Shown: positions 1 through 44,922 of the stretch, one piece after another
How the letters are laid out: every line of letters starts with the position of its first letter
How positions within the stretch are numbered: the first letter of the stretch is position 1
Origin: Lentisphaeria bacterium
Lineage (GTDB): Bacteria > Verrucomicrobiota > Lentisphaeria > Victivallales > UBA1829
Length of the DNA: 44,922 nucleotides
Assembly (NCBI GenBank): GCA_017646015.1
Contig: JAGCNI010000095.1
Location: 1 to 44,922, forward strand
Reading direction: 5' to 3'
Program-made: the position numbers and the translations under genes
The notes under the pieces: model-generated
What the model saw: the letters and a program-made list of their open reading frames with translations, nothing else
Database searches by the model: none
What the model was told of the DNA's origin: nothing

Positions 1-1377
1 GTGAATCCGCCGGAAGGGGATGGTTGGAGACAGGAAGAAGATGTGCTTGATACCTTGATCAGCGCCTGGTTGTGGCCGTTCTCGATCATGGGTTGGCCTG
101 AAAAAACTCCTGAACAGGAATTTTTCTATCCGACCAATGACCTTGTGACCGGTCCGGATATCATCTTCTTCTGGGTTGCCCGTATGATCATGGCAGGCTA
201 TGAATTCAAAGGAGTCCAGCCGTTCAGCAACGTCTATTTCACCAGTATCATCCGTGACCAGTTGGGGAGAAAACTTTCCAAATCTCTCGGAAACTCCCCT
301 GACCCGTTGGATGTGATCGCAACATATGGAGCTGACGCTCTGCGTTTCTCCATTATCTACATCGCTCCGGTCGGTCTGGATATCCAGTATTCCAATGAAA
401 AATGTGAAATCGGCAGAAACTTTGCCAATAAACTCTGGAACGCCTGCCGTTTCCGGAAAATGCAAGGTCCGGTCTCTCCCTCTTTCCGGAAACTGGAAGG
501 TATTGATGTGGAAAAACTTACCGCCGATGAAAAATGGATCCTCGCCTGGACGAATCGCACGATCGAAGCAACACGGGATGCTCTGGAAGGTTTCAAATTC
601 CATCAGGCTGTTCATGAAATTTACGAAATGGTCTGGAGTACATTCTGCGACTGGTTCATCGAATCCTGCAAACCGCGTTTGCGTGGAACAGAAGAAGAAA
701 AAAATCAGGCTCTGGCTGTGCTCGACTTCGTTCTCTGGAAATTGTTGCGCCTGCTGCATCCGTTTATGCCGTTTGCAACGGAAGAACTGGCTCATCAGAT
801 GGATTTCCTTGCCGATGGCGAAAGCATCATGTATGCCCATTTCCCGGAACCCTTTGAAGCGATCGGACTGGATAAGCTCATGGATGATGCGGACGATATT
901 CTCGACCGTGTTGAAGATAAGTTCCAGCTGATCCGTGCCGGAAGAAATCTGCGGAATTCCTATGATATCCCGCCGGGACGCAAACTGAACTACTATGTCA
1001 AAGCCGCCAATAAGGAAACAGAAAAATTCCTCAACGGAGAACTGAAAGGTCTTGCTTATCTGTTGAATGCAGAAAGCGTGACGATCTCTCTGGAAGATTA
1101 TAAATCGGACGATGGCGCGGGAGCTCCCTCTCAGCTTGTCAACGCCGGTGCGATCTTTATGCCGTTGAAAGGTGTTGTCGATGTGGAAGCAGAAAAGAAA
1201 AAACTGCAGAAACAGCAGAAAGAACTGCAAGGCTGGATCCGTGGTACCGAGGGGAAACTCAACAACCCCGGCTTCCTTGCCAAAGCTCCGGCTCAGCTGG
1301 TGGAAAACACGAAAGCTCAGTTGGCGGAAATGCAGGAAAAACTCAAACGTGTCGAACAGGCATTGGCTTCCTTATAA
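1..1377 (+). CDS. valS: Valine--tRNA ligase, C-terminal part (cut by the window edge)
   Basis: This is the 3' half of a class I valyl-tRNA synthetase, which charges tRNA-Val in the cytoplasm. The reading frame is open from base 1, and the gtg there is an internal valine rather than a start. The visible part holds the DVLDT segment, the second catalytic signature as KLSKS (lysine codon at 271; the family norm is KMSKS), then the anticodon-binding helical domain. It ends in the Lys/Gln/Glu-rich coiled-coil arm (about residues 395-458) that is typical of ValRS. The full protein should be about 900 residues, so about half lies upstream. The stop TAA is at 1375-1377 and rsmD follows after 3 bases, so the two are probably co-transcribed. 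Confidence 0.96.
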   Translation: MNPPEGDGWRQEEDVLDTLISAWLWPFSIMGWPEKTPEQEFFYPTNDLVTGPDIIFFWVARMIMAGYEFKGVQPFSNVYFTSIIRDQLGRKLSKSLGNSPDPLDVIATYGADALRFSIIYIAPVGLDIQYSNEKCEIGRNFANKLWNACRFRKMQGPVSPSFRKLEGIDVEKLTADEKWILAWTNRTIEATRDALEGFKFHQAVHEIYEMVWSTFCDWFIESCKPRLRGTEEEKNQALAVLDFVLWKLLRLLHPFMPFATEELAHQMDFLADGESIMYAHFPEPFEAIGLDKLMDDADDILDRVEDKFQLIRAGRNLRNSYDIPPGRKLNYYVKAANKETEKFLNGELKGLAYLLNAESVTISLEDYKSDDGAGAPSQLVNAGAIFMPLKGVVDVEAEKKKLQKQQKELQGWIRGTEGKLNNPGFLAKAPAQLVENTKAQLAEMQEKLKRVEQALASL

Positions 1378-1380
1378 TAT

Positions 1381-2001
1381 ATGGAAATCATCGGTGGAAC
1401 AGCAAAAGGGATGATCCTTCAAGTCCCGCAGAATATGGAAGTCCGCCCGACTTCTGTCCGCTCCCGGCGTTCGCTTTTTGATACGCTGGGGGATCTTTCC
1501 GGCAAAAGAGTTTGTGATCTTTTTGCCGGAAGCGGAGCTCTCGGGCTTGAGGCTGCCAGCCGCGGGGCGGATCATGTCATGTTCGTGGAGAAATCCCCCG
1601 CTGTGATGGCGATTATCCGGAAAAATATCGCAAAAGTTGAAAAATTGTGTCCTGATACCATGTTTCAGGTCATTTCCGGAACAGTTCCCGCGTGTTTCAG
1701 GAAAATGACAGCTTTTCACCCCAAGCCGGATTTGATCTTTGCTGATCCCCCGTATGCCATGTCTGCCGATCTGCTGGATGCGATCCTTCATGATCCGGAT
1801 TTCTGTCAATGGGCGGATCAGGCGGATATGATCTGGGAGAGGCCGGATTACCGCGTGTCATTGAAAGTTTTTCCTCCGGAATGGACATTATCTGCAATCA
1901 AGGAATTGGGAGCGACCCGTTTCCTTTTATCCGGAAAACTGCAAAAAAATGAGAAAAAAACATTTTTTTGCGGAAAAACTGCAAAAAAATACTGGAAATA
2001 A
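1381..2001 (+). CDS. rsmD: 16S rRNA (guanine966-N2)-methyltransferase RsmD
   Basis: RsmD methylates G966 of 16S rRNA using S-adenosylmethionine. The 206-residue protein shows the family N-terminus with the RPTS..R.R..LFD segment, the SAM-binding motif DLFAGSGALGLEA at about residues 41-53, and the catalytic DPPY tetrad at about residues 121-124. The start ATG lies 3 bases after the valS stop with no clear Shine-Dalgarno sequence, so translation may be coupled. The last 20 or so residues are Lys/Phe-rich and come from an A/T-rich stretch that contains an 11-bp inverted repeat (1941-1951 with 1961-1971) and a near-duplicated 19-base segment (1932-1950 and 1971-1990). This tail is not part of the family core. 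Confidence 0.93.
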   Translation: MEIIGGTAKGMILQVPQNMEVRPTSVRSRRSLFDTLGDLSGKRVCDLFAGSGALGLEAASRGADHVMFVEKSPAVMAIIRKNIAKVEKLCPDTMFQVISGTVPACFRKMTAFHPKPDLIFADPPYAMSADLLDAILHDPDFCQWADQADMIWERPDYRVSLKVFPPEWTLSAIKELGATRFLLSGKLQKNEKKTFFCGKTAKKYWK

Positions 2002-2013
2002 TCGGATTTTGAT

Positions 2014-2042
2014 TTGACAACGGTATTTTAAGAATGTAATAT
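2014..2042 (+). promoter_or_regulatory. Strong sigma70-type promoter
   Basis: TTGACA at 2014-2019 and TAATAT at 2037-2042 are separated by exactly 17 bases, close to the housekeeping sigma consensus. It lies just after rsmD and about 50 bases before the start codon of the coiled-coil membrane protein, so that gene and the small ORFs behind it are probably well expressed. Confidence 0.75.
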
Positions 2043-2092
2043 AACGGACATAAGCGAAAATTTGTAAAAAATTATTACAGGAGAATGTGAAC

Positions 2093-3352
2093 ATGAGCGT
2101 GTTGAACAGAATAATCAATATTCTTGTTTTGCTTGCCGCAATTGCCGCAGTCGTATTTTCTTATATGCTTTTCAGCAAAAGAGAAAAACTTACTGACGGT
2201 TGGGACAAAATGGCAAAGGCGATCAATACTACTGCCAGAACATTGGATGACAACTCTGCATCCGGAACAACTGCAGCACGGGATCTGCCCGTTGATAAAC
2301 TCAAACATCAGAATTATGACCAGTTGGGTCAGCTTCTGCCCAAACTGAATGATAATGCAGAGAAAATCGTGAAGCAGAGAAACGATCTTGCCGCTTCCAT
2401 TCAGAATGTCGCAAATACGCTCAGTATTACCGGAATCAAGGACGAAAATCTCAAAAATATTGCTTCCTACAAAGATCAGGAACGTAATTTTGTCAATAAA
2501 GTCCGTCAGTTCCGCACTGTTCGTGACAGCGTTTCTGCCGGATATGCAGGAACCGCCGCAAAACTCGGTGGAAGAGTCAGTGCTTCTGAGTTCAATAACT
2601 CCACTACTTATGGTGCAGCCATCCGCAAAGTCAATGCCGCTGCCGATGAACTTATCGCACGCAGAAATGCTTATGCCAACTATCTTACTCAGATCGCCCG
2701 GGCGATGGGAGTCAAAGCTCCCAATCTCAGCAGCAAAGGATATCAGGCTGAATTGGCTAAGACCCTCAATGAATTCAAAAAGAAACAGCGTGAACACGCC
2801 ACCACACGCAGTCTTCTCGCTCGTGAAAAAAGCAAATCTGCAAGCTTGACCAAACAGGTTGCAAGCAGAAATAATACGATCAAATCTCAGGTCGCCAACA
2901 TTCAGAAACAGAAAAACCGTATTGATGAACTCAACCGTATCCTCAATAAAGACGGTTCTCTGCCGCTGCCGGAAAAACTTCTCACCGGAAGCGAACCTGA
3001 ATGCTACAAATACGTCAAAGGCAAAATTGAATTTGTCGATAAAGAATTCGGTTTCGTGACCATCAATATCGGCAGCAGCTTCGTCTTCAAACAGCGTTAT
3101 GGTATCAAAGACAACTATGTTTCTTTCCCGCTTCAGGCAGGCAAACAGCTCTCTGTGGCCCGCAATCTGGAAGGTGATGATCCGGTCGGTCCCACATTCG
3201 TTGGCAAACTGCTTGTTTCCAAAGTTGACAAAAACTCTGCTGTCTGTAATCTCGTGACCGGTTCTCCGGTTGACTATCAGGTTGGCGATACCGTTTTCTT
3301 CTCTGAAGATGATATCGTGGACGCTCTCTCCGGTAAAGCTGCTAAAAAATAA
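2093..3352 (+). CDS. Membrane-anchored coiled-coil protein with C-terminal beta domain (unknown function)
   Basis: I do not recognise a named family. The chosen ATG at 2093 has AGGAG at 2079-2083 with 9-base spacing; an in-frame GTG at 2087 is too close to it. Residues about 5-25 form one hydrophobic segment, probably an uncleaved membrane anchor with most of the chain in the periplasm. A long helical region follows, strongly coiled-coil near residues 225-300 (KSxSLTKQVASRN, then Gln/Lys/Asn-rich). The last 110 residues look like a beta domain (GKIEFVDKEFGFVTINIG, then VGKLLVSKV and YQVGDTVFF) of the kind seen in envelope proteins of PVC bacteria. Two tiny ORFs follow closely. A structural or scaffold role in the envelope is inference only. 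Confidence 0.85.
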   Translation: MSVLNRIINILVLLAAIAAVVFSYMLFSKREKLTDGWDKMAKAINTTARTLDDNSASGTTAARDLPVDKLKHQNYDQLGQLLPKLNDNAEKIVKQRNDLAASIQNVANTLSITGIKDENLKNIASYKDQERNFVNKVRQFRTVRDSVSAGYAGTAAKLGGRVSASEFNNSTTYGAAIRKVNAAADELIARRNAYANYLTQIARAMGVKAPNLSSKGYQAELAKTLNEFKKKQREHATTRSLLAREKSKSASLTKQVASRNNTIKSQVANIQKQKNRIDELNRILNKDGSLPLPEKLLTGSEPECYKYVKGKIEFVDKEFGFVTINIGSSFVFKQRYGIKDNYVSFPLQAGKQLSVARNLEGDDPVGPTFVGKLLVSKVDKNSAVCNLVTGSPVDYQVGDTVFFSEDDIVDALSGKAAKK

Positions 3353-3367
3353 GCAAGGAGGTATGCA

Positions 3368-3475
3368 ATGTTTTCATCTCCGATCTTTACTGTGACATCC
3401 ATTCTGACATTTCTGGCTTTGGTGGCTGTGTTGGTTCTCCAGGCGTTGGAAATGAAATGCTATGGAATGTTTTAA
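3368..3475 (+). CDS. 35-residue single-pass membrane peptide (hypothetical)
   Basis: A short ORF starts at ATG 3368 after a near-perfect Shine-Dalgarno AAGGAGG at 3355-3361 with 6-base spacing, 15 bases after the upstream stop codon. It encodes 35 residues, of which about 20 (IFTVTSILTFLALVAVLVL) form a single membrane helix, with a short tail ending in KCYGMF. The strong ribosome-binding site and its place between the coiled-coil protein and a small lipoprotein-like ORF argue that it is translated. It overlaps the next ORF by 14 bases in another frame. No function can be assigned. Confidence 0.6.
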   Translation: MFSSPIFTVTSILTFLALVAVLVLQALEMKCYGMF

Positions 3476-3662
3476 GAACATTTCTTCTGTAATCCGACAG
3501 GAAGTGCGGCAACCCCGCATCTTCCTGTTTTTTCTTATCTTCATCTTTCTGTTTTTCTGTTGTTCGTGTACAGAGTATGAGCGCAGAGGGGTGAATCCCC
3601 GTCCATTCAATGAGCCCACCGCCTGGGAAAACAATCCGTATGGAGATATATTCCAGAACTGA
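3462..3662 (+). CDS. Small lipoprotein-like envelope protein (hypothetical)
   Basis: This 66-residue ORF overlaps the end of the 35-residue peptide by 14 bases, so its translation is probably coupled. After a short basic N-terminus it has a very hydrophobic stretch (FLFFLIFIFLFF) ending in CCSC. The last cysteine, preceded by Ser, could be the lipidated residue, though Cys at -3 is not a classical lipobox. The mature part is short and polar and includes NPRPFNEPTAWE. It lies in the same strand and cluster as the coiled-coil membrane protein. Function unknown; membrane attachment is inferred from the sequence. Confidence 0.55.
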   Translation: MECFKNISSVIRQEVRQPRIFLFFLIFIFLFFCCSCTEYERRGVNPRPFNEPTAWENNPYGDIFQN

Positions 3663-3713
3663 TTTTTTGTTCTGGTTTTTATTTTTATATCAATCAAGAG
3701 GAGTGATACGATC

Positions 3714-4580
3714 ATGGCTAAGATTCAAATTCTCGGCAGTGCTGCAGCGGAAGGGATTCCTGCTGCGTTTTGTAACTGCAGAGTCTGCACAGAAGCGTGG
3801 AAAAATGGCGGAAAAGATATTCGTATGCGTACAGCATACAAATTGAATGATCAGGTCCGCATTGATTTCGGTCCGGATTCTCTGGCGCAGGAATATAAAT
3901 ATCAGCTGCATTCAGAAAGACTCAAACATCTTTTCATCACCCACAGTCATGAAGATCATTTTTATCTTGATCTTTTGAATTACCGTATGCCCGGTTTTTC
4001 GGTTGTTGAAGAAGATAACATTCTCAATATTTACGGCAATCCCGGAGTGATCCGTGCGATCCAGCGTTTTTTCTGGGAAAAGAGCTATGACCGTTTCAAC
4101 GGGGACTATAAAAAATTCCGTCTTAATCCTGTGACTCTGGAACCTTTCCAACCGGTGGTTCTGGAAGATCAGGATATGGAATTTTATCCGGTCAAAGCCG
4201 ATCACATGATCGGTGTCGGCACAGAGATCCCCATGTGTTATATTTTCCGTATCGGCAGCTCCTGGGGGATGATCGCCAATGACAGCGGTTATTTCCGTGA
4301 AGAAACCTGGGCGTTTCTGGAAAAACGGAAATTCAAATTGGATCTTATGATCAATGATTGTACCGGAGGACTGCTGGATATTGAACGCGGACACATGAGC
4401 GGAAAATATGTGCTTGATACAAAAGCCCGTCTGGAAAAGATTGGCAGTGTTACCGCAGAGACCCAATATTACATCAATCATTTCTCCCACAATGGTCAGG
4501 CGACCCATACTGAATTGGAAGCCAAATTCAATCCGTATGGGATCCAAGTTGCTTACGATGGACTGGAAATAGAATTCTGA
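3714..4580 (+). CDS. Metallo-beta-lactamase-fold hydrolase, PhnP-like
   Basis: A 288-residue metallo-hydrolase of the RNase Z/PhnP type, probably a cytoplasmic phosphodiesterase; the substrate is unknown. The N-terminus has the glycine-rich ILGSAAAEGIP strand followed by CNCRVC, a cysteine cluster like the structural zinc site of PhnP. The catalytic motif is THSHEDH (about residues 76-82), fitting HxHxDH with two metal ions. Later ligands are plausible in KADHMIG and ANDSG, with a final histidine in INHFSH. The start has AAGAGGAG at 3696-3703. There is no signal peptide and no phn gene nearby, so a C-P lyase role is not supported. It ends at a bidirectional terminator. Confidence 0.82.
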   Translation: MAKIQILGSAAAEGIPAAFCNCRVCTEAWKNGGKDIRMRTAYKLNDQVRIDFGPDSLAQEYKYQLHSERLKHLFITHSHEDHFYLDLLNYRMPGFSVVEEDNILNIYGNPGVIRAIQRFFWEKSYDRFNGDYKKFRLNPVTLEPFQPVVLEDQDMEFYPVKADHMIGVGTEIPMCYIFRIGSSWGMIANDSGYFREETWAFLEKRKFKLDLMINDCTGGLLDIERGHMSGKYVLDTKARLEKIGSVTAETQYYINHFSHNGQATHTELEAKFNPYGIQVAYDGLEIEF

Positions 4581-4604
4581 TCCTATCTCTGTAACAGGGA
4601 CAAT

Positions 4605-4639
4605 AAAAAAGACTCCGGATTTTCACTGGAGTCTTTTTT
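4605..4639. terminator. Bidirectional rho-independent terminator
   Basis: The 12-base arms AAAAAAGACTCC (4605-4616) and GGAGTCTTTTTT (4628-4639) pair perfectly around an 11-base loop. Each strand ends in a U-run, so it can stop both the plus-strand hydrolase transcript and the converging minus-strand operon. Confidence 0.85.
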
Positions 4640-4674
4640 GGTATGCCATTGTCATCTGCGCTTTTTACAAATCT

Positions 4675-5697
4675 TCAGAATTGTAAAACAAGCAATTCAG
4701 CGGTTTTTCCCTGACAGATGATTCCGTCGTGGATTTTTCCTGCAATATTTCTCATTCCTGCCTGTTGTAAGACTTTGTTTTTTTCTGTATCGTCGGCGTT
4801 GCCGTAATAGAGTGGCATAACTCCGGATTTTTCTTTGAATGAGTCTGCTGTTTTACGAATCAATTCAGGTGCATCCTCCAGATATGCCGGATGGACAGTG
4901 AAATCCAATACGGGCATACCATGCATCAGAAGAGCGAAAGCATATCCGCAACATTCTTTTTTTTCATTTAATGCAGTGCAGACTACAGCTCTGCTGCTGA
5001 GAGTTTCTTGAAAAGCCAGCCGGAAATCTTCGACCTGAGCAGCCGGACCTGTCCGGAAAGAGAGTTTCCGATGATAGATTTCCGGAGTATATGCCAGAAA
5101 TTTATCACAATCGAACTGGTCACTGATTCTGCCCGGACGGACTTCCGTAATTTTTCTGCCGGAATACACCTGTTTGGCTTCCGATAGGAAATCTCCATTT
5201 TTGAGAAAACAGAGAGGTCCGGTTTCTCCGCCATAAATCAGATTGAATCCTGATTTGATATAAGTTGCGGCAGCAAATCTGTTTCCCGTGGCACAGCAGA
5301 GCATTCTTACCGGGGAACGGTATATTTCTTCCATGCAGTAGTGCATGAGTTCATTCATCAATCCCTGTTTTCTAAATTGGGGTTCTGTCAGAACATTACC
5401 GAAATTTCCCCGATATGATTTGTTTGAATAAGCGAACCATACCCGTGCGGCACATTCTCCATTGATCTCTGCAATGAACCAGTGATCGATGATTTCAGGA
5501 AAATAGAGTCCGTTCATTGCATCATTAAAATATGCCCGCCAGCCATTGAGGTTGTAGAGGTTGTTGTGGGGATGATCGGACCCCATTGATGCGGCGATGT
5601 AATCGGCATATTTCCGAGGTGCTTTTTCTGATGCATTCCAATGTATGATTCGGAGTATATCGCCTGATACAAGTTGTTTTTCCTGTAAGATGTCCAT
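4675..5697 (-). CDS. GNAT-family N-acetyltransferase
   Basis: A 340-residue GNAT-like protein, predicted to move an acetyl group from acetyl-CoA to an amine. The acetyl-CoA loop is visible as FRKQGLM (R109..G112) after the strand GNVLTEP, followed by the helix MNELMHYCMEEI and the ATGNRFAAATYIKSGF segment that is usual at the end of the fold. About 160 further residues may be a second, degenerate GNAT-like half. It is the last gene of the five-gene operon, 23 bases after the PIG-L gene, and ends before a terminator. Next to a deacetylase it may re-acetylate an amino sugar or self-protect; that is inference. Its Shine-Dalgarno sequence is weak. Confidence 0.75.
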   Translation of the reverse strand: MDILQEKQLVSGDILRIIHWNASEKAPRKYADYIAASMGSDHPHNNLYNLNGWRAYFNDAMNGLYFPEIIDHWFIAEINGECAARVWFAYSNKSYRGNFGNVLTEPQFRKQGLMNELMHYCMEEIYRSPVRMLCCATGNRFAAATYIKSGFNLIYGGETGPLCFLKNGDFLSEAKQVYSGRKITEVRPGRISDQFDCDKFLAYTPEIYHRKLSFRTGPAAQVEDFRLAFQETLSSRAVVCTALNEKKECCGYAFALLMHGMPVLDFTVHPAYLEDAPELIRKTADSFKEKSGVMPLYYGNADDTEKNKVLQQAGMRNIAGKIHDGIICQGKTAELLVLQF

Positions 5698-5720
5698 GAA
5701 TATGTCTTTCCCGGGGTATT

Positions 5721-6479
5721 TTATTTCTGATAATATTTATTTCCGTAGGGCCATGGAGAAGCTCCTGCCCAACGGAAAGAATTACTCAGAAGTTTACGGA
5801 TCAGCAGATCACTTTCTTCGATTCCCACACCGGCTGGGAATTTGACTACTTTGAATGCTTCTGTCAGGACATGACCGAATCCGCCGCACCAGCCGCGATA
5901 ATAGGACTTATCCGCTTTTCTCTGCCAGAGAGCTTCCCCTTTTTCTGCAATACAGCTGCGCAGACTTTCCCGCAGAATTTCTTCGGATGATTGGATGTTG
6001 ATATAAAAATCGGGGAGAAAATATTCCATGCACTGATTGGGATCTGTTTCATAAGCATAGATTTCGCGAACGCTGTTCAGTTTCTTATTCCAGAAAGAGT
6101 TCAGGATCGCGTCGTATGAAGTCTGTGCAGTTCTGCGGTGCTCCGGATGACTGTCTTCGGGCCACATAATGAAAACAATATCCGGCTGAATGGCTTCCAG
6201 TTGTTCCATGATCAGATTTCGGTCATTTCTGTCGCCGTTATAAATCCGATCCCCGCGATCACCGATGATGATTTCACGGCATCCGAGCATTGTACAACTG
6301 TTTGTAATATCCCTGTCAAAGATTTTCAGTTGTTCCTGATTGCGGTAATGATTATGATTGGCAACGTGCAGAACTGTACAGTCACATCCTGCCTGATGCA
6401 GCATGTACAATGTGCCGCCCAAGCAGCATTGAGATTCATCGGCATGAGCACCGATCGCCAGCACTTTGATTTTTTTCAT
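5721..6479 (-). CDS. PIG-L family deacetylase (LmbE-like)
   Basis: A 252-residue zinc-dependent N-deacetylase of the PIG-L/LmbE family, which removes acetyl groups from N-acetylglucosaminyl compounds. Motif 1 reads AHADES (H12, D14, E15), where the norm is AHPDDE. The catalytic Asp is kept, while the zinc-ligand Asp is Glu. Motif 2 is HPEH (H111 and H114) in PEDSHPEHRRTAQ. There is no signal peptide, so it acts in the cytoplasm. AAGGGA precedes the ATG. It lies 22 bases after the DUF4838 gene in the operon, which fits deacetylation of an amino sugar released by the upstream enzymes. Confidence 0.88.
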   Translation of the reverse strand: MKKIKVLAIGAHADESQCCLGGTLYMLHQAGCDCTVLHVANHNHYRNQEQLKIFDRDITNSCTMLGCREIIIGDRGDRIYNGDRNDRNLIMEQLEAIQPDIVFIMWPEDSHPEHRRTAQTSYDAILNSFWNKKLNSVREIYAYETDPNQCMEYFLPDFYINIQSSEEILRESLRSCIAEKGEALWQRKADKSYYRGWCGGFGHVLTEAFKVVKFPAGVGIEESDLLIRKLLSNSFRWAGASPWPYGNKYYQK

Positions 6480-6501
6480 AATAATCCCTTCTTTCGGTTA
6501 T

Positions 6502-9333
6502 TTATTTTACTTTGACTGCAATGATTCTATCTACGAACACTGCATTTTCTTTTGTTGAATCTTTCACATAAGCAGCTCCTGTCAGCTTACAGGAAATATA
6601 CAGATCGTATTTTCCAGCCGGCAGTTTTTCATATAAGTCGGAAATTCTCATTGCCCATGAACGGTGCCCCCACAAAGTCTGTTTTCCCGTATCCGTTTTG
6701 GAAACAGTTCCGATTTTATAGAGCTGATATTTTTCATTTGCAGGGATCTTGTCCGGAGTAATCTCAAAACGGATCACATTCGATTTTTTTGCCTGATCGT
6801 AAATTCCGAACAACATATTCTGTGTTGCGTGATTGTAACGGCTTTTTGAATTGAATTCTCCGAGTTTGATTGCGTTACCATTGACCGCTTCCGGATCTTT
6901 TGTAAGCAATCTCGGATTGATTTGAGTTGCGGGGATCTGGATGATCTCTTTTCCTTTCAGTTCATCCGGCACCGGCAGCGTGGCTGGTACGGCAGGTTTG
7001 TTGTGAGTGCGGATCCCGCGTTTGACAGCCACCAGTTTATCCACATAGACTGCATTTTCTTTTGTTGAATTCTTAACATAAGCGGGTCCAGTCAGTTTGC
7101 AGGAGATATAAATTTCATATTCTCTGTCCGCATCGGCAGAATTCCAAAGCGGGTTATAGAGTTTGGATAAGGACATTTTCCATGAACGATGTCCCCAGAA
7201 ATGTTGTTTTTCAAATCCATTTGGCTGAGTGATTCCAATTTTATAGAGATGATATTTTTCATCCTGATGGATATCAGCGGGCTGAATGATCCGTTTGATC
7301 TCATATTTTTTCCGGGTGCGGTTATAAATACCGAATTCCATGGGTTGTGCAGCATGATTGAAACGACTTCCGGTAGGGAATTCTCCCAGTTTGAAGGCTT
7401 TTCCGTAAGTTGCGTCCGGATCATCGACAATGTAACGGACATCTTCCATCAAAGCAGAGATCTGGATGATATCCAATTTTTCCATTCCGGGGGGGATCGG
7501 GATCGGATTTTTGAGCATCCGCAGATTGTCAAGATCGCGAGAAAGAGCTTTTTTCACCTCTTTTGAGTTTGGATGATTGCTGAAAAAATAACGTTTATAA
7601 GCCAGATGCATATTCTGTTCCAAACGTTCACAGAGGAATTTATGGTCCATACCTGTTTTGGATGCAACCTGTTTCCAGAGATGTGCAGCGGCAAAATCCA
7701 CCGGTAATCTTTCGATACGGACATTCTCCAGTCGTTCCGGATCATTTTTAACTTTTTCCTCTGCCCGGTCAAGCAATGTATTGATTGTGGTGAAGAACTC
7801 CGTGTCAAAACAATTTCTTGACTGAAGCGGTGTCATGCAAATGGTTCCGGGGATCGCATCCAGGCGTTTTTTCAGATAAGCGGAATAGGCTTTCATCTCT
7901 TTTTCCGCGGGACCATACTGATACGCAAAGAATTCATCAATGAGTTTTTCTGCATTCTGTTCCGGATCATCCATCATTTTCAGCACAAGATATACATGCA
8001 GGTCATGAAATGCCCGCGGGTTGACCATTCCTTTACCTCTGTATTCAGTTTCGACAAACATCTTGATGGCACCGAGTTTCTGATAGAAACGCATGTCTTC
8101 AGCGATATACCAGTAGCAGGCTTGCGGCCATGCGAATGCTTCTGTCATGGCATAGAGACGGTGATAGCACCAGATTGCTTTATGTTTTGCGATTTTATCC
8201 CATTCCTTGAACCATTTGACCAGCTGAGCGTTGACAGGATGTGAAAGCGGACGGATCGTATCATAATAGGTCTCACCATCGCTTAGGAATGCGAATTGGA
8301 TCATTACATTATCCCGCGGTTTGATATTTTTCGGTGGAGCGATTGTCCGGTGATAAGCAAAAGTCTGGAAGATATATTCCGGGAATGCCGCTGCAATGTC
8401 ATTGATGAATTCCAGTTGAGCTCCTGCAATCGTTCCATATTTTTTGACCAGAGCTTTGCAGGGCGCACACTCACAATGAGAAGTGTTATCATTCTGAGAA
8501 ATATCGATCCATCTCAGCCATGATTTTTCATCCAGATTATTTTTCCGGATGAACTCCTTTTCTTTTCTGATCCATTTGGCAACTTCCTGTTTTGCAAGTT
8601 TCCGGAATTCCTTATTGGCATAACATAGCTGTCCCGGACCGACACCATCCAGAGCCCGGATCCGACGCCCATCAGCTGTCATCGGGAGCAGATCTTTCCG
8701 GTTTTCAGGAATAGCCGCAGTCAGTTTATGGAATGTATGCGCCCCTCCGATTCCACGGGAATGATAGAGGGATGGCCAGTGACCAACAGCACTGTTCGAA
8801 TTGCTTTTGTTCATACTGGCAAAGAAATTTGTCAGTTTTCCCGGAGTGGTTTCCACAATATTACGCAGCAATGCAAATGCCGGTTTCCGGCGGAATTCCT
8901 GATTGTCAGGAACAGTGATGGATTTGACTTTCGGAATTTTGTGATTGACAGGGGTAAACCAGCGGACACCACCGAATTTTTCGAGAAATTCTGCGACACC
9001 GTAATGAACTCCACGGGGGAAACCGCCGCTGATCCATACATTTTTACCATCGGAACGGATACTCCATTCCTCCTGATCCAGTTTTTTATTTTCAGTGATG
9101 AAGATCGCCTGTCCTTTTCCAGGAAAATTGGTTTGATCTATGATTTCCGGACGTTTTCCGAACATTTTACCCAGGTGATCTGCCAAGATGTTACAACTTT
9201 GTATCGCTGGTTTCCCATTCAGATTTCCTTTTACGATTTTGAATTCAGGAGTGATCTCCACTGCATGAGTGTACAACGATATTGCAAGAAGATTGCAAAG
9301 TGTGAAGAGATGAGAAAAAAATTTATTTTTCAT
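6502..9333 (-). CDS. Secreted DUF4838 glycosidase-like protein with duplicated C-terminal domain
   Basis: A 943-residue secreted protein. An N-terminal signal peptide ends near ...SLYTHA (residue 24). Residues about 25-145 resemble the alpha/beta N-terminal domain common before alpha-glucuronidase-type barrels (GGFPRGVHYGVAEFLEKFGGVRWFTP segment at about 103-128). The DUF4838 barrel follows, with HTFHKL (199-204), DISQNDNTS (277-285) and a cysteine motif HCECAPC (C287, C289, C292). The C-terminus has two copies of a domain of about 150 residues (about 619-770 and 792-943). DUF4838 proteins are predicted glycoside hydrolases, but the substrate is not known. The gene lies 24 bases after the prepilin-like gene and 22 before the PIG-L gene. 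AAGGTG precedes the start. Confidence 0.88.
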   Translation of the reverse strand: MKNKFFSHLFTLCNLLAISLYTHAVEITPEFKIVKGNLNGKPAIQSCNILADHLGKMFGKRPEIIDQTNFPGKGQAIFITENKKLDQEEWSIRSDGKNVWISGGFPRGVHYGVAEFLEKFGGVRWFTPVNHKIPKVKSITVPDNQEFRRKPAFALLRNIVETTPGKLTNFFASMNKSNSNSAVGHWPSLYHSRGIGGAHTFHKLTAAIPENRKDLLPMTADGRRIRALDGVGPGQLCYANKEFRKLAKQEVAKWIRKEKEFIRKNNLDEKSWLRWIDISQNDNTSHCECAPCKALVKKYGTIAGAQLEFINDIAAAFPEYIFQTFAYHRTIAPPKNIKPRDNVMIQFAFLSDGETYYDTIRPLSHPVNAQLVKWFKEWDKIAKHKAIWCYHRLYAMTEAFAWPQACYWYIAEDMRFYQKLGAIKMFVETEYRGKGMVNPRAFHDLHVYLVLKMMDDPEQNAEKLIDEFFAYQYGPAEKEMKAYSAYLKKRLDAIPGTICMTPLQSRNCFDTEFFTTINTLLDRAEEKVKNDPERLENVRIERLPVDFAAAHLWKQVASKTGMDHKFLCERLEQNMHLAYKRYFFSNHPNSKEVKKALSRDLDNLRMLKNPIPIPPGMEKLDIIQISALMEDVRYIVDDPDATYGKAFKLGEFPTGSRFNHAAQPMEFGIYNRTRKKYEIKRIIQPADIHQDEKYHLYKIGITQPNGFEKQHFWGHRSWKMSLSKLYNPLWNSADADREYEIYISCKLTGPAYVKNSTKENAVYVDKLVAVKRGIRTHNKPAVPATLPVPDELKGKEIIQIPATQINPRLLTKDPEAVNGNAIKLGEFNSKSRYNHATQNMLFGIYDQAKKSNVIRFEITPDKIPANEKYQLYKIGTVSKTDTGKQTLWGHRSWAMRISDLYEKLPAGKYDLYISCKLTGAAYVKDSTKENAVFVDRIIAVKVK
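6505..7479 (-). repeat. Tandem duplication encoding two C-terminal domains
   Basis: About 6505-6962 and 7023-7479 encode homologous modules of about 150 residues. Both begin with EIIQI or DIIQI, share DP[ED]A..G.A.KLGEF and R[FY]NHA.Q.M.FGIY, then EKY.LYKIG, WGHRSW and SCKLTG.AYVK.STKENAV.VD. The similarity persists in the DNA, for example around 6540-6600 against 7050-7110, so the duplication may be fairly recent or under conversion. A diverged third copy ends the other DUF4838 protein (32434-32883). Confidence 0.85.
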
Positions 9334-9357
9334 ACGAACACCTTATATTGTAATAAA

Positions 9358-10239
9358 TTATCGCCCCTGAACAAAAGAGAGCGTGTAAGAGGAAGACTCA
9401 GATTCATTCCAGAGAGCCACACTGGGTGCAGTTGAACTGAGCAGCGCATGAAATCCATTCAATGTTTCTGTATGTCCATCCAGAAAAAGCTGATTTGCTC
9501 CGCCGGGATGAGCGGCTTTATGACCGATATCCATTGCCATGGAACCTGATGAAATATTGTAATAAGTTATGCCGTTGATTTGATATGTGCCTGCCAGTGA
9601 AGCTGTTTTCCACTGATCCATCAGATAAATTGTTTGGGAGGGACGCAATTTAGCATGGGACATTTTACTCAACATATTGAATATATCCCGTTTTGTGATC
9701 CAGGTTCCACCGGAATAATATCTTCCAATGAAACCGTTATATCCATAGTCAACCAATTCCGCCCGCCTTCCTTTTGAACCATTGGGAGAAAAAGAGGTTG
9801 CCGGATCGCCGCCGTTTGCCGGACAACGGGCTGTTTTGATATATTGGAATGCCGTGGTCGGATATTTTTTTGTTCCGCCGAAGTCTGTCGGTTTTTCCCA
9901 GAGCTGATAATAGTTGACATAATTGATCCAGATACGCCATCCATTCGGAGAAGTTTCATCTTCCATATGGATACTGAGAAGATAATCGGAGGAGTCCATA
10001 CTGTACATAATCAGATTTTTTCCCAGTTGATTTTGATTATTCATACAGGAAATTTTCATGGCAGTCTGTTTTGTTCTGTTCAATGCCGGAAGCAGCATGC
10101 CTGCCAGAATGGCAATGATCGCAATCACAACGAGGAGCTCTATGAGAGTGAAGTGTAATTGAGAATATCTCTGGATTTTTGAGATCCTCTGTTCCGGTTT
10201 TTCAACTTGTCTGCTCTTTCTTGAGATACTTGTTTTCAT
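9358..10239 (-). CDS. Prepilin-like protein with H-x9-D-G motif
   Basis: A 293-residue pseudopilin-like protein. A 29-residue leader rich in Arg/Lys precedes FTLIELL (F30, with the conserved Glu at E34) and a hydrophobic helix of about 20 residues ending at LLPALNR, the type IV pilin/type II secretion signature. The leader ends in His, not the usual Gly. Near the C-terminus H244 and D254-G255 fit the H-x9-D-G motif in [12 protein letters not shown]. Proteins of this kind are greatly expanded in Lentisphaerota and Planctomycetota and presumably sit in the inner membrane with the globular part in the periplasm. AAGGAGG lies 7 bases before the ATG. It sits between the DUF4832 and DUF4838 genes in the operon. 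Confidence 0.93.
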
Positions 10240-10258
10240 TTTATTGCCTCCTTTTTAT

Positions 10259-11779
10259 TTAGTTTGTTTTGATTTTTATACCGAACCAGTTGACACCATT
10301 TTTGAAATGCAGCGGATTGGCACAACGGATTGCGTATTCTTCCCGATCCTGCAGAATTTCAGATCCGTCCGGCATCCATAAGCCGGCTTCATATTCCTCT
10401 CCGCCGGAAACAGACACTTCAAATGTCAGAAGCTGTTCTTCCTTGGAATACCATTTGCGGATATCTGTATTCAGCTCGATCCTTTGTTTTCCAAGTGCAA
10501 GATACACTTTTCTCGGATTGACGGGTGCGGAGAATCCGCGGTTGATCAAACTGATTTTTCCGGAGAGGATCTGTTCTTTGATCTCATATTCAAAACGGAG
10601 CAGTTCGATTCTGTATCCGAGATGATCGCGGATATATTCGTAATAACTTCTCCAGACATGCCGTCCCTGTTCATCGCGGAAATAGCTTTCTGTCCAGGGA
10701 AGATTTTTTGCAATCAGAAACATCGGATCTACAGGAACACGTTTCCAGACATCAATGGAATAGCCATCCACACCTTCAAACAGGACATTACCGTGAACCA
10801 TGCTGAAAGTATCATAGTGCCATTTTGCAAGAAGTTCAGCCGCTTCGTGAGGTAATGCAGGAGCGTTGGTATCCCGCCAGAAGAGTTCGCCGTCCTGTGG
10901 AAGAAAGCGGCTTTCCTGTGTCAGATATTCAAAATCTTTTTCTATGGATTGGCTGGATTTGCGACAGAATGTTCCACCATGCGAAGGTCCAGCCAGAAAT
11001 CCGTCATTGAAATGTCCAATTCTTGCCTGCGGCAGAACGGTGAAGGCTTCTGCTTCTGAAATTGGCTCTGTACCGAACAACTCTTGTTTCAAAAAAGGAT
11101 AACGCATCATTGTTTTCCGTTCCTGCGGAAGAGTTTCTAAAACTGCAGCGATCAATTCTTTCCGGAATCCGAGATCGTTCTGTAAAAAATGGAAACTGTT
11201 ATGCCATTCCCCGAATTTTCCCACAAATCCGCATTGCAGAACATAGATCACGTCCACATATTTCCGGAGAAGAGGGCGTAACTGTGCCAGATGTTTCAGA
11301 ATAGTTTCTGCAGAGGGCCCCTGCAATGTTGGGGAGAGTTCGTATGCAAAGCGCAGCAGACATTTTACGCCAGCCTGCCGAACTTTCAGAAAAAATGTTT
11401 CAATATCTTCCATTTTTTCCTGAGGCAGATCACGTCCGTCATCATATTTTTTAAGAAAACAGTAACTCTGCATGATCGTTACACCGTCATACGCAAGAAA
11501 TTCCAGTTCGTCCCGCCATTGACTGTGAGAAAATTCGATTCCATCCAGACGGTTTCCGCGTATGAGGTGCGGTACACCGGGGATGTCTGCATTCTGATAA
11601 ACCGGAACTTCGCTGCGACCATCCAGTTTGAGCTGTTTTGAATGACATGAACATGTTCCGGCTATTTCTCCGGGAATACAGCTGAAATACATTTCTGTTC
11701 GGAATCCACGTTCCGGATTACGCAACCCGGAACGTCCGCATGGGTCATCAGGTCCCAATCCTTTGAAATAATATAACAT
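10259..11779 (-). CDS. DUF4832/DUF4874 protein, glycosidase-like
   Basis: The first gene of the five-gene operon encodes a 506-residue protein with the NPERGFR hallmark of the DUF4874 N-terminal half, a TIM-barrel-like middle part, and a DUF4832-type C-terminal beta region. I chose ATG 11779 because AGGAG lies 5 bases upstream; the longer frame from 11818 has no ribosome-binding site and starts within the likely leader. There is no obvious signal peptide, so it may act in the cytoplasm. Members are predicted carbohydrate-active proteins without proven activity, as far as I know. The prepilin-like gene follows 19 bases later. Confidence 0.85.
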   Translation of the reverse strand: MLYYFKGLGPDDPCGRSGLRNPERGFRTEMYFSCIPGEIAGTCSCHSKQLKLDGRSEVPVYQNADIPGVPHLIRGNRLDGIEFSHSQWRDELEFLAYDGVTIMQSYCFLKKYDDGRDLPQEKMEDIETFFLKVRQAGVKCLLRFAYELSPTLQGPSAETILKHLAQLRPLLRKYVDVIYVLQCGFVGKFGEWHNSFHFLQNDLGFRKELIAAVLETLPQERKTMMRYPFLKQELFGTEPISEAEAFTVLPQARIGHFNDGFLAGPSHGGTFCRKSSQSIEKDFEYLTQESRFLPQDGELFWRDTNAPALPHEAAELLAKWHYDTFSMVHGNVLFEGVDGYSIDVWKRVPVDPMFLIAKNLPWTESYFRDEQGRHVWRSYYEYIRDHLGYRIELLRFEYEIKEQILSGKISLINRGFSAPVNPRKVYLALGKQRIELNTDIRKWYSKEEQLLTFEVSVSGGEEYEAGLWMPDGSEILQDREEYAIRCANPLHFKNGVNWFGIKIKTN

Positions 11780-11823
11780 GATTGCTCCTACATATTTATG
11801 AATGTCTTGTGATTTCATTTTTT

Positions 11824-11855
11824 AATATATTGCTATTGCAAACGCTTTGCAATAG
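11824..11855 (-). promoter_or_regulatory. Operon promoter overlapped by a perfect palindrome (likely operator)
   Basis: On the minus strand TTGCAA (plus 11847-11852) and TATATT (plus 11824-11829) are 17 bases apart and point into the DUF4832 operon. The -35 lies in the right arm of a perfect inverted repeat: CTATTGCAAA at 11833-11842 and TTTGCAATAG at 11846-11855, with CGC in the centre. The left arm lies in the -35/-10 spacer. A dimeric regulator bound here would block RNA polymerase. Confidence 0.7.
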
Positions 11856-11966
11856 TTTTCCGGCCTAAAGTCCTATATGTAAACGTTCAAAAGGTATTTG
11901 TTTTCGGTCATTTGATTGAAATGTGTAAAAAGTGATGTACATTTGTTGAAAAACGGAGGAAAATAT

Positions 11967-12830
11967 ATGGCAAAAGTAGAAAGTTCCTGTTCTCAAAACC
12001 CAGAATCTTATGATATCTGGGAGTCCGGATTCAGAAATTATATTTACAAGAATGTCAGAGAGATAAATGATAAAAAAAGTTTCCCGCTGATCCCGTCTCG
12101 AGTAATGGATATCACCCGGAGTGATCAGAGATGGCTTCAGCATGTGAACTATCAATATATGGCATTGGAATTGATCCTGTCGGGTGCGCTGGAGTTCCGG
12201 ACAGAGCATGAAACGGTGGTTGCAGAAGCGGGAATGCTTTATGTCGTGGCAAAAGGAAGCAATGTCCGCATCGTTCATTCCGGGAAATGTCACTATCACA
12301 AATTGACCATCTTGATCAGCGGAAGTTGTCTGGATTCCATTACATCGGCTCTTGGCTTTAATTCGGATTGTCTGTTGAAACTTTCTGAGCCGGGAAAAGT
12401 GGAACAGATGATACGTGAGATTGAAAAAGGGATCATCGAACGAAAAAGTCCGGAATATCTTTCTGTGCGCTGTTATGAATTACTGCTGCATCTGAAAGGA
12501 TATTTACAGCCGGAACCGCAGGAACTGCGTCCTGCACTGGATTGGATCGCAAAAAACCCCACTCGTAAGATCTATGTTCCGGAACTTGCAAGAAAATGCG
12601 GCTTGAGTGAAACGACATTGCGGAGGAAATTCAATGAACTCTTTGGCATGTCTCCTGCCCAATATATGATAAAGCAGCGTTTGACATTAGGCCGGGATCT
12701 GTTGAAAGGAAAAAGCTCCATCAAGGAAATCTCTGCAATATGCGGTTTTTCATCGTCTCTGCATTTTGCAGTGACTTATAAAAAATTTTATGGAGAATCT
12801 CCATCCTGCACAAGGAAAAAAATCACCTGA
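11967..12830 (+). CDS. AraC-family transcriptional regulator
   Basis: A 287-residue regulator with an N-terminal cupin-like ligand domain (about residues 45-115, including LILSGALEFRTEHE and AEAGMLYVVAKG) and a C-terminal pair of helix-turn-helix motifs: VPELARKCGLSETTLRRKF and IKEISAICGFSSSLHFAVTYK, followed by KFYGESPS. I chose ATG 11967, which has CGGAGGA at 11954-11960 with 6-base spacing, over the longer frame from 11916. It is divergent from the DUF4832-pseudopilin-DUF4838 operon across a 187-base gap and is its likely regulator. Its inducer is probably a sugar or glycan fragment (inference). Confidence 0.92.
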   Translation: MAKVESSCSQNPESYDIWESGFRNYIYKNVREINDKKSFPLIPSRVMDITRSDQRWLQHVNYQYMALELILSGALEFRTEHETVVAEAGMLYVVAKGSNVRIVHSGKCHYHKLTILISGSCLDSITSALGFNSDCLLKLSEPGKVEQMIREIEKGIIERKSPEYLSVRCYELLLHLKGYLQPEPQELRPALDWIAKNPTRKIYVPELARKCGLSETTLRRKFNELFGMSPAQYMIKQRLTLGRDLLKGKSSIKEISAICGFSSSLHFAVTYKKFYGESPSCTRKKIT

Positions 12831-12921
12831 ATGATCCGGAAATATCGCAGGATTGGAAAGTCTCAACCGGAGCGGATATTTTCAAACAGAAAAATATCAC
12901 ACCCCGGAAAGAGTTTTATTT

Positions 12922-14202
12922 TCAGCGGATCTGTCCGGAGCCGTACACTCTGTATTTATAGGAACAGAGTTCTTTCAAGCCCATGGGACCGCGGGCGTGG
13001 AGTTTATCTGTACTGATTCCGATTTCTGCGCCCATCCCGAATTCTCCGCCGTCAGTGAATCGGGTGGAGGCATTCCAATATACGGTGGAGGAATCGACAT
13101 AACCGAGGAAATACTGAGCGGTTTTTTCATTTGCTGTAATGATGGAATCACTGTGTCCTGAACCATAGTGATTGATATGTGTCACTGCCTCTTCCACGGA
13201 TTTTACGATCCTGCCGGAAATATTGAGATTGAGATATTCGTTGTAGAGTTCTTCTTCCACCGCTTCCAGAGCTTCCGGATCATACTGACGCCAGAGAGGA
13301 TCTCCATGAACCGTGACACCTTCTTTTGCAAACATCTCTTTCAGCATGGGGATGAATTTTGCTGCGATCGTTTCATTGACCAACACAGTTTCAAGTGCAT
13401 TGCAGACTCCCGGACGCTGGCATTTGCCATTCCGGAGAATATCAAGTGCCATTGCAAGATCCGCTTCGGCATCCACATAGAGGTGACATACTCCTTTATA
13501 ATGTTTGATGACAGGAATCGTGGATTGTTCCACTACGGCACGGATCAGACGTTCCCCGCCGCGCGGAATGATCAGATTGATATACGAATCCATTTTGAGC
13601 AGGATGGAAACAGCTGCATGAGTTGTCCAGGGAATGAACTGCACAGCACCTTCGGGCATTCCTGTATCCATACCTGCTTTGAGAATACATGCCGCGATCG
13701 CTTTATTGGAATGGATCGCTTCGGAACCACCACGGAGAATAACTGCATTGCCCGCTTTCAGACAGAGCCCTGCCGCATCCACTGTCACATTCGGACGGGA
13801 TTCATAGATAAAGCCGATCACGCCGATCGGAACAGAAACTTTTTCGATACGGATCCCGTTGGGACGTGTGGTCTCAGAAAGTTTTTCACCCACAGGGTCG
13901 GGGAGAGTCATCACATGACGGAGTCCGTCTGCCATTGCTTTGATTCTTCCTTCATCCAGTTTCAGACGATCCAGCATAGCCGCAGAAAGCCCTTTTTTTG
14001 CTCCGTTTTCCATATCGGCAGTATTGGCGCGGATCAGTTCTGCGGAATTCCGTTCGATCGCATCAGCCATGGCAGCAAGCCATTGATTTTTTGTTTCCGT
14101 GGAAACATTTGCCAACTGGATCGCGCCGTTACGTGCTTTTCTGCCCATTGCTTCGATTGCACTCTGCAATTCAGCATCGGTAAGATTCTGTTCCATATTC
14201 AT
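12922..14202 (-). CDS. proA: Gamma-glutamyl phosphate reductase
   Basis: ProA reduces gamma-glutamyl phosphate to glutamate semialdehyde with NADPH, the second step of proline synthesis. The 426-residue protein matches full length and carries PIGVIGFIYESRPNVTVDAA, the glycine-rich LRGGSEA, the catalytic cysteine in CQRPGVCNALE, and the C-terminal HARGPMGL segment of the family. proB is not adjacent. It has its own promoter upstream and converges with the AraC gene across 91 bases that hold only a weak A/T hairpin (12875-12898). Confidence 0.97.
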   Translation of the reverse strand: MNMEQNLTDAELQSAIEAMGRKARNGAIQLANVSTETKNQWLAAMADAIERNSAELIRANTADMENGAKKGLSAAMLDRLKLDEGRIKAMADGLRHVMTLPDPVGEKLSETTRPNGIRIEKVSVPIGVIGFIYESRPNVTVDAAGLCLKAGNAVILRGGSEAIHSNKAIAACILKAGMDTGMPEGAVQFIPWTTHAAVSILLKMDSYINLIIPRGGERLIRAVVEQSTIPVIKHYKGVCHLYVDAEADLAMALDILRNGKCQRPGVCNALETVLVNETIAAKFIPMLKEMFAKEGVTVHGDPLWRQYDPEALEAVEEELYNEYLNLNISGRIVKSVEEAVTHINHYGSGHSDSIITANEKTAQYFLGYVDSSTVYWNASTRFTDGGEFGMGAEIGISTDKLHARGPMGLKELCSYKYRVYGSGQIR

Positions 14203-14242
14203 ATTTCATTCCTTTCTTTTTCTGAACTTTTTTGTCTGTTGG

Positions 14243-14271
14243 AATATACATCTTTTTCAATAGAAATGCAA
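14243..14271 (-). promoter_or_regulatory. Promoter for proA
   Basis: On the minus strand TTGCAT (plus 14266-14271) and TATATT (plus 14243-14248) are separated by 17 bases and point towards proA, whose start codon is about 40 bases downstream. Confidence 0.6.
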
Positions 14272-14292
14272 ACCTGTTTCCGGGCAAAAAAA

Positions 14293-14322
14293 GAACTCCG
14301 TCATTTTTTTATAACGGAGTTC
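14293..14322 (-). terminator. Rho-independent terminator of the sugar operon
   Basis: The 9-base arms GAACTCCGT (14293-14301) and ACGGAGTTC (14314-14322) form a stem. On the minus strand the stem is followed by a U-run (A-run at plus 14286-14292). It lies just after the Gfo/Idh stop codon and before the proA promoter. Confidence 0.85.
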
Positions 14323-14344
14323 CTGTTCAGGTCAAGCAGAAAGA

Positions 14345-15457
14345 TTACTTGATTGTGACTTCTTTTCCGGCTTCAGCGGAACGGTAAATACCATCCAGCA
14401 TTTTCTGTACGGCAAGACCGGCTTCGCCCGGAGCTCCCAGCGGAGTTCCTTTCAGACAGCCGTTGACCCAGTTCTGCAATTTTTCACGGAAGAGATCGCT
14501 CCAGCCGTCTGTTGTGGAGATAAAGACAGGTGTCATATTGACCATCAGATCGTTCTGGTCGCAATAGATTTCTGCACCTTCCCAGCTGCATCCGCCTTTT
14601 TCGCCCATTGCAGTGAAGTTGAACACATCGTTCTGTTTGATATGAGCCACAAAAGAGGATTCGATCTGAAGGATCGCACCATTGTCAAAACGGATCTGAC
14701 CGATCGCAAGATCTTCCACGGTATAGGTTTTGTAATCCCAGCCCGGCCAACCACTGCGTGTTTTGCTGGGTTTGTTGCCGAAATAGGTCCAGACATTTCC
14801 GCTGGCGGCAATCGGTTTCGGTGCTCCCATGAATTCATAAGCACATTCGAGAATATGCACACCGATATCGATCATCGGACCGCCACCCTGCAGTTTTTTC
14901 TGTCCGAAAACACCCCAGTTCGGAATTCCGCGACGGCGGAGTGCCTGACATTTGACAAACATGATTTTGCCGAACTGTCCCTGTTCACGGGCGTTGATCA
15001 GTGCGGTCGTCTGCGGATTGTAACGCTGCTGGAACCCGACAGCCAGTTTCACATTGTTTTTCTTGGCGGCAGCGATCATTTTTTCACATTCAGCGGGATT
15101 CATTGCCATCGGTTTTTCAACCATGGCATGGCATCCGGCATTACAGGCATCAACAACCGGAGCACAATGGACACCGTTCGGTGTGCAGACATCGACTGCA
15201 TCGGGTTTGATTTTTTTCAGCATTTCTTTCCAATCAGTGAAGAGAGCTTTTTTGGGAAGTCCCCATTTTTCTTCCATTACCTGCAAACGTTCGGGGAGGA
15301 TATCAACCCCTGCCACGATTTCCACTTCCGGGATCCGTTTGTACGCTTCCAGATGTGCCTGTGCGATACCGCCGCAACCGATAATTGCAACTTTCAATTT
15401 CTTGCCCCGGTATTTTTTTGCGGGCGCATCCATTTTTACAGATCTGCTTTCAGCCAT
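14345..15457 (-). CDS. Gfo/Idh/MocA family oxidoreductase
   Basis: A 370-residue NAD(P)-dependent sugar oxidoreductase. The Rossmann motif GCGGIA (27-32) follows a basic N-terminal extension of about 20 residues. The family lysine is in VEKPMA (K115), and the C-terminal alpha/beta domain contains the GGGPMIDIGVHILE segment with the usual catalytic Asp/His pair. AGGAG precedes the ATG by 10 bases. It is the last gene of a three-gene operon behind a polysaccharide deacetylase and a sugar-isomerase-like protein, 123 bases after the former. This points to oxidation of a sugar or inositol-type substrate; the exact one cannot be read from sequence. Confidence 0.93.
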   Translation of the reverse strand: MAESRSVKMDAPAKKYRGKKLKVAIIGCGGIAQAHLEAYKRIPEVEIVAGVDILPERLQVMEEKWGLPKKALFTDWKEMLKKIKPDAVDVCTPNGVHCAPVVDACNAGCHAMVEKPMAMNPAECEKMIAAAKKNNVKLAVGFQQRYNPQTTALINAREQGQFGKIMFVKCQALRRRGIPNWGVFGQKKLQGGGPMIDIGVHILECAYEFMGAPKPIAASGNVWTYFGNKPSKTRSGWPGWDYKTYTVEDLAIGQIRFDNGAILQIESSFVAHIKQNDVFNFTAMGEKGGCSWEGAEIYCDQNDLMVNMTPVFISTTDGWSDLFREKLQNWVNGCLKGTPLGAPGEAGLAVQKMLDGIYRSAEAGKEVTIK

Positions 15458-15580
15458 TTCTGCTTTTCTCCTGTTGTAGTTTTTTGTAAAATGGGGTATA
15501 AGCCATTCATTGATTATGATTTCGTCGTAGGTGATACTGATTTGATTTCCCAGTCATAAATCAGTAAAATACGATTTTTT

Positions 15581-16357
15581 TCAGAAAATACAAAGTGTCG
15601 CTCCTCCGCGGACCTCCAATATTTTTCCGGAGTCTGTCCCGATCCAGACAGGTATGGCAGAGGGATTTTTCACGATCCGGGAATCTGCCGAAAAAATCAG
15701 ACTGCGGGCAGCTGTGATATATTCAAAAATCTCCATGTTGGTCGCATACCAGATATTTTCCTGATGCGCAGTCGCTGCACAGAACTCTTCAATGACTTCC
15801 CAGTTGTTCTGATTGTTGAACTCATAAGAATGTCCCCAGACATAACAGAGCTGGAACGGATAATTTCTTTTCAGAAAACTTTCCGCAATATTTTTCAGAT
15901 TTTCATTGTGGTGACAGGTCGGATGCCATTCCAGAAAATCCTCCGGAATGGAAAAGGAAGACGTGGAACGGATTGTACGGCTGTAAAGGATCCCCGATGA
16001 ACGCAGGATTTCTTTGACCTGATTGGAATATGTTCCGAAAGGATATGCCATCCCGTTGATGATCGAACCTGTGGCGGCTTCCAATTCTTTTCTGTTTTCA
16101 AGAATATCCTCCAGTGCAGACATGGCAGGGATCCGTTCCAGATATGGATGCGTTTTGCCGTGACAGGCGATCTCGTGACCCGCATACAGATTTTTGATAC
16201 CGGAAAGATCCTTGTTCAGCGTATGCAGATTGAAAGTCGCTTTCATTCCGTAACGGTTGAAGATCTCAAGCAGTTGACAGTCCCAGGGAGATCCATCATC
16301 ATAACTGAAGGTAAGAGCCTTGCGTTTCCCTTGCGGGAAATAAAATGCAAGTTCCAT
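15581..16357 (-). CDS. Polysaccharide deacetylase (NodB homology) family protein
   Basis: A 258-residue carbohydrate esterase 4-type protein. Motif 1 is TFSYDDG (D20, D21) and motif 2 is HGKTH (H66 and H70), matching the Asp/His/His metal site of NodB-type deacetylases. YPFGTYS fits motif 3. It has no signal peptide, so it probably works on a small intracellular sugar, not on a cell-wall polymer. AAAGGA precedes the start. It lies 18 bases after the isomerase-like gene, in the same operon. A stem (15536-15543 with 15558-15565) follows its stop codon without a U-run. Confidence 0.87.
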   Translation of the reverse strand: MELAFYFPQGKRKALTFSYDDGSPWDCQLLEIFNRYGMKATFNLHTLNKDLSGIKNLYAGHEIACHGKTHPYLERIPAMSALEDILENRKELEAATGSIINGMAYPFGTYSNQVKEILRSSGILYSRTIRSTSSFSIPEDFLEWHPTCHHNENLKNIAESFLKRNYPFQLCYVWGHSYEFNNQNNWEVIEEFCAATAHQENIWYATNMEIFEYITAARSLIFSADSRIVKNPSAIPVWIGTDSGKILEVRGGATLCIF

Positions 16358-16375
16358 ATGATCGGTCCTTTCGTA

Positions 16376-17260
16376 TTATTCTGCTGTGATGGAACGGAAT
16401 GTATCGGTCAGTTTGCGGATGGAAAGCCCATCTGTTCTGGTTTCTGTCTGCATGGAAAGAAGACGCGGACATTTCCGGAGGTTGGCGATCAACTCTTTCC
16501 AGTTGATGATCCCGGTTCCGGGCAGTTGATGACTGTCGGCATAGCCATTGTTGTCATGCAGATGACAGGTCACAATGTAAGGAGCCAGTTTTTCATACGC
16601 CCCGGAATATTCCTCCACAGTTTCCCCCCACGCAAGATCCATTTCATCAAAATATTTCTCCCGTTGCTTCCCGGGAAACGGTGACATGAGATTGGCATGT
16701 CCCACATCAAAACAGCATCCGATGAATGGCGAGTTGAAATATTCAATATAATACGCTGCTTCATCCGGAGTGTTGGAACGTTCATAACTGTTTTCGACCG
16801 CAAGGATCAAATCAAGTTTTTCAGCTTCCGGCAACAACTGTTCCAAAGTGTCAACAGCATATTTCCGCAATTCTTCATTGGGTGTCTTGTAGAAAACACT
16901 TTCGTATGCTCCGATGTGCATGGTATAAGTCCTGCATCCGCTTTCCGCCGCATACGCCATGGCTTTTTTGTGATCGGCAATGAGATAAGGTCTCCGTGCC
17001 TTGTCTATGCATGCCAGATCATAACATTGTCCCCAGGGTGCATGAACTTCTATGATCTGCATTCCCAATTGATACGCATACCGTCTCAGGTTCGTGTAAA
17101 GCAAGGGTTCCTGCAGGATGCGAGTGATCCAGTGATGACTGAATACCAGATGATCAACACCGTTATCTTTGAATTCGGTCATGATGTTCAGGATCATATT
17201 GTCGGGAACGTTTTGCCAGGAATAGTAATAAGCCAGAGGCGGATTTTTGACAGCGGACAT
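16376..17260 (-). CDS. Sugar phosphate isomerase/epimerase (xylose isomerase-like TIM barrel)
   Basis: A 294-residue protein of the AP-endonuclease-2/xylose isomerase-like superfamily. Metal-binding segments are visible: AVENSYE, CCFDVGHAN (Asp/His), TCHLHDNNG (His/His/Asp) and the closing LPGTGIINW. I chose ATG 17260 (protein starting MSAVKNPP) because AAGGAG lies 7 bases upstream; the longer frame from 17332 adds a hydrophobic stretch without a ribosome-binding site. It is the first gene of the operon with the polysaccharide deacetylase and the Gfo/Idh oxidoreductase, a pairing common in polyol and sugar catabolism. Confidence 0.88.
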   Translation of the reverse strand: MSAVKNPPLAYYYSWQNVPDNMILNIMTEFKDNGVDHLVFSHHWITRILQEPLLYTNLRRYAYQLGMQIIEVHAPWGQCYDLACIDKARRPYLIADHKKAMAYAAESGCRTYTMHIGAYESVFYKTPNEELRKYAVDTLEQLLPEAEKLDLILAVENSYERSNTPDEAAYYIEYFNSPFIGCCFDVGHANLMSPFPGKQREKYFDEMDLAWGETVEEYSGAYEKLAPYIVTCHLHDNNGYADSHQLPGTGIINWKELIANLRKCPRLLSMQTETRTDGLSIRKLTDTFRSITAE

Positions 17261-17655
17261 TGCAGTGCTCCTTTTTATAATACATAAGAAAATGTAACAC
17301 AGGAAATGTATAACCTTTGAATTGAAAATCAAGTGTGAAATGAAGAAAATCTAAAAAAAATAATCGTAAGAACTTGAAAAAAAGGAATTATGGTGTATTT
17401 TTAAAGGAAATCCCGATGTGGAAGCCTTGATCCAGTTGATGACATGGATTCAACGTCGCACTGCAATGCCGTATGAGCATTGCAAAAAATAAGCGACCGG
17501 CCCGGAAGGTTCTGCAAATGACGGAACAGCGCATGAAAAATGAGAATGTGCAGCTGTCCTGTCCATTACTTTCCTGCCTTGTTTGAATCTGTTGACTCCT
17601 CTGTATGGCTTTTGTATCCGGTTAGAAACAAAAATATTAAGGAGATATCTGCGTT
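17261..17655 (+). other. 395-base gap before prs with promoter, hairpins and a possible leader peptide
   Basis: A likely promoter is TTGAAA (17374-17379) and TATTTT (17396-17401) with a 16-base spacer. Downstream, TGCAATGC (17462-17469) pairs with GCATTGCA (17477-17484), flanked by GTCGC and GCGAC. A second stem joins GGAACAGC (17523-17530) with GCTGTCC (17553-17559), with one bulge. A short ORF in one frame could start at 17473 (37 residues) or at 17518 (22 residues, with GGAAGG 8 bases upstream) and ends at 17586. I cannot match this to a known RNA family. It could be a structured prs leader, a small RNA or a decayed gene. Confidence 0.4.
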
Positions 17656-18633
17656 ATGGAAGGGTATGCCAGAGACATCAAGCTGTACAGTGGAACCGCA
17701 AATCCGGCACTTGCCGAAGCGATTGCACGCCACATGAAGATGGAGTTGGGGCATGTGAATATTGAGCGTTTCCCCGACGGTGAGATTTTTGTGCAGTACC
17801 GCGACATGCTGAGAACGTCGGATGTGTTTATTATCCAGCCGACCTGTAATCCCGTAAATGAAAGCCTCATGGAGCTGTTGATCATGCTCGATGCCGCACG
17901 TCGTGCATCTGCTGCACGTATCACTGTTGTGATCCCGTTCTTCGGTTATGCAAGACAGGATCGCAAAGACCGTCCGCGTGTGCCGATCACAGCCAAACTG
18001 GTCGCAAACCTGTTGACCACCGCCGGAGCAAACCGCGTTTTGACAATGGATCTTCATGCTCAGCAGATCCAGGGATTCTTTGATATCCCCGTGGATCACC
18101 TGTATGCTTCTCCGGTTATGCTCAACTATATGCGTGACCGTTTGAAAATCGACTCCGAAGCCTGCATCGTTGCTCCGGACTCCGGCAGCGTGAAACTGGC
18201 TCATGCTTATGCAGACCGCCTCAGTTGCGGTTTTGCTGTGATCGCAAAACGCCGCGTCAACGCAACCACCGTCGAATCCTCTCACCTGGTCGGCGATGTC
18301 AAAGGTCGTAACTGCATCATTTGTGACGACTTGACCTCCACTGCAGGAACACTTTGCGCCGCTGCCGATCAGTTGAAACGCGAAGGGGCAAAAAATGTGT
18401 ATGCTGTTGTTTCTCACTGTCTCCTGACAGATAAAGGATATGAACGACTGAAAAACAGTGCGATCGAAGAATTGATCACCACCAATTCCGTCCCGCATGA
18501 AGACAGAGCCGGTTGTCATGTCCACACATTGTGCGTCGCTCCGCTGTTGGCTCAGGCAATCAAACGAATCCACGAAGGGGATTCCGTTTCCTGCCTGTTC
18601 AATACCAATCCGCCGGAAGATGCTCTTCTCTGA
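17656..18633 (+). CDS. prs: Ribose-phosphate pyrophosphokinase
   Basis: Prs makes PRPP from ribose 5-phosphate and ATP for nucleotide, His and Trp synthesis. The 325-residue protein has the N-terminal RFPDGE substrate motif, the YARQDRK catalytic segment, and the flexible-loop and PRPP-binding signature as CDDLTSTAGT near residues 228-237. The start has AAGGAG at 17639-17644. It heads a run of translation and replication genes (rplY, pth, rpsF, ssb, rpsR, rplI, dnaB); prs-rplY-pth is a widespread bacterial order. Confidence 0.97.
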   Translation: MEGYARDIKLYSGTANPALAEAIARHMKMELGHVNIERFPDGEIFVQYRDMLRTSDVFIIQPTCNPVNESLMELLIMLDAARRASAARITVVIPFFGYARQDRKDRPRVPITAKLVANLLTTAGANRVLTMDLHAQQIQGFFDIPVDHLYASPVMLNYMRDRLKIDSEACIVAPDSGSVKLAHAYADRLSCGFAVIAKRRVNATTVESSHLVGDVKGRNCIICDDLTSTAGTLCAAADQLKREGAKNVYAVVSHCLLTDKGYERLKNSAIEELITTNSVPHEDRAGCHVHTLCVAPLLAQAIKRIHEGDSVSCLFNTNPPEDALL

Positions 18634-18677
18634 TAAATCAAAAAACTGTTTATATAACCTAAAAAGGAAGGTAAGAA

Positions 18678-19337
18678 ATGGCTAAACAGAAACATGTATT
18701 GAATGTGGTAACACGCAGTGAACTGGGCAAAGGCCCGGTGAAACGTCTGCGTGCTGCAGGAAACGTCCCTGCTGTGATCTACGGCAAAGGTACTGCTCCC
18801 AAAAACCTGTATTTCTCCGCAGCAGAATGGGAAGTTCTCCAGAAGTATGAACTGAACATCCTCGTCCTGAAAGAAGGCGACAATGAAATGCTCGCTCTGA
18901 TCAAAGAAGTTCAGAATGATTTCATCCGCGGCAAAGTCAAACACGTTGACTTCCTCGAAGTCCGTCGCGATCAGGTCATCCGCGCAACCGTTCAGGTCCG
19001 CGCAGGTTACACCGCTCCCGCAGGAATCGCTCAGGGCGGCGAACTCGAACAGGATATGCACGAAGTCGAAGTCGAATGTCTCCCCGATGCTCTCCCGGAA
19101 CATCTCGAAATCGATGTCGCAGCTCTCAACCTCGGTGAAGCTCTCCACATCGCGGACGTCAAGACCGCAGACGGTATCAAAATCGTCAGCGATCCGGAAC
19201 TGGTTCTCTTCCACGTCGTCGATCCCGCTGCAAAAGCTGAAGAAGCTGCAGGCGAAGGCGATGCAACTGAACCGGAAGTCATCGGCGAAAAGGAAAAAGC
19301 TGAAAGAGCTGCCGCAAAAGCCGCTGCAAAGAAATAA
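18678..19337 (+). CDS. rplY: 50S ribosomal protein L25 (CTC/TL5 type)
   Basis: L25 binds 5S rRNA. At 219 residues it is the long general-stress form: an N-terminal L25 beta-barrel (about 1-95, with G.VPAVIYGKG and HVDF), a C-terminal TL5-like beta domain (about 96-190) and a short Ala/Lys/Glu tail ending AAAKAAAKK. A strong ribosome-binding site (AAGGAAGG) precedes the ATG. It sits between prs and pth, its classical place. Confidence 0.95.
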   Translation: MAKQKHVLNVVTRSELGKGPVKRLRAAGNVPAVIYGKGTAPKNLYFSAAEWEVLQKYELNILVLKEGDNEMLALIKEVQNDFIRGKVKHVDFLEVRRDQVIRATVQVRAGYTAPAGIAQGGELEQDMHEVEVECLPDALPEHLEIDVAALNLGEALHIADVKTADGIKIVSDPELVLFHVVDPAAKAEEAAGEGDATEPEVIGEKEKAERAAAKAAAKK

Positions 19338-19394
19338 AAACTGTTTCAGAAAGGTTCCTGCAGAATATGAAGTCAAATATGGGATTTCCGGATC

Positions 19395-20009
19395 ATGGCA
19401 AATGATTTCAGTGGCCGCGTAATGATCGTCGGTTTGGGAAATCCGGGCTCAGAATATGCTCATACCAGACATAATGTCGGATTTGATGTTCTGGATATTC
19501 TTGCAGAAAAAATGCCGAAAAAAAATTTCGTGCAGATCCATGGTTGTTCTTCCCATTATCTGAAAGGAACATATGCGGGACATCCCCTTTTCCTTCAGAA
19601 ACCGGAAACCTACATGAATCTGAGCGGAGATGCAGTCAGTGCGTTGATGAAACGCGAAGGGATCGGACCTGAAAACCTGTTGATCGTATATGATGACATG
19701 GATTTGGAGTTGGGTAAACTCCGGATCCGGGAAAAAGGTTCGAGCGGAGGACATAACGGGATCCGTTCCATTATCAGTTCCATCGGAACAGAATCTTTTG
19801 CACGGATCCGGATCGGAATCGGACACCGTAATGAACGGTCCGGAGCTGATTTCGTTCTCTCCCGGTTTGAACCGGATGACCAGAAGATCATGGATCGGGT
19901 CATGACTGCTGCGGCTGATGCCTTGATCATGATTCTCCGCAGGGGGATCAAACAGGCAATGAACCAATTCAATCCGCTGGATCTTTCAGTGGAAACAGAT
20001 GAAGAATAA
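19395..20009 (+). CDS. pth: Peptidyl-tRNA hydrolase
   Basis: Pth releases tRNA from stalled peptidyl-tRNA. The 204-residue protein shows the N-terminal GLGNPGSEYAHTRHNVGFDVLD with the catalytic His, KPETYMNLSG, VYDDMDLELGKLR and GGHNGIRSI signatures of the bacterial enzyme. A short extension of about 6 residues precedes the usual start. It follows rplY by 57 bases in the same direction and precedes rpsF by 45 bases. Confidence 0.97.
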   Translation: MANDFSGRVMIVGLGNPGSEYAHTRHNVGFDVLDILAEKMPKKNFVQIHGCSSHYLKGTYAGHPLFLQKPETYMNLSGDAVSALMKREGIGPENLLIVYDDMDLELGKLRIREKGSSGGHNGIRSIISSIGTESFARIRIGIGHRNERSGADFVLSRFEPDDQKIMDRVMTAAADALIMILRRGIKQAMNQFNPLDLSVETDEE

Positions 20010-20037
20010 AAAACCGAACCAATTGAACAAATAAAAC

Positions 20038-20051
20038 ACACCAGGAGGTGT
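20038..20051 (+). promoter_or_regulatory. Hairpin that encloses the rpsF Shine-Dalgarno sequence
   Basis: ACACC (20038-20042) pairs with GGTGT (20047-20051) around the loop AGGA. This places the AGGAGG ribosome-binding site partly in the loop and partly in the stem, directly before the TTG start codon. In many bacteria the S6:S18 complex binds the rpsF leader; whether this is such a site is not proven. Confidence 0.4.
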
Positions 20052-20054
20052 AAC

Positions 20055-20390
20055 TTGAAAAAGTATGAAGCAGTGTTCATTCTTGACATGAGAAAAGTTG
20101 AGGATGAAGGTAAGGCTTTCTCTGAAGAGTTCGCCAGCAACCTTCAGAGTTGGGGTGGCAACATGGTCGAAGCTATCGCCATGGGCCGCAAACAGTTCGC
20201 TCGTGAGATCAACAAACGTAAAGCCGGTATCTACTGGAATTACATTTTTGAACTCGATCCGCTGAAGGTCAAAGAAATCCGGGAAAAATACCGTCTGGAT
20301 GAACGCATGATCCGTATGCTCATTGTTTCTTATGAACGTCCGGAACAGGTTCGTTCCACTATGAGTGTCACTCCCGATATTGCTGAATAA
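20055..20390 (+). CDS. rpsF: 30S ribosomal protein S6
   Basis: S6 binds the 16S rRNA platform together with S18. The 111-residue protein has the family N-terminus KKYEAVFILD, the FAREINKRKAGIYW core and the C-terminal YERPEQVR region. The start codon is TTG at 20055, because AGGAGGTG at 20043-20050 is correctly placed and the family N-terminus begins there. It heads the rpsF-ssb-rpsR-rplI-dnaB block. Confidence 0.95.
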   Translation: MKKYEAVFILDMRKVEDEGKAFSEEFASNLQSWGGNMVEAIAMGRKQFAREINKRKAGIYWNYIFELDPLKVKEIREKYRLDERMIRMLIVSYERPEQVRSTMSVTPDIAE

Positions 20391-20428
20391 CTCACCTGAA
20401 GGGTGTACGGGAAAGGAGATCTTCAAAT

Positions 20429-21028
20429 ATGGCATCATTGAATAAAGTTATGTTGATGGGAAATCTGACACGGAATCCGGAAGTCAGATATACACCCGGC
20501 GGCAGTGCCGTATGCGAATTCGGAATCGCTATCAACCGGCGGTTCATGCAGGCAAACGGACAGGAAAAAGATGAAACTTGTTTCGTCGATATCACTGTCT
20601 GGGGAAAACAGGCGGAAAGCTCTTCCCGTTTCCTGCAGAAAGGTTCATCCGTCTTCATCGAAGGTCGCCTTGTTTTTGACCAGTGGACAGAAAAGGAAAC
20701 CGGCAGTAAACGCTCCCGTCTCCGGGTATATGCCGAACGGGTTCAGTTCCTCGATCGTCGCGATCAGTCCTCCAATATGGCTCCCGGTAATGAATATGCC
20801 GAGAATGGCGCCGGGCAGTATGCTCAACAGGCTCCTGCACCGCAGGGCGGGTATTCCCGTTTCCGCAGTCAGCAGCCCGGAGCAGGTCCTTATGGAGGTC
20901 CCGTTCAGCAGTCACGTCCTTCTTATCAGCAGGCTCCGCAAGCTCCGCGGCAGCAGGAAGCTCCTGTCATGCCGGAGGAACCTCCGTATGAGCCGGTTGA
21001 AGGAATTGACGACGATATTCCGTTTTGA
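20429..21028 (+). CDS. ssb: Single-stranded DNA-binding protein
   Basis: SSB coats single-stranded DNA during replication and repair. The 199-residue protein has an OB fold in residues about 1-110 ([31 protein letters not shown] and VFIEGRLV), a low-complexity linker rich in Gln/Pro/Gly, and the acidic tip ending DDDIPF that recruits partner proteins. GGAAAGGAG lies upstream of the ATG. It sits between rpsF and rpsR, the usual order. Confidence 0.97.
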
Positions 21029-21072
21029 ACGACAGCAATCATCAAATCACATGGAAAACAGGAGATAATACC

Positions 21073-21309
21073 ATGGCTATGCAGAATAGAAAGCGCCGCG
21101 TGAAACGGCGCATGGCTAAACCGAAAATTTGCAGACTCTGCGAAAACAAAATCAACTTCATCGACTTCAAGGATGCGGATCTTCTCAAGAAGTTCCAGAC
21201 AGAAAAAGGTCGTATTCTGCCCCGCAGAATCACCGGAACCTGCCTCAAGCACCAGAAAATGCTCAGCGTTGCTATCCAGCGCGCCCGCATTATCAGTGTC
21301 GTCCTCTAA
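21073..21309 (+). CDS. rpsR: 30S ribosomal protein S18
   Basis: S18 pairs with S6 on the small subunit. ATG 21073 gives a 78-residue basic protein with the family core ([19 protein letters not shown], then CLKHQK). The longer frame from 21025 overlaps ssb and has no support; GGAG at 21061-21064 fits the shorter start. It keeps cysteines in KICRLCENK and CLKH, so it may be a zinc-binding (C+) S18 form. Confidence 0.96.
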
Positions 21310-21334
21310 TCTCTAAAAGAAAGGTACAGGAATC

Positions 21335-21790
21335 ATGGCTGCAACTATGAATTTGATCCTTCTGCAGGATGTCGAGGACCTCGGTCTCGCCGGGGAATCC
21401 GTACATGTTTCTCCCGGTTACGGCAGAAATTATCTGATCCCCAGAGGTCTCGCAGCTCCCGCTTCTGCGGTCGCTCTCCGTCAGATCGAAGCTCAGAAAG
21501 AAAAAATCGAAGCAAAACGTAAAGCTGATCTCGAAGCCGCTCAGGCTCTCGCTGCTAAAATCGCAGAAATGCCTGTCGAAATTCAGATGCAGGCTTCCGA
21601 TGACGATCACCTCTTCGGTTCCGTTACCGAACGTGTCGTTTCCGAAGCTTATGCTGAAAAAGGCATCAAGATCGAATATCAGCGTATCCGTATGGACAAA
21701 CATATCCGCTCTCTGGGCGAATATACCATCAATATCAAATTGCATCAGGACGTCATTGCCGCTGGCAAGATTGTTATTGTCCGTGCATAA
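21335..21790 (+). CDS. rplI: 50S ribosomal protein L9
   Basis: L9 is a two-domain 23S rRNA-binding protein. At 151 residues it is full length: the N-terminal rRNA-binding domain (NLILLQDVEDLGLAGE, then GYGRNYLIPRGLA), a long connecting helix (about 45-75), and the C-terminal domain with LFGSVTERVV. AAAGG precedes the ATG. dnaB begins 10 bases after its stop codon. Confidence 0.96.
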   Translation: MAATMNLILLQDVEDLGLAGESVHVSPGYGRNYLIPRGLAAPASAVALRQIEAQKEKIEAKRKADLEAAQALAAKIAEMPVEIQMQASDDDHLFGSVTERVVSEAYAEKGIKIEYQRIRMDKHIRSLGEYTINIKLHQDVIAAGKIVIVRA

Positions 21791-21799
21791 TTTTTGATA

Positions 21800-23404
21800 A
21801 TGGCGGAAGCTGAATACATACCGGAGGTCCCGGCGGATGGGGATTTGCCCTCAACCCTGCCGGAACCTTCAAACCGGACGCGGAAGAGTTCAGGAAATGG
21901 CTCTTCCGTGCTTCCTGTTTTTGCGGACATTGATACAGAGCGTGCTGTGATAGCCGCTTTGATGACAGAGCCCGCTTCCATTTCCACAGTCGGAACGATT
22001 CTCGGCGGTTTGAGTGCCGCTGCCAATGATTCCGGCAAATCCAGAAAAACAGATCCCTCCACTCTGAAAAAATCCCGATTCCATAATCAGGCGGCAATGG
22101 TTTTTTATGATTTGAAATATGCCGCGATCTATGAAGCGGTTCTGGAGATGAATGCCGAAGGGATCGGCGTGGACCTGCTCAGCCTGTCCAGTCACCTTGA
22201 GCGGGAAAAAAAATTAAGTGCCATTGGCGGTCAGGAATTTCTGATCGATACTCAGGCATCTATTGCAAGTACGGCAAATCTTGAATCCTGGTGCGTAACC
22301 TTGCGTGATTATGCCATGCTGCGGGAAATGCTCCGGACATGTTCCGGGGCTGTTGATATGTGTAAAAATTTTCAGGGCAGTGTAAAGAGCCTGCTCGACA
22401 GTGTTGAAGCTGAAATCTTCAAAGTCCGTAACCAGTTCGTTCAGCCGGAACTCAAAGAATTGCGTGATGTTCTTGCCAGTACTTTTCAGGGGTTTATGGA
22501 CTTGCTCGACCGCAAAGTCGAGCCCGGTATCCCCACCGGATATCCTGATCTCGACCGTCTCATCGGCGGCGGATTGAAACCGGGGGAAATGTTTGTTCTT
22601 GCCGCCCGTCCTTCTATCGGAAAAACTGCGATCGCACTGAATATCGTGCGGAATATTATCATGCGGGAAATCGACGGCAAACGCAAGAATGTGATGTTCT
22701 TCAGTTTGGAAATGAGTGCGGAACAGGTGGCTCAGCGTATGCTTTGTACGGAAGCGAAAGTTCCGCTTTCTTCGATCATGGACCGGAATCTGCGTCCGGG
22801 GGATGTGGCACATCTTACCACTGCTGTTTCGGAGATGAATAAAGCGAATCTTACGATTGACCCGACGGGGGGAATCTCTGTTTTTGAATTGCGGGCAAAA
22901 GCCCGTAAGATTCACGATCAGAAGAAATTGGATTTGATCGTAATCGACTATTTGCAGTTGATGAAATCGGGTGAAGGCGGCGGTAATGAAAGCCGGCAGG
23001 TGGAAGTTGCGGCGATTTCAGGCGGTTTGAAAAAACTTGCCAAAGATTTGAATCTGCCGGTTCTGGTGCTTGCCCAGTTGAACCGTGAATTGGAAAAAGG
23101 CGGTCCCAATGAGAAAGCCATGCCGAAACTGAGTCATCTGCGTGAATCCGGAGCGATCGAACAGGATGCTGACGTGGTCGTATTCCTGCATCGTAACCGG
23201 AATGACTCCAAGGAACAGAATCCCGAAGCGAACCGTTCCGGAGTGGAGGCAAAATTGATCGTAGAGAAAAACCGTCAGGGGAAAACCGGGATCGTGGATC
23301 TCAAATTCTTCCCGGCATTGATGGAATTCCGGAGTATCGACCACCGGTATTCCGATGCAGACCGTTCGCCGGAGGGAAATCCTGACGAAAAATCAGCAAA
23401 TTAA
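21800..23404 (+). CDS. dnaB: Replicative DNA helicase DnaB
   Basis: DnaB unwinds DNA at the replication fork as a hexamer. The protein (534 residues from ATG 21800; a TTG 6 bases upstream is less likely) has an N-terminal DnaG-interaction domain, a linker, and a RecA-type ATPase with Walker A ARPSIGKT (about 269-276) and Walker B LIVIDYLQL, then the ESGAIEQDADVV segment. It is longer than the usual 450-480 residues: about 45 extra residues precede the domain, and a Ser/Lys-rich insertion of about 20 residues lies within it. No clear Shine-Dalgarno sequence is present, so coupling to rplI is likely. Confidence 0.96.
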   Translation: MAEAEYIPEVPADGDLPSTLPEPSNRTRKSSGNGSSVLPVFADIDTERAVIAALMTEPASISTVGTILGGLSAAANDSGKSRKTDPSTLKKSRFHNQAAMVFYDLKYAAIYEAVLEMNAEGIGVDLLSLSSHLEREKKLSAIGGQEFLIDTQASIASTANLESWCVTLRDYAMLREMLRTCSGAVDMCKNFQGSVKSLLDSVEAEIFKVRNQFVQPELKELRDVLASTFQGFMDLLDRKVEPGIPTGYPDLDRLIGGGLKPGEMFVLAARPSIGKTAIALNIVRNIIMREIDGKRKNVMFFSLEMSAEQVAQRMLCTEAKVPLSSIMDRNLRPGDVAHLTTAVSEMNKANLTIDPTGGISVFELRAKARKIHDQKKLDLIVIDYLQLMKSGEGGGNESRQVEVAAISGGLKKLAKDLNLPVLVLAQLNRELEKGGPNEKAMPKLSHLRESGAIEQDADVVVFLHRNRNDSKEQNPEANRSGVEAKLIVEKNRQGKTGIVDLKFFPALMEFRSIDHRYSDADRSPEGNPDEKSAN

Positions 23405-23407
23405 TAT

Positions 23408-23436
23408 TTGATTTTTAAATGATTTGGGGTTATAGT
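23408..23436 (+). promoter_or_regulatory. Promoter for bamA
   Basis: TTGATT (23408-23413) and TATAGT (23431-23436) with a 17-base spacer start directly after the dnaB stop codon and about 50 bases before the bamA start codon, so bamA need not depend on the dnaB transcript. Confidence 0.6.
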
Positions 23437-23484
23437 TCCCAATGATCATTACGAATATGAATCATGATAAAAAGTGAGAGACAG

Positions 23485-25821
23485 ATGAAAAAATTGTTAT
23501 TGCCCGGCTGCGGGATTTTGTTTTTGTGTCTGAGCCTGTGTTCTTTGCAGGCTCAGGAAATATCTTCTGTGGTTTTTCAACAGAACTCTGATTATAAATT
23601 GGAAGATGATGTATTGCGTGCCAATGTTCAGAGCCGTAAAGGGGCTGCATATTCAGAACGTTCCGTGAATGATGATATCAAACGTCTTCATGCCATGGGA
23701 ATGTTTGCCGATGTCCTCTCTGAAACTCAGAAGACCGAAGACGGCAAGATCCGTATTATTTTCAAACTGACAGCCAAACCGATTGTTACTGACATCGTTT
23801 TTGAAGGCAATAAAAAATACCCGGCTGAAAAATTGCGTGAACAGATTTCGATGGTCTCCAATATTCCTCTGAACGATCAGGCTTTGCGTGACAGTACGGA
23901 AGCACTCCGGAAATTCTACCGTTCCAAAGGTTTGAACGATGCCATGATCGAACCTCTGTTTGAAAAGATCGACAACAATCATATCCGTATTTTCTTCCGG
24001 ATCAAAGAAAATCTGCGTGTCCGTGTCGGCGAGGTTTTCTTCAAAACGGAAAAAGGCGAAAACATCAAAGCTTATGAATCTTCTGAATTGCAGGAAAAAA
24101 TCGCCAACCGCAAAACATTTCTGAGTCATCCCTGGTTCAGTTGGCTTTTTGAGTACGGACTTCTTGATCGTGATGAACTTGCCAAAGATAAGATCCGTTT
24201 GCGTGAAATGTATTGGGCAAAAGGTTATCTTGATTTCCGTGTGAAAGATATCAAACTGGAAGAGAGCCCGGAAAATCCGGAGGTCATGAACATCACGTTT
24301 GTGGTGGAAGAAGGGGAACCCTATAAAATTGGAAAAGTCAACTTCAATGGTGCAGTCCGATTCAAACCGGAAGAGTTGCTTGCATTGATCCCGATGAAGA
24401 GCGGTCAGGTTTATTCCAGTCTGACAGAACGTGCATCTGTGGATTTGGTCGATCAGAAATACAGCCGTTTGGGATATGCTGATTTCGGGATCCGTCCGCG
24501 TCTGACTCCCAATTACAAAACACATGTTGTGGATGTTGACTATGACATGAAAGAGGGACAGTTGTACCGGATCAATGAAATTTTCATTTCCGGCAACAGA
24601 TGGACAAAGGATCATGTGATCCGTCGTGAACTGCCGATCGTGCCGGGTGATCCTGTTGACAAGAATATGGTGAAACTCTCCCGCAGCCGTCTGATGGGAA
24701 TGGGATATTTCAATAAAGTGGAAGCGGTCTCCATTCATTCTGATACCGGAGCTGTTGACACGAAAGATATTGATATCCGGGTGGATGAAAAACGTTTTAT
24801 TGATGCCCGTATCGGTGCGACCTGGTCGGACTCTGACAGTCTTTCCGGTATGATTGAAGTGACCCATAAAAATATGGATATTCTTGATCCGTGGAATTAC
24901 TTTACAGGTGGCGGTCAACGTATGCGTATTCTTGGTGCGATGGGGGTTGAACGTTATAATCTTGAGATTGATTTTACAGAACCGTGGCTTTTCGGGATCC
25001 CGTTGCGCTGGGATGTTTCCGGTTATGTCCGCAACCGTGAATATGAAGATTGGGAAGAACGTCGTATTGGAGTTTCAACGACTCTGACCAAACGTATTTT
25101 TGATGATTTCACCACTCTTTCCGGAGGTTACACATTTGAACAGGTGCGTGTGCATGAAATGTCCAAACATCTCTCTCAGGTATTTCAGGAGGAAGAAGGT
25201 GATGAATGGGTCGGCAGAGTTCATCTTTCATTGGAACGTGATACCCGCAACAGTGCGATCGATCCGACCAGCGGTTACAGTATCAGTGGATTGGCTGCAT
25301 TCACCTCACAGGTCTTCGGAGCGAGCAACAACTATGTCCGTTTGGAATTGAAAGGAACTTATCACTATGCTTTCCTGAATGATATGTTTGTGTTGAATTT
25401 GGGTGGTAAAATCGGATTCCTTTCCTCTTTTGACGGGGATGATGTTCCGATTTTTGAACGTTACTTCCTGGGTGGTGGAGATTCTGTCCGCGGCTTCCCG
25501 TACCGTTCGATCGGACCGGAAGACCAGAATGAAGATAACTATGGCGGTCAGACCATGTATATTCTGACAGCGGAGTTGACACATCCGATTTACAGTATTG
25601 TCCGTGGTGCTGTCTTTATTGATATCGGTGGTGCGGGTAAAGATAATTTTGAGTTTGGCGATATCAATATCGGTGTTGGTTACGGTTTGCGTATCAAGCT
25701 GCCGAATATTCCCGCTCCGCTGCGTCTTGACCTTGCCTTCCCGGTTGTGAACAATCAGGATGGAGTCAGCAGCAAACTCCGTTTCCACTTCAGCCTCGGA
25801 GCTTCTTTCGGTCCCCGGTAA
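23485..25821 (+). CDS. bamA: Outer membrane protein assembly factor BamA
   Basis: BamA folds beta-barrel proteins into the outer membrane. ATG 23485 gives a 778-residue precursor with a signal peptide (KKLLLPGCGILFLCLSLCS, cleaved near LQA/QE). About five POTRA repeats follow (for example VTDIVFEGNKKYPAEKLREQIS, YKIGKVNFNG and YRINEIFISGNRWTKDHVIRREL). The C-terminal 16-strand barrel contains the VRGFP motif in loop 6 and ends in a strand with Phe residues (LRFHFSLGASFG). The upstream 7-residue extension of the frame lacks a ribosome-binding site. It converges with htrA. Confidence 0.96.
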   Translation: MKKLLLPGCGILFLCLSLCSLQAQEISSVVFQQNSDYKLEDDVLRANVQSRKGAAYSERSVNDDIKRLHAMGMFADVLSETQKTEDGKIRIIFKLTAKPIVTDIVFEGNKKYPAEKLREQISMVSNIPLNDQALRDSTEALRKFYRSKGLNDAMIEPLFEKIDNNHIRIFFRIKENLRVRVGEVFFKTEKGENIKAYESSELQEKIANRKTFLSHPWFSWLFEYGLLDRDELAKDKIRLREMYWAKGYLDFRVKDIKLEESPENPEVMNITFVVEEGEPYKIGKVNFNGAVRFKPEELLALIPMKSGQVYSSLTERASVDLVDQKYSRLGYADFGIRPRLTPNYKTHVVDVDYDMKEGQLYRINEIFISGNRWTKDHVIRRELPIVPGDPVDKNMVKLSRSRLMGMGYFNKVEAVSIHSDTGAVDTKDIDIRVDEKRFIDARIGATWSDSDSLSGMIEVTHKNMDILDPWNYFTGGGQRMRILGAMGVERYNLEIDFTEPWLFGIPLRWDVSGYVRNREYEDWEERRIGVSTTLTKRIFDDFTTLSGGYTFEQVRVHEMSKHLSQVFQEEEGDEWVGRVHLSLERDTRNSAIDPTSGYSISGLAAFTSQVFGASNNYVRLELKGTYHYAFLNDMFVLNLGGKIGFLSSFDGDDVPIFERYFLGGGDSVRGFPYRSIGPEDQNEDNYGGQTMYILTAELTHPIYSIVRGAVFIDIGGAGKDNFEFGDINIGVGYGLRIKLPNIPAPLRLDLAFPVVNNQDGVSSKLRFHFSLGASFGPR

Positions 25822-25837
25822 CCGTTGTTTTTACCGG
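25815..25837. terminator. Hairpin that contains both convergent stop codons
   Basis: CCGGTAA (25815-25821) and TTACCGG (25831-25837) pair perfectly around a 9-base loop. The left arm ends in the TAA of bamA and the right arm begins with the reverse TAA of htrA. There is no U-run after the stem, so it is a candidate 3'-end structure, not a proven terminator. Confidence 0.5.
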
Positions 25838-27234
25838 ACAGGGAGGCGGACTTTTTGTTTGACCTGATAAATGCTGCCCCTGAACGGGATGGTTGTCAGC
25901 AGAGATGCTTCTGCTGTATCGCCGTAATGAAGTTGTTTCAGAATTTCTTTCAGATCCCCGGGAGAGGTGATATTTTTTTCATTGATCTGTATCAGAATAT
26001 CACCGCGTTTGATTCCCGGCGGCGTATCGTGCGTCAGACCGCTGACAAGCAATCCCTGTTTTTGCGATAGATCCAATTCTTCTGCAAGAGCCGGAGTGAG
26101 CGGAGTCAAATCCAGCGAGAGTTTATTTTTTGCGGTGGTCAGCGGATCATAATCCAACGGTACAAGTTTCAGCGTATATTTTCCGGCAGAAGTTTTGAAT
26201 GTGACCTTATCACCGCTTTTGAGACGGATCATTTCTCTTGAGAGGTCGAGGAGGTCATAGATTTTTTTCCCGTTGTATTGTTCCAGTATGATCCCTTTCC
26301 GGATTCCAGCTTTGGAGGCGGGAGTGTTTTCCAGAACATCAGCCACAATGATTTCCTGAAGTCCTGTTTCCTGATTTTTTCTTATCCCGGGAATGATACC
26401 GAGCGAAGCCTGTTCCAATCGTTCGGGGATCATCCATTTTGCGATGACATTTTCGATTCGTGCAAGCGGGATGGCAAAACCGATTCCCGGAGCATTTTCA
26501 TAGGCAGACATATTCATTCCGATCACTTCTCCGTGGATATTGATCAGCGGACCGCCGCTGTTGCCGGGATAGACGTTGGCATCGGTTTGGATGATATCCG
26601 AAAAGAGGAGCTCGCCTTTGTAAGAGAAGCGGCGTTTTTTACCGCTGAGTGTTCCGACAGTAACGGAGCTGTCCAGTCCGAATGGATTTCCGACAGCGAT
26701 CACAGTTTCGCCCAAATAAAGTTGTCCGGAGTTATCGCAGCGGATCGTTTTCAATCCTTCGGGCGGGTTTGTCAAATGCAGGAGAGCGATATCATTGATC
26801 GAATCCATGGCGATGATTTCTGCATTGGAAATTTCCCCGTTTGCGGTTGTGATATTGATTTTTGTAGCCCGTGTGACGACGTGTGCATTTGTAACGATCA
26901 ATCCGGATGGGTCGATAATGAAACCGCTGCCGAGAGAGAATGTTTTGACCTGTTTCTGAGAGCGGATGAATGAATCAAAAAGTTGTTGGAGCAGTTGGTT
27001 GTTTCCAGTGTTTCCGGAGATTCGTTCTGTTCCGATATTGACCACAGCGGGGAGCACATTTTCGATTGCTTTCACGATTGCATTGCGCCGAGGTACTGTT
27101 GTCTCTGCGGAAAGAATGGCGTGTTGTTGTGTATTTTCTTTTTTCTGCGGTTCGTATTTCAGGATGAGAAACAGCAGAAAAAGCAGAATTATTGTAAAAA
27201 GAGCCCAAAAAAGACTTGATTTTTTTATATACAT
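25831..27234 (-). CDS. Membrane-anchored HtrA/Do-like serine protease
   Basis: A periplasmic quality-control protease of the DegP/DegS type, 467 residues. An uncleaved N-terminal helix (about 8-26) anchors it. The trypsin-like domain shows the catalytic triad: H118 in TNAHVV, D148 in INDIALL and S226 in GNSGGPL. The C-terminal third holds two PDZ-like regions (AGIRKGIILEQYNGKKIYD and PGIKRGDILIQINEKNI). It is convergent with bamA and divergent from the DUF2851 gene across 62 bases. Being next to bamA, it may handle misfolded outer-membrane proteins; whether it acts like DegS or DegP cannot be told. Confidence 0.94.
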   Translation of the reverse strand: MYIKKSSLFWALFTIILLFLLFLILKYEPQKKENTQQHAILSAETTVPRRNAIVKAIENVLPAVVNIGTERISGNTGNNQLLQQLFDSFIRSQKQVKTFSLGSGFIIDPSGLIVTNAHVVTRATKINITTANGEISNAEIIAMDSINDIALLHLTNPPEGLKTIRCDNSGQLYLGETVIAVGNPFGLDSSVTVGTLSGKKRRFSYKGELLFSDIIQTDANVYPGNSGGPLINIHGEVIGMNMSAYENAPGIGFAIPLARIENVIAKWMIPERLEQASLGIIPGIRKNQETGLQEIIVADVLENTPASKAGIRKGIILEQYNGKKIYDLLDLSREMIRLKSGDKVTFKTSAGKYTLKLVPLDYDPLTTAKNKLSLDLTPLTPALAEELDLSQKQGLLVSGLTHDTPPGIKRGDILIQINEKNITSPGDLKEILKQLHYGDTAEASLLTTIPFRGSIYQVKQKVRLPVR

Positions 27235-27296
27235 GGTAAATATTCCTTTATGTAAGAGATGAATTGATGATATAGAATAACCCGACAGATGTAAAA

Positions 27297-28637
27297 ATGC
27301 AAATGAAAAACTGTAATATTCCGAACTCTTTTCTGATCCTGGAGCCGGAAGGGATCTATGAACGGGAGCTTCAAGAGAATTGGGATCACCTGCCCGACGG
27401 AGTGGTTCTGAATACGATTGACGGCCGCCGTCTTCAGATTTTATCCCGCGGGGAGTGGAATCATGAAGCCGGTCCGGATTTTCTGAATGGCAAGATCCGT
27501 CTGGACGGTGAGATCATCCACGGGGACATTGAATTGCACCGGAAGACAATGGATTATATTCGTCATGGTCATCTTGCCGACAGCCGCTATGAGAATGTGA
27601 TTCTGCATATTGTTGCGGAGAATGATATGTCTCCGGATACTTTTTCTGTGTTATCCCATATTCCGACCTGTTGTGTGCCTCCTGATTCATTGGATCGCCA
27701 AGCGACTGCTTCCGTTTGCCGCTGCCGCATGTTCCCTTACATGTATGAACAGCAGTTATCAGATTTTTTCCGGGATGCGGGGATCGAACGTTTGCGTGAA
27801 AAGAGTAAGATCATATTGGAAGATATGATCCGCAGCGGGAGTGGTTTTGCATTCCGGAAAGCCCTGTTCCGTGCGGCGGGTTACAAACAGAATCAGGAAA
27901 CATTCATGGAACTTCAGCAGCGTTTTGAGAGTTACAGTGCGGAGGTTCGTGAATCTCATTTTGAAGCATTGCTCTGGGGGGAATCCATGCTGTTGCCGGA
28001 TCCGGCATTGGGGAAGATCCCGGAGGAGAATCTGGAAGAGGCGGAACGGTTGTGGAACGAGTTCTGGGATCTGCGTTTGAAAGCGGAAAATAAAATCCGC
28101 TGGCGGAGGGATGCGGTCCGTCCACAGAATACACCGGAAAGACGGATCGCCATGCTGTGTGCTGTATTCCGTCAGTTTACGCTGGATCCTCTGCCTGAAC
28201 TTTCAGAACGTCTCGGAGGAAATTCCCCGGAAGAATTTGTATCCTATATGCGGAAGAAACTGTTGCTTTCCGATCCGTTCTGGGATACCCGTTTTTCTTT
28301 TCTGAACCGTCCGCAGGAGAAGCGTTCATCGGTATTGGGAACGGAGCGTGCGGAAACATTGTTGATCGACGTGATTGCCCCGGCACTGCTGGCGTATGCG
28401 GATGTGAATGAGCGGGAGGAGCTTTCGGATCAGGTGTTTGCATTTTACACTCGTCTTGGGGCGCAGACCAACAACCGTATTTTCAAGAATGCCATGAAAC
28501 GGTGGTTTCCGGAAAATTCGGAAATGGAGAAAGTTTTTTCCAATGCGGCAGCTGTCCAGGGATGTCTGCATATTTATAAAACGTATTGCAGTCAGGTTTC
28601 AGGGGATTGTATTTCCTGTCTTCTGGCAAATTCCTGA
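27297..28637 (+). CDS. DUF2851 family protein
   Basis: A 446-residue protein of the DUF2851 family, function unknown. The family N-terminus is clear: LQILSRGEWNHEAGPDFLNG, GDIELHRKTMDYIRHGH and YENVILHIVAEN, with conserved Asp/Glu/His residues that look like a metal or nuclease-type site. The C-terminus has the family's QGCLHIYKTYC and GDCISC, giving three cysteines that could bind metal. No signal peptide. The start ATG 27297 has no strong ribosome-binding site, and a second ATG follows two codons later. It is divergent from htrA and sits ahead of metY. Confidence 0.85.
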   Translation: MQMKNCNIPNSFLILEPEGIYERELQENWDHLPDGVVLNTIDGRRLQILSRGEWNHEAGPDFLNGKIRLDGEIIHGDIELHRKTMDYIRHGHLADSRYENVILHIVAENDMSPDTFSVLSHIPTCCVPPDSLDRQATASVCRCRMFPYMYEQQLSDFFRDAGIERLREKSKIILEDMIRSGSGFAFRKALFRAAGYKQNQETFMELQQRFESYSAEVRESHFEALLWGESMLLPDPALGKIPEENLEEAERLWNEFWDLRLKAENKIRWRRDAVRPQNTPERRIAMLCAVFRQFTLDPLPELSERLGGNSPEEFVSYMRKKLLLSDPFWDTRFSFLNRPQEKRSSVLGTERAETLLIDVIAPALLAYADVNEREELSDQVFAFYTRLGAQTNNRIFKNAMKRWFPENSEMEKVFSNAAAVQGCLHIYKTYCSQVSGDCISCLLANS

Positions 28638-28668
28638 AAAGTAGAGAATATATTTGCAGTTTTTTCTC

Positions 28669-28696
28669 TTGATTAATTGCAAAGATGTGATATTTT
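28669..28696 (+). promoter_or_regulatory. Promoter for metY
   Basis: TTGATT (28669-28674) and TATTTT (28691-28696) have a 16-base spacer, about 45 bases before the metY start codon. I looked for a SAM riboswitch in the 105-base gap and saw none. Confidence 0.5.
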
Positions 28697-28742
28697 AAGA
28701 GATATTTCATTTTACAGAACAACGTAGAAAGGGAAGATAGTT

Positions 28743-30017
28743 ATGAACAAGGACTGGAAAATTGAAACGCTTGCTGTTCAGGCCGGTTATACCCCGGAAA
28801 ACGGCGGTGCACGTGTCGTTCCGATTGCACAGAGTACGACCTATAAATATGATGATGCCCAGAGTGTAGCTGATTTGTTTGATTTGAAACGGGAAGGTTT
28901 TTTCTATACCCGTCTTGCCAATCCGACTGTGGATTGTTTTGAAAAGAAAGTCGCTGCAATGGAAGGCGGGGTTGCCGCTGTTGCCACCAGTTCCGGACAG
29001 AGTGCCAATGCGCTTGCTCTTCTGAATATTGCCCGTGCAGGGGATCACATAGTGGCTGTTTCCAGCTTGTACGGCGGAACAGTTTCTCTGTTTACCAATA
29101 CGTTCAAAAAGATGGGGATCGAGTTCAGTTTTGTGTTGCCGGATGCTTCTGCTGAAGAAATTGAAAAAGCGATTCGTCCCAATACGAAAGCTGTTTTTGC
29201 GGAAATGCTTGCCAATCCGGCATTGGTTGTTCTTGATGTGGAAAAAATGGCAGCGGTCGCTCATAAACACGGACTTCCGCTGGTTGTTGACAACACTTTC
29301 CCGACTCCGTATTTGTGCCGTCCTTTTGAATTCGGGGCAGATATTGTGACCCACTCCACGACCAAATATCTGGATGGACACGCCACCAGTGTTGGGGGGA
29401 TCGTGGTTGAAAAAGGCGGATTTGACTGGGGAAATGGAAAGTTTCCGGAACTGGTTGAACCGGATCCGAGTTATCATGGAACTGCATATGTGCGTGATTT
29501 CCCGGCATGTCCTTATTCTGTTAAACTGCGGGTACAGTGGATCCGTGACCTTGGCAATCCCATGATGCCGTTCAATGCGTTCCTGACTATGATGGGGTGC
29601 GAAACTTTGCATGTTCGTATGGATCGTCATTGCTCCAACGCTCTGGAATTGGCAAAATTCCTTGCGGCTCATCCTCAGGTCAGTTGGGTCAATTATCCGG
29701 GACTGGAAGGAAATCCGCAGTATGATATGGCGAAGAAATATATGCCCAAAGGGGTCAGTGGAGTTTTTTGTTTCGGTGTGAAAGGCGGCAGTAAAGCTGG
29801 CGAAAAAGTGATGAACGCTCTGAAACTGGCTGCGATTTGTGTTCATGTGGCAGACCTCCGTACCTGTGTGCTGCATCCTGCCAGTATGACACACCGTCAG
29901 CTGACGGAAGAAGAACTGGTTGCTGCCGGAGTTTCTCCGGATCTGATCCGTGTTTCTGTCGGCTTGGAACATATTGAGGATTTGAAAGCAGACTTTGATC
30001 AGGCATTGAACGCCTGA
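28743..30017 (+). CDS. metY: O-acetylhomoserine sulfhydrylase (aminocarboxypropyltransferase)
   Basis: A PLP enzyme of the Cys/Met metabolism family that makes homocysteine from O-acetylhomoserine and sulfide. The 424-residue length and the N-terminus (WKIETLAVQAGYTPENG, then VPIAQSTTYKYD) match MetY better than the shorter MetB/MetC group. The cofactor lysine is K208 in HSTTKYLDGH, with YTRLANPT and SSGQSANA around the PLP phosphate site. It may also act on O-acetylserine. GAAAGGGA precedes the ATG. The ceramidase-like gene follows after 22 bases. Confidence 0.94.
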   Translation: MNKDWKIETLAVQAGYTPENGGARVVPIAQSTTYKYDDAQSVADLFDLKREGFFYTRLANPTVDCFEKKVAAMEGGVAAVATSSGQSANALALLNIARAGDHIVAVSSLYGGTVSLFTNTFKKMGIEFSFVLPDASAEEIEKAIRPNTKAVFAEMLANPALVVLDVEKMAAVAHKHGLPLVVDNTFPTPYLCRPFEFGADIVTHSTTKYLDGHATSVGGIVVEKGGFDWGNGKFPELVEPDPSYHGTAYVRDFPACPYSVKLRVQWIRDLGNPMMPFNAFLTMMGCETLHVRMDRHCSNALELAKFLAAHPQVSWVNYPGLEGNPQYDMAKKYMPKGVSGVFCFGVKGGSKAGEKVMNALKLAAICVHVADLRTCVLHPASMTHRQLTEEELVAAGVSPDLIRVSVGLEHIEDLKADFDQALNA

Positions 30018-30039
30018 TACTACCCGGGAGGGAGTTACT

Positions 30040-31341
30040 ATGAGAATTGCATGGTTCAATACTGTGATCACTCCGGAAATCGGAACGTATATTGCCGGAT
30101 ATGATTTTCAATCGCCCTCAGTAACAAAATTGGATGATCTGTATATGTCCGGTCTCTGTCTGGATGATGGGAACCGCAAAGCATTGCTGATCAGTTTTGA
30201 TTTGTTGGCACTGGATCAGTGGTATGTGAACAGAGTCCGTAAAGAGTGTGCTGAAATTCTCGGTACGGATGAAGCCATGATCCTATTGACCTGTACCCAT
30301 AATCATTCCGGGCCGGAAGCTGCGACACCTTTGAAACCCAATGATGTCATGTTGAACAAGCCGTATGTTGACTGGCTTGAACAGAAGATTCTGGAAGAAG
30401 TCAGAAATCTGCATGAATTCACGGAATGTGAAGTGGCTTTCTATTCCTCCCGTTGTGATGAAAACCGCAATCGTCGTTATGTGACAGCCGACAACTGTGC
30501 CAGTTTTACCCCGCACCGCCGGGAAGTTGTGCCGTTGGCATTGGAGTATGCGGACAAGGAATTCGGCGAACTCTGTTTCTTCAAAATCGTCAACGGCAGA
30601 CGCATGCCACTGTATGTTGTCGGCAATTATGCGGCACATCCGCTTGCCGGACATTCCCCGGGATTGGGATGTCAGCGTCTTTCCGCAGATTATCCCGGCT
30701 ATTTCCGTGATTATGTTACCAAAGAGACCGGAGTCGGCTGTATGTTTATCTCCGGTGCTGCGGGCGATATGATCCCGAAAGAAGATGAAATGGGGTCTGA
30801 AGCCGCAAAAAATATGGGGATCCGTCTGGGGATGGCAGCGATCGGGGGAATCTGTGACAGTGCCAGAAACTGGAATCGTTTTCACATAGAAGATCCGGTG
30901 CTCGGCGGCAGTATCAAAACCTTTACAGTGCCGATCCGCCGGAAATATCTGGACAAGGTTCATGAGAACTATAAAGGCGAAAACGGCGTGACACTGGAAA
31001 TACAATGTCTTTCGATCGGTGATATCTGCTTTGTCGGTGTTCCCGGTGAAGTCTGTGCTGAACTCGGTCAGGAGATCAAATGGCATTCCCCGTTCCGGAA
31101 AGCATTTATTGCTTATTATTCCACTGCTGACTTCTCTTATATCGCTCCGGCAAACTTCCTTGTCTCCGGCGGCTATGAAGGGTCAACACAGCAGTTCGGT
31201 TCCATGGGCGGGTTTGAACTGGTCAAAACCGCAGTTGAATGTATGTTCTCCCTGCGTGAATCATTGCATCCGCTTCAACCCGGAGAAGAACCCTATCCGG
31301 ACAATCTTGACCAGCCGTTGGTGAATATTCCGAAGAACTGA
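30040..31341 (+). CDS. Neutral ceramidase-like hydrolase without signal peptide
   Basis: A 433-residue protein similar to the neutral/alkaline non-lysosomal ceramidase N-terminal domain, a zinc amidase fold. Conserved segments are THNHSGPE (H87, H89), GNYAAHPLAGH and ISGAAGDMIP, which correspond to the metal and catalytic region of the family. It lacks both a signal peptide and the C-terminal Ig-like domain of true ceramidases, so the substrate is probably another amide or ester; short relatives are common in Lentisphaerota and Planctomycetota. GGGAGG lies before the ATG. It follows metY by 22 bases and ends at a strong terminator. Confidence 0.85.
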   Translation: MRIAWFNTVITPEIGTYIAGYDFQSPSVTKLDDLYMSGLCLDDGNRKALLISFDLLALDQWYVNRVRKECAEILGTDEAMILLTCTHNHSGPEAATPLKPNDVMLNKPYVDWLEQKILEEVRNLHEFTECEVAFYSSRCDENRNRRYVTADNCASFTPHRREVVPLALEYADKEFGELCFFKIVNGRRMPLYVVGNYAAHPLAGHSPGLGCQRLSADYPGYFRDYVTKETGVGCMFISGAAGDMIPKEDEMGSEAAKNMGIRLGMAAIGGICDSARNWNRFHIEDPVLGGSIKTFTVPIRRKYLDKVHENYKGENGVTLEIQCLSIGDICFVGVPGEVCAELGQEIKWHSPFRKAFIAYYSTADFSYIAPANFLVSGGYEGSTQQFGSMGGFELVKTAVECMFSLRESLHPLQPGEEPYPDNLDQPLVNIPKN

Positions 31342-31363
31342 TTTTTCTTCCGGACGATTTGAA

Positions 31364-31406
31364 AAAACAGGCTTTCCCGTTGAAATGATTCGGGAAAGCC
31401 TGTTTT
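31364..31406. terminator. Strong bidirectional terminator
   Basis: The 16-base arms at 31364-31379 (AAAACAGGCTTTCCCG) and 31391-31406 pair perfectly around an 11-base loop, with T-rich sequence after the right arm and A-rich sequence before the left. It separates the ceramidase-like gene from the converging pseudopilin gene. The remaining 200 bases to 31606 show nothing recognisable. Confidence 0.9.
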
Positions 31407-31606
31407 CTTTTTAGGAGAAAATGACATCGTTCAAGTTTTTTTGAGGCTGATTTTTTCCGGAATTGATAGAAATCAGGCAACAAAAACTCTGAGCTGTTGT
31501 TCTCTGTAATTTGCTGCAGCTCTTCGCAAAAAGAATCTTTCTGCGGATGAACATCAAATGCAGAGACAGCTCTCAGTTGTATGATAAATGATTTATTTCT
31601 GATGGA

Positions 31607-32347
31607 TCAGGATTTCGGGATCCAGTCACCATCAAACTGTGTTCCGCCTTTGTAATTGCGTGCAGAACCGTCGATATGCAGCATATTGGCAGATCTGTTG
31701 TGATTTGTCCATTTTGTTCTGTATGAACCATCCATATCTGTCAGCCAGTCATTTGTGTATCTGGGCACTACGAAATCAGTGTGTGCAATATAATAAGCTG
31801 TGATTTTGGATCTATGTGTTCCTTCTGTCAGAATCACAGTTCCACTTTTGATCGTTGTCAGTTTTCTGCCGGTTCCTTCGTTCCAGTATCCGGGTTCCCA
31901 ACCACCATAGACTCCTGGGATCGGAGCTGTTCCGTTCTTATCGATACAAGTGGGGGAGTATGTGGTTGCGATATTACGGCAAGCCTGATACTCTGCCAGC
32001 ATTTTGATGCCCGGACATGCAAAAGCATGTTTGTGTCCTTTGGGAACATATCTGTCTGTATGGTATCCGCCTGCATCTGAGCCGTCATTGCCGGTGACAA
32101 TGTAACCGCCTTCGTAAAGGTAACGGTGCCAACTATCGGTCGGGGAGATAAATTCTTTATTATCATTTGCATAAGAGAGAACTGCGATGCCGAGCTGTTT
32201 CAGATTGCTGACACATGCAATGCTTCGTGCAGATTCTCTTGCTCTGTTCAGAGCGGGGAGCAGCATTCCTGCGAGGATCGCGATGATGGCAATCACCACG
32301 AGGAGCTCTATTAATGTGAAATTTCTTGTTCTTTGCGAGTAGTTCAT
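31607..32347 (-). CDS. Prepilin-like protein with H-x9-D-G motif (second copy)
   Basis: A 246-residue pseudopilin-like protein. A 9-residue leader ending in RTRN precedes FTLIELL (F10, E14) and the hydrophobic helix up to LLPALNRAR; the residue before Phe is Asn, not Gly. SNLKQLGIA and the C-terminal H216...D226-G227 in [12 protein letters not shown] fit the H-x9-D-G family. The DNA of the helix region closely resembles that of the gene at 9358-10239, while the globular parts differ. It follows the DUF4838 gene by 83 bases that contain a perfect hairpin. Confidence 0.93.
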
Positions 32348-32386
32348 TTTTTTTCTCCTGTTTTTTTGTTTTTATTGTATAATGAG

Positions 32387-32423
32387 ATCATGAAAACTCC
32401 GCCGGATGCAGAGTTTTCATGAT
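32387..32423. terminator. Intergenic hairpin between DUF4838 and pseudopilin genes
   Basis: ATCATGAAAACTC (32387-32399) pairs perfectly with GAGTTTTCATGAT (32411-32423) around 11 bases. It lies 7 bases after the DUF4838 stop codon on the minus strand. No clean U-run follows, so it may be a partial terminator or an mRNA-stabilising structure. Confidence 0.5.
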
Positions 32424-32430
32424 GCTGCAG

Positions 32431-34779
32431 TTAATCCTGTTCCCGGACAACGACGACCCGGTCACAATAAACTTTGTTCGGTTTTCCTTTATCTTCCGGA
32501 TAGAATCCTTCGCCTTCAAATTTGAGAGACATGTAGAATGTTGCTCTGTTGAAAGTTCCGGCGACATAGGCTCTGCCGATTCTTGTTTTGAGATCGAACC
32601 AACCTTCACCGACACGGAGGATACAGTCCTGAGTGATTTCAGCGGATCCCATATTGTAGAATTTATATTTTCCACGGGGACCGAGATTGTTTCTGTCAAC
32701 TCTTCCGAGATTGGTGCGGTAAGAGAATTTACCGGTGAAGTCCTGAATATTGGAAGAGAAAGGCAGGGGATCTTTTCTCTTGGACACGAACTTATGGAAA
32801 TATGCTCTTTTTCCGAAAGCTGCATCCGGATCTTTTTCAAGGGTCTGTCCGGGGACAGTGGGAATGAAAGAGAAGAGACGGTTTTCCGGAATTTTTCCGA
32901 AGATCTCTTTGGGCAGAGGTTTACCGCCGCCGCACTCGATCAGGAGAGAGGAGAGCAGGTCATCCAGCTTCTTTTTGTATTCCTGATAACGGAATTCAAG
33001 ATGGATATATTTCCGGATAGCCTGTCCATACACCTTTGTGATTTTTTCAGCCAGTTGTTCCGGAGTCAAAGGATAGGCGGGTGCATATTTTTTGACTCCG
33101 GGGTACTGACGGAGGATTGCCAGATCGACGCAGATACGGACACGGGAGAGGTTTTCAAGGCGTGCTTTGTCACCTGCCAGGATGCGTTCCATGAGATCGA
33201 ACTGCATATCCCATTTCATGAGACGTTCCGGAGTGACATAGGTGTATGCGTTGGCATTGGCGTTCCAGTTGAGGAAGAATTTCGTATTTTTCCGGAGAGA
33301 TTCCAATTCTTCGAGGTAAGCGATCATCATATCTGCCGCTTTACCGTATTCATATTCCATGAATTCGCGGATGAGTTTTTTCTCGTCCTGATCGACTTTC
33401 TGGAAGAGTTGGAGAGCCACATAACTCTGGAGTTCGGTGAATCCGATCATTTCAGGCACGCCGATATCATGTTCCCAGAACATACCGTCAACGCCGGCAG
33501 CTTTCATCAGCCGGGTGTCTGTGATCATTTTTTCAACATTGCCGAGCGGCATGTGGATGCGTGAAGTATAGACATTGGTATAGTACCACATGAAGAGATG
33601 ATTGACTTTTTTTCTCCATTCTTTCAAATCTTCATAAGTCGCCTGATTGTCGGGATGAGTCCAGTCTTTGGAGAAGTTGTCGTCGATCGGGCAGAAGATG
33701 ATCCCGAGGTTATCCGGGAAACGTTTGATATTTTTCGGCGGATGCTGCGTCTGATCTTTGCGGTAAACCAGTGTTGTGATCAGTTTGCCGGGATATTTCT
33801 TTTCCACGATGGGGCAGAACCAGATGAGAAAGTCGAAGAGAGGTCCGCCGATCGCACCGTGTTTCTTTTCCAGAGCCAGACAGTCTTTGCAGTAACAGAA
33901 ACGTCCGGGAGTATCACGGCAGGCGATACTGAACGAATCGTTCTGCGGATTCCGTCTGATATTTTCCAGTACGCGTTCTGCGAGGAGTTTACGGAGACCG
34001 GGATTACTCATGCAGTACTGATGATCGTTCCGGCGTTTTCCATCCGGGCCCATGGAGAAGTATTCCGGATGTTCTTTCCAGAGATTCACATTCAATTTTT
34101 TGATCCAGTCGATGGCTGCTGTTTTTCCATCCGGCGGAAGATATTTGTGAAGAGTATGGGAAAGAGTGTAGTTGTGGAAGAAATCGTCTTTATTGATTTT
34201 GAGCCCGCGCTGTTCAAAAGTCGGATGGACCCAGTTGTTCTGAGCATTGCGGTACTGGAAATAGAGGCAGTAGGGATAGTAGAAGAGCCAGTATTTCGTA
34301 GTTCTCCGGATCCAGAAATCAAATTGGGTGCGCCGATCAAGGTCGGGGAGAGTCCAGACTTTTTTCTCGGGGATCTTCATGCCGCCGCGAACATCAAAGA
34401 AACGGTATCCCATAACATTCTGGAGCAGGTCATAGACAGCATATTTTGCGCCATTCTGCCCTCCACCGAAAAGATAGAGATCATCGCCGACTGTTTTGAC
34501 TACGTGTTCCTGCGGTTTCAGGGACTTGACATCGTATCCTGCGGGAGCGATTCCCACATAGATGCGTTTGGCTGCGGGCTGGGCAGATCGTTTTACCGTA
34601 TTGAATTTTGCTTTTGTTGCATAGCGGAGAAGATTCTGGAAATCTTTCAACAGAAATTTATCACCTTCCGTGATCGTATCCGGGTGAACGATCTGGTATT
34701 GGGTGACTCCGTTATTGGAGAGGGTGATTGCTGATATTCCGAGGAATCCGGACATCAGACATGCCAACAGAGAGACCAT
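32431..34779 (-). CDS. Secreted DUF4838 glycosidase-like protein (second copy)
   Basis: A 782-residue protein with a short N-terminal hydrophobic segment (MVSLLACLMSGFLGISA) that is probably a signal peptide, though it lacks basic residues. It aligns with the 943-residue DUF4838 protein at several points: HTLHKYL (208-214), FSMGPDGKRR (241-250), YCMSNPGLRKL (255-265) and FCYCKDC (C295, C297, C300, the same C-x-C-x2-C spacing). The last 150 residues are a diverged copy of the module duplicated in that protein (KDPDAAFGK, then KYKFYNMG and VYCDRVVVV). AAGGAG lies 9 bases before the ATG. The enzymatic substrate is unknown. Confidence 0.87.
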   Translation of the reverse strand: MVSLLACLMSGFLGISAITLSNNGVTQYQIVHPDTITEGDKFLLKDFQNLLRYATKAKFNTVKRSAQPAAKRIYVGIAPAGYDVKSLKPQEHVVKTVGDDLYLFGGGQNGAKYAVYDLLQNVMGYRFFDVRGGMKIPEKKVWTLPDLDRRTQFDFWIRRTTKYWLFYYPYCLYFQYRNAQNNWVHPTFEQRGLKINKDDFFHNYTLSHTLHKYLPPDGKTAAIDWIKKLNVNLWKEHPEYFSMGPDGKRRNDHQYCMSNPGLRKLLAERVLENIRRNPQNDSFSIACRDTPGRFCYCKDCLALEKKHGAIGGPLFDFLIWFCPIVEKKYPGKLITTLVYRKDQTQHPPKNIKRFPDNLGIIFCPIDDNFSKDWTHPDNQATYEDLKEWRKKVNHLFMWYYTNVYTSRIHMPLGNVEKMITDTRLMKAAGVDGMFWEHDIGVPEMIGFTELQSYVALQLFQKVDQDEKKLIREFMEYEYGKAADMMIAYLEELESLRKNTKFFLNWNANANAYTYVTPERLMKWDMQFDLMERILAGDKARLENLSRVRICVDLAILRQYPGVKKYAPAYPLTPEQLAEKITKVYGQAIRKYIHLEFRYQEYKKKLDDLLSSLLIECGGGKPLPKEIFGKIPENRLFSFIPTVPGQTLEKDPDAAFGKRAYFHKFVSKRKDPLPFSSNIQDFTGKFSYRTNLGRVDRNNLGPRGKYKFYNMGSAEITQDCILRVGEGWFDLKTRIGRAYVAGTFNRATFYMSLKFEGEGFYPEDKGKPNKVYCDRVVVVREQD

Positions 34780-34856
34780 GTTTTGAAGCTCCTTGTTTGT
34801 TTTTTTATTTTTGTTCTTTGTAAGATCTGTGCACTGTGATCCATTTCTTTTGCATA

Positions 34857-34897
34857 ATTATAATATAATATCAGCTAAAAAACAATGGTCCGACCAT
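34857..34897 (-). promoter_or_regulatory. Promoter with abutting 13-bp palindrome upstream of DUF4838 gene
   Basis: On the minus strand TTGTTT (plus 34880-34885) and TATAAT (plus 34857-34862) are 17 bases apart. Directly upstream, overlapping one base of the -35, is a perfect palindrome ATGGTC-C-GACCAT (34885-34897). This position suits an operator or an activator site. Confidence 0.6.
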
Positions 34898-34971
34898 AAA
34901 AAAAATTGAATTTTTTATGAAATATTACGAAATAAATGCATGTTTATTTCATGGAATCCGTTTTTTGAGTA

Positions 34972-35008
34972 AAAAAAAGAGAAACCCCCCCGGGAGGAGA
35001 TTTCTCTT
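34972..35008 (-). terminator. Rho-independent terminator after the M24 gene
   Basis: AAGAGAAA (34977-34984) pairs with TTTCTCTT (35001-35008), and the C-run and G/A-rich interior can extend the stem. On the minus strand a U-run follows (A-run at plus 34972-34978). It insulates the DUF4838 promoter from the upstream M24 gene. Confidence 0.8.
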
Positions 35009-35058
35009 GAAAAGACAGTGTTTCACACGCAAACGTGCAAGGATGAATCCTGTCCAGC

Positions 35059-36237
35059 TCAGAAGTTATCCAGATCGGTATGGAGTTTATCCATTTCCGG
35101 ACTGAAGGGAACAGCGCCCTTATCCGTGATTTCATATCCTGTTTCGATACGGACACCGTTGAATTCCGGATGACCGAAGAAGCTGACGTCGATACATACA
35201 GTCATGCCCGGTACGAGCACATCGTTACTGTTCGGTCCGAAGAATGGACATTCTGCTTCATTGAGACCAATGGTGTGTACGAAGGGGCAGACGAGGTAAT
35301 TTTCGAAGCCGTGTTTTTTGAAATAAGCCCGTGCGGGAGCATCGATTTCACGACCGGTGAGACCGACTTTGAGCATATCTTTTGTAAGGCAGTATGCTTC
35401 GCGGAGATATTTCATGCATTCGATCTGTTTTTTGGAGTATGTGCCGTTGACGGGGAGGGCATCCCCGACGACTCCGGCATATCCGTTGACTTTCGGAGCG
35501 ATACCGATCATGACCAGTTCCCCATCCTGCATGACTTTTGTGGTAGCGGTCGGGACGACAGCATTTCCGCGGATACCGCTGCCGACAATGGCTGTGAATC
35601 CGAAACCGGAGGCACTGCGGCTGCGGGCAGCGTATTCCCCTGCGGCTGCGACCTGGATTTTTGTATTGCCGACTTTGATGGCGTCTTTCATTGCCTGATA
35701 GCTGTAATCAGCCAGTTTGAAAGCGGCGCGGATCTGTTCGATTTCCCAGCTGGATTTGTGATAACGGAGATTGAGATATTCATTGGTGATGTCAACGATC
35801 TCAGCACCGACAAAGCCGTCTGTGATTCCTTTATGGCATGCGTAGGGCATACGGTCGCCGCCGACAAAACCGATTCGTTTGACGGAACCGAGATTTTTAT
35901 TCAATTCTTCAAAGAGCTGGGGGAAGTCGATGATGGTTGCAGCCGGATATTCTTCGTCGGGAACCATGAAGACAGGGAAATTGCGTGTTTCTTTGACAGT
36001 ACTGTCCTGTTTTGCGAAAGGCTCACTTTCCGGACCGCCCAGCAGAAGAGGGGCACCTTTGCGGGGGATCAGCACGGAACCGATTTCAAACTGCGGACAC
36101 CATCCGGTCAGATACCAGCCGTTGGCGATGTTGAATTCATCATAGTAAACCAATGCCAGGTCAAGATTTTTTTCTTCGAGGATCTTTCTGACAGCCGCCA
36201 TACGGTTGTCACATTCGCTTTGGATCAGATAGCCCAT
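35059..36237 (-). CDS. M24 family protein, creatinase/prolidase fold with lost metal ligands
   Basis: A 392-residue two-domain pita-bread protein (creatinase N-terminal domain about 10-150, M24 domain about 165-392). Matched to the usual aminopeptidase P segment, the first two metal Asp residues are replaced: G245 and V256 in the region LVMIGIAPKVNGYAGVVGD. H321 (VHTIG) is kept, the next Glu is D350 and E365 in GVRIETG is kept. Creatinases also lack the metal site yet hydrolyse their substrate, so it may be a C-N hydrolase instead of a metallopeptidase (inference). AAGGAG precedes the ATG. It is divergent from a LacI-type regulator. Confidence 0.85.
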   Translation of the reverse strand: MGYLIQSECDNRMAAVRKILEEKNLDLALVYYDEFNIANGWYLTGWCPQFEIGSVLIPRKGAPLLLGGPESEPFAKQDSTVKETRNFPVFMVPDEEYPAATIIDFPQLFEELNKNLGSVKRIGFVGGDRMPYACHKGITDGFVGAEIVDITNEYLNLRYHKSSWEIEQIRAAFKLADYSYQAMKDAIKVGNTKIQVAAAGEYAARSRSASGFGFTAIVGSGIRGNAVVPTATTKVMQDGELVMIGIAPKVNGYAGVVGDALPVNGTYSKKQIECMKYLREAYCLTKDMLKVGLTGREIDAPARAYFKKHGFENYLVCPFVHTIGLNEAECPFFGPNSNDVLVPGMTVCIDVSFFGHPEFNGVRIETGYEITDKGAVPFSPEMDKLHTDLDNF

Positions 36238-36278
36238 CTTTTTTCTCCTTCTGTGAGGGGGTTGATATTTAACTATGA

Positions 36279-36298
36279 AAATGTTATATTTAACATTT
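36279..36298. promoter_or_regulatory. A/T-rich palindrome between the divergent M24 and LacI genes
   Basis: AAATGTTA (36279-36286) and TAACATTT (36291-36298) form a perfect inverted repeat with a 4-base centre, about 40 bases before the M24 start codon. It could be the operator of the adjacent regulator, but A/T-rich palindromes also occur by chance. Confidence 0.35.
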
Positions 36299-36354
36299 AT
36301 ATTGGATATAATAATGTTTTTTTGAAAAAAAACAAGTGAAAGAGGTAAAAAAAT

Positions 36355-36382
36355 TTGTTTTTTTCTGAATTTGTGATATTTT
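36355..36382 (+). promoter_or_regulatory. Promoter for the LacI-type regulator
   Basis: TTGTTT (36355-36360) and TATTTT (36377-36382) with a 16-base spacer lie about 34 bases before the start codon; CGGAGGA follows at 36394-36400. Confidence 0.45.
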
Positions 36383-36415
36383 TTCAGCGGTAAACGGAGG
36401 AAAAGAGAGCGTAAG

Positions 36416-37444
36416 ATGGGAAAAATACGGAATCAAATATCACTTGACCGCATTGCAATGGAGTGCGGAGTCAGCCCGATGACTGTCAGCAGAGCATTGC
36501 GTCAACTGCCGTCTGTTTCAGAAAAAACACGGAGCCGGATCTTTGAAGCCGCCGCGCGTCTCGGTTATCTTCCGATGTTGAGTGCAGGGCGCAAGGCGGA
36601 ACTTCATGAAGAACTGCAAAATCTTCCAGTGCAAATCATTGTGCGTGAATCGAATGGACGTCTGCCGCGTTTTCAATCCGAACTGATGCTTGAATTGATC
36701 CGTCTGCTTGCTGCCAAAGGATTTGAGAGTATTGTACGTGTTTCGGACGGGACTTACAAGGAATTTCTGCAGATGCTTTCCCATGCCGGAAAAGCACAGG
36801 TCGCTGCTACGATATTGGTCGGTTCTTTTCAGGAAAAGGAGTTACGTGCGCTGCTCCGTGCCATTCCCGGTGCGATTCTGTTGGATGATCCGGGTTCCAG
36901 TGTGCCGGAATGTGTTTACAGTATTTTTTCCTTTGATAATTTCCGTGCTGCCATGCTTGCAGTCAAACATTTGGTCGATCAGGGCAGAAAAAAAATCCTG
37001 TTGGTCACGGGTCCCAGAGAACATTTCTTTTCCGAGGAGATCAAAAAAGGGTACAAGGAGGCTTTGACCGATGCCGGTTTATCCTTCGATCCTTCAATGG
37101 TTTTATATACGGATTTCACAGTTCGTTCGGCAACAGAGAAAGTGACTGAATTCATGGATGCCGGCGGACAGTTTGATGCTGTTTTCACCAATGATGAAAT
37201 GGCGGGCGGTGTTTATGGCGCAGTCATGAAGAGAGGGATCCGTATTCCCGATCAAGTGGCTGTATGCGGATGTGACGGTCTGCCTGTCGGTGAACAACTT
37301 TATCCCGGACTTACCACTGTTGTGCTGGATTACAAACAGCTTGCCGAAAAGGTGATCGAAAATTCCATTGCAAGAAAAGAAGATTCAGTTGTGCCGATGC
37401 ACATGCGTCTTCTGCCTACCTTGTTATTGCGCGAAAGTTCCTGA
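36416..37444 (+). CDS. LacI-family transcriptional regulator
   Basis: A 342-residue regulator: an N-terminal helix-turn-helix (SLDRIAMECGVSPMTVSRALRQL, about residues 9-31) with a hinge segment VSEKTRSRIFEAAARLGYLPM, then a periplasmic-binding-protein-like ligand domain (residues about 65-340, with VFTNDEMAGGVYGAVMKRGIRIPDQVAVCGCDG). It is divergent from the M24 protein across 178 bases and probably controls that gene, possibly also the nearby DUF4838-pseudopilin pair. The effector is unknown. Confidence 0.93.
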   Translation: MGKIRNQISLDRIAMECGVSPMTVSRALRQLPSVSEKTRSRIFEAAARLGYLPMLSAGRKAELHEELQNLPVQIIVRESNGRLPRFQSELMLELIRLLAAKGFESIVRVSDGTYKEFLQMLSHAGKAQVAATILVGSFQEKELRALLRAIPGAILLDDPGSSVPECVYSIFSFDNFRAAMLAVKHLVDQGRKKILLVTGPREHFFSEEIKKGYKEALTDAGLSFDPSMVLYTDFTVRSATEKVTEFMDAGGQFDAVFTNDEMAGGVYGAVMKRGIRIPDQVAVCGCDGLPVGEQLYPGLTTVVLDYKQLAEKVIENSIARKEDSVVPMHMRLLPTLLLRESS

Positions 37445-37503
37445 TTTTTTGTAAGAAAAAAAATTCAGAACTTCTCAGAGAATCTGTAAGATCTTTAAAA
37501 AAT

Positions 37504-37541
37504 TATATTCCGGTGATTCCTGTGTCAATCACCGGAATATA
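37504..37541. terminator. Perfect 15-bp hairpin, probable terminator of prmC
   Basis: The arms TATATTCCGGTGATT (37504-37518) and AATCACCGGAATATA (37527-37541) pair perfectly around an 8-base loop. On the minus strand the stem is followed by a U-rich stretch (plus 37497-37503), which fits termination of prmC. It may also end the plus-strand LacI transcript. Confidence 0.65.
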
Positions 37542-37554
37542 TGGTAATATAATT

Positions 37555-37594
37555 CAAATTGAGTAAAAATGCAAATTGAGTAAAAATACAAATA
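37555..37594. repeat. Short tandem repeat, 17-base period
   Basis: CAAATTGAGTAAAAATG (37555-37571) is repeated with one change at 37572-37588 and begins again as CAAATA at 37589-37594. It lies between the hairpin and the end of prmC, in untranslated DNA. Confidence 0.7.
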
Positions 37595-37632
37595 GGGAAT
37601 ATAAATATAATTTCAGGGACAGTCAATATTTC

Positions 37633-38481
37633 TCAAAGTGTCAGGTGTTCAGCAAAGAGGAAACGCCGTACCCCGTATTGATCGGGGAGGATGGTCACAT
37701 GTTCAAAAAAGTTTCCCTGTAAGGCACTGTCTGCCAGTCGGGAACCCTGCGTTTCGCCCATTTCAAAGAAAAGAAATGCCCGCTGCTGATTCAAATATAA
37801 CGGAGCTTCCCGCAAGGTTTGCTCCATCAATGCAAATCCTTTATCATCCGCAAATAATGCTTTATCCGGTTCATAATCTCTGACATTCGGCGGGAGAATT
37901 TCCCGTTCCTCCGGGTCGATATATGGAAGATTGGCGAAGACGGCATCGAAAGTCATATTTTGAAACGGCTGGAAGAGACTTCCCTGAAAGAAATGGACAT
38001 TTTTCAGACCGGATTCTTTCCGGTTGAGTTCCGACCATGCGAATGCTTCCGGGGAGAGTTCACTGCCATAGACAGTCAGATCTTTTCTTTCCGCCGCAAG
38101 CGAAAGCGATACAGCCCCCGATCCTGTTCCGAGTTCACATACAGAGGCATTCCGCGGGAGTTTTTTCAAAATGAAATCCACGAACCATTCTGTTTCCGGA
38201 CGCGGGATCAGCACTCCCGGGCCGACCTTGAGATCAAGATCGCGGAATGGAGTCCAACCGAAAATATATTGAAAAGGCTCATTGGCAAGGCGTCTTTTGA
38301 GAAAATTTTCAGCCAGAGCCATGGCATTCTGATCCAACTCTTCTCCAGCGTGCATGAGCAGAGTTCTTTCCGGATAACGGGTAACTTCTGCGAGGATATA
38401 TTCTGCCTCGGTTTCGGGACATTCAAATCCATGATCCTGGAAACATGCTGTGATTTTTTTCTGATATTCGCCGATTTTCAT
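37633..38481 (-). CDS. prmC: Release factor glutamine methyltransferase PrmC
   Basis: PrmC methylates the Gln of the GGQ motif in peptide release factors. The 282-residue protein has the N-terminal helical domain, VGPGVLIPRPETEWFV, the SAM motif VCELGTGSGAVSLSLA (about 113-128), and a catalytic tetrad that reads NLPY in FANLPYID instead of NPPY. The start ATG 38481 has no visible Shine-Dalgarno sequence and lies only 15 bases after the U-run of the upstream terminator, so it seems to depend on read-through. prfA, its common partner, is not next to it. Confidence 0.93.
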   Translation of the reverse strand: MKIGEYQKKITACFQDHGFECPETEAEYILAEVTRYPERTLLMHAGEELDQNAMALAENFLKRRLANEPFQYIFGWTPFRDLDLKVGPGVLIPRPETEWFVDFILKKLPRNASVCELGTGSGAVSLSLAAERKDLTVYGSELSPEAFAWSELNRKESGLKNVHFFQGSLFQPFQNMTFDAVFANLPYIDPEEREILPPNVRDYEPDKALFADDKGFALMEQTLREAPLYLNQQRAFLFFEMGETQGSRLADSALQGNFFEHVTILPDQYGVRRFLFAEHLTL

Positions 38482-38496
38482 AGTGTATTCATATTC

Positions 38497-38529
38497 AAAA
38501 AAAACAGGCGTATCGAATCGACACGCCTG
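38497..38529 (-). terminator. Rho-independent terminator of the TRL-family gene
   Basis: CAGGCGT (38505-38511) pairs with ACGCCTG (38523-38529), and an inner TCGA pairing strengthens the loop. The minus-strand U-run corresponds to A at 38497-38504. Confidence 0.8.
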
Positions 38530-38557
38530 CTTGTGATCCAGTTGTCAAACGACGGAC

Positions 38558-38881
38558 TCAGTCACCGTAAACGGTGGTGGTGTAAACGCCATAAGCTCCG
38601 AGGATGTTGTCAACACTGTAGCTGACCCAGGAAACTTTGGTGATACCGCTGTTGTGGCATGCTGCATTGATGGAAGCATCGCCGTTTGCGATGATGCCGA
38701 GGACACTGTAGCATTTTGCGGTACCGGTTTTGGAGTACTGCAAATCACTGTTTCCGACTGTGACCGGGAGAGTGACTTTTGTGTAAATCAATCCCATCGG
38801 GACAGGGGTTGCGCAGCCTGTTGCAAGAACAGAAGCTGCCAGTGCCAGAGAGTAGATAACTGCTTTTTTCCAAGATTTCAT
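38558..38881 (-). CDS. TRL-like family lipoprotein
   Basis: A 107-residue lipoprotein. The signal peptide ends in ASVLATGC, a good lipobox, with the lipidated Cys near residue 23. The mature part has the TRL family pattern: GLIYTKVTLPV, SKTGTAKCYSVLGIIANGDASI, GITKVSWVSYSVDNILGAYGVYTTTVYG. Function unknown; proteins of this family sit in the envelope and are often single-gene units, as here, with their own promoter and terminator. A good AGGAG site precedes the ATG. Confidence 0.88.
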   Translation of the reverse strand: MKSWKKAVIYSLALAASVLATGCATPVPMGLIYTKVTLPVTVGNSDLQYSKTGTAKCYSVLGIIANGDASINAACHNSGITKVSWVSYSVDNILGAYGVYTTTVYGD

Positions 38882-38917
38882 AATTTTTTCTCCTGTGTTT
38901 AATAGTTTTCCATTTCT

Positions 38918-38947
38918 AAACTATGAGAATATAACCGATTCTTTCAA
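38918..38947 (-). promoter_or_regulatory. Promoter for the TRL-family gene
   Basis: On the minus strand TTGAAA (plus 38942-38947) and TAGTTT (plus 38918-38923) have an 18-base spacer and point towards the lipoprotein gene. Confidence 0.4.
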
Positions 38948-39092
38948 GAAAACAAGGGAACAGATGATTTTTTTTCAAAATTGTCGCTTTTTTTTTGCTT
39001 CTGACTTTCAGAAATGGGGATTTCATGCTATATTTTGCAGTAAATTTCAGAAATAACAGCAAAAAAATTGAAAAATCAAGAGGTGATATACC

Positions 39093-40484
39093 ATGGGATC
39101 GGCATTGTGGAGCGGAAGATTTGCTGTCAGTGCAGCAGAAAGCGTCAAGAATTTTACAGAATCCATATCATACGACCGTCGGTTGTATAAACATGATATT
39201 CAGGGCAGCAAGGCTCATGCGAAGATGCTTGCATCGGCAGGGATCATTCCGGAAGCCTCCGCCCGGGCGATCTGTGAGGAGTTGGACAAAATCTGTAAAC
39301 GGATCGAAAAAGGGGACTTTACTTTCACCAGCGATCTGGAAGATATTCACATGCACATTGAAACAGAATTGATCAAAGCTCTCGGCGATGAAGGAGCCAG
39401 AGTGCATACCGCCCGCAGCCGGAACGATCAGGTCTGTCTGGATATACGTCTGTATCTCCGGGAAGAGATCGTGAACATCTGTGACCGGATCCGTGATCTT
39501 CAGAAAGCTCTGATCGAACAGGCAGACGCCAATAAACGTGCGATCCTGCCGGGATTCACTCATTTGCAGCATGCCCAGCCGGTTCTGTTTGCACATCATT
39601 TTCTGGCTTATGTGGAAATGCTGGAACGGGATATCGGACGTCTTATGGATGCCCGGAAACGTCTGAATGTTCTGCCGCTCGGATCCGGTGCGATCGCCGG
39701 AACCACACTGCCCATCGACCGTGAATTTGTGCGTAAGGAATTGGATTTTCCGGCAATGAGCCGCAACAGTATGGATGCGGTGGCATCCCGTGATTTTACT
39801 TGTGAAGTCCTGGCGGCATTGTCCATCTTTTCCATGAATATTTCCCGTTTGTCCGAAGATTTGATCCTCTGGATGTCTCAGGAATTTTCTTTCATGTCAT
39901 TCTCGGATGCGTACACCACTGGTTCCAGCCTGATGCCGCAGAAGAAAAATCCGGATATTGCCGAAATTTCCCGTGGCAAAACCGGACGTGTTTACGGTTC
40001 TCTGATTTCCATTCTCACAATCTGCAAAGGGCTGCCGCTGACCTACAACCGTGATTTGCAGGAGGATAAGGAAGGGCTGTTTGATGCGATCGATACCGTG
40101 TTCGGAGTCCTTTCTGTTTATCCTGATATGATCCGGACCATGACCATTTATCCGGAACGTATGCTTCAGGCAGCCAATGATCCGGGGCTGATGGCAACTG
40201 ACCTGGCGGAAGAACTTGTCCGCGAAGGTGTTCCGTTCCGCCATGCACACCATAAAGTCGGTGCTCTGGTCCGTTATGCACAGGAAAACAACAAGGCTCT
40301 CAATGAGATCACTCTGGAAGAGATGCGTTCTGTTTTCCCGGAAGCCACTGAAGCTATGACTGCTTTGTTCAAACCGGAAATGGCTGTTGAAAAGCGGGAT
40401 GTTTTCGGTGCGACCGGCTACAAGCAGGTGGAAAAACAACTTGCATTCTGGAAAGAACATTTCCGGGAAACAGCGGAGAACTGA
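39093..40484 (+). CDS. argH: Argininosuccinate lyase
   Basis: ArgH splits argininosuccinate into arginine and fumarate, the last step of arginine synthesis. The 463-residue protein carries HTARSRNDQV (105-114), THLQHAQPV with the catalytic His, and the fumarase/aspartase signature GSSLMPQKKNP (277-287) with the mobile catalytic Ser. GAGGTGAT precedes the ATG. A likely -10 (TATATT, 39029-39034) lies upstream without a clear -35. A secreted hypothetical protein follows 3 bases later. argG is not nearby. Confidence 0.97.
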   Translation: MGSALWSGRFAVSAAESVKNFTESISYDRRLYKHDIQGSKAHAKMLASAGIIPEASARAICEELDKICKRIEKGDFTFTSDLEDIHMHIETELIKALGDEGARVHTARSRNDQVCLDIRLYLREEIVNICDRIRDLQKALIEQADANKRAILPGFTHLQHAQPVLFAHHFLAYVEMLERDIGRLMDARKRLNVLPLGSGAIAGTTLPIDREFVRKELDFPAMSRNSMDAVASRDFTCEVLAALSIFSMNISRLSEDLILWMSQEFSFMSFSDAYTTGSSLMPQKKNPDIAEISRGKTGRVYGSLISILTICKGLPLTYNRDLQEDKEGLFDAIDTVFGVLSVYPDMIRTMTIYPERMLQAANDPGLMATDLAEELVREGVPFRHAHHKVGALVRYAQENNKALNEITLEEMRSVFPEATEAMTALFKPEMAVEKRDVFGATGYKQVEKQLAFWKEHFRETAEN

Positions 40485-40487
40485 TTT

Positions 40488-41144
40488 ATGTTTACTTTTT
40501 TCCGGTATCTCCTGATCTTTCTTTTCGGTTGCAGCGGGATTCTTTTTGCTCAGACGAAAAAAGAGGTGTATTCTAAAAATATTCCTTATTCAGATGAAGA
40601 TGTCGGAGTTATTTTTCCGGCACAGATCAGCAGTTTTTCCAAAACAGAGGTCCGGAAAAAGAACAATCCGATGTATGGAACAGTGATCCGTTATGCCGGA
40701 AATCTCGGCGGATGCAGTGCGGATATTTATCTCTATTCTTTGAAAATGGAGCCCGCACTGATCTCCGCAAAAGAATTTGAAGAACATGCATACGAAGTCG
40801 CTGCCAAAAATATTATGAGACTGCCGACTCTTTCCCCGACATTGGAAGCGGTGGAGGAACTGGCACATTTCGACCTGTTCGTCAACGATAAAAAAACAGG
40901 TCTCAGGAAGACATTTCATTTCACCATTTCCGGGGGGGATTATATCTCGGAAATGGTTTTGTTTCCCTGTTATGCCCGCATCATAAAACTGCGTTTGAGT
41001 TATCCGGAGGGATTGGTTTCCGCCGGGAAAGATGCCGAAGAGTTTATCAAGCAGATCACATCTCTCTTTTTTCAGAAAAAGAAAGTTGATTTCCGGAAGT
41101 CGGCGGAATCTGCTCTTCCGATAGAGGAAAAAAAGAGTAAATAA
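40488..41144 (+). CDS. Secreted hypothetical protein coupled to argH
   Basis: I do not recognise the family. The 218-residue protein begins with a signal peptide (FFRYLLIFLFGCSGILFAQ, cleaved before about T23), so it is periplasmic or outer-membrane associated. The mature part is mixed alpha/beta with a long segment of short beta strands and ends in a Lys/Ser tail. There are no recognisable catalytic motifs. It starts 3 bases after argH, so the two are probably translated from one message although a functional link to arginine synthesis is not evident. It converges with the RecB-like gene with a 4-base gap. Confidence 0.75.
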   Translation: MFTFFRYLLIFLFGCSGILFAQTKKEVYSKNIPYSDEDVGVIFPAQISSFSKTEVRKKNNPMYGTVIRYAGNLGGCSADIYLYSLKMEPALISAKEFEEHAYEVAAKNIMRLPTLSPTLEAVEELAHFDLFVNDKKTGLRKTFHFTISGGDYISEMVLFPCYARIIKLRLSYPEGLVSAGKDAEEFIKQITSLFFQKKKVDFRKSAESALPIEEKKSK

Positions 41145-41148
41145 CGAT

Positions 41149-42147
41149 TTATCTGCCGAGTTTGGAACAGAGTCCGCGGAAGTGACAACTGAGGCAGATC
41201 TCTGCTTTTTCAGTACAGGGGAATTGTTCTATTGCAACTCCCCTGCCATGATTGATTTTTTTCAACATTTCCTTTGCACTTTTTCCGACCAGAGAGCTGT
41301 TCAGTTGTGACGGGATGATTTTTCTCGGAAAGAGTCCTTCCCCGGAAAAACGGATCGAATGGATCTCTGTTGTATGCTCTCTGTAACGGGAGGCTGTCCA
41401 CGTTGCCAGTGTTTTTTCTTTCAGTCCGGATTCCGTGTTGTCCTCTGTATTTGAAAAACCGGTTAGATCTTCCGGGTCCGGGTAGGATCGGAATTCAAAT
41501 GCGATCAATTTTTTCCGGGAAACAGCAAAGATCCAGGGGCGTAATGATACCGGGATCTCATGATAATAAAAAGTTTTATGTTCCGGCGGAAGGTGCCATG
41601 AAAGCGGATCGATCGAAACGATCAAACGGGGCAGATGGCTGTCGGTGAACAACTCAAAGAAAAGACGGAACTGCCGGTATGCTTCGGAAAGCAATTCCTC
41701 CACACAGGAAAATTCACCTGTCTGATAGTGCAGCTCTGCAAAAGATAATTTTTTCGGATCGTGCAGATATTCCTCCCGTGACAATTGTTGTTCCGCTGTG
41801 ATCATGGATGTGGACACGTGGATCTGCATCTCTTCGATGAGAGCCTCCTCTCTTTCCTTTTCTACCCGGACTCCTGCAATATTGGAAAGAGCGGAAGCCA
41901 TTGCTGATTCCAGAACATTGCCGATCCATGCGTGGAATGTGGTGAGATATTTTTCAAGATAACACTGCATGGAGTTGTCATTTGCGTGAAGATCCCAGCC
42001 GCCCTGAGCGAGATAATGCCGGAAATACCATGCCCGCAGACATCGTTTGAAGAGGAAATGTTTTGCGGGAGACCATGTGAATTCTCCCTGCGGCAAATCA
42101 TTAGAGAATTTTGCCGCATTGAGGAGCCAGCGTTTGAAGTCCGGCAT
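41149..42147 (-). CDS. PD-(D/E)XK (RecB-type) fold protein with Fe-S cysteines, probably inactive nuclease
   Basis: A 332-residue protein resembling RecB/AddB-type nuclease domains. The N-terminal WSPAKHFLFKRCLRAWYFRHYLAQGGW contains C36. The C-terminus adds C318, C321 and C327 (C-x2-C-x5-C), the pattern that holds a 4Fe-4S cluster in AddB and Cas4. At the expected catalytic strand the sequence is LIAFEFRSY (E218, R220) where D/E-x-K is needed, and the preceding Asp seems replaced in LRPWIF. It may thus be a structural or DNA-binding relic of the fold. It lies 3 bases after sppA in one operon. Confidence 0.7.
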   Translation of the reverse strand: MPDFKRWLLNAAKFSNDLPQGEFTWSPAKHFLFKRCLRAWYFRHYLAQGGWDLHANDNSMQCYLEKYLTTFHAWIGNVLESAMASALSNIAGVRVEKEREEALIEEMQIHVSTSMITAEQQLSREEYLHDPKKLSFAELHYQTGEFSCVEELLSEAYRQFRLFFELFTDSHLPRLIVSIDPLSWHLPPEHKTFYYHEIPVSLRPWIFAVSRKKLIAFEFRSYPDPEDLTGFSNTEDNTESGLKEKTLATWTASRYREHTTEIHSIRFSGEGLFPRKIIPSQLNSSLVGKSAKEMLKKINHGRGVAIEQFPCTEKAEICLSCHFRGLCSKLGR

Positions 42148-42150
42148 ATA

Positions 42151-43206
42151 TCAGAATCCAACAGGCAGGAAATAAGGGGTTCCCGGTTTCAGTTGGACAG
42201 ATGTTTCCCGGAGAGTATTTTCCAGAGAAAGTTTCACATTGGCATTTGCCGCAAGCATGGAAAAGAGTTGTGAGAAAGAGAAGTATTCTTCATAGCGCAC
42301 GACCAGAAATCCATTTTGTGTGATCCCCGCTTCTTTTGCCGCAGCCTGAATCGCATCCCGGAAAGAACCGATGGAGTCGATCAGACCGAGTGACAACGCT
42401 TGTTTACCGTCAAAAATTCTGCCGTCACCGATGATGGAAGTCTTGATTTTTTCAATGGGGATCCCGCGTGATGTTGCCACGATTTTCACGAATTCATCAT
42501 AGGTGTTGCTGACCAGCGTATTGACGATTTTGATCTCTTCCGGTGTTCTGGGGCGTGAACCGTTGAGCATATCTTTCATTTTTCCGGAGGTATAGATTTC
42601 CGATTTCAACCCGATTTTCTGGAAAAGTCCCTGATAATTGATCGAGGAGATGATGACCCCGATACTGCCGGTGAGAGTCATACGGTTGGCAATGATTGGT
42701 TTGCAGGCGGCAGCGATATAATATCCGCCGCTGGTGGCAATGGAGTTCATCACTGCGACCACCGGTTTTTTTGTGTTTTTCCGGAAGAGGCAGAGTTCTT
42801 CATAGATCCGATCCGACGCAACGACTTCTCCGCCGGGAGTATTCAGGTTGATGATCAGTGCTTTGGCTTCCGGATCTGCTGCCGCTTTCCGGATCATGGC
42901 ACAAATCCGGTTTGCATTGGCATCATCATTCAGTGAATCTGAATCCGTGATCATGCCGCGGACATCAATGACAATGATTTTTGCTCCGGCTGCAGAATTG
43001 GAACGGGTATCTCTGATGATTTTTTCCTTGAAAATTTCAGTATCTTTTTCCAGTTTCAGATCCATTTCCGAATCCATTGCAAAGATTCCGATCAACATCA
43101 GGATGATCAGGACAAGCAGGATCAGAAGAATCATTCCGCATCCGAGCAGACCGCATCCGATACAACCCAAACCGCGTTTTTTCACTGTTGCATTTTCTTC
43201 AGCCAT
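42151..43206 (-). CDS. sppA: Signal peptide peptidase SppA (S49 family)
   Basis: A membrane serine protease that degrades cleaved signal peptides. ATG 43206 is preferred over the ATG 6 bases upstream, since AAAGGA is then spaced by 8 bases; this gives 351 residues. One membrane helix lies at about 24-44. The Ser/Lys dyad is S159 in NSIATSGGYY and K209 in TSGKMKDM, with LNTPGGEV and GSIGVI around the active site. It is the single-domain, shorter form. A cysteine- and glycine-rich stretch precedes the helix. It lies between pfkB and the RecB-like gene. Confidence 0.92.
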   Translation of the reverse strand: MAEENATVKKRGLGCIGCGLLGCGMILLILLVLIILMLIGIFAMDSEMDLKLEKDTEIFKEKIIRDTRSNSAAGAKIIVIDVRGMITDSDSLNDDANANRICAMIRKAAADPEAKALIINLNTPGGEVVASDRIYEELCLFRKNTKKPVVAVMNSIATSGGYYIAAACKPIIANRMTLTGSIGVIISSINYQGLFQKIGLKSEIYTSGKMKDMLNGSRPRTPEEIKIVNTLVSNTYDEFVKIVATSRGIPIEKIKTSIIGDGRIFDGKQALSLGLIDSIGSFRDAIQAAAKEAGITQNGFLVVRYEEYFSFSQLFSMLAANANVKLSLENTLRETSVQLKPGTPYFLPVGF

Positions 43207-43222
43207 ATACATGATCCTTTCT

Positions 43223-44161
43223 TTACAGAGTTGTGATCAGCTCCGGAGCCGGGAGAGCTTCGCAGAAAGAGAGAGCCTGGTCCAGATCATATTCTGCAGC
43301 AGAGGGAGTCATACAGCTTGCAGAAGCGGCACAGAGTCCGGCTTGAAATGCTTTCAGCGGTTCTGTTCCTGCCATGATCTCGGAACAGGTCACTGCAGAA
43401 CAGGTATCTCCGGCACCGATGGGATTGAGTACCCGGGAGAGTCGGGGAGTCTGCAATTTCCAGATTCCTGCTCCATCAAAGAAATAAGCCGCATCCGGTC
43501 CGGCGGTAATGGCTGCATTTTGGATATTGAAAGAGGATTTACAGACAGCAAAAGCCTCGATCAGATCATTTTTCCCGGTCAGTTTGAAAAGTTCTTCCTG
43601 ATTGATTTTCAGAAGAGATACACCCAACTGCAGAGAGTCTTCCACTTTCATGAAAGAGTCCAGCATCACAAATTTTTTGAGGCTGACTGCTTTTTTGATC
43701 AAGCCGGAATAGAAAGATGAGGTGACACCCGCCGGATAGGTTCCGCAAATCGCCAGAGAATCACATTCCTCCATTCTAGCAAGTGCTTTCTGATATAATT
43801 TTTCCATACTTTCCGGAGAGAGCGGTTCGTTTGGTTCAATCAGTTCCGTAACAGAATGTGGAGAATCGCTGATGATGGTGGAACAGGTCCTTGTAGTTGC
43901 TTCAGAAATTTCTGTCTCGTGACGGAGTCCCTGTTGTGCCAACACATCGATCAGTTGTTTTCCTGTGAGACCGCCGGCGAACTGGAGCAGGAGGGTAGTC
44001 GCTTTCTGCCATGTTTTTGCTGCCCGGCAGAAGTTGATCCCTTTTCCGGATGCGGTTTGTTCCAGAGCATACGCCCGGTTGACTTCACCTTGTGTCAATG
44101 TTCTGAAATGAAGTGTTTTTTGCCAAGCGGGATTCAAACCGCAAACCAGAATCGTTTTCAT
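43223..44161 (-). CDS. PfkB family carbohydrate kinase, 1-phosphofructokinase-like
   Basis: A 312-residue ribokinase-family sugar kinase. GKGIN (39-43) and LNPIGAGDT (245-253, catalytic D252) are the two family signatures, and the N-terminus (VCGLNPAWQKTL) resembles the fructose-1-phosphate/tagatose-6-phosphate kinase group. The exact sugar phosphate cannot be told; no PTS or transporter gene is adjacent. It is preceded by a consensus-like promoter and followed after 16 bases by sppA, so it heads the operon pfkB-sppA-RecB-like. Confidence 0.88.
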   Translation of the reverse strand: MKTILVCGLNPAWQKTLHFRTLTQGEVNRAYALEQTASGKGINFCRAAKTWQKATTLLLQFAGGLTGKQLIDVLAQQGLRHETEISEATTRTCSTIISDSPHSVTELIEPNEPLSPESMEKLYQKALARMEECDSLAICGTYPAGVTSSFYSGLIKKAVSLKKFVMLDSFMKVEDSLQLGVSLLKINQEELFKLTGKNDLIEAFAVCKSSFNIQNAAITAGPDAAYFFDGAGIWKLQTPRLSRVLNPIGAGDTCSAVTCSEIMAGTEPLKAFQAGLCAASASCMTPSAAEYDLDQALSFCEALPAPELITTL

Positions 44162-44208
44162 ATTTTATAGTCTCCGCGTTTATTTTGCAAAATTATTTTT
44201 CTATTGCT

Positions 44209-44237
44209 AATCTATAACGGAATATATTTTTTGTCAA
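44209..44237 (-). promoter_or_regulatory. Strong promoter for the pfkB-sppA operon
   Basis: On the minus strand TTGACA (plus 44232-44237) and TAGATT (plus 44209-44214) have a 17-base spacer, about 50 bases before the kinase start codon. Confidence 0.7.
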
Positions 44238-44287
44238 GACAGCTTTTCGGATTTTTCTGCAAAAAAACGCGGAATATCTCTGAAATC

Positions 44288-44922
44288 TCAGGCGAGACAG
44301 AGCCATACTGTATAGCCTGTGTAAAGCAGGAAAAGGAATACTCCTTCTTTCCGGCTGATGACCGATCCTGTTTTCATGATCGGATAAAGAATGACAGAAA
44401 CAAAAATCATCAATCCCATATCCACCCAGCTGATCCCCGGTGCATAAATCGGCGCGAAAAGTGGCGCAATTCCGAGGATCGCAAGAATATTGAAAATATT
44501 GGAGCCGACCACGTTTCCGATCGCAATATCTTTTTCGCCTTTGATCGCAGCCACCACCGAAGTTGCAAGTTCGGGCAGACTGGTTCCGACCGCAACAACT
44601 GTCAAGCCGATCACAGCATCGGAAATTTTGCAGAGTTTGGCAATGTAAACCGCCGCATTGACAAACAGTTTTGCACCGCCGACAAGGCAGCCGAGGCCGA
44701 TCGCCACAAACAGCAATGCCAGCCAGACGGGATACATCTTGACTTCTTCAGCGGGCTTTTCTTCTGTCTCTCCCTGTGTTTCCTCTTTCCGGGATGCGTG
44801 GATGCTCCATGCTGTATAAGCAATGATCCCGATCAGAAGAATTACAGCCTGCCAGCGGTTGACTCCTTTGGAGATCGCATAGAACCCGGTCAGAAGAATC
44901 GCCGAGAAGATCATCAGTGGAA
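44288..44922 (-). CDS. Calcium/sodium antiporter, CaxA/YrbG type, C-terminal part (cut by the window edge)
   Basis: The second half of a CaCA-superfamily cation exchanger in the inner membrane. The visible 211 residues hold about six hydrophobic segments and the second alpha repeat (VVAVGTSLPELATSVVAAIKGEKDIAIGNVVGSNIFNIL), with the GTSLPE and GNVVGSNIFN signatures that bind cation. An acidic Glu/Lys loop (about RKEETQGETEEKPAEEVK) marks the centre of the protein. The frame is open to the window edge, so the start and first alpha repeat lie beyond 44922. The gene ends 126 bases before the pfkB start codon. Confidence 0.92.
   Translation of the reverse strand, partial: PLMIFSAILLTGFYAISKGVNRWQAVILLIGIIAYTAWSIHASRKEETQGETEEKPAEEVKMYPVWLALLFVAIGLGCLVGGAKLFVNAAVYIAKLCKISDAVIGLTVVAVGTSLPELATSVVAAIKGEKDIAIGNVVGSNIFNILAILGIAPLFAPIYAPGISWVDMGLMIFVSVILYPIMKTGSVISRKEGVFLFLLYTGYTVWLCLA

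Follow-up and report, generated by a model that had tools for sequence, protein, structure and literature searches.

Organization of the locus

The window, which is the whole stretch of DNA analysed here (44,922 nucleotides), is one contig of a 2.5-Mb genome that is 78.8% complete. After valS and rsmD it carries, on one strand and in this order, a gene for a coiled-coil membrane protein (CC), a micro-ORF, a lipoprotein ORF and an MBL-fold gene; the valS gene is presumed to be such from reading its ORF. The CC, micro-ORF and lipoprotein reading frames, which together form the module considered here, all lie where a preliminary description of this DNA had placed them. CC occupies positions 2093–3352 of the plus strand (ATG at 2093, stop at 3352) and encodes a protein of 419 residues with a predicted N-terminal transmembrane (TM) helix, a coiled coil and a C-terminal beta-barrel domain (about residues 306–410, positions 3008–3322, plus strand). 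The micro-ORF (3368–3475, plus strand) encodes a peptide of 35 residues with a single TM helix, and the lipoprotein ORF (3462–3662, plus strand) is annotated with 66 residues, its start being uncertain. The MBL-fold hydrolase (3714–4580) begins 51 bp past the lipoprotein and has PhnP/RNase Z-like superfamily matches. Farther along the window, the minus strand carries a secreted-looking ORF of 943 residues (6502–9333).

The promoter announced ahead of CC in the preliminary description was recovered as a sigma-70-like site, TTGACA-17-TAATAT, at positions 2014–2042 of the plus strand, matching 10 of the 12 consensus bases and identified by consensus match only. Seven promoter-like sites were counted between positions 1950 and 3800, compared with 3.1 +/- 1.8 in shuffled sequences. 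A site with at least 9/12 consensus bases was present within 140 bp upstream of CC at 23 of 30 loci, the window included, in a best-of scan run without a null. The ribosome-binding site attributed to the micro-ORF was also found, as a strong Shine-Dalgarno sequence, AAGGAGGT, read at positions 3355–3362 of the plus strand, and AGGAG-type sites lie at the same place in many relatives.

Coding constraint on the micro-ORF

Summed over six congeneric pairs (Nei-Gojobori), the micro-ORF has a pN/pS of 0.158 in frame, with 113.4 synonymous differences over 151.2 sites and 56.6 non-synonymous differences over 478.8 sites; two of the pairs come from one genus, so that the six are not fully independent. 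The other two frames of the same DNA give pN/pS values of 1.32 and 2.87. Across 19 aligned rows the product keeps a single TM helix followed by Q-x-x-E-x-x-x-Y, with M1, E28 and Y32 invariant, and the E and Y are invariant again in an 18-row alignment that includes distant families. Lack of conservation of the micro-ORF frames in related genomes, set by the preliminary description as its refuting result, was looked for; the frames were found to be conserved, with the low pN/pS given above and with CC upstream in every one of the 71 matches in the window's order. Judged from these substitution patterns, the micro-ORF is a real coding gene under purifying selection. Its short length would fit an open frame arisen by chance within a non-functional set, but the difference between in-frame and out-of-frame pN/pS and the order-wide conservation refute this reading, to which we assign a negligible probability. 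Because its frame is conserved over an order and is under purifying selection, the micro-ORF lies far beyond chance expectation. Scans of the window proteins and of far relatives placed neither the micro-ORF nor the lipoprotein in a Pfam family, and nothing curated was found for them in NCBIfam.

The lipoprotein

The lipoprotein starts with a hydrophobic N-terminal signal, followed by a lipobox cysteine that is invariant in 25/25 alignment rows. In the window this presumably lipidated cysteine is codon 36 (3567–3569, plus strand), and the lipobox is slightly atypical, with a Cys at -3. The alignments suggest a mature part of some 30 residues that carries a single conserved motif. This motif is P-F-N-E-P-T-A-W-E in the window (3603–3629, plus strand) and P-W-N-x-P-Q-x-W-E in most of the remaining phylum; its P, N, W and E columns are invariant over the 25 rows, and tails such as ESDLPWNTPQPWEGSP are found at distant loci. 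The 14-base overlap with the micro-ORF noted in the preliminary description is true of the window (3462–3475) and is shared with one congener (locus L002), but it is not conserved among relatives: in another (L003) and in most other relatives read, the lipoprotein ORF begins after the micro-ORF. Neither the annotated start nor the overlap can for this reason be taken as a conserved feature. Lipoproteins with a PWNTP..WE tail and no adjoining CC gene were observed at five loci of families f16 and f26 (L132, L133, L134, L135 and L136). The f16 and f26 genomes displayed as unmatched had no CC-domain match in the phylum profile search.

Distribution and synteny in the phylum

Matches to CC were found in 57/61 genomes, the window's own included, and its named relatives belong mostly to Lentisphaerae/Victivallales metagenome bins, which makes the phylum Verrucomicrobiota as defined by GTDB. 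Among 288 sampled genomes of this phylum, an order-level profile of the micro-ORF matched 103 and a broader profile 131. Within the window's order, the micro-ORF was detected in 71/76 genomes, the other five having no match at that threshold. CC, counted as upstream when on the same strand and within -60 to 700 bp of the micro-ORF, lies directly upstream in 71/71 of these order matches (among 105 matches listed), and the lipoprotein lies downstream in 68 of the 71. Beyond the order, and again among the matches listed, CC precedes the micro-ORF in 9/11 cases in the rest of the class and in 15/23 elsewhere in the phylum.

Since many weak CC matches may reflect the coiled coil only, a profile of the CC C-terminal domain was built; it matched 249/288 genomes and 136/152 genera (E<=1e-4). 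The lipoprotein profile matched 251/288 genomes and 146/152 genera (E<=1e-3). Both profiles contain sequences from the sample, and their figures are to be read as recall and not as independent tests. Directly upstream of 48 of the 92 non-order lipoprotein matches listed is a listed CC domain. The remaining 44 comprise 43 in genomes without CC among the matches listed and one in a genome (G220) with CC on another contig; at least one of the 43 genomes (G199) has a CC-like gene directly upstream (L137). The order CC, (micro-ORF), lipoprotein is kept by distant families at the loci read. A loose regular-expression scan of 40 far loci returned no lipoprotein candidate in 21, and a second scan found a candidate at two of these 21 (L153 and L155), results that are not to be taken as counts. 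Among 11 further loci scanned, a lipoprotein-like ORF was present at four (L188, L190, L192 and L196), and three others (L187, L189 and L191) had a CC-like gene and yielded no such ORF. In some families (loci L113, L114, L130 and L159) two CC-type genes stand in tandem before the lipoprotein region, a duplication of the rod gene.

Surrounding genes are less constant. Upstream of the module, rsmD occurs in the window and in 5/14 named loci, and the MBL gene occurs downstream in the window and in 2/14 named loci only; no gene recurs widely enough around the module to provide a functional clue. Altogether, the three genes almost certainly constitute a real, conserved envelope module.

Size and architecture of the lipoprotein, whose mature part carries a single conserved motif, also suit another reading, in which a short LptM-like tail docks into an outer-membrane protein and aids its assembly, and the link to CC is one of co-expression only. 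LptM carries one conserved tail motif, different from that of the module lipoprotein. Both are very small lipoproteins, LptM being located in the outer membrane (PMC10567701), but the module lipoprotein has another gene partner and no detected Pfam family. The f16 and f26 loci, with a lipoprotein and no CC, are consistent with this LptM-like role. Against it, CC is adjacent in 48 of the 49 non-order genomes with both lipoprotein and CC domain among the matches listed, and the succession of the two genes is retained in distant families. We consider this reading unlikely.

Fold and possible kinship of the CC protein

The AF2 model of full-length CC (pLDDT 77.8) predicts a long N-terminal helix, a coiled coil and a confident C-terminal barrel, and the barrel domain modelled alone reached a pLDDT of 84.9. 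The C-terminal beta domain proposed in the preliminary description is thus backed by predicted structures. Its nearest solved structures are those of FlgT, 8z5n (Z 11.5, rmsd 2.8) and 3w1e (Z 10.8, rmsd 3.4), over 89 residues each, followed by the N-terminal barrels of F1-ATPase at Z 9.5 and below. The predicted barrel thus resembles the fold of the FlgT C-terminal domain (PF16538), which as the top structural match might place CC in a flagellar H-ring-like part. FlgP, another component of this ring, is an outer-membrane lipoprotein, and FlgT, to our knowledge, is without the TM and coiled-coil part of CC. In Vibrio, the H-ring is described as periplasmic and as involving FlgO and FlgP together with FlgT (PMC7693769). 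A flagellar role is largely refuted by distribution: CC is present in all of 16 genomes, but flagellin in only 4/16, and the window's own genome (78.8% complete) is among those without. CC also shows no sequence match over cut-off, FlgT_C exceeding it in 0/10 genomes tested and the best single CC member reaching E 0.0016, below the cut-off. The flagellar reading is accordingly held to be very improbable.

In its succession of TM helix, coiled coil and beta-barrel, the modelled CC has the layout of MreC (PF04085), and the barrel profiles show a weak, tentative similarity. Compared with MreC of the same group, the CC domain profile gave an hhalign probability of 80.8% over 83 columns that are partly coiled coil, in one pairwise comparison, and the full-length profile gave only 2.4%. 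Controls consisted of 28 profiles, one of which, the CC family itself, was set aside; the 27 unrelated neighbour-family profiles reached a maximum of 1.1%. Two single CC members had weak, sub-threshold matches to MreC in NCBIfam (E 0.0063 and 0.0025), and the CC domain profile weakly matched 2j5u (MreC) among PDB sequences (E 0.17). MreC is absent from the structural top 50 of the CC barrel, an absence that does not exclude kinship. Besides the sub-threshold FlgT_C and MreC matches, Pfam and NCBIfam searches with CC of the window and of far relatives returned generic coiled-coil matches only, and PDB sequences matched by the full-length CC profile were coiled coils. At the level of profiles, the similarity of CC to MreC thus appears weak, above that of the controls.

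In an alternative reading, CC would serve next to true MreC as a further morphogenesis scaffold of the MreC type, one that organises wall synthesis or division, and the small proteins would modulate it and not tether membranes. The shared layout, the hhalign value relative to its controls and the weak NCBIfam and PDB matches all favour such a role. Yet a true MreC is encoded elsewhere in 15/16 genomes, the window's own included (contig C38), and the window CC has no match to PF04085 at E<=1 (15 families were listed, MreC not among them). Neither mreB nor mreD adjoins CC in the window, where valS, rsmD and the MBL gene are the neighbours. CC further differs from MreC in that its barrel-like domain is single and spans roughly 105 residues, its coil is longer, and it falls below Pfam detection. 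A scaffold of this type seems to us rather unlikely.

Relatives of the micro-ORF outside the locus

In several lineages CC is followed directly by the lipoprotein, with no micro-ORF in the gap. Some of these genomes encode elsewhere a longer single-TM protein whose N-terminus is rich in Lys and which closes with a similar pattern, LQ..E..[FY]Y. These longer, unlinked proteins are read, from sequence similarity, as probable members of the micro-ORF family, many of the matches being weak (E 2e-11 to 3e-3). Longer single-TM proteins with the C-terminal motif of the micro-ORF were seen at loci L175 and L179, and also at L171, L174, L177, L178, L182 and L184. Absence from the gap in several lineages, together with the longer unlinked relative in some, means that the micro-ORF cannot be obligatory at the locus. 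The longer proteins sit beside genes of unrelated kinds, which hints at a departure of the micro-protein family from the operon in certain lineages. In these longer members the segment ahead of the TM helix is rich in Lys, which suggests an N-in/C-out orientation. From their N-terminal sequences, the neighbours of the unlinked relatives are taken to be a divergent tolQ (tolQRAB-like), tatC-tsaD, sucD and an rRNA methyltransferase. A shared neighbourhood was considered as a clue to function and rejected: the neighbouring genes differ, and no function follows from them.

A possible trans-envelope tether

The reading favoured here, tentatively and with confidence somewhat short of even, is that the module forms a trans-envelope tether in which the barrel of the CC rod binds the lipoprotein tail, with the micro-protein as membrane partner. 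The N-terminal helix of CC would anchor the protein in the inner membrane, and the coiled-coil rod would cross the periplasm and end in the MreC/FlgT-C-like barrel. Lipidated on its cysteine, the lipoprotein would be held in the outer membrane, a location assumed over the inner membrane, and would offer its P-x-N...WE tail to the barrel; rod and tail would then tether the two membranes or keep them in register. The micro-ORF product, oriented N-in and C-out, may pack on the TM helix of CC through its Q..E...Y face and could act as an assembly or regulatory subunit. The preliminary description pointed out that gene sets as compact as this are often those of envelope complexes, and the three products here would make up one such complex.

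This tether is favoured because the micro-ORF is under purifying selection and because CC and the lipoprotein occur in most genomes of the phylum sample and, where both were listed, are nearly always adjacent, while other neighbours vary. The shape of the CC model, its FlgT-nearest barrel and its MreC-like profile match argue in the same direction. Counted against it are the f16 and f26 lipoproteins without an adjoining CC and the lineages in which the micro-ORF is missing, as well as the nature of the MreC match, which is one pairwise comparison including some coiled coil and is not reproduced at full length. In a broader form, which we regard as doubtful, most of the phylum would possess a dedicated tether, in which a rod descended from MreC catches the approximately 30-residue tail of an outer-membrane lipoprotein, the TM microprotein being encoded in the operon or, elsewhere, having moved away and gained a cytoplasmic tail.

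AcrZ is a single-TM microprotein of the same type as CydX. Like these peptides, the micro-ORF encodes a TM peptide of about 35–40 residues beside a membrane-protein gene; unlike them, it has no sequence family match and carries its own Q..E...Y motif. CydX is described as such a microprotein (PMC4325964). A conserved PVC protein is the subject of another study (PMC3444138). Among the open-access papers listed, no title or abstract describes the module. As a gene set of the cell envelope it is apparently uncharacterised, and two of its three parts are shared by most of the phylum. Kept by most of the phylum, with no curated family for its three proteins, the set is a strong candidate for phylum-specific basic envelope biology. 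It also includes a gene of fewer than 40 residues with clear coding constraint, and its short motifs, Q..E...Y and P-x-N...WE, are testable for binding.
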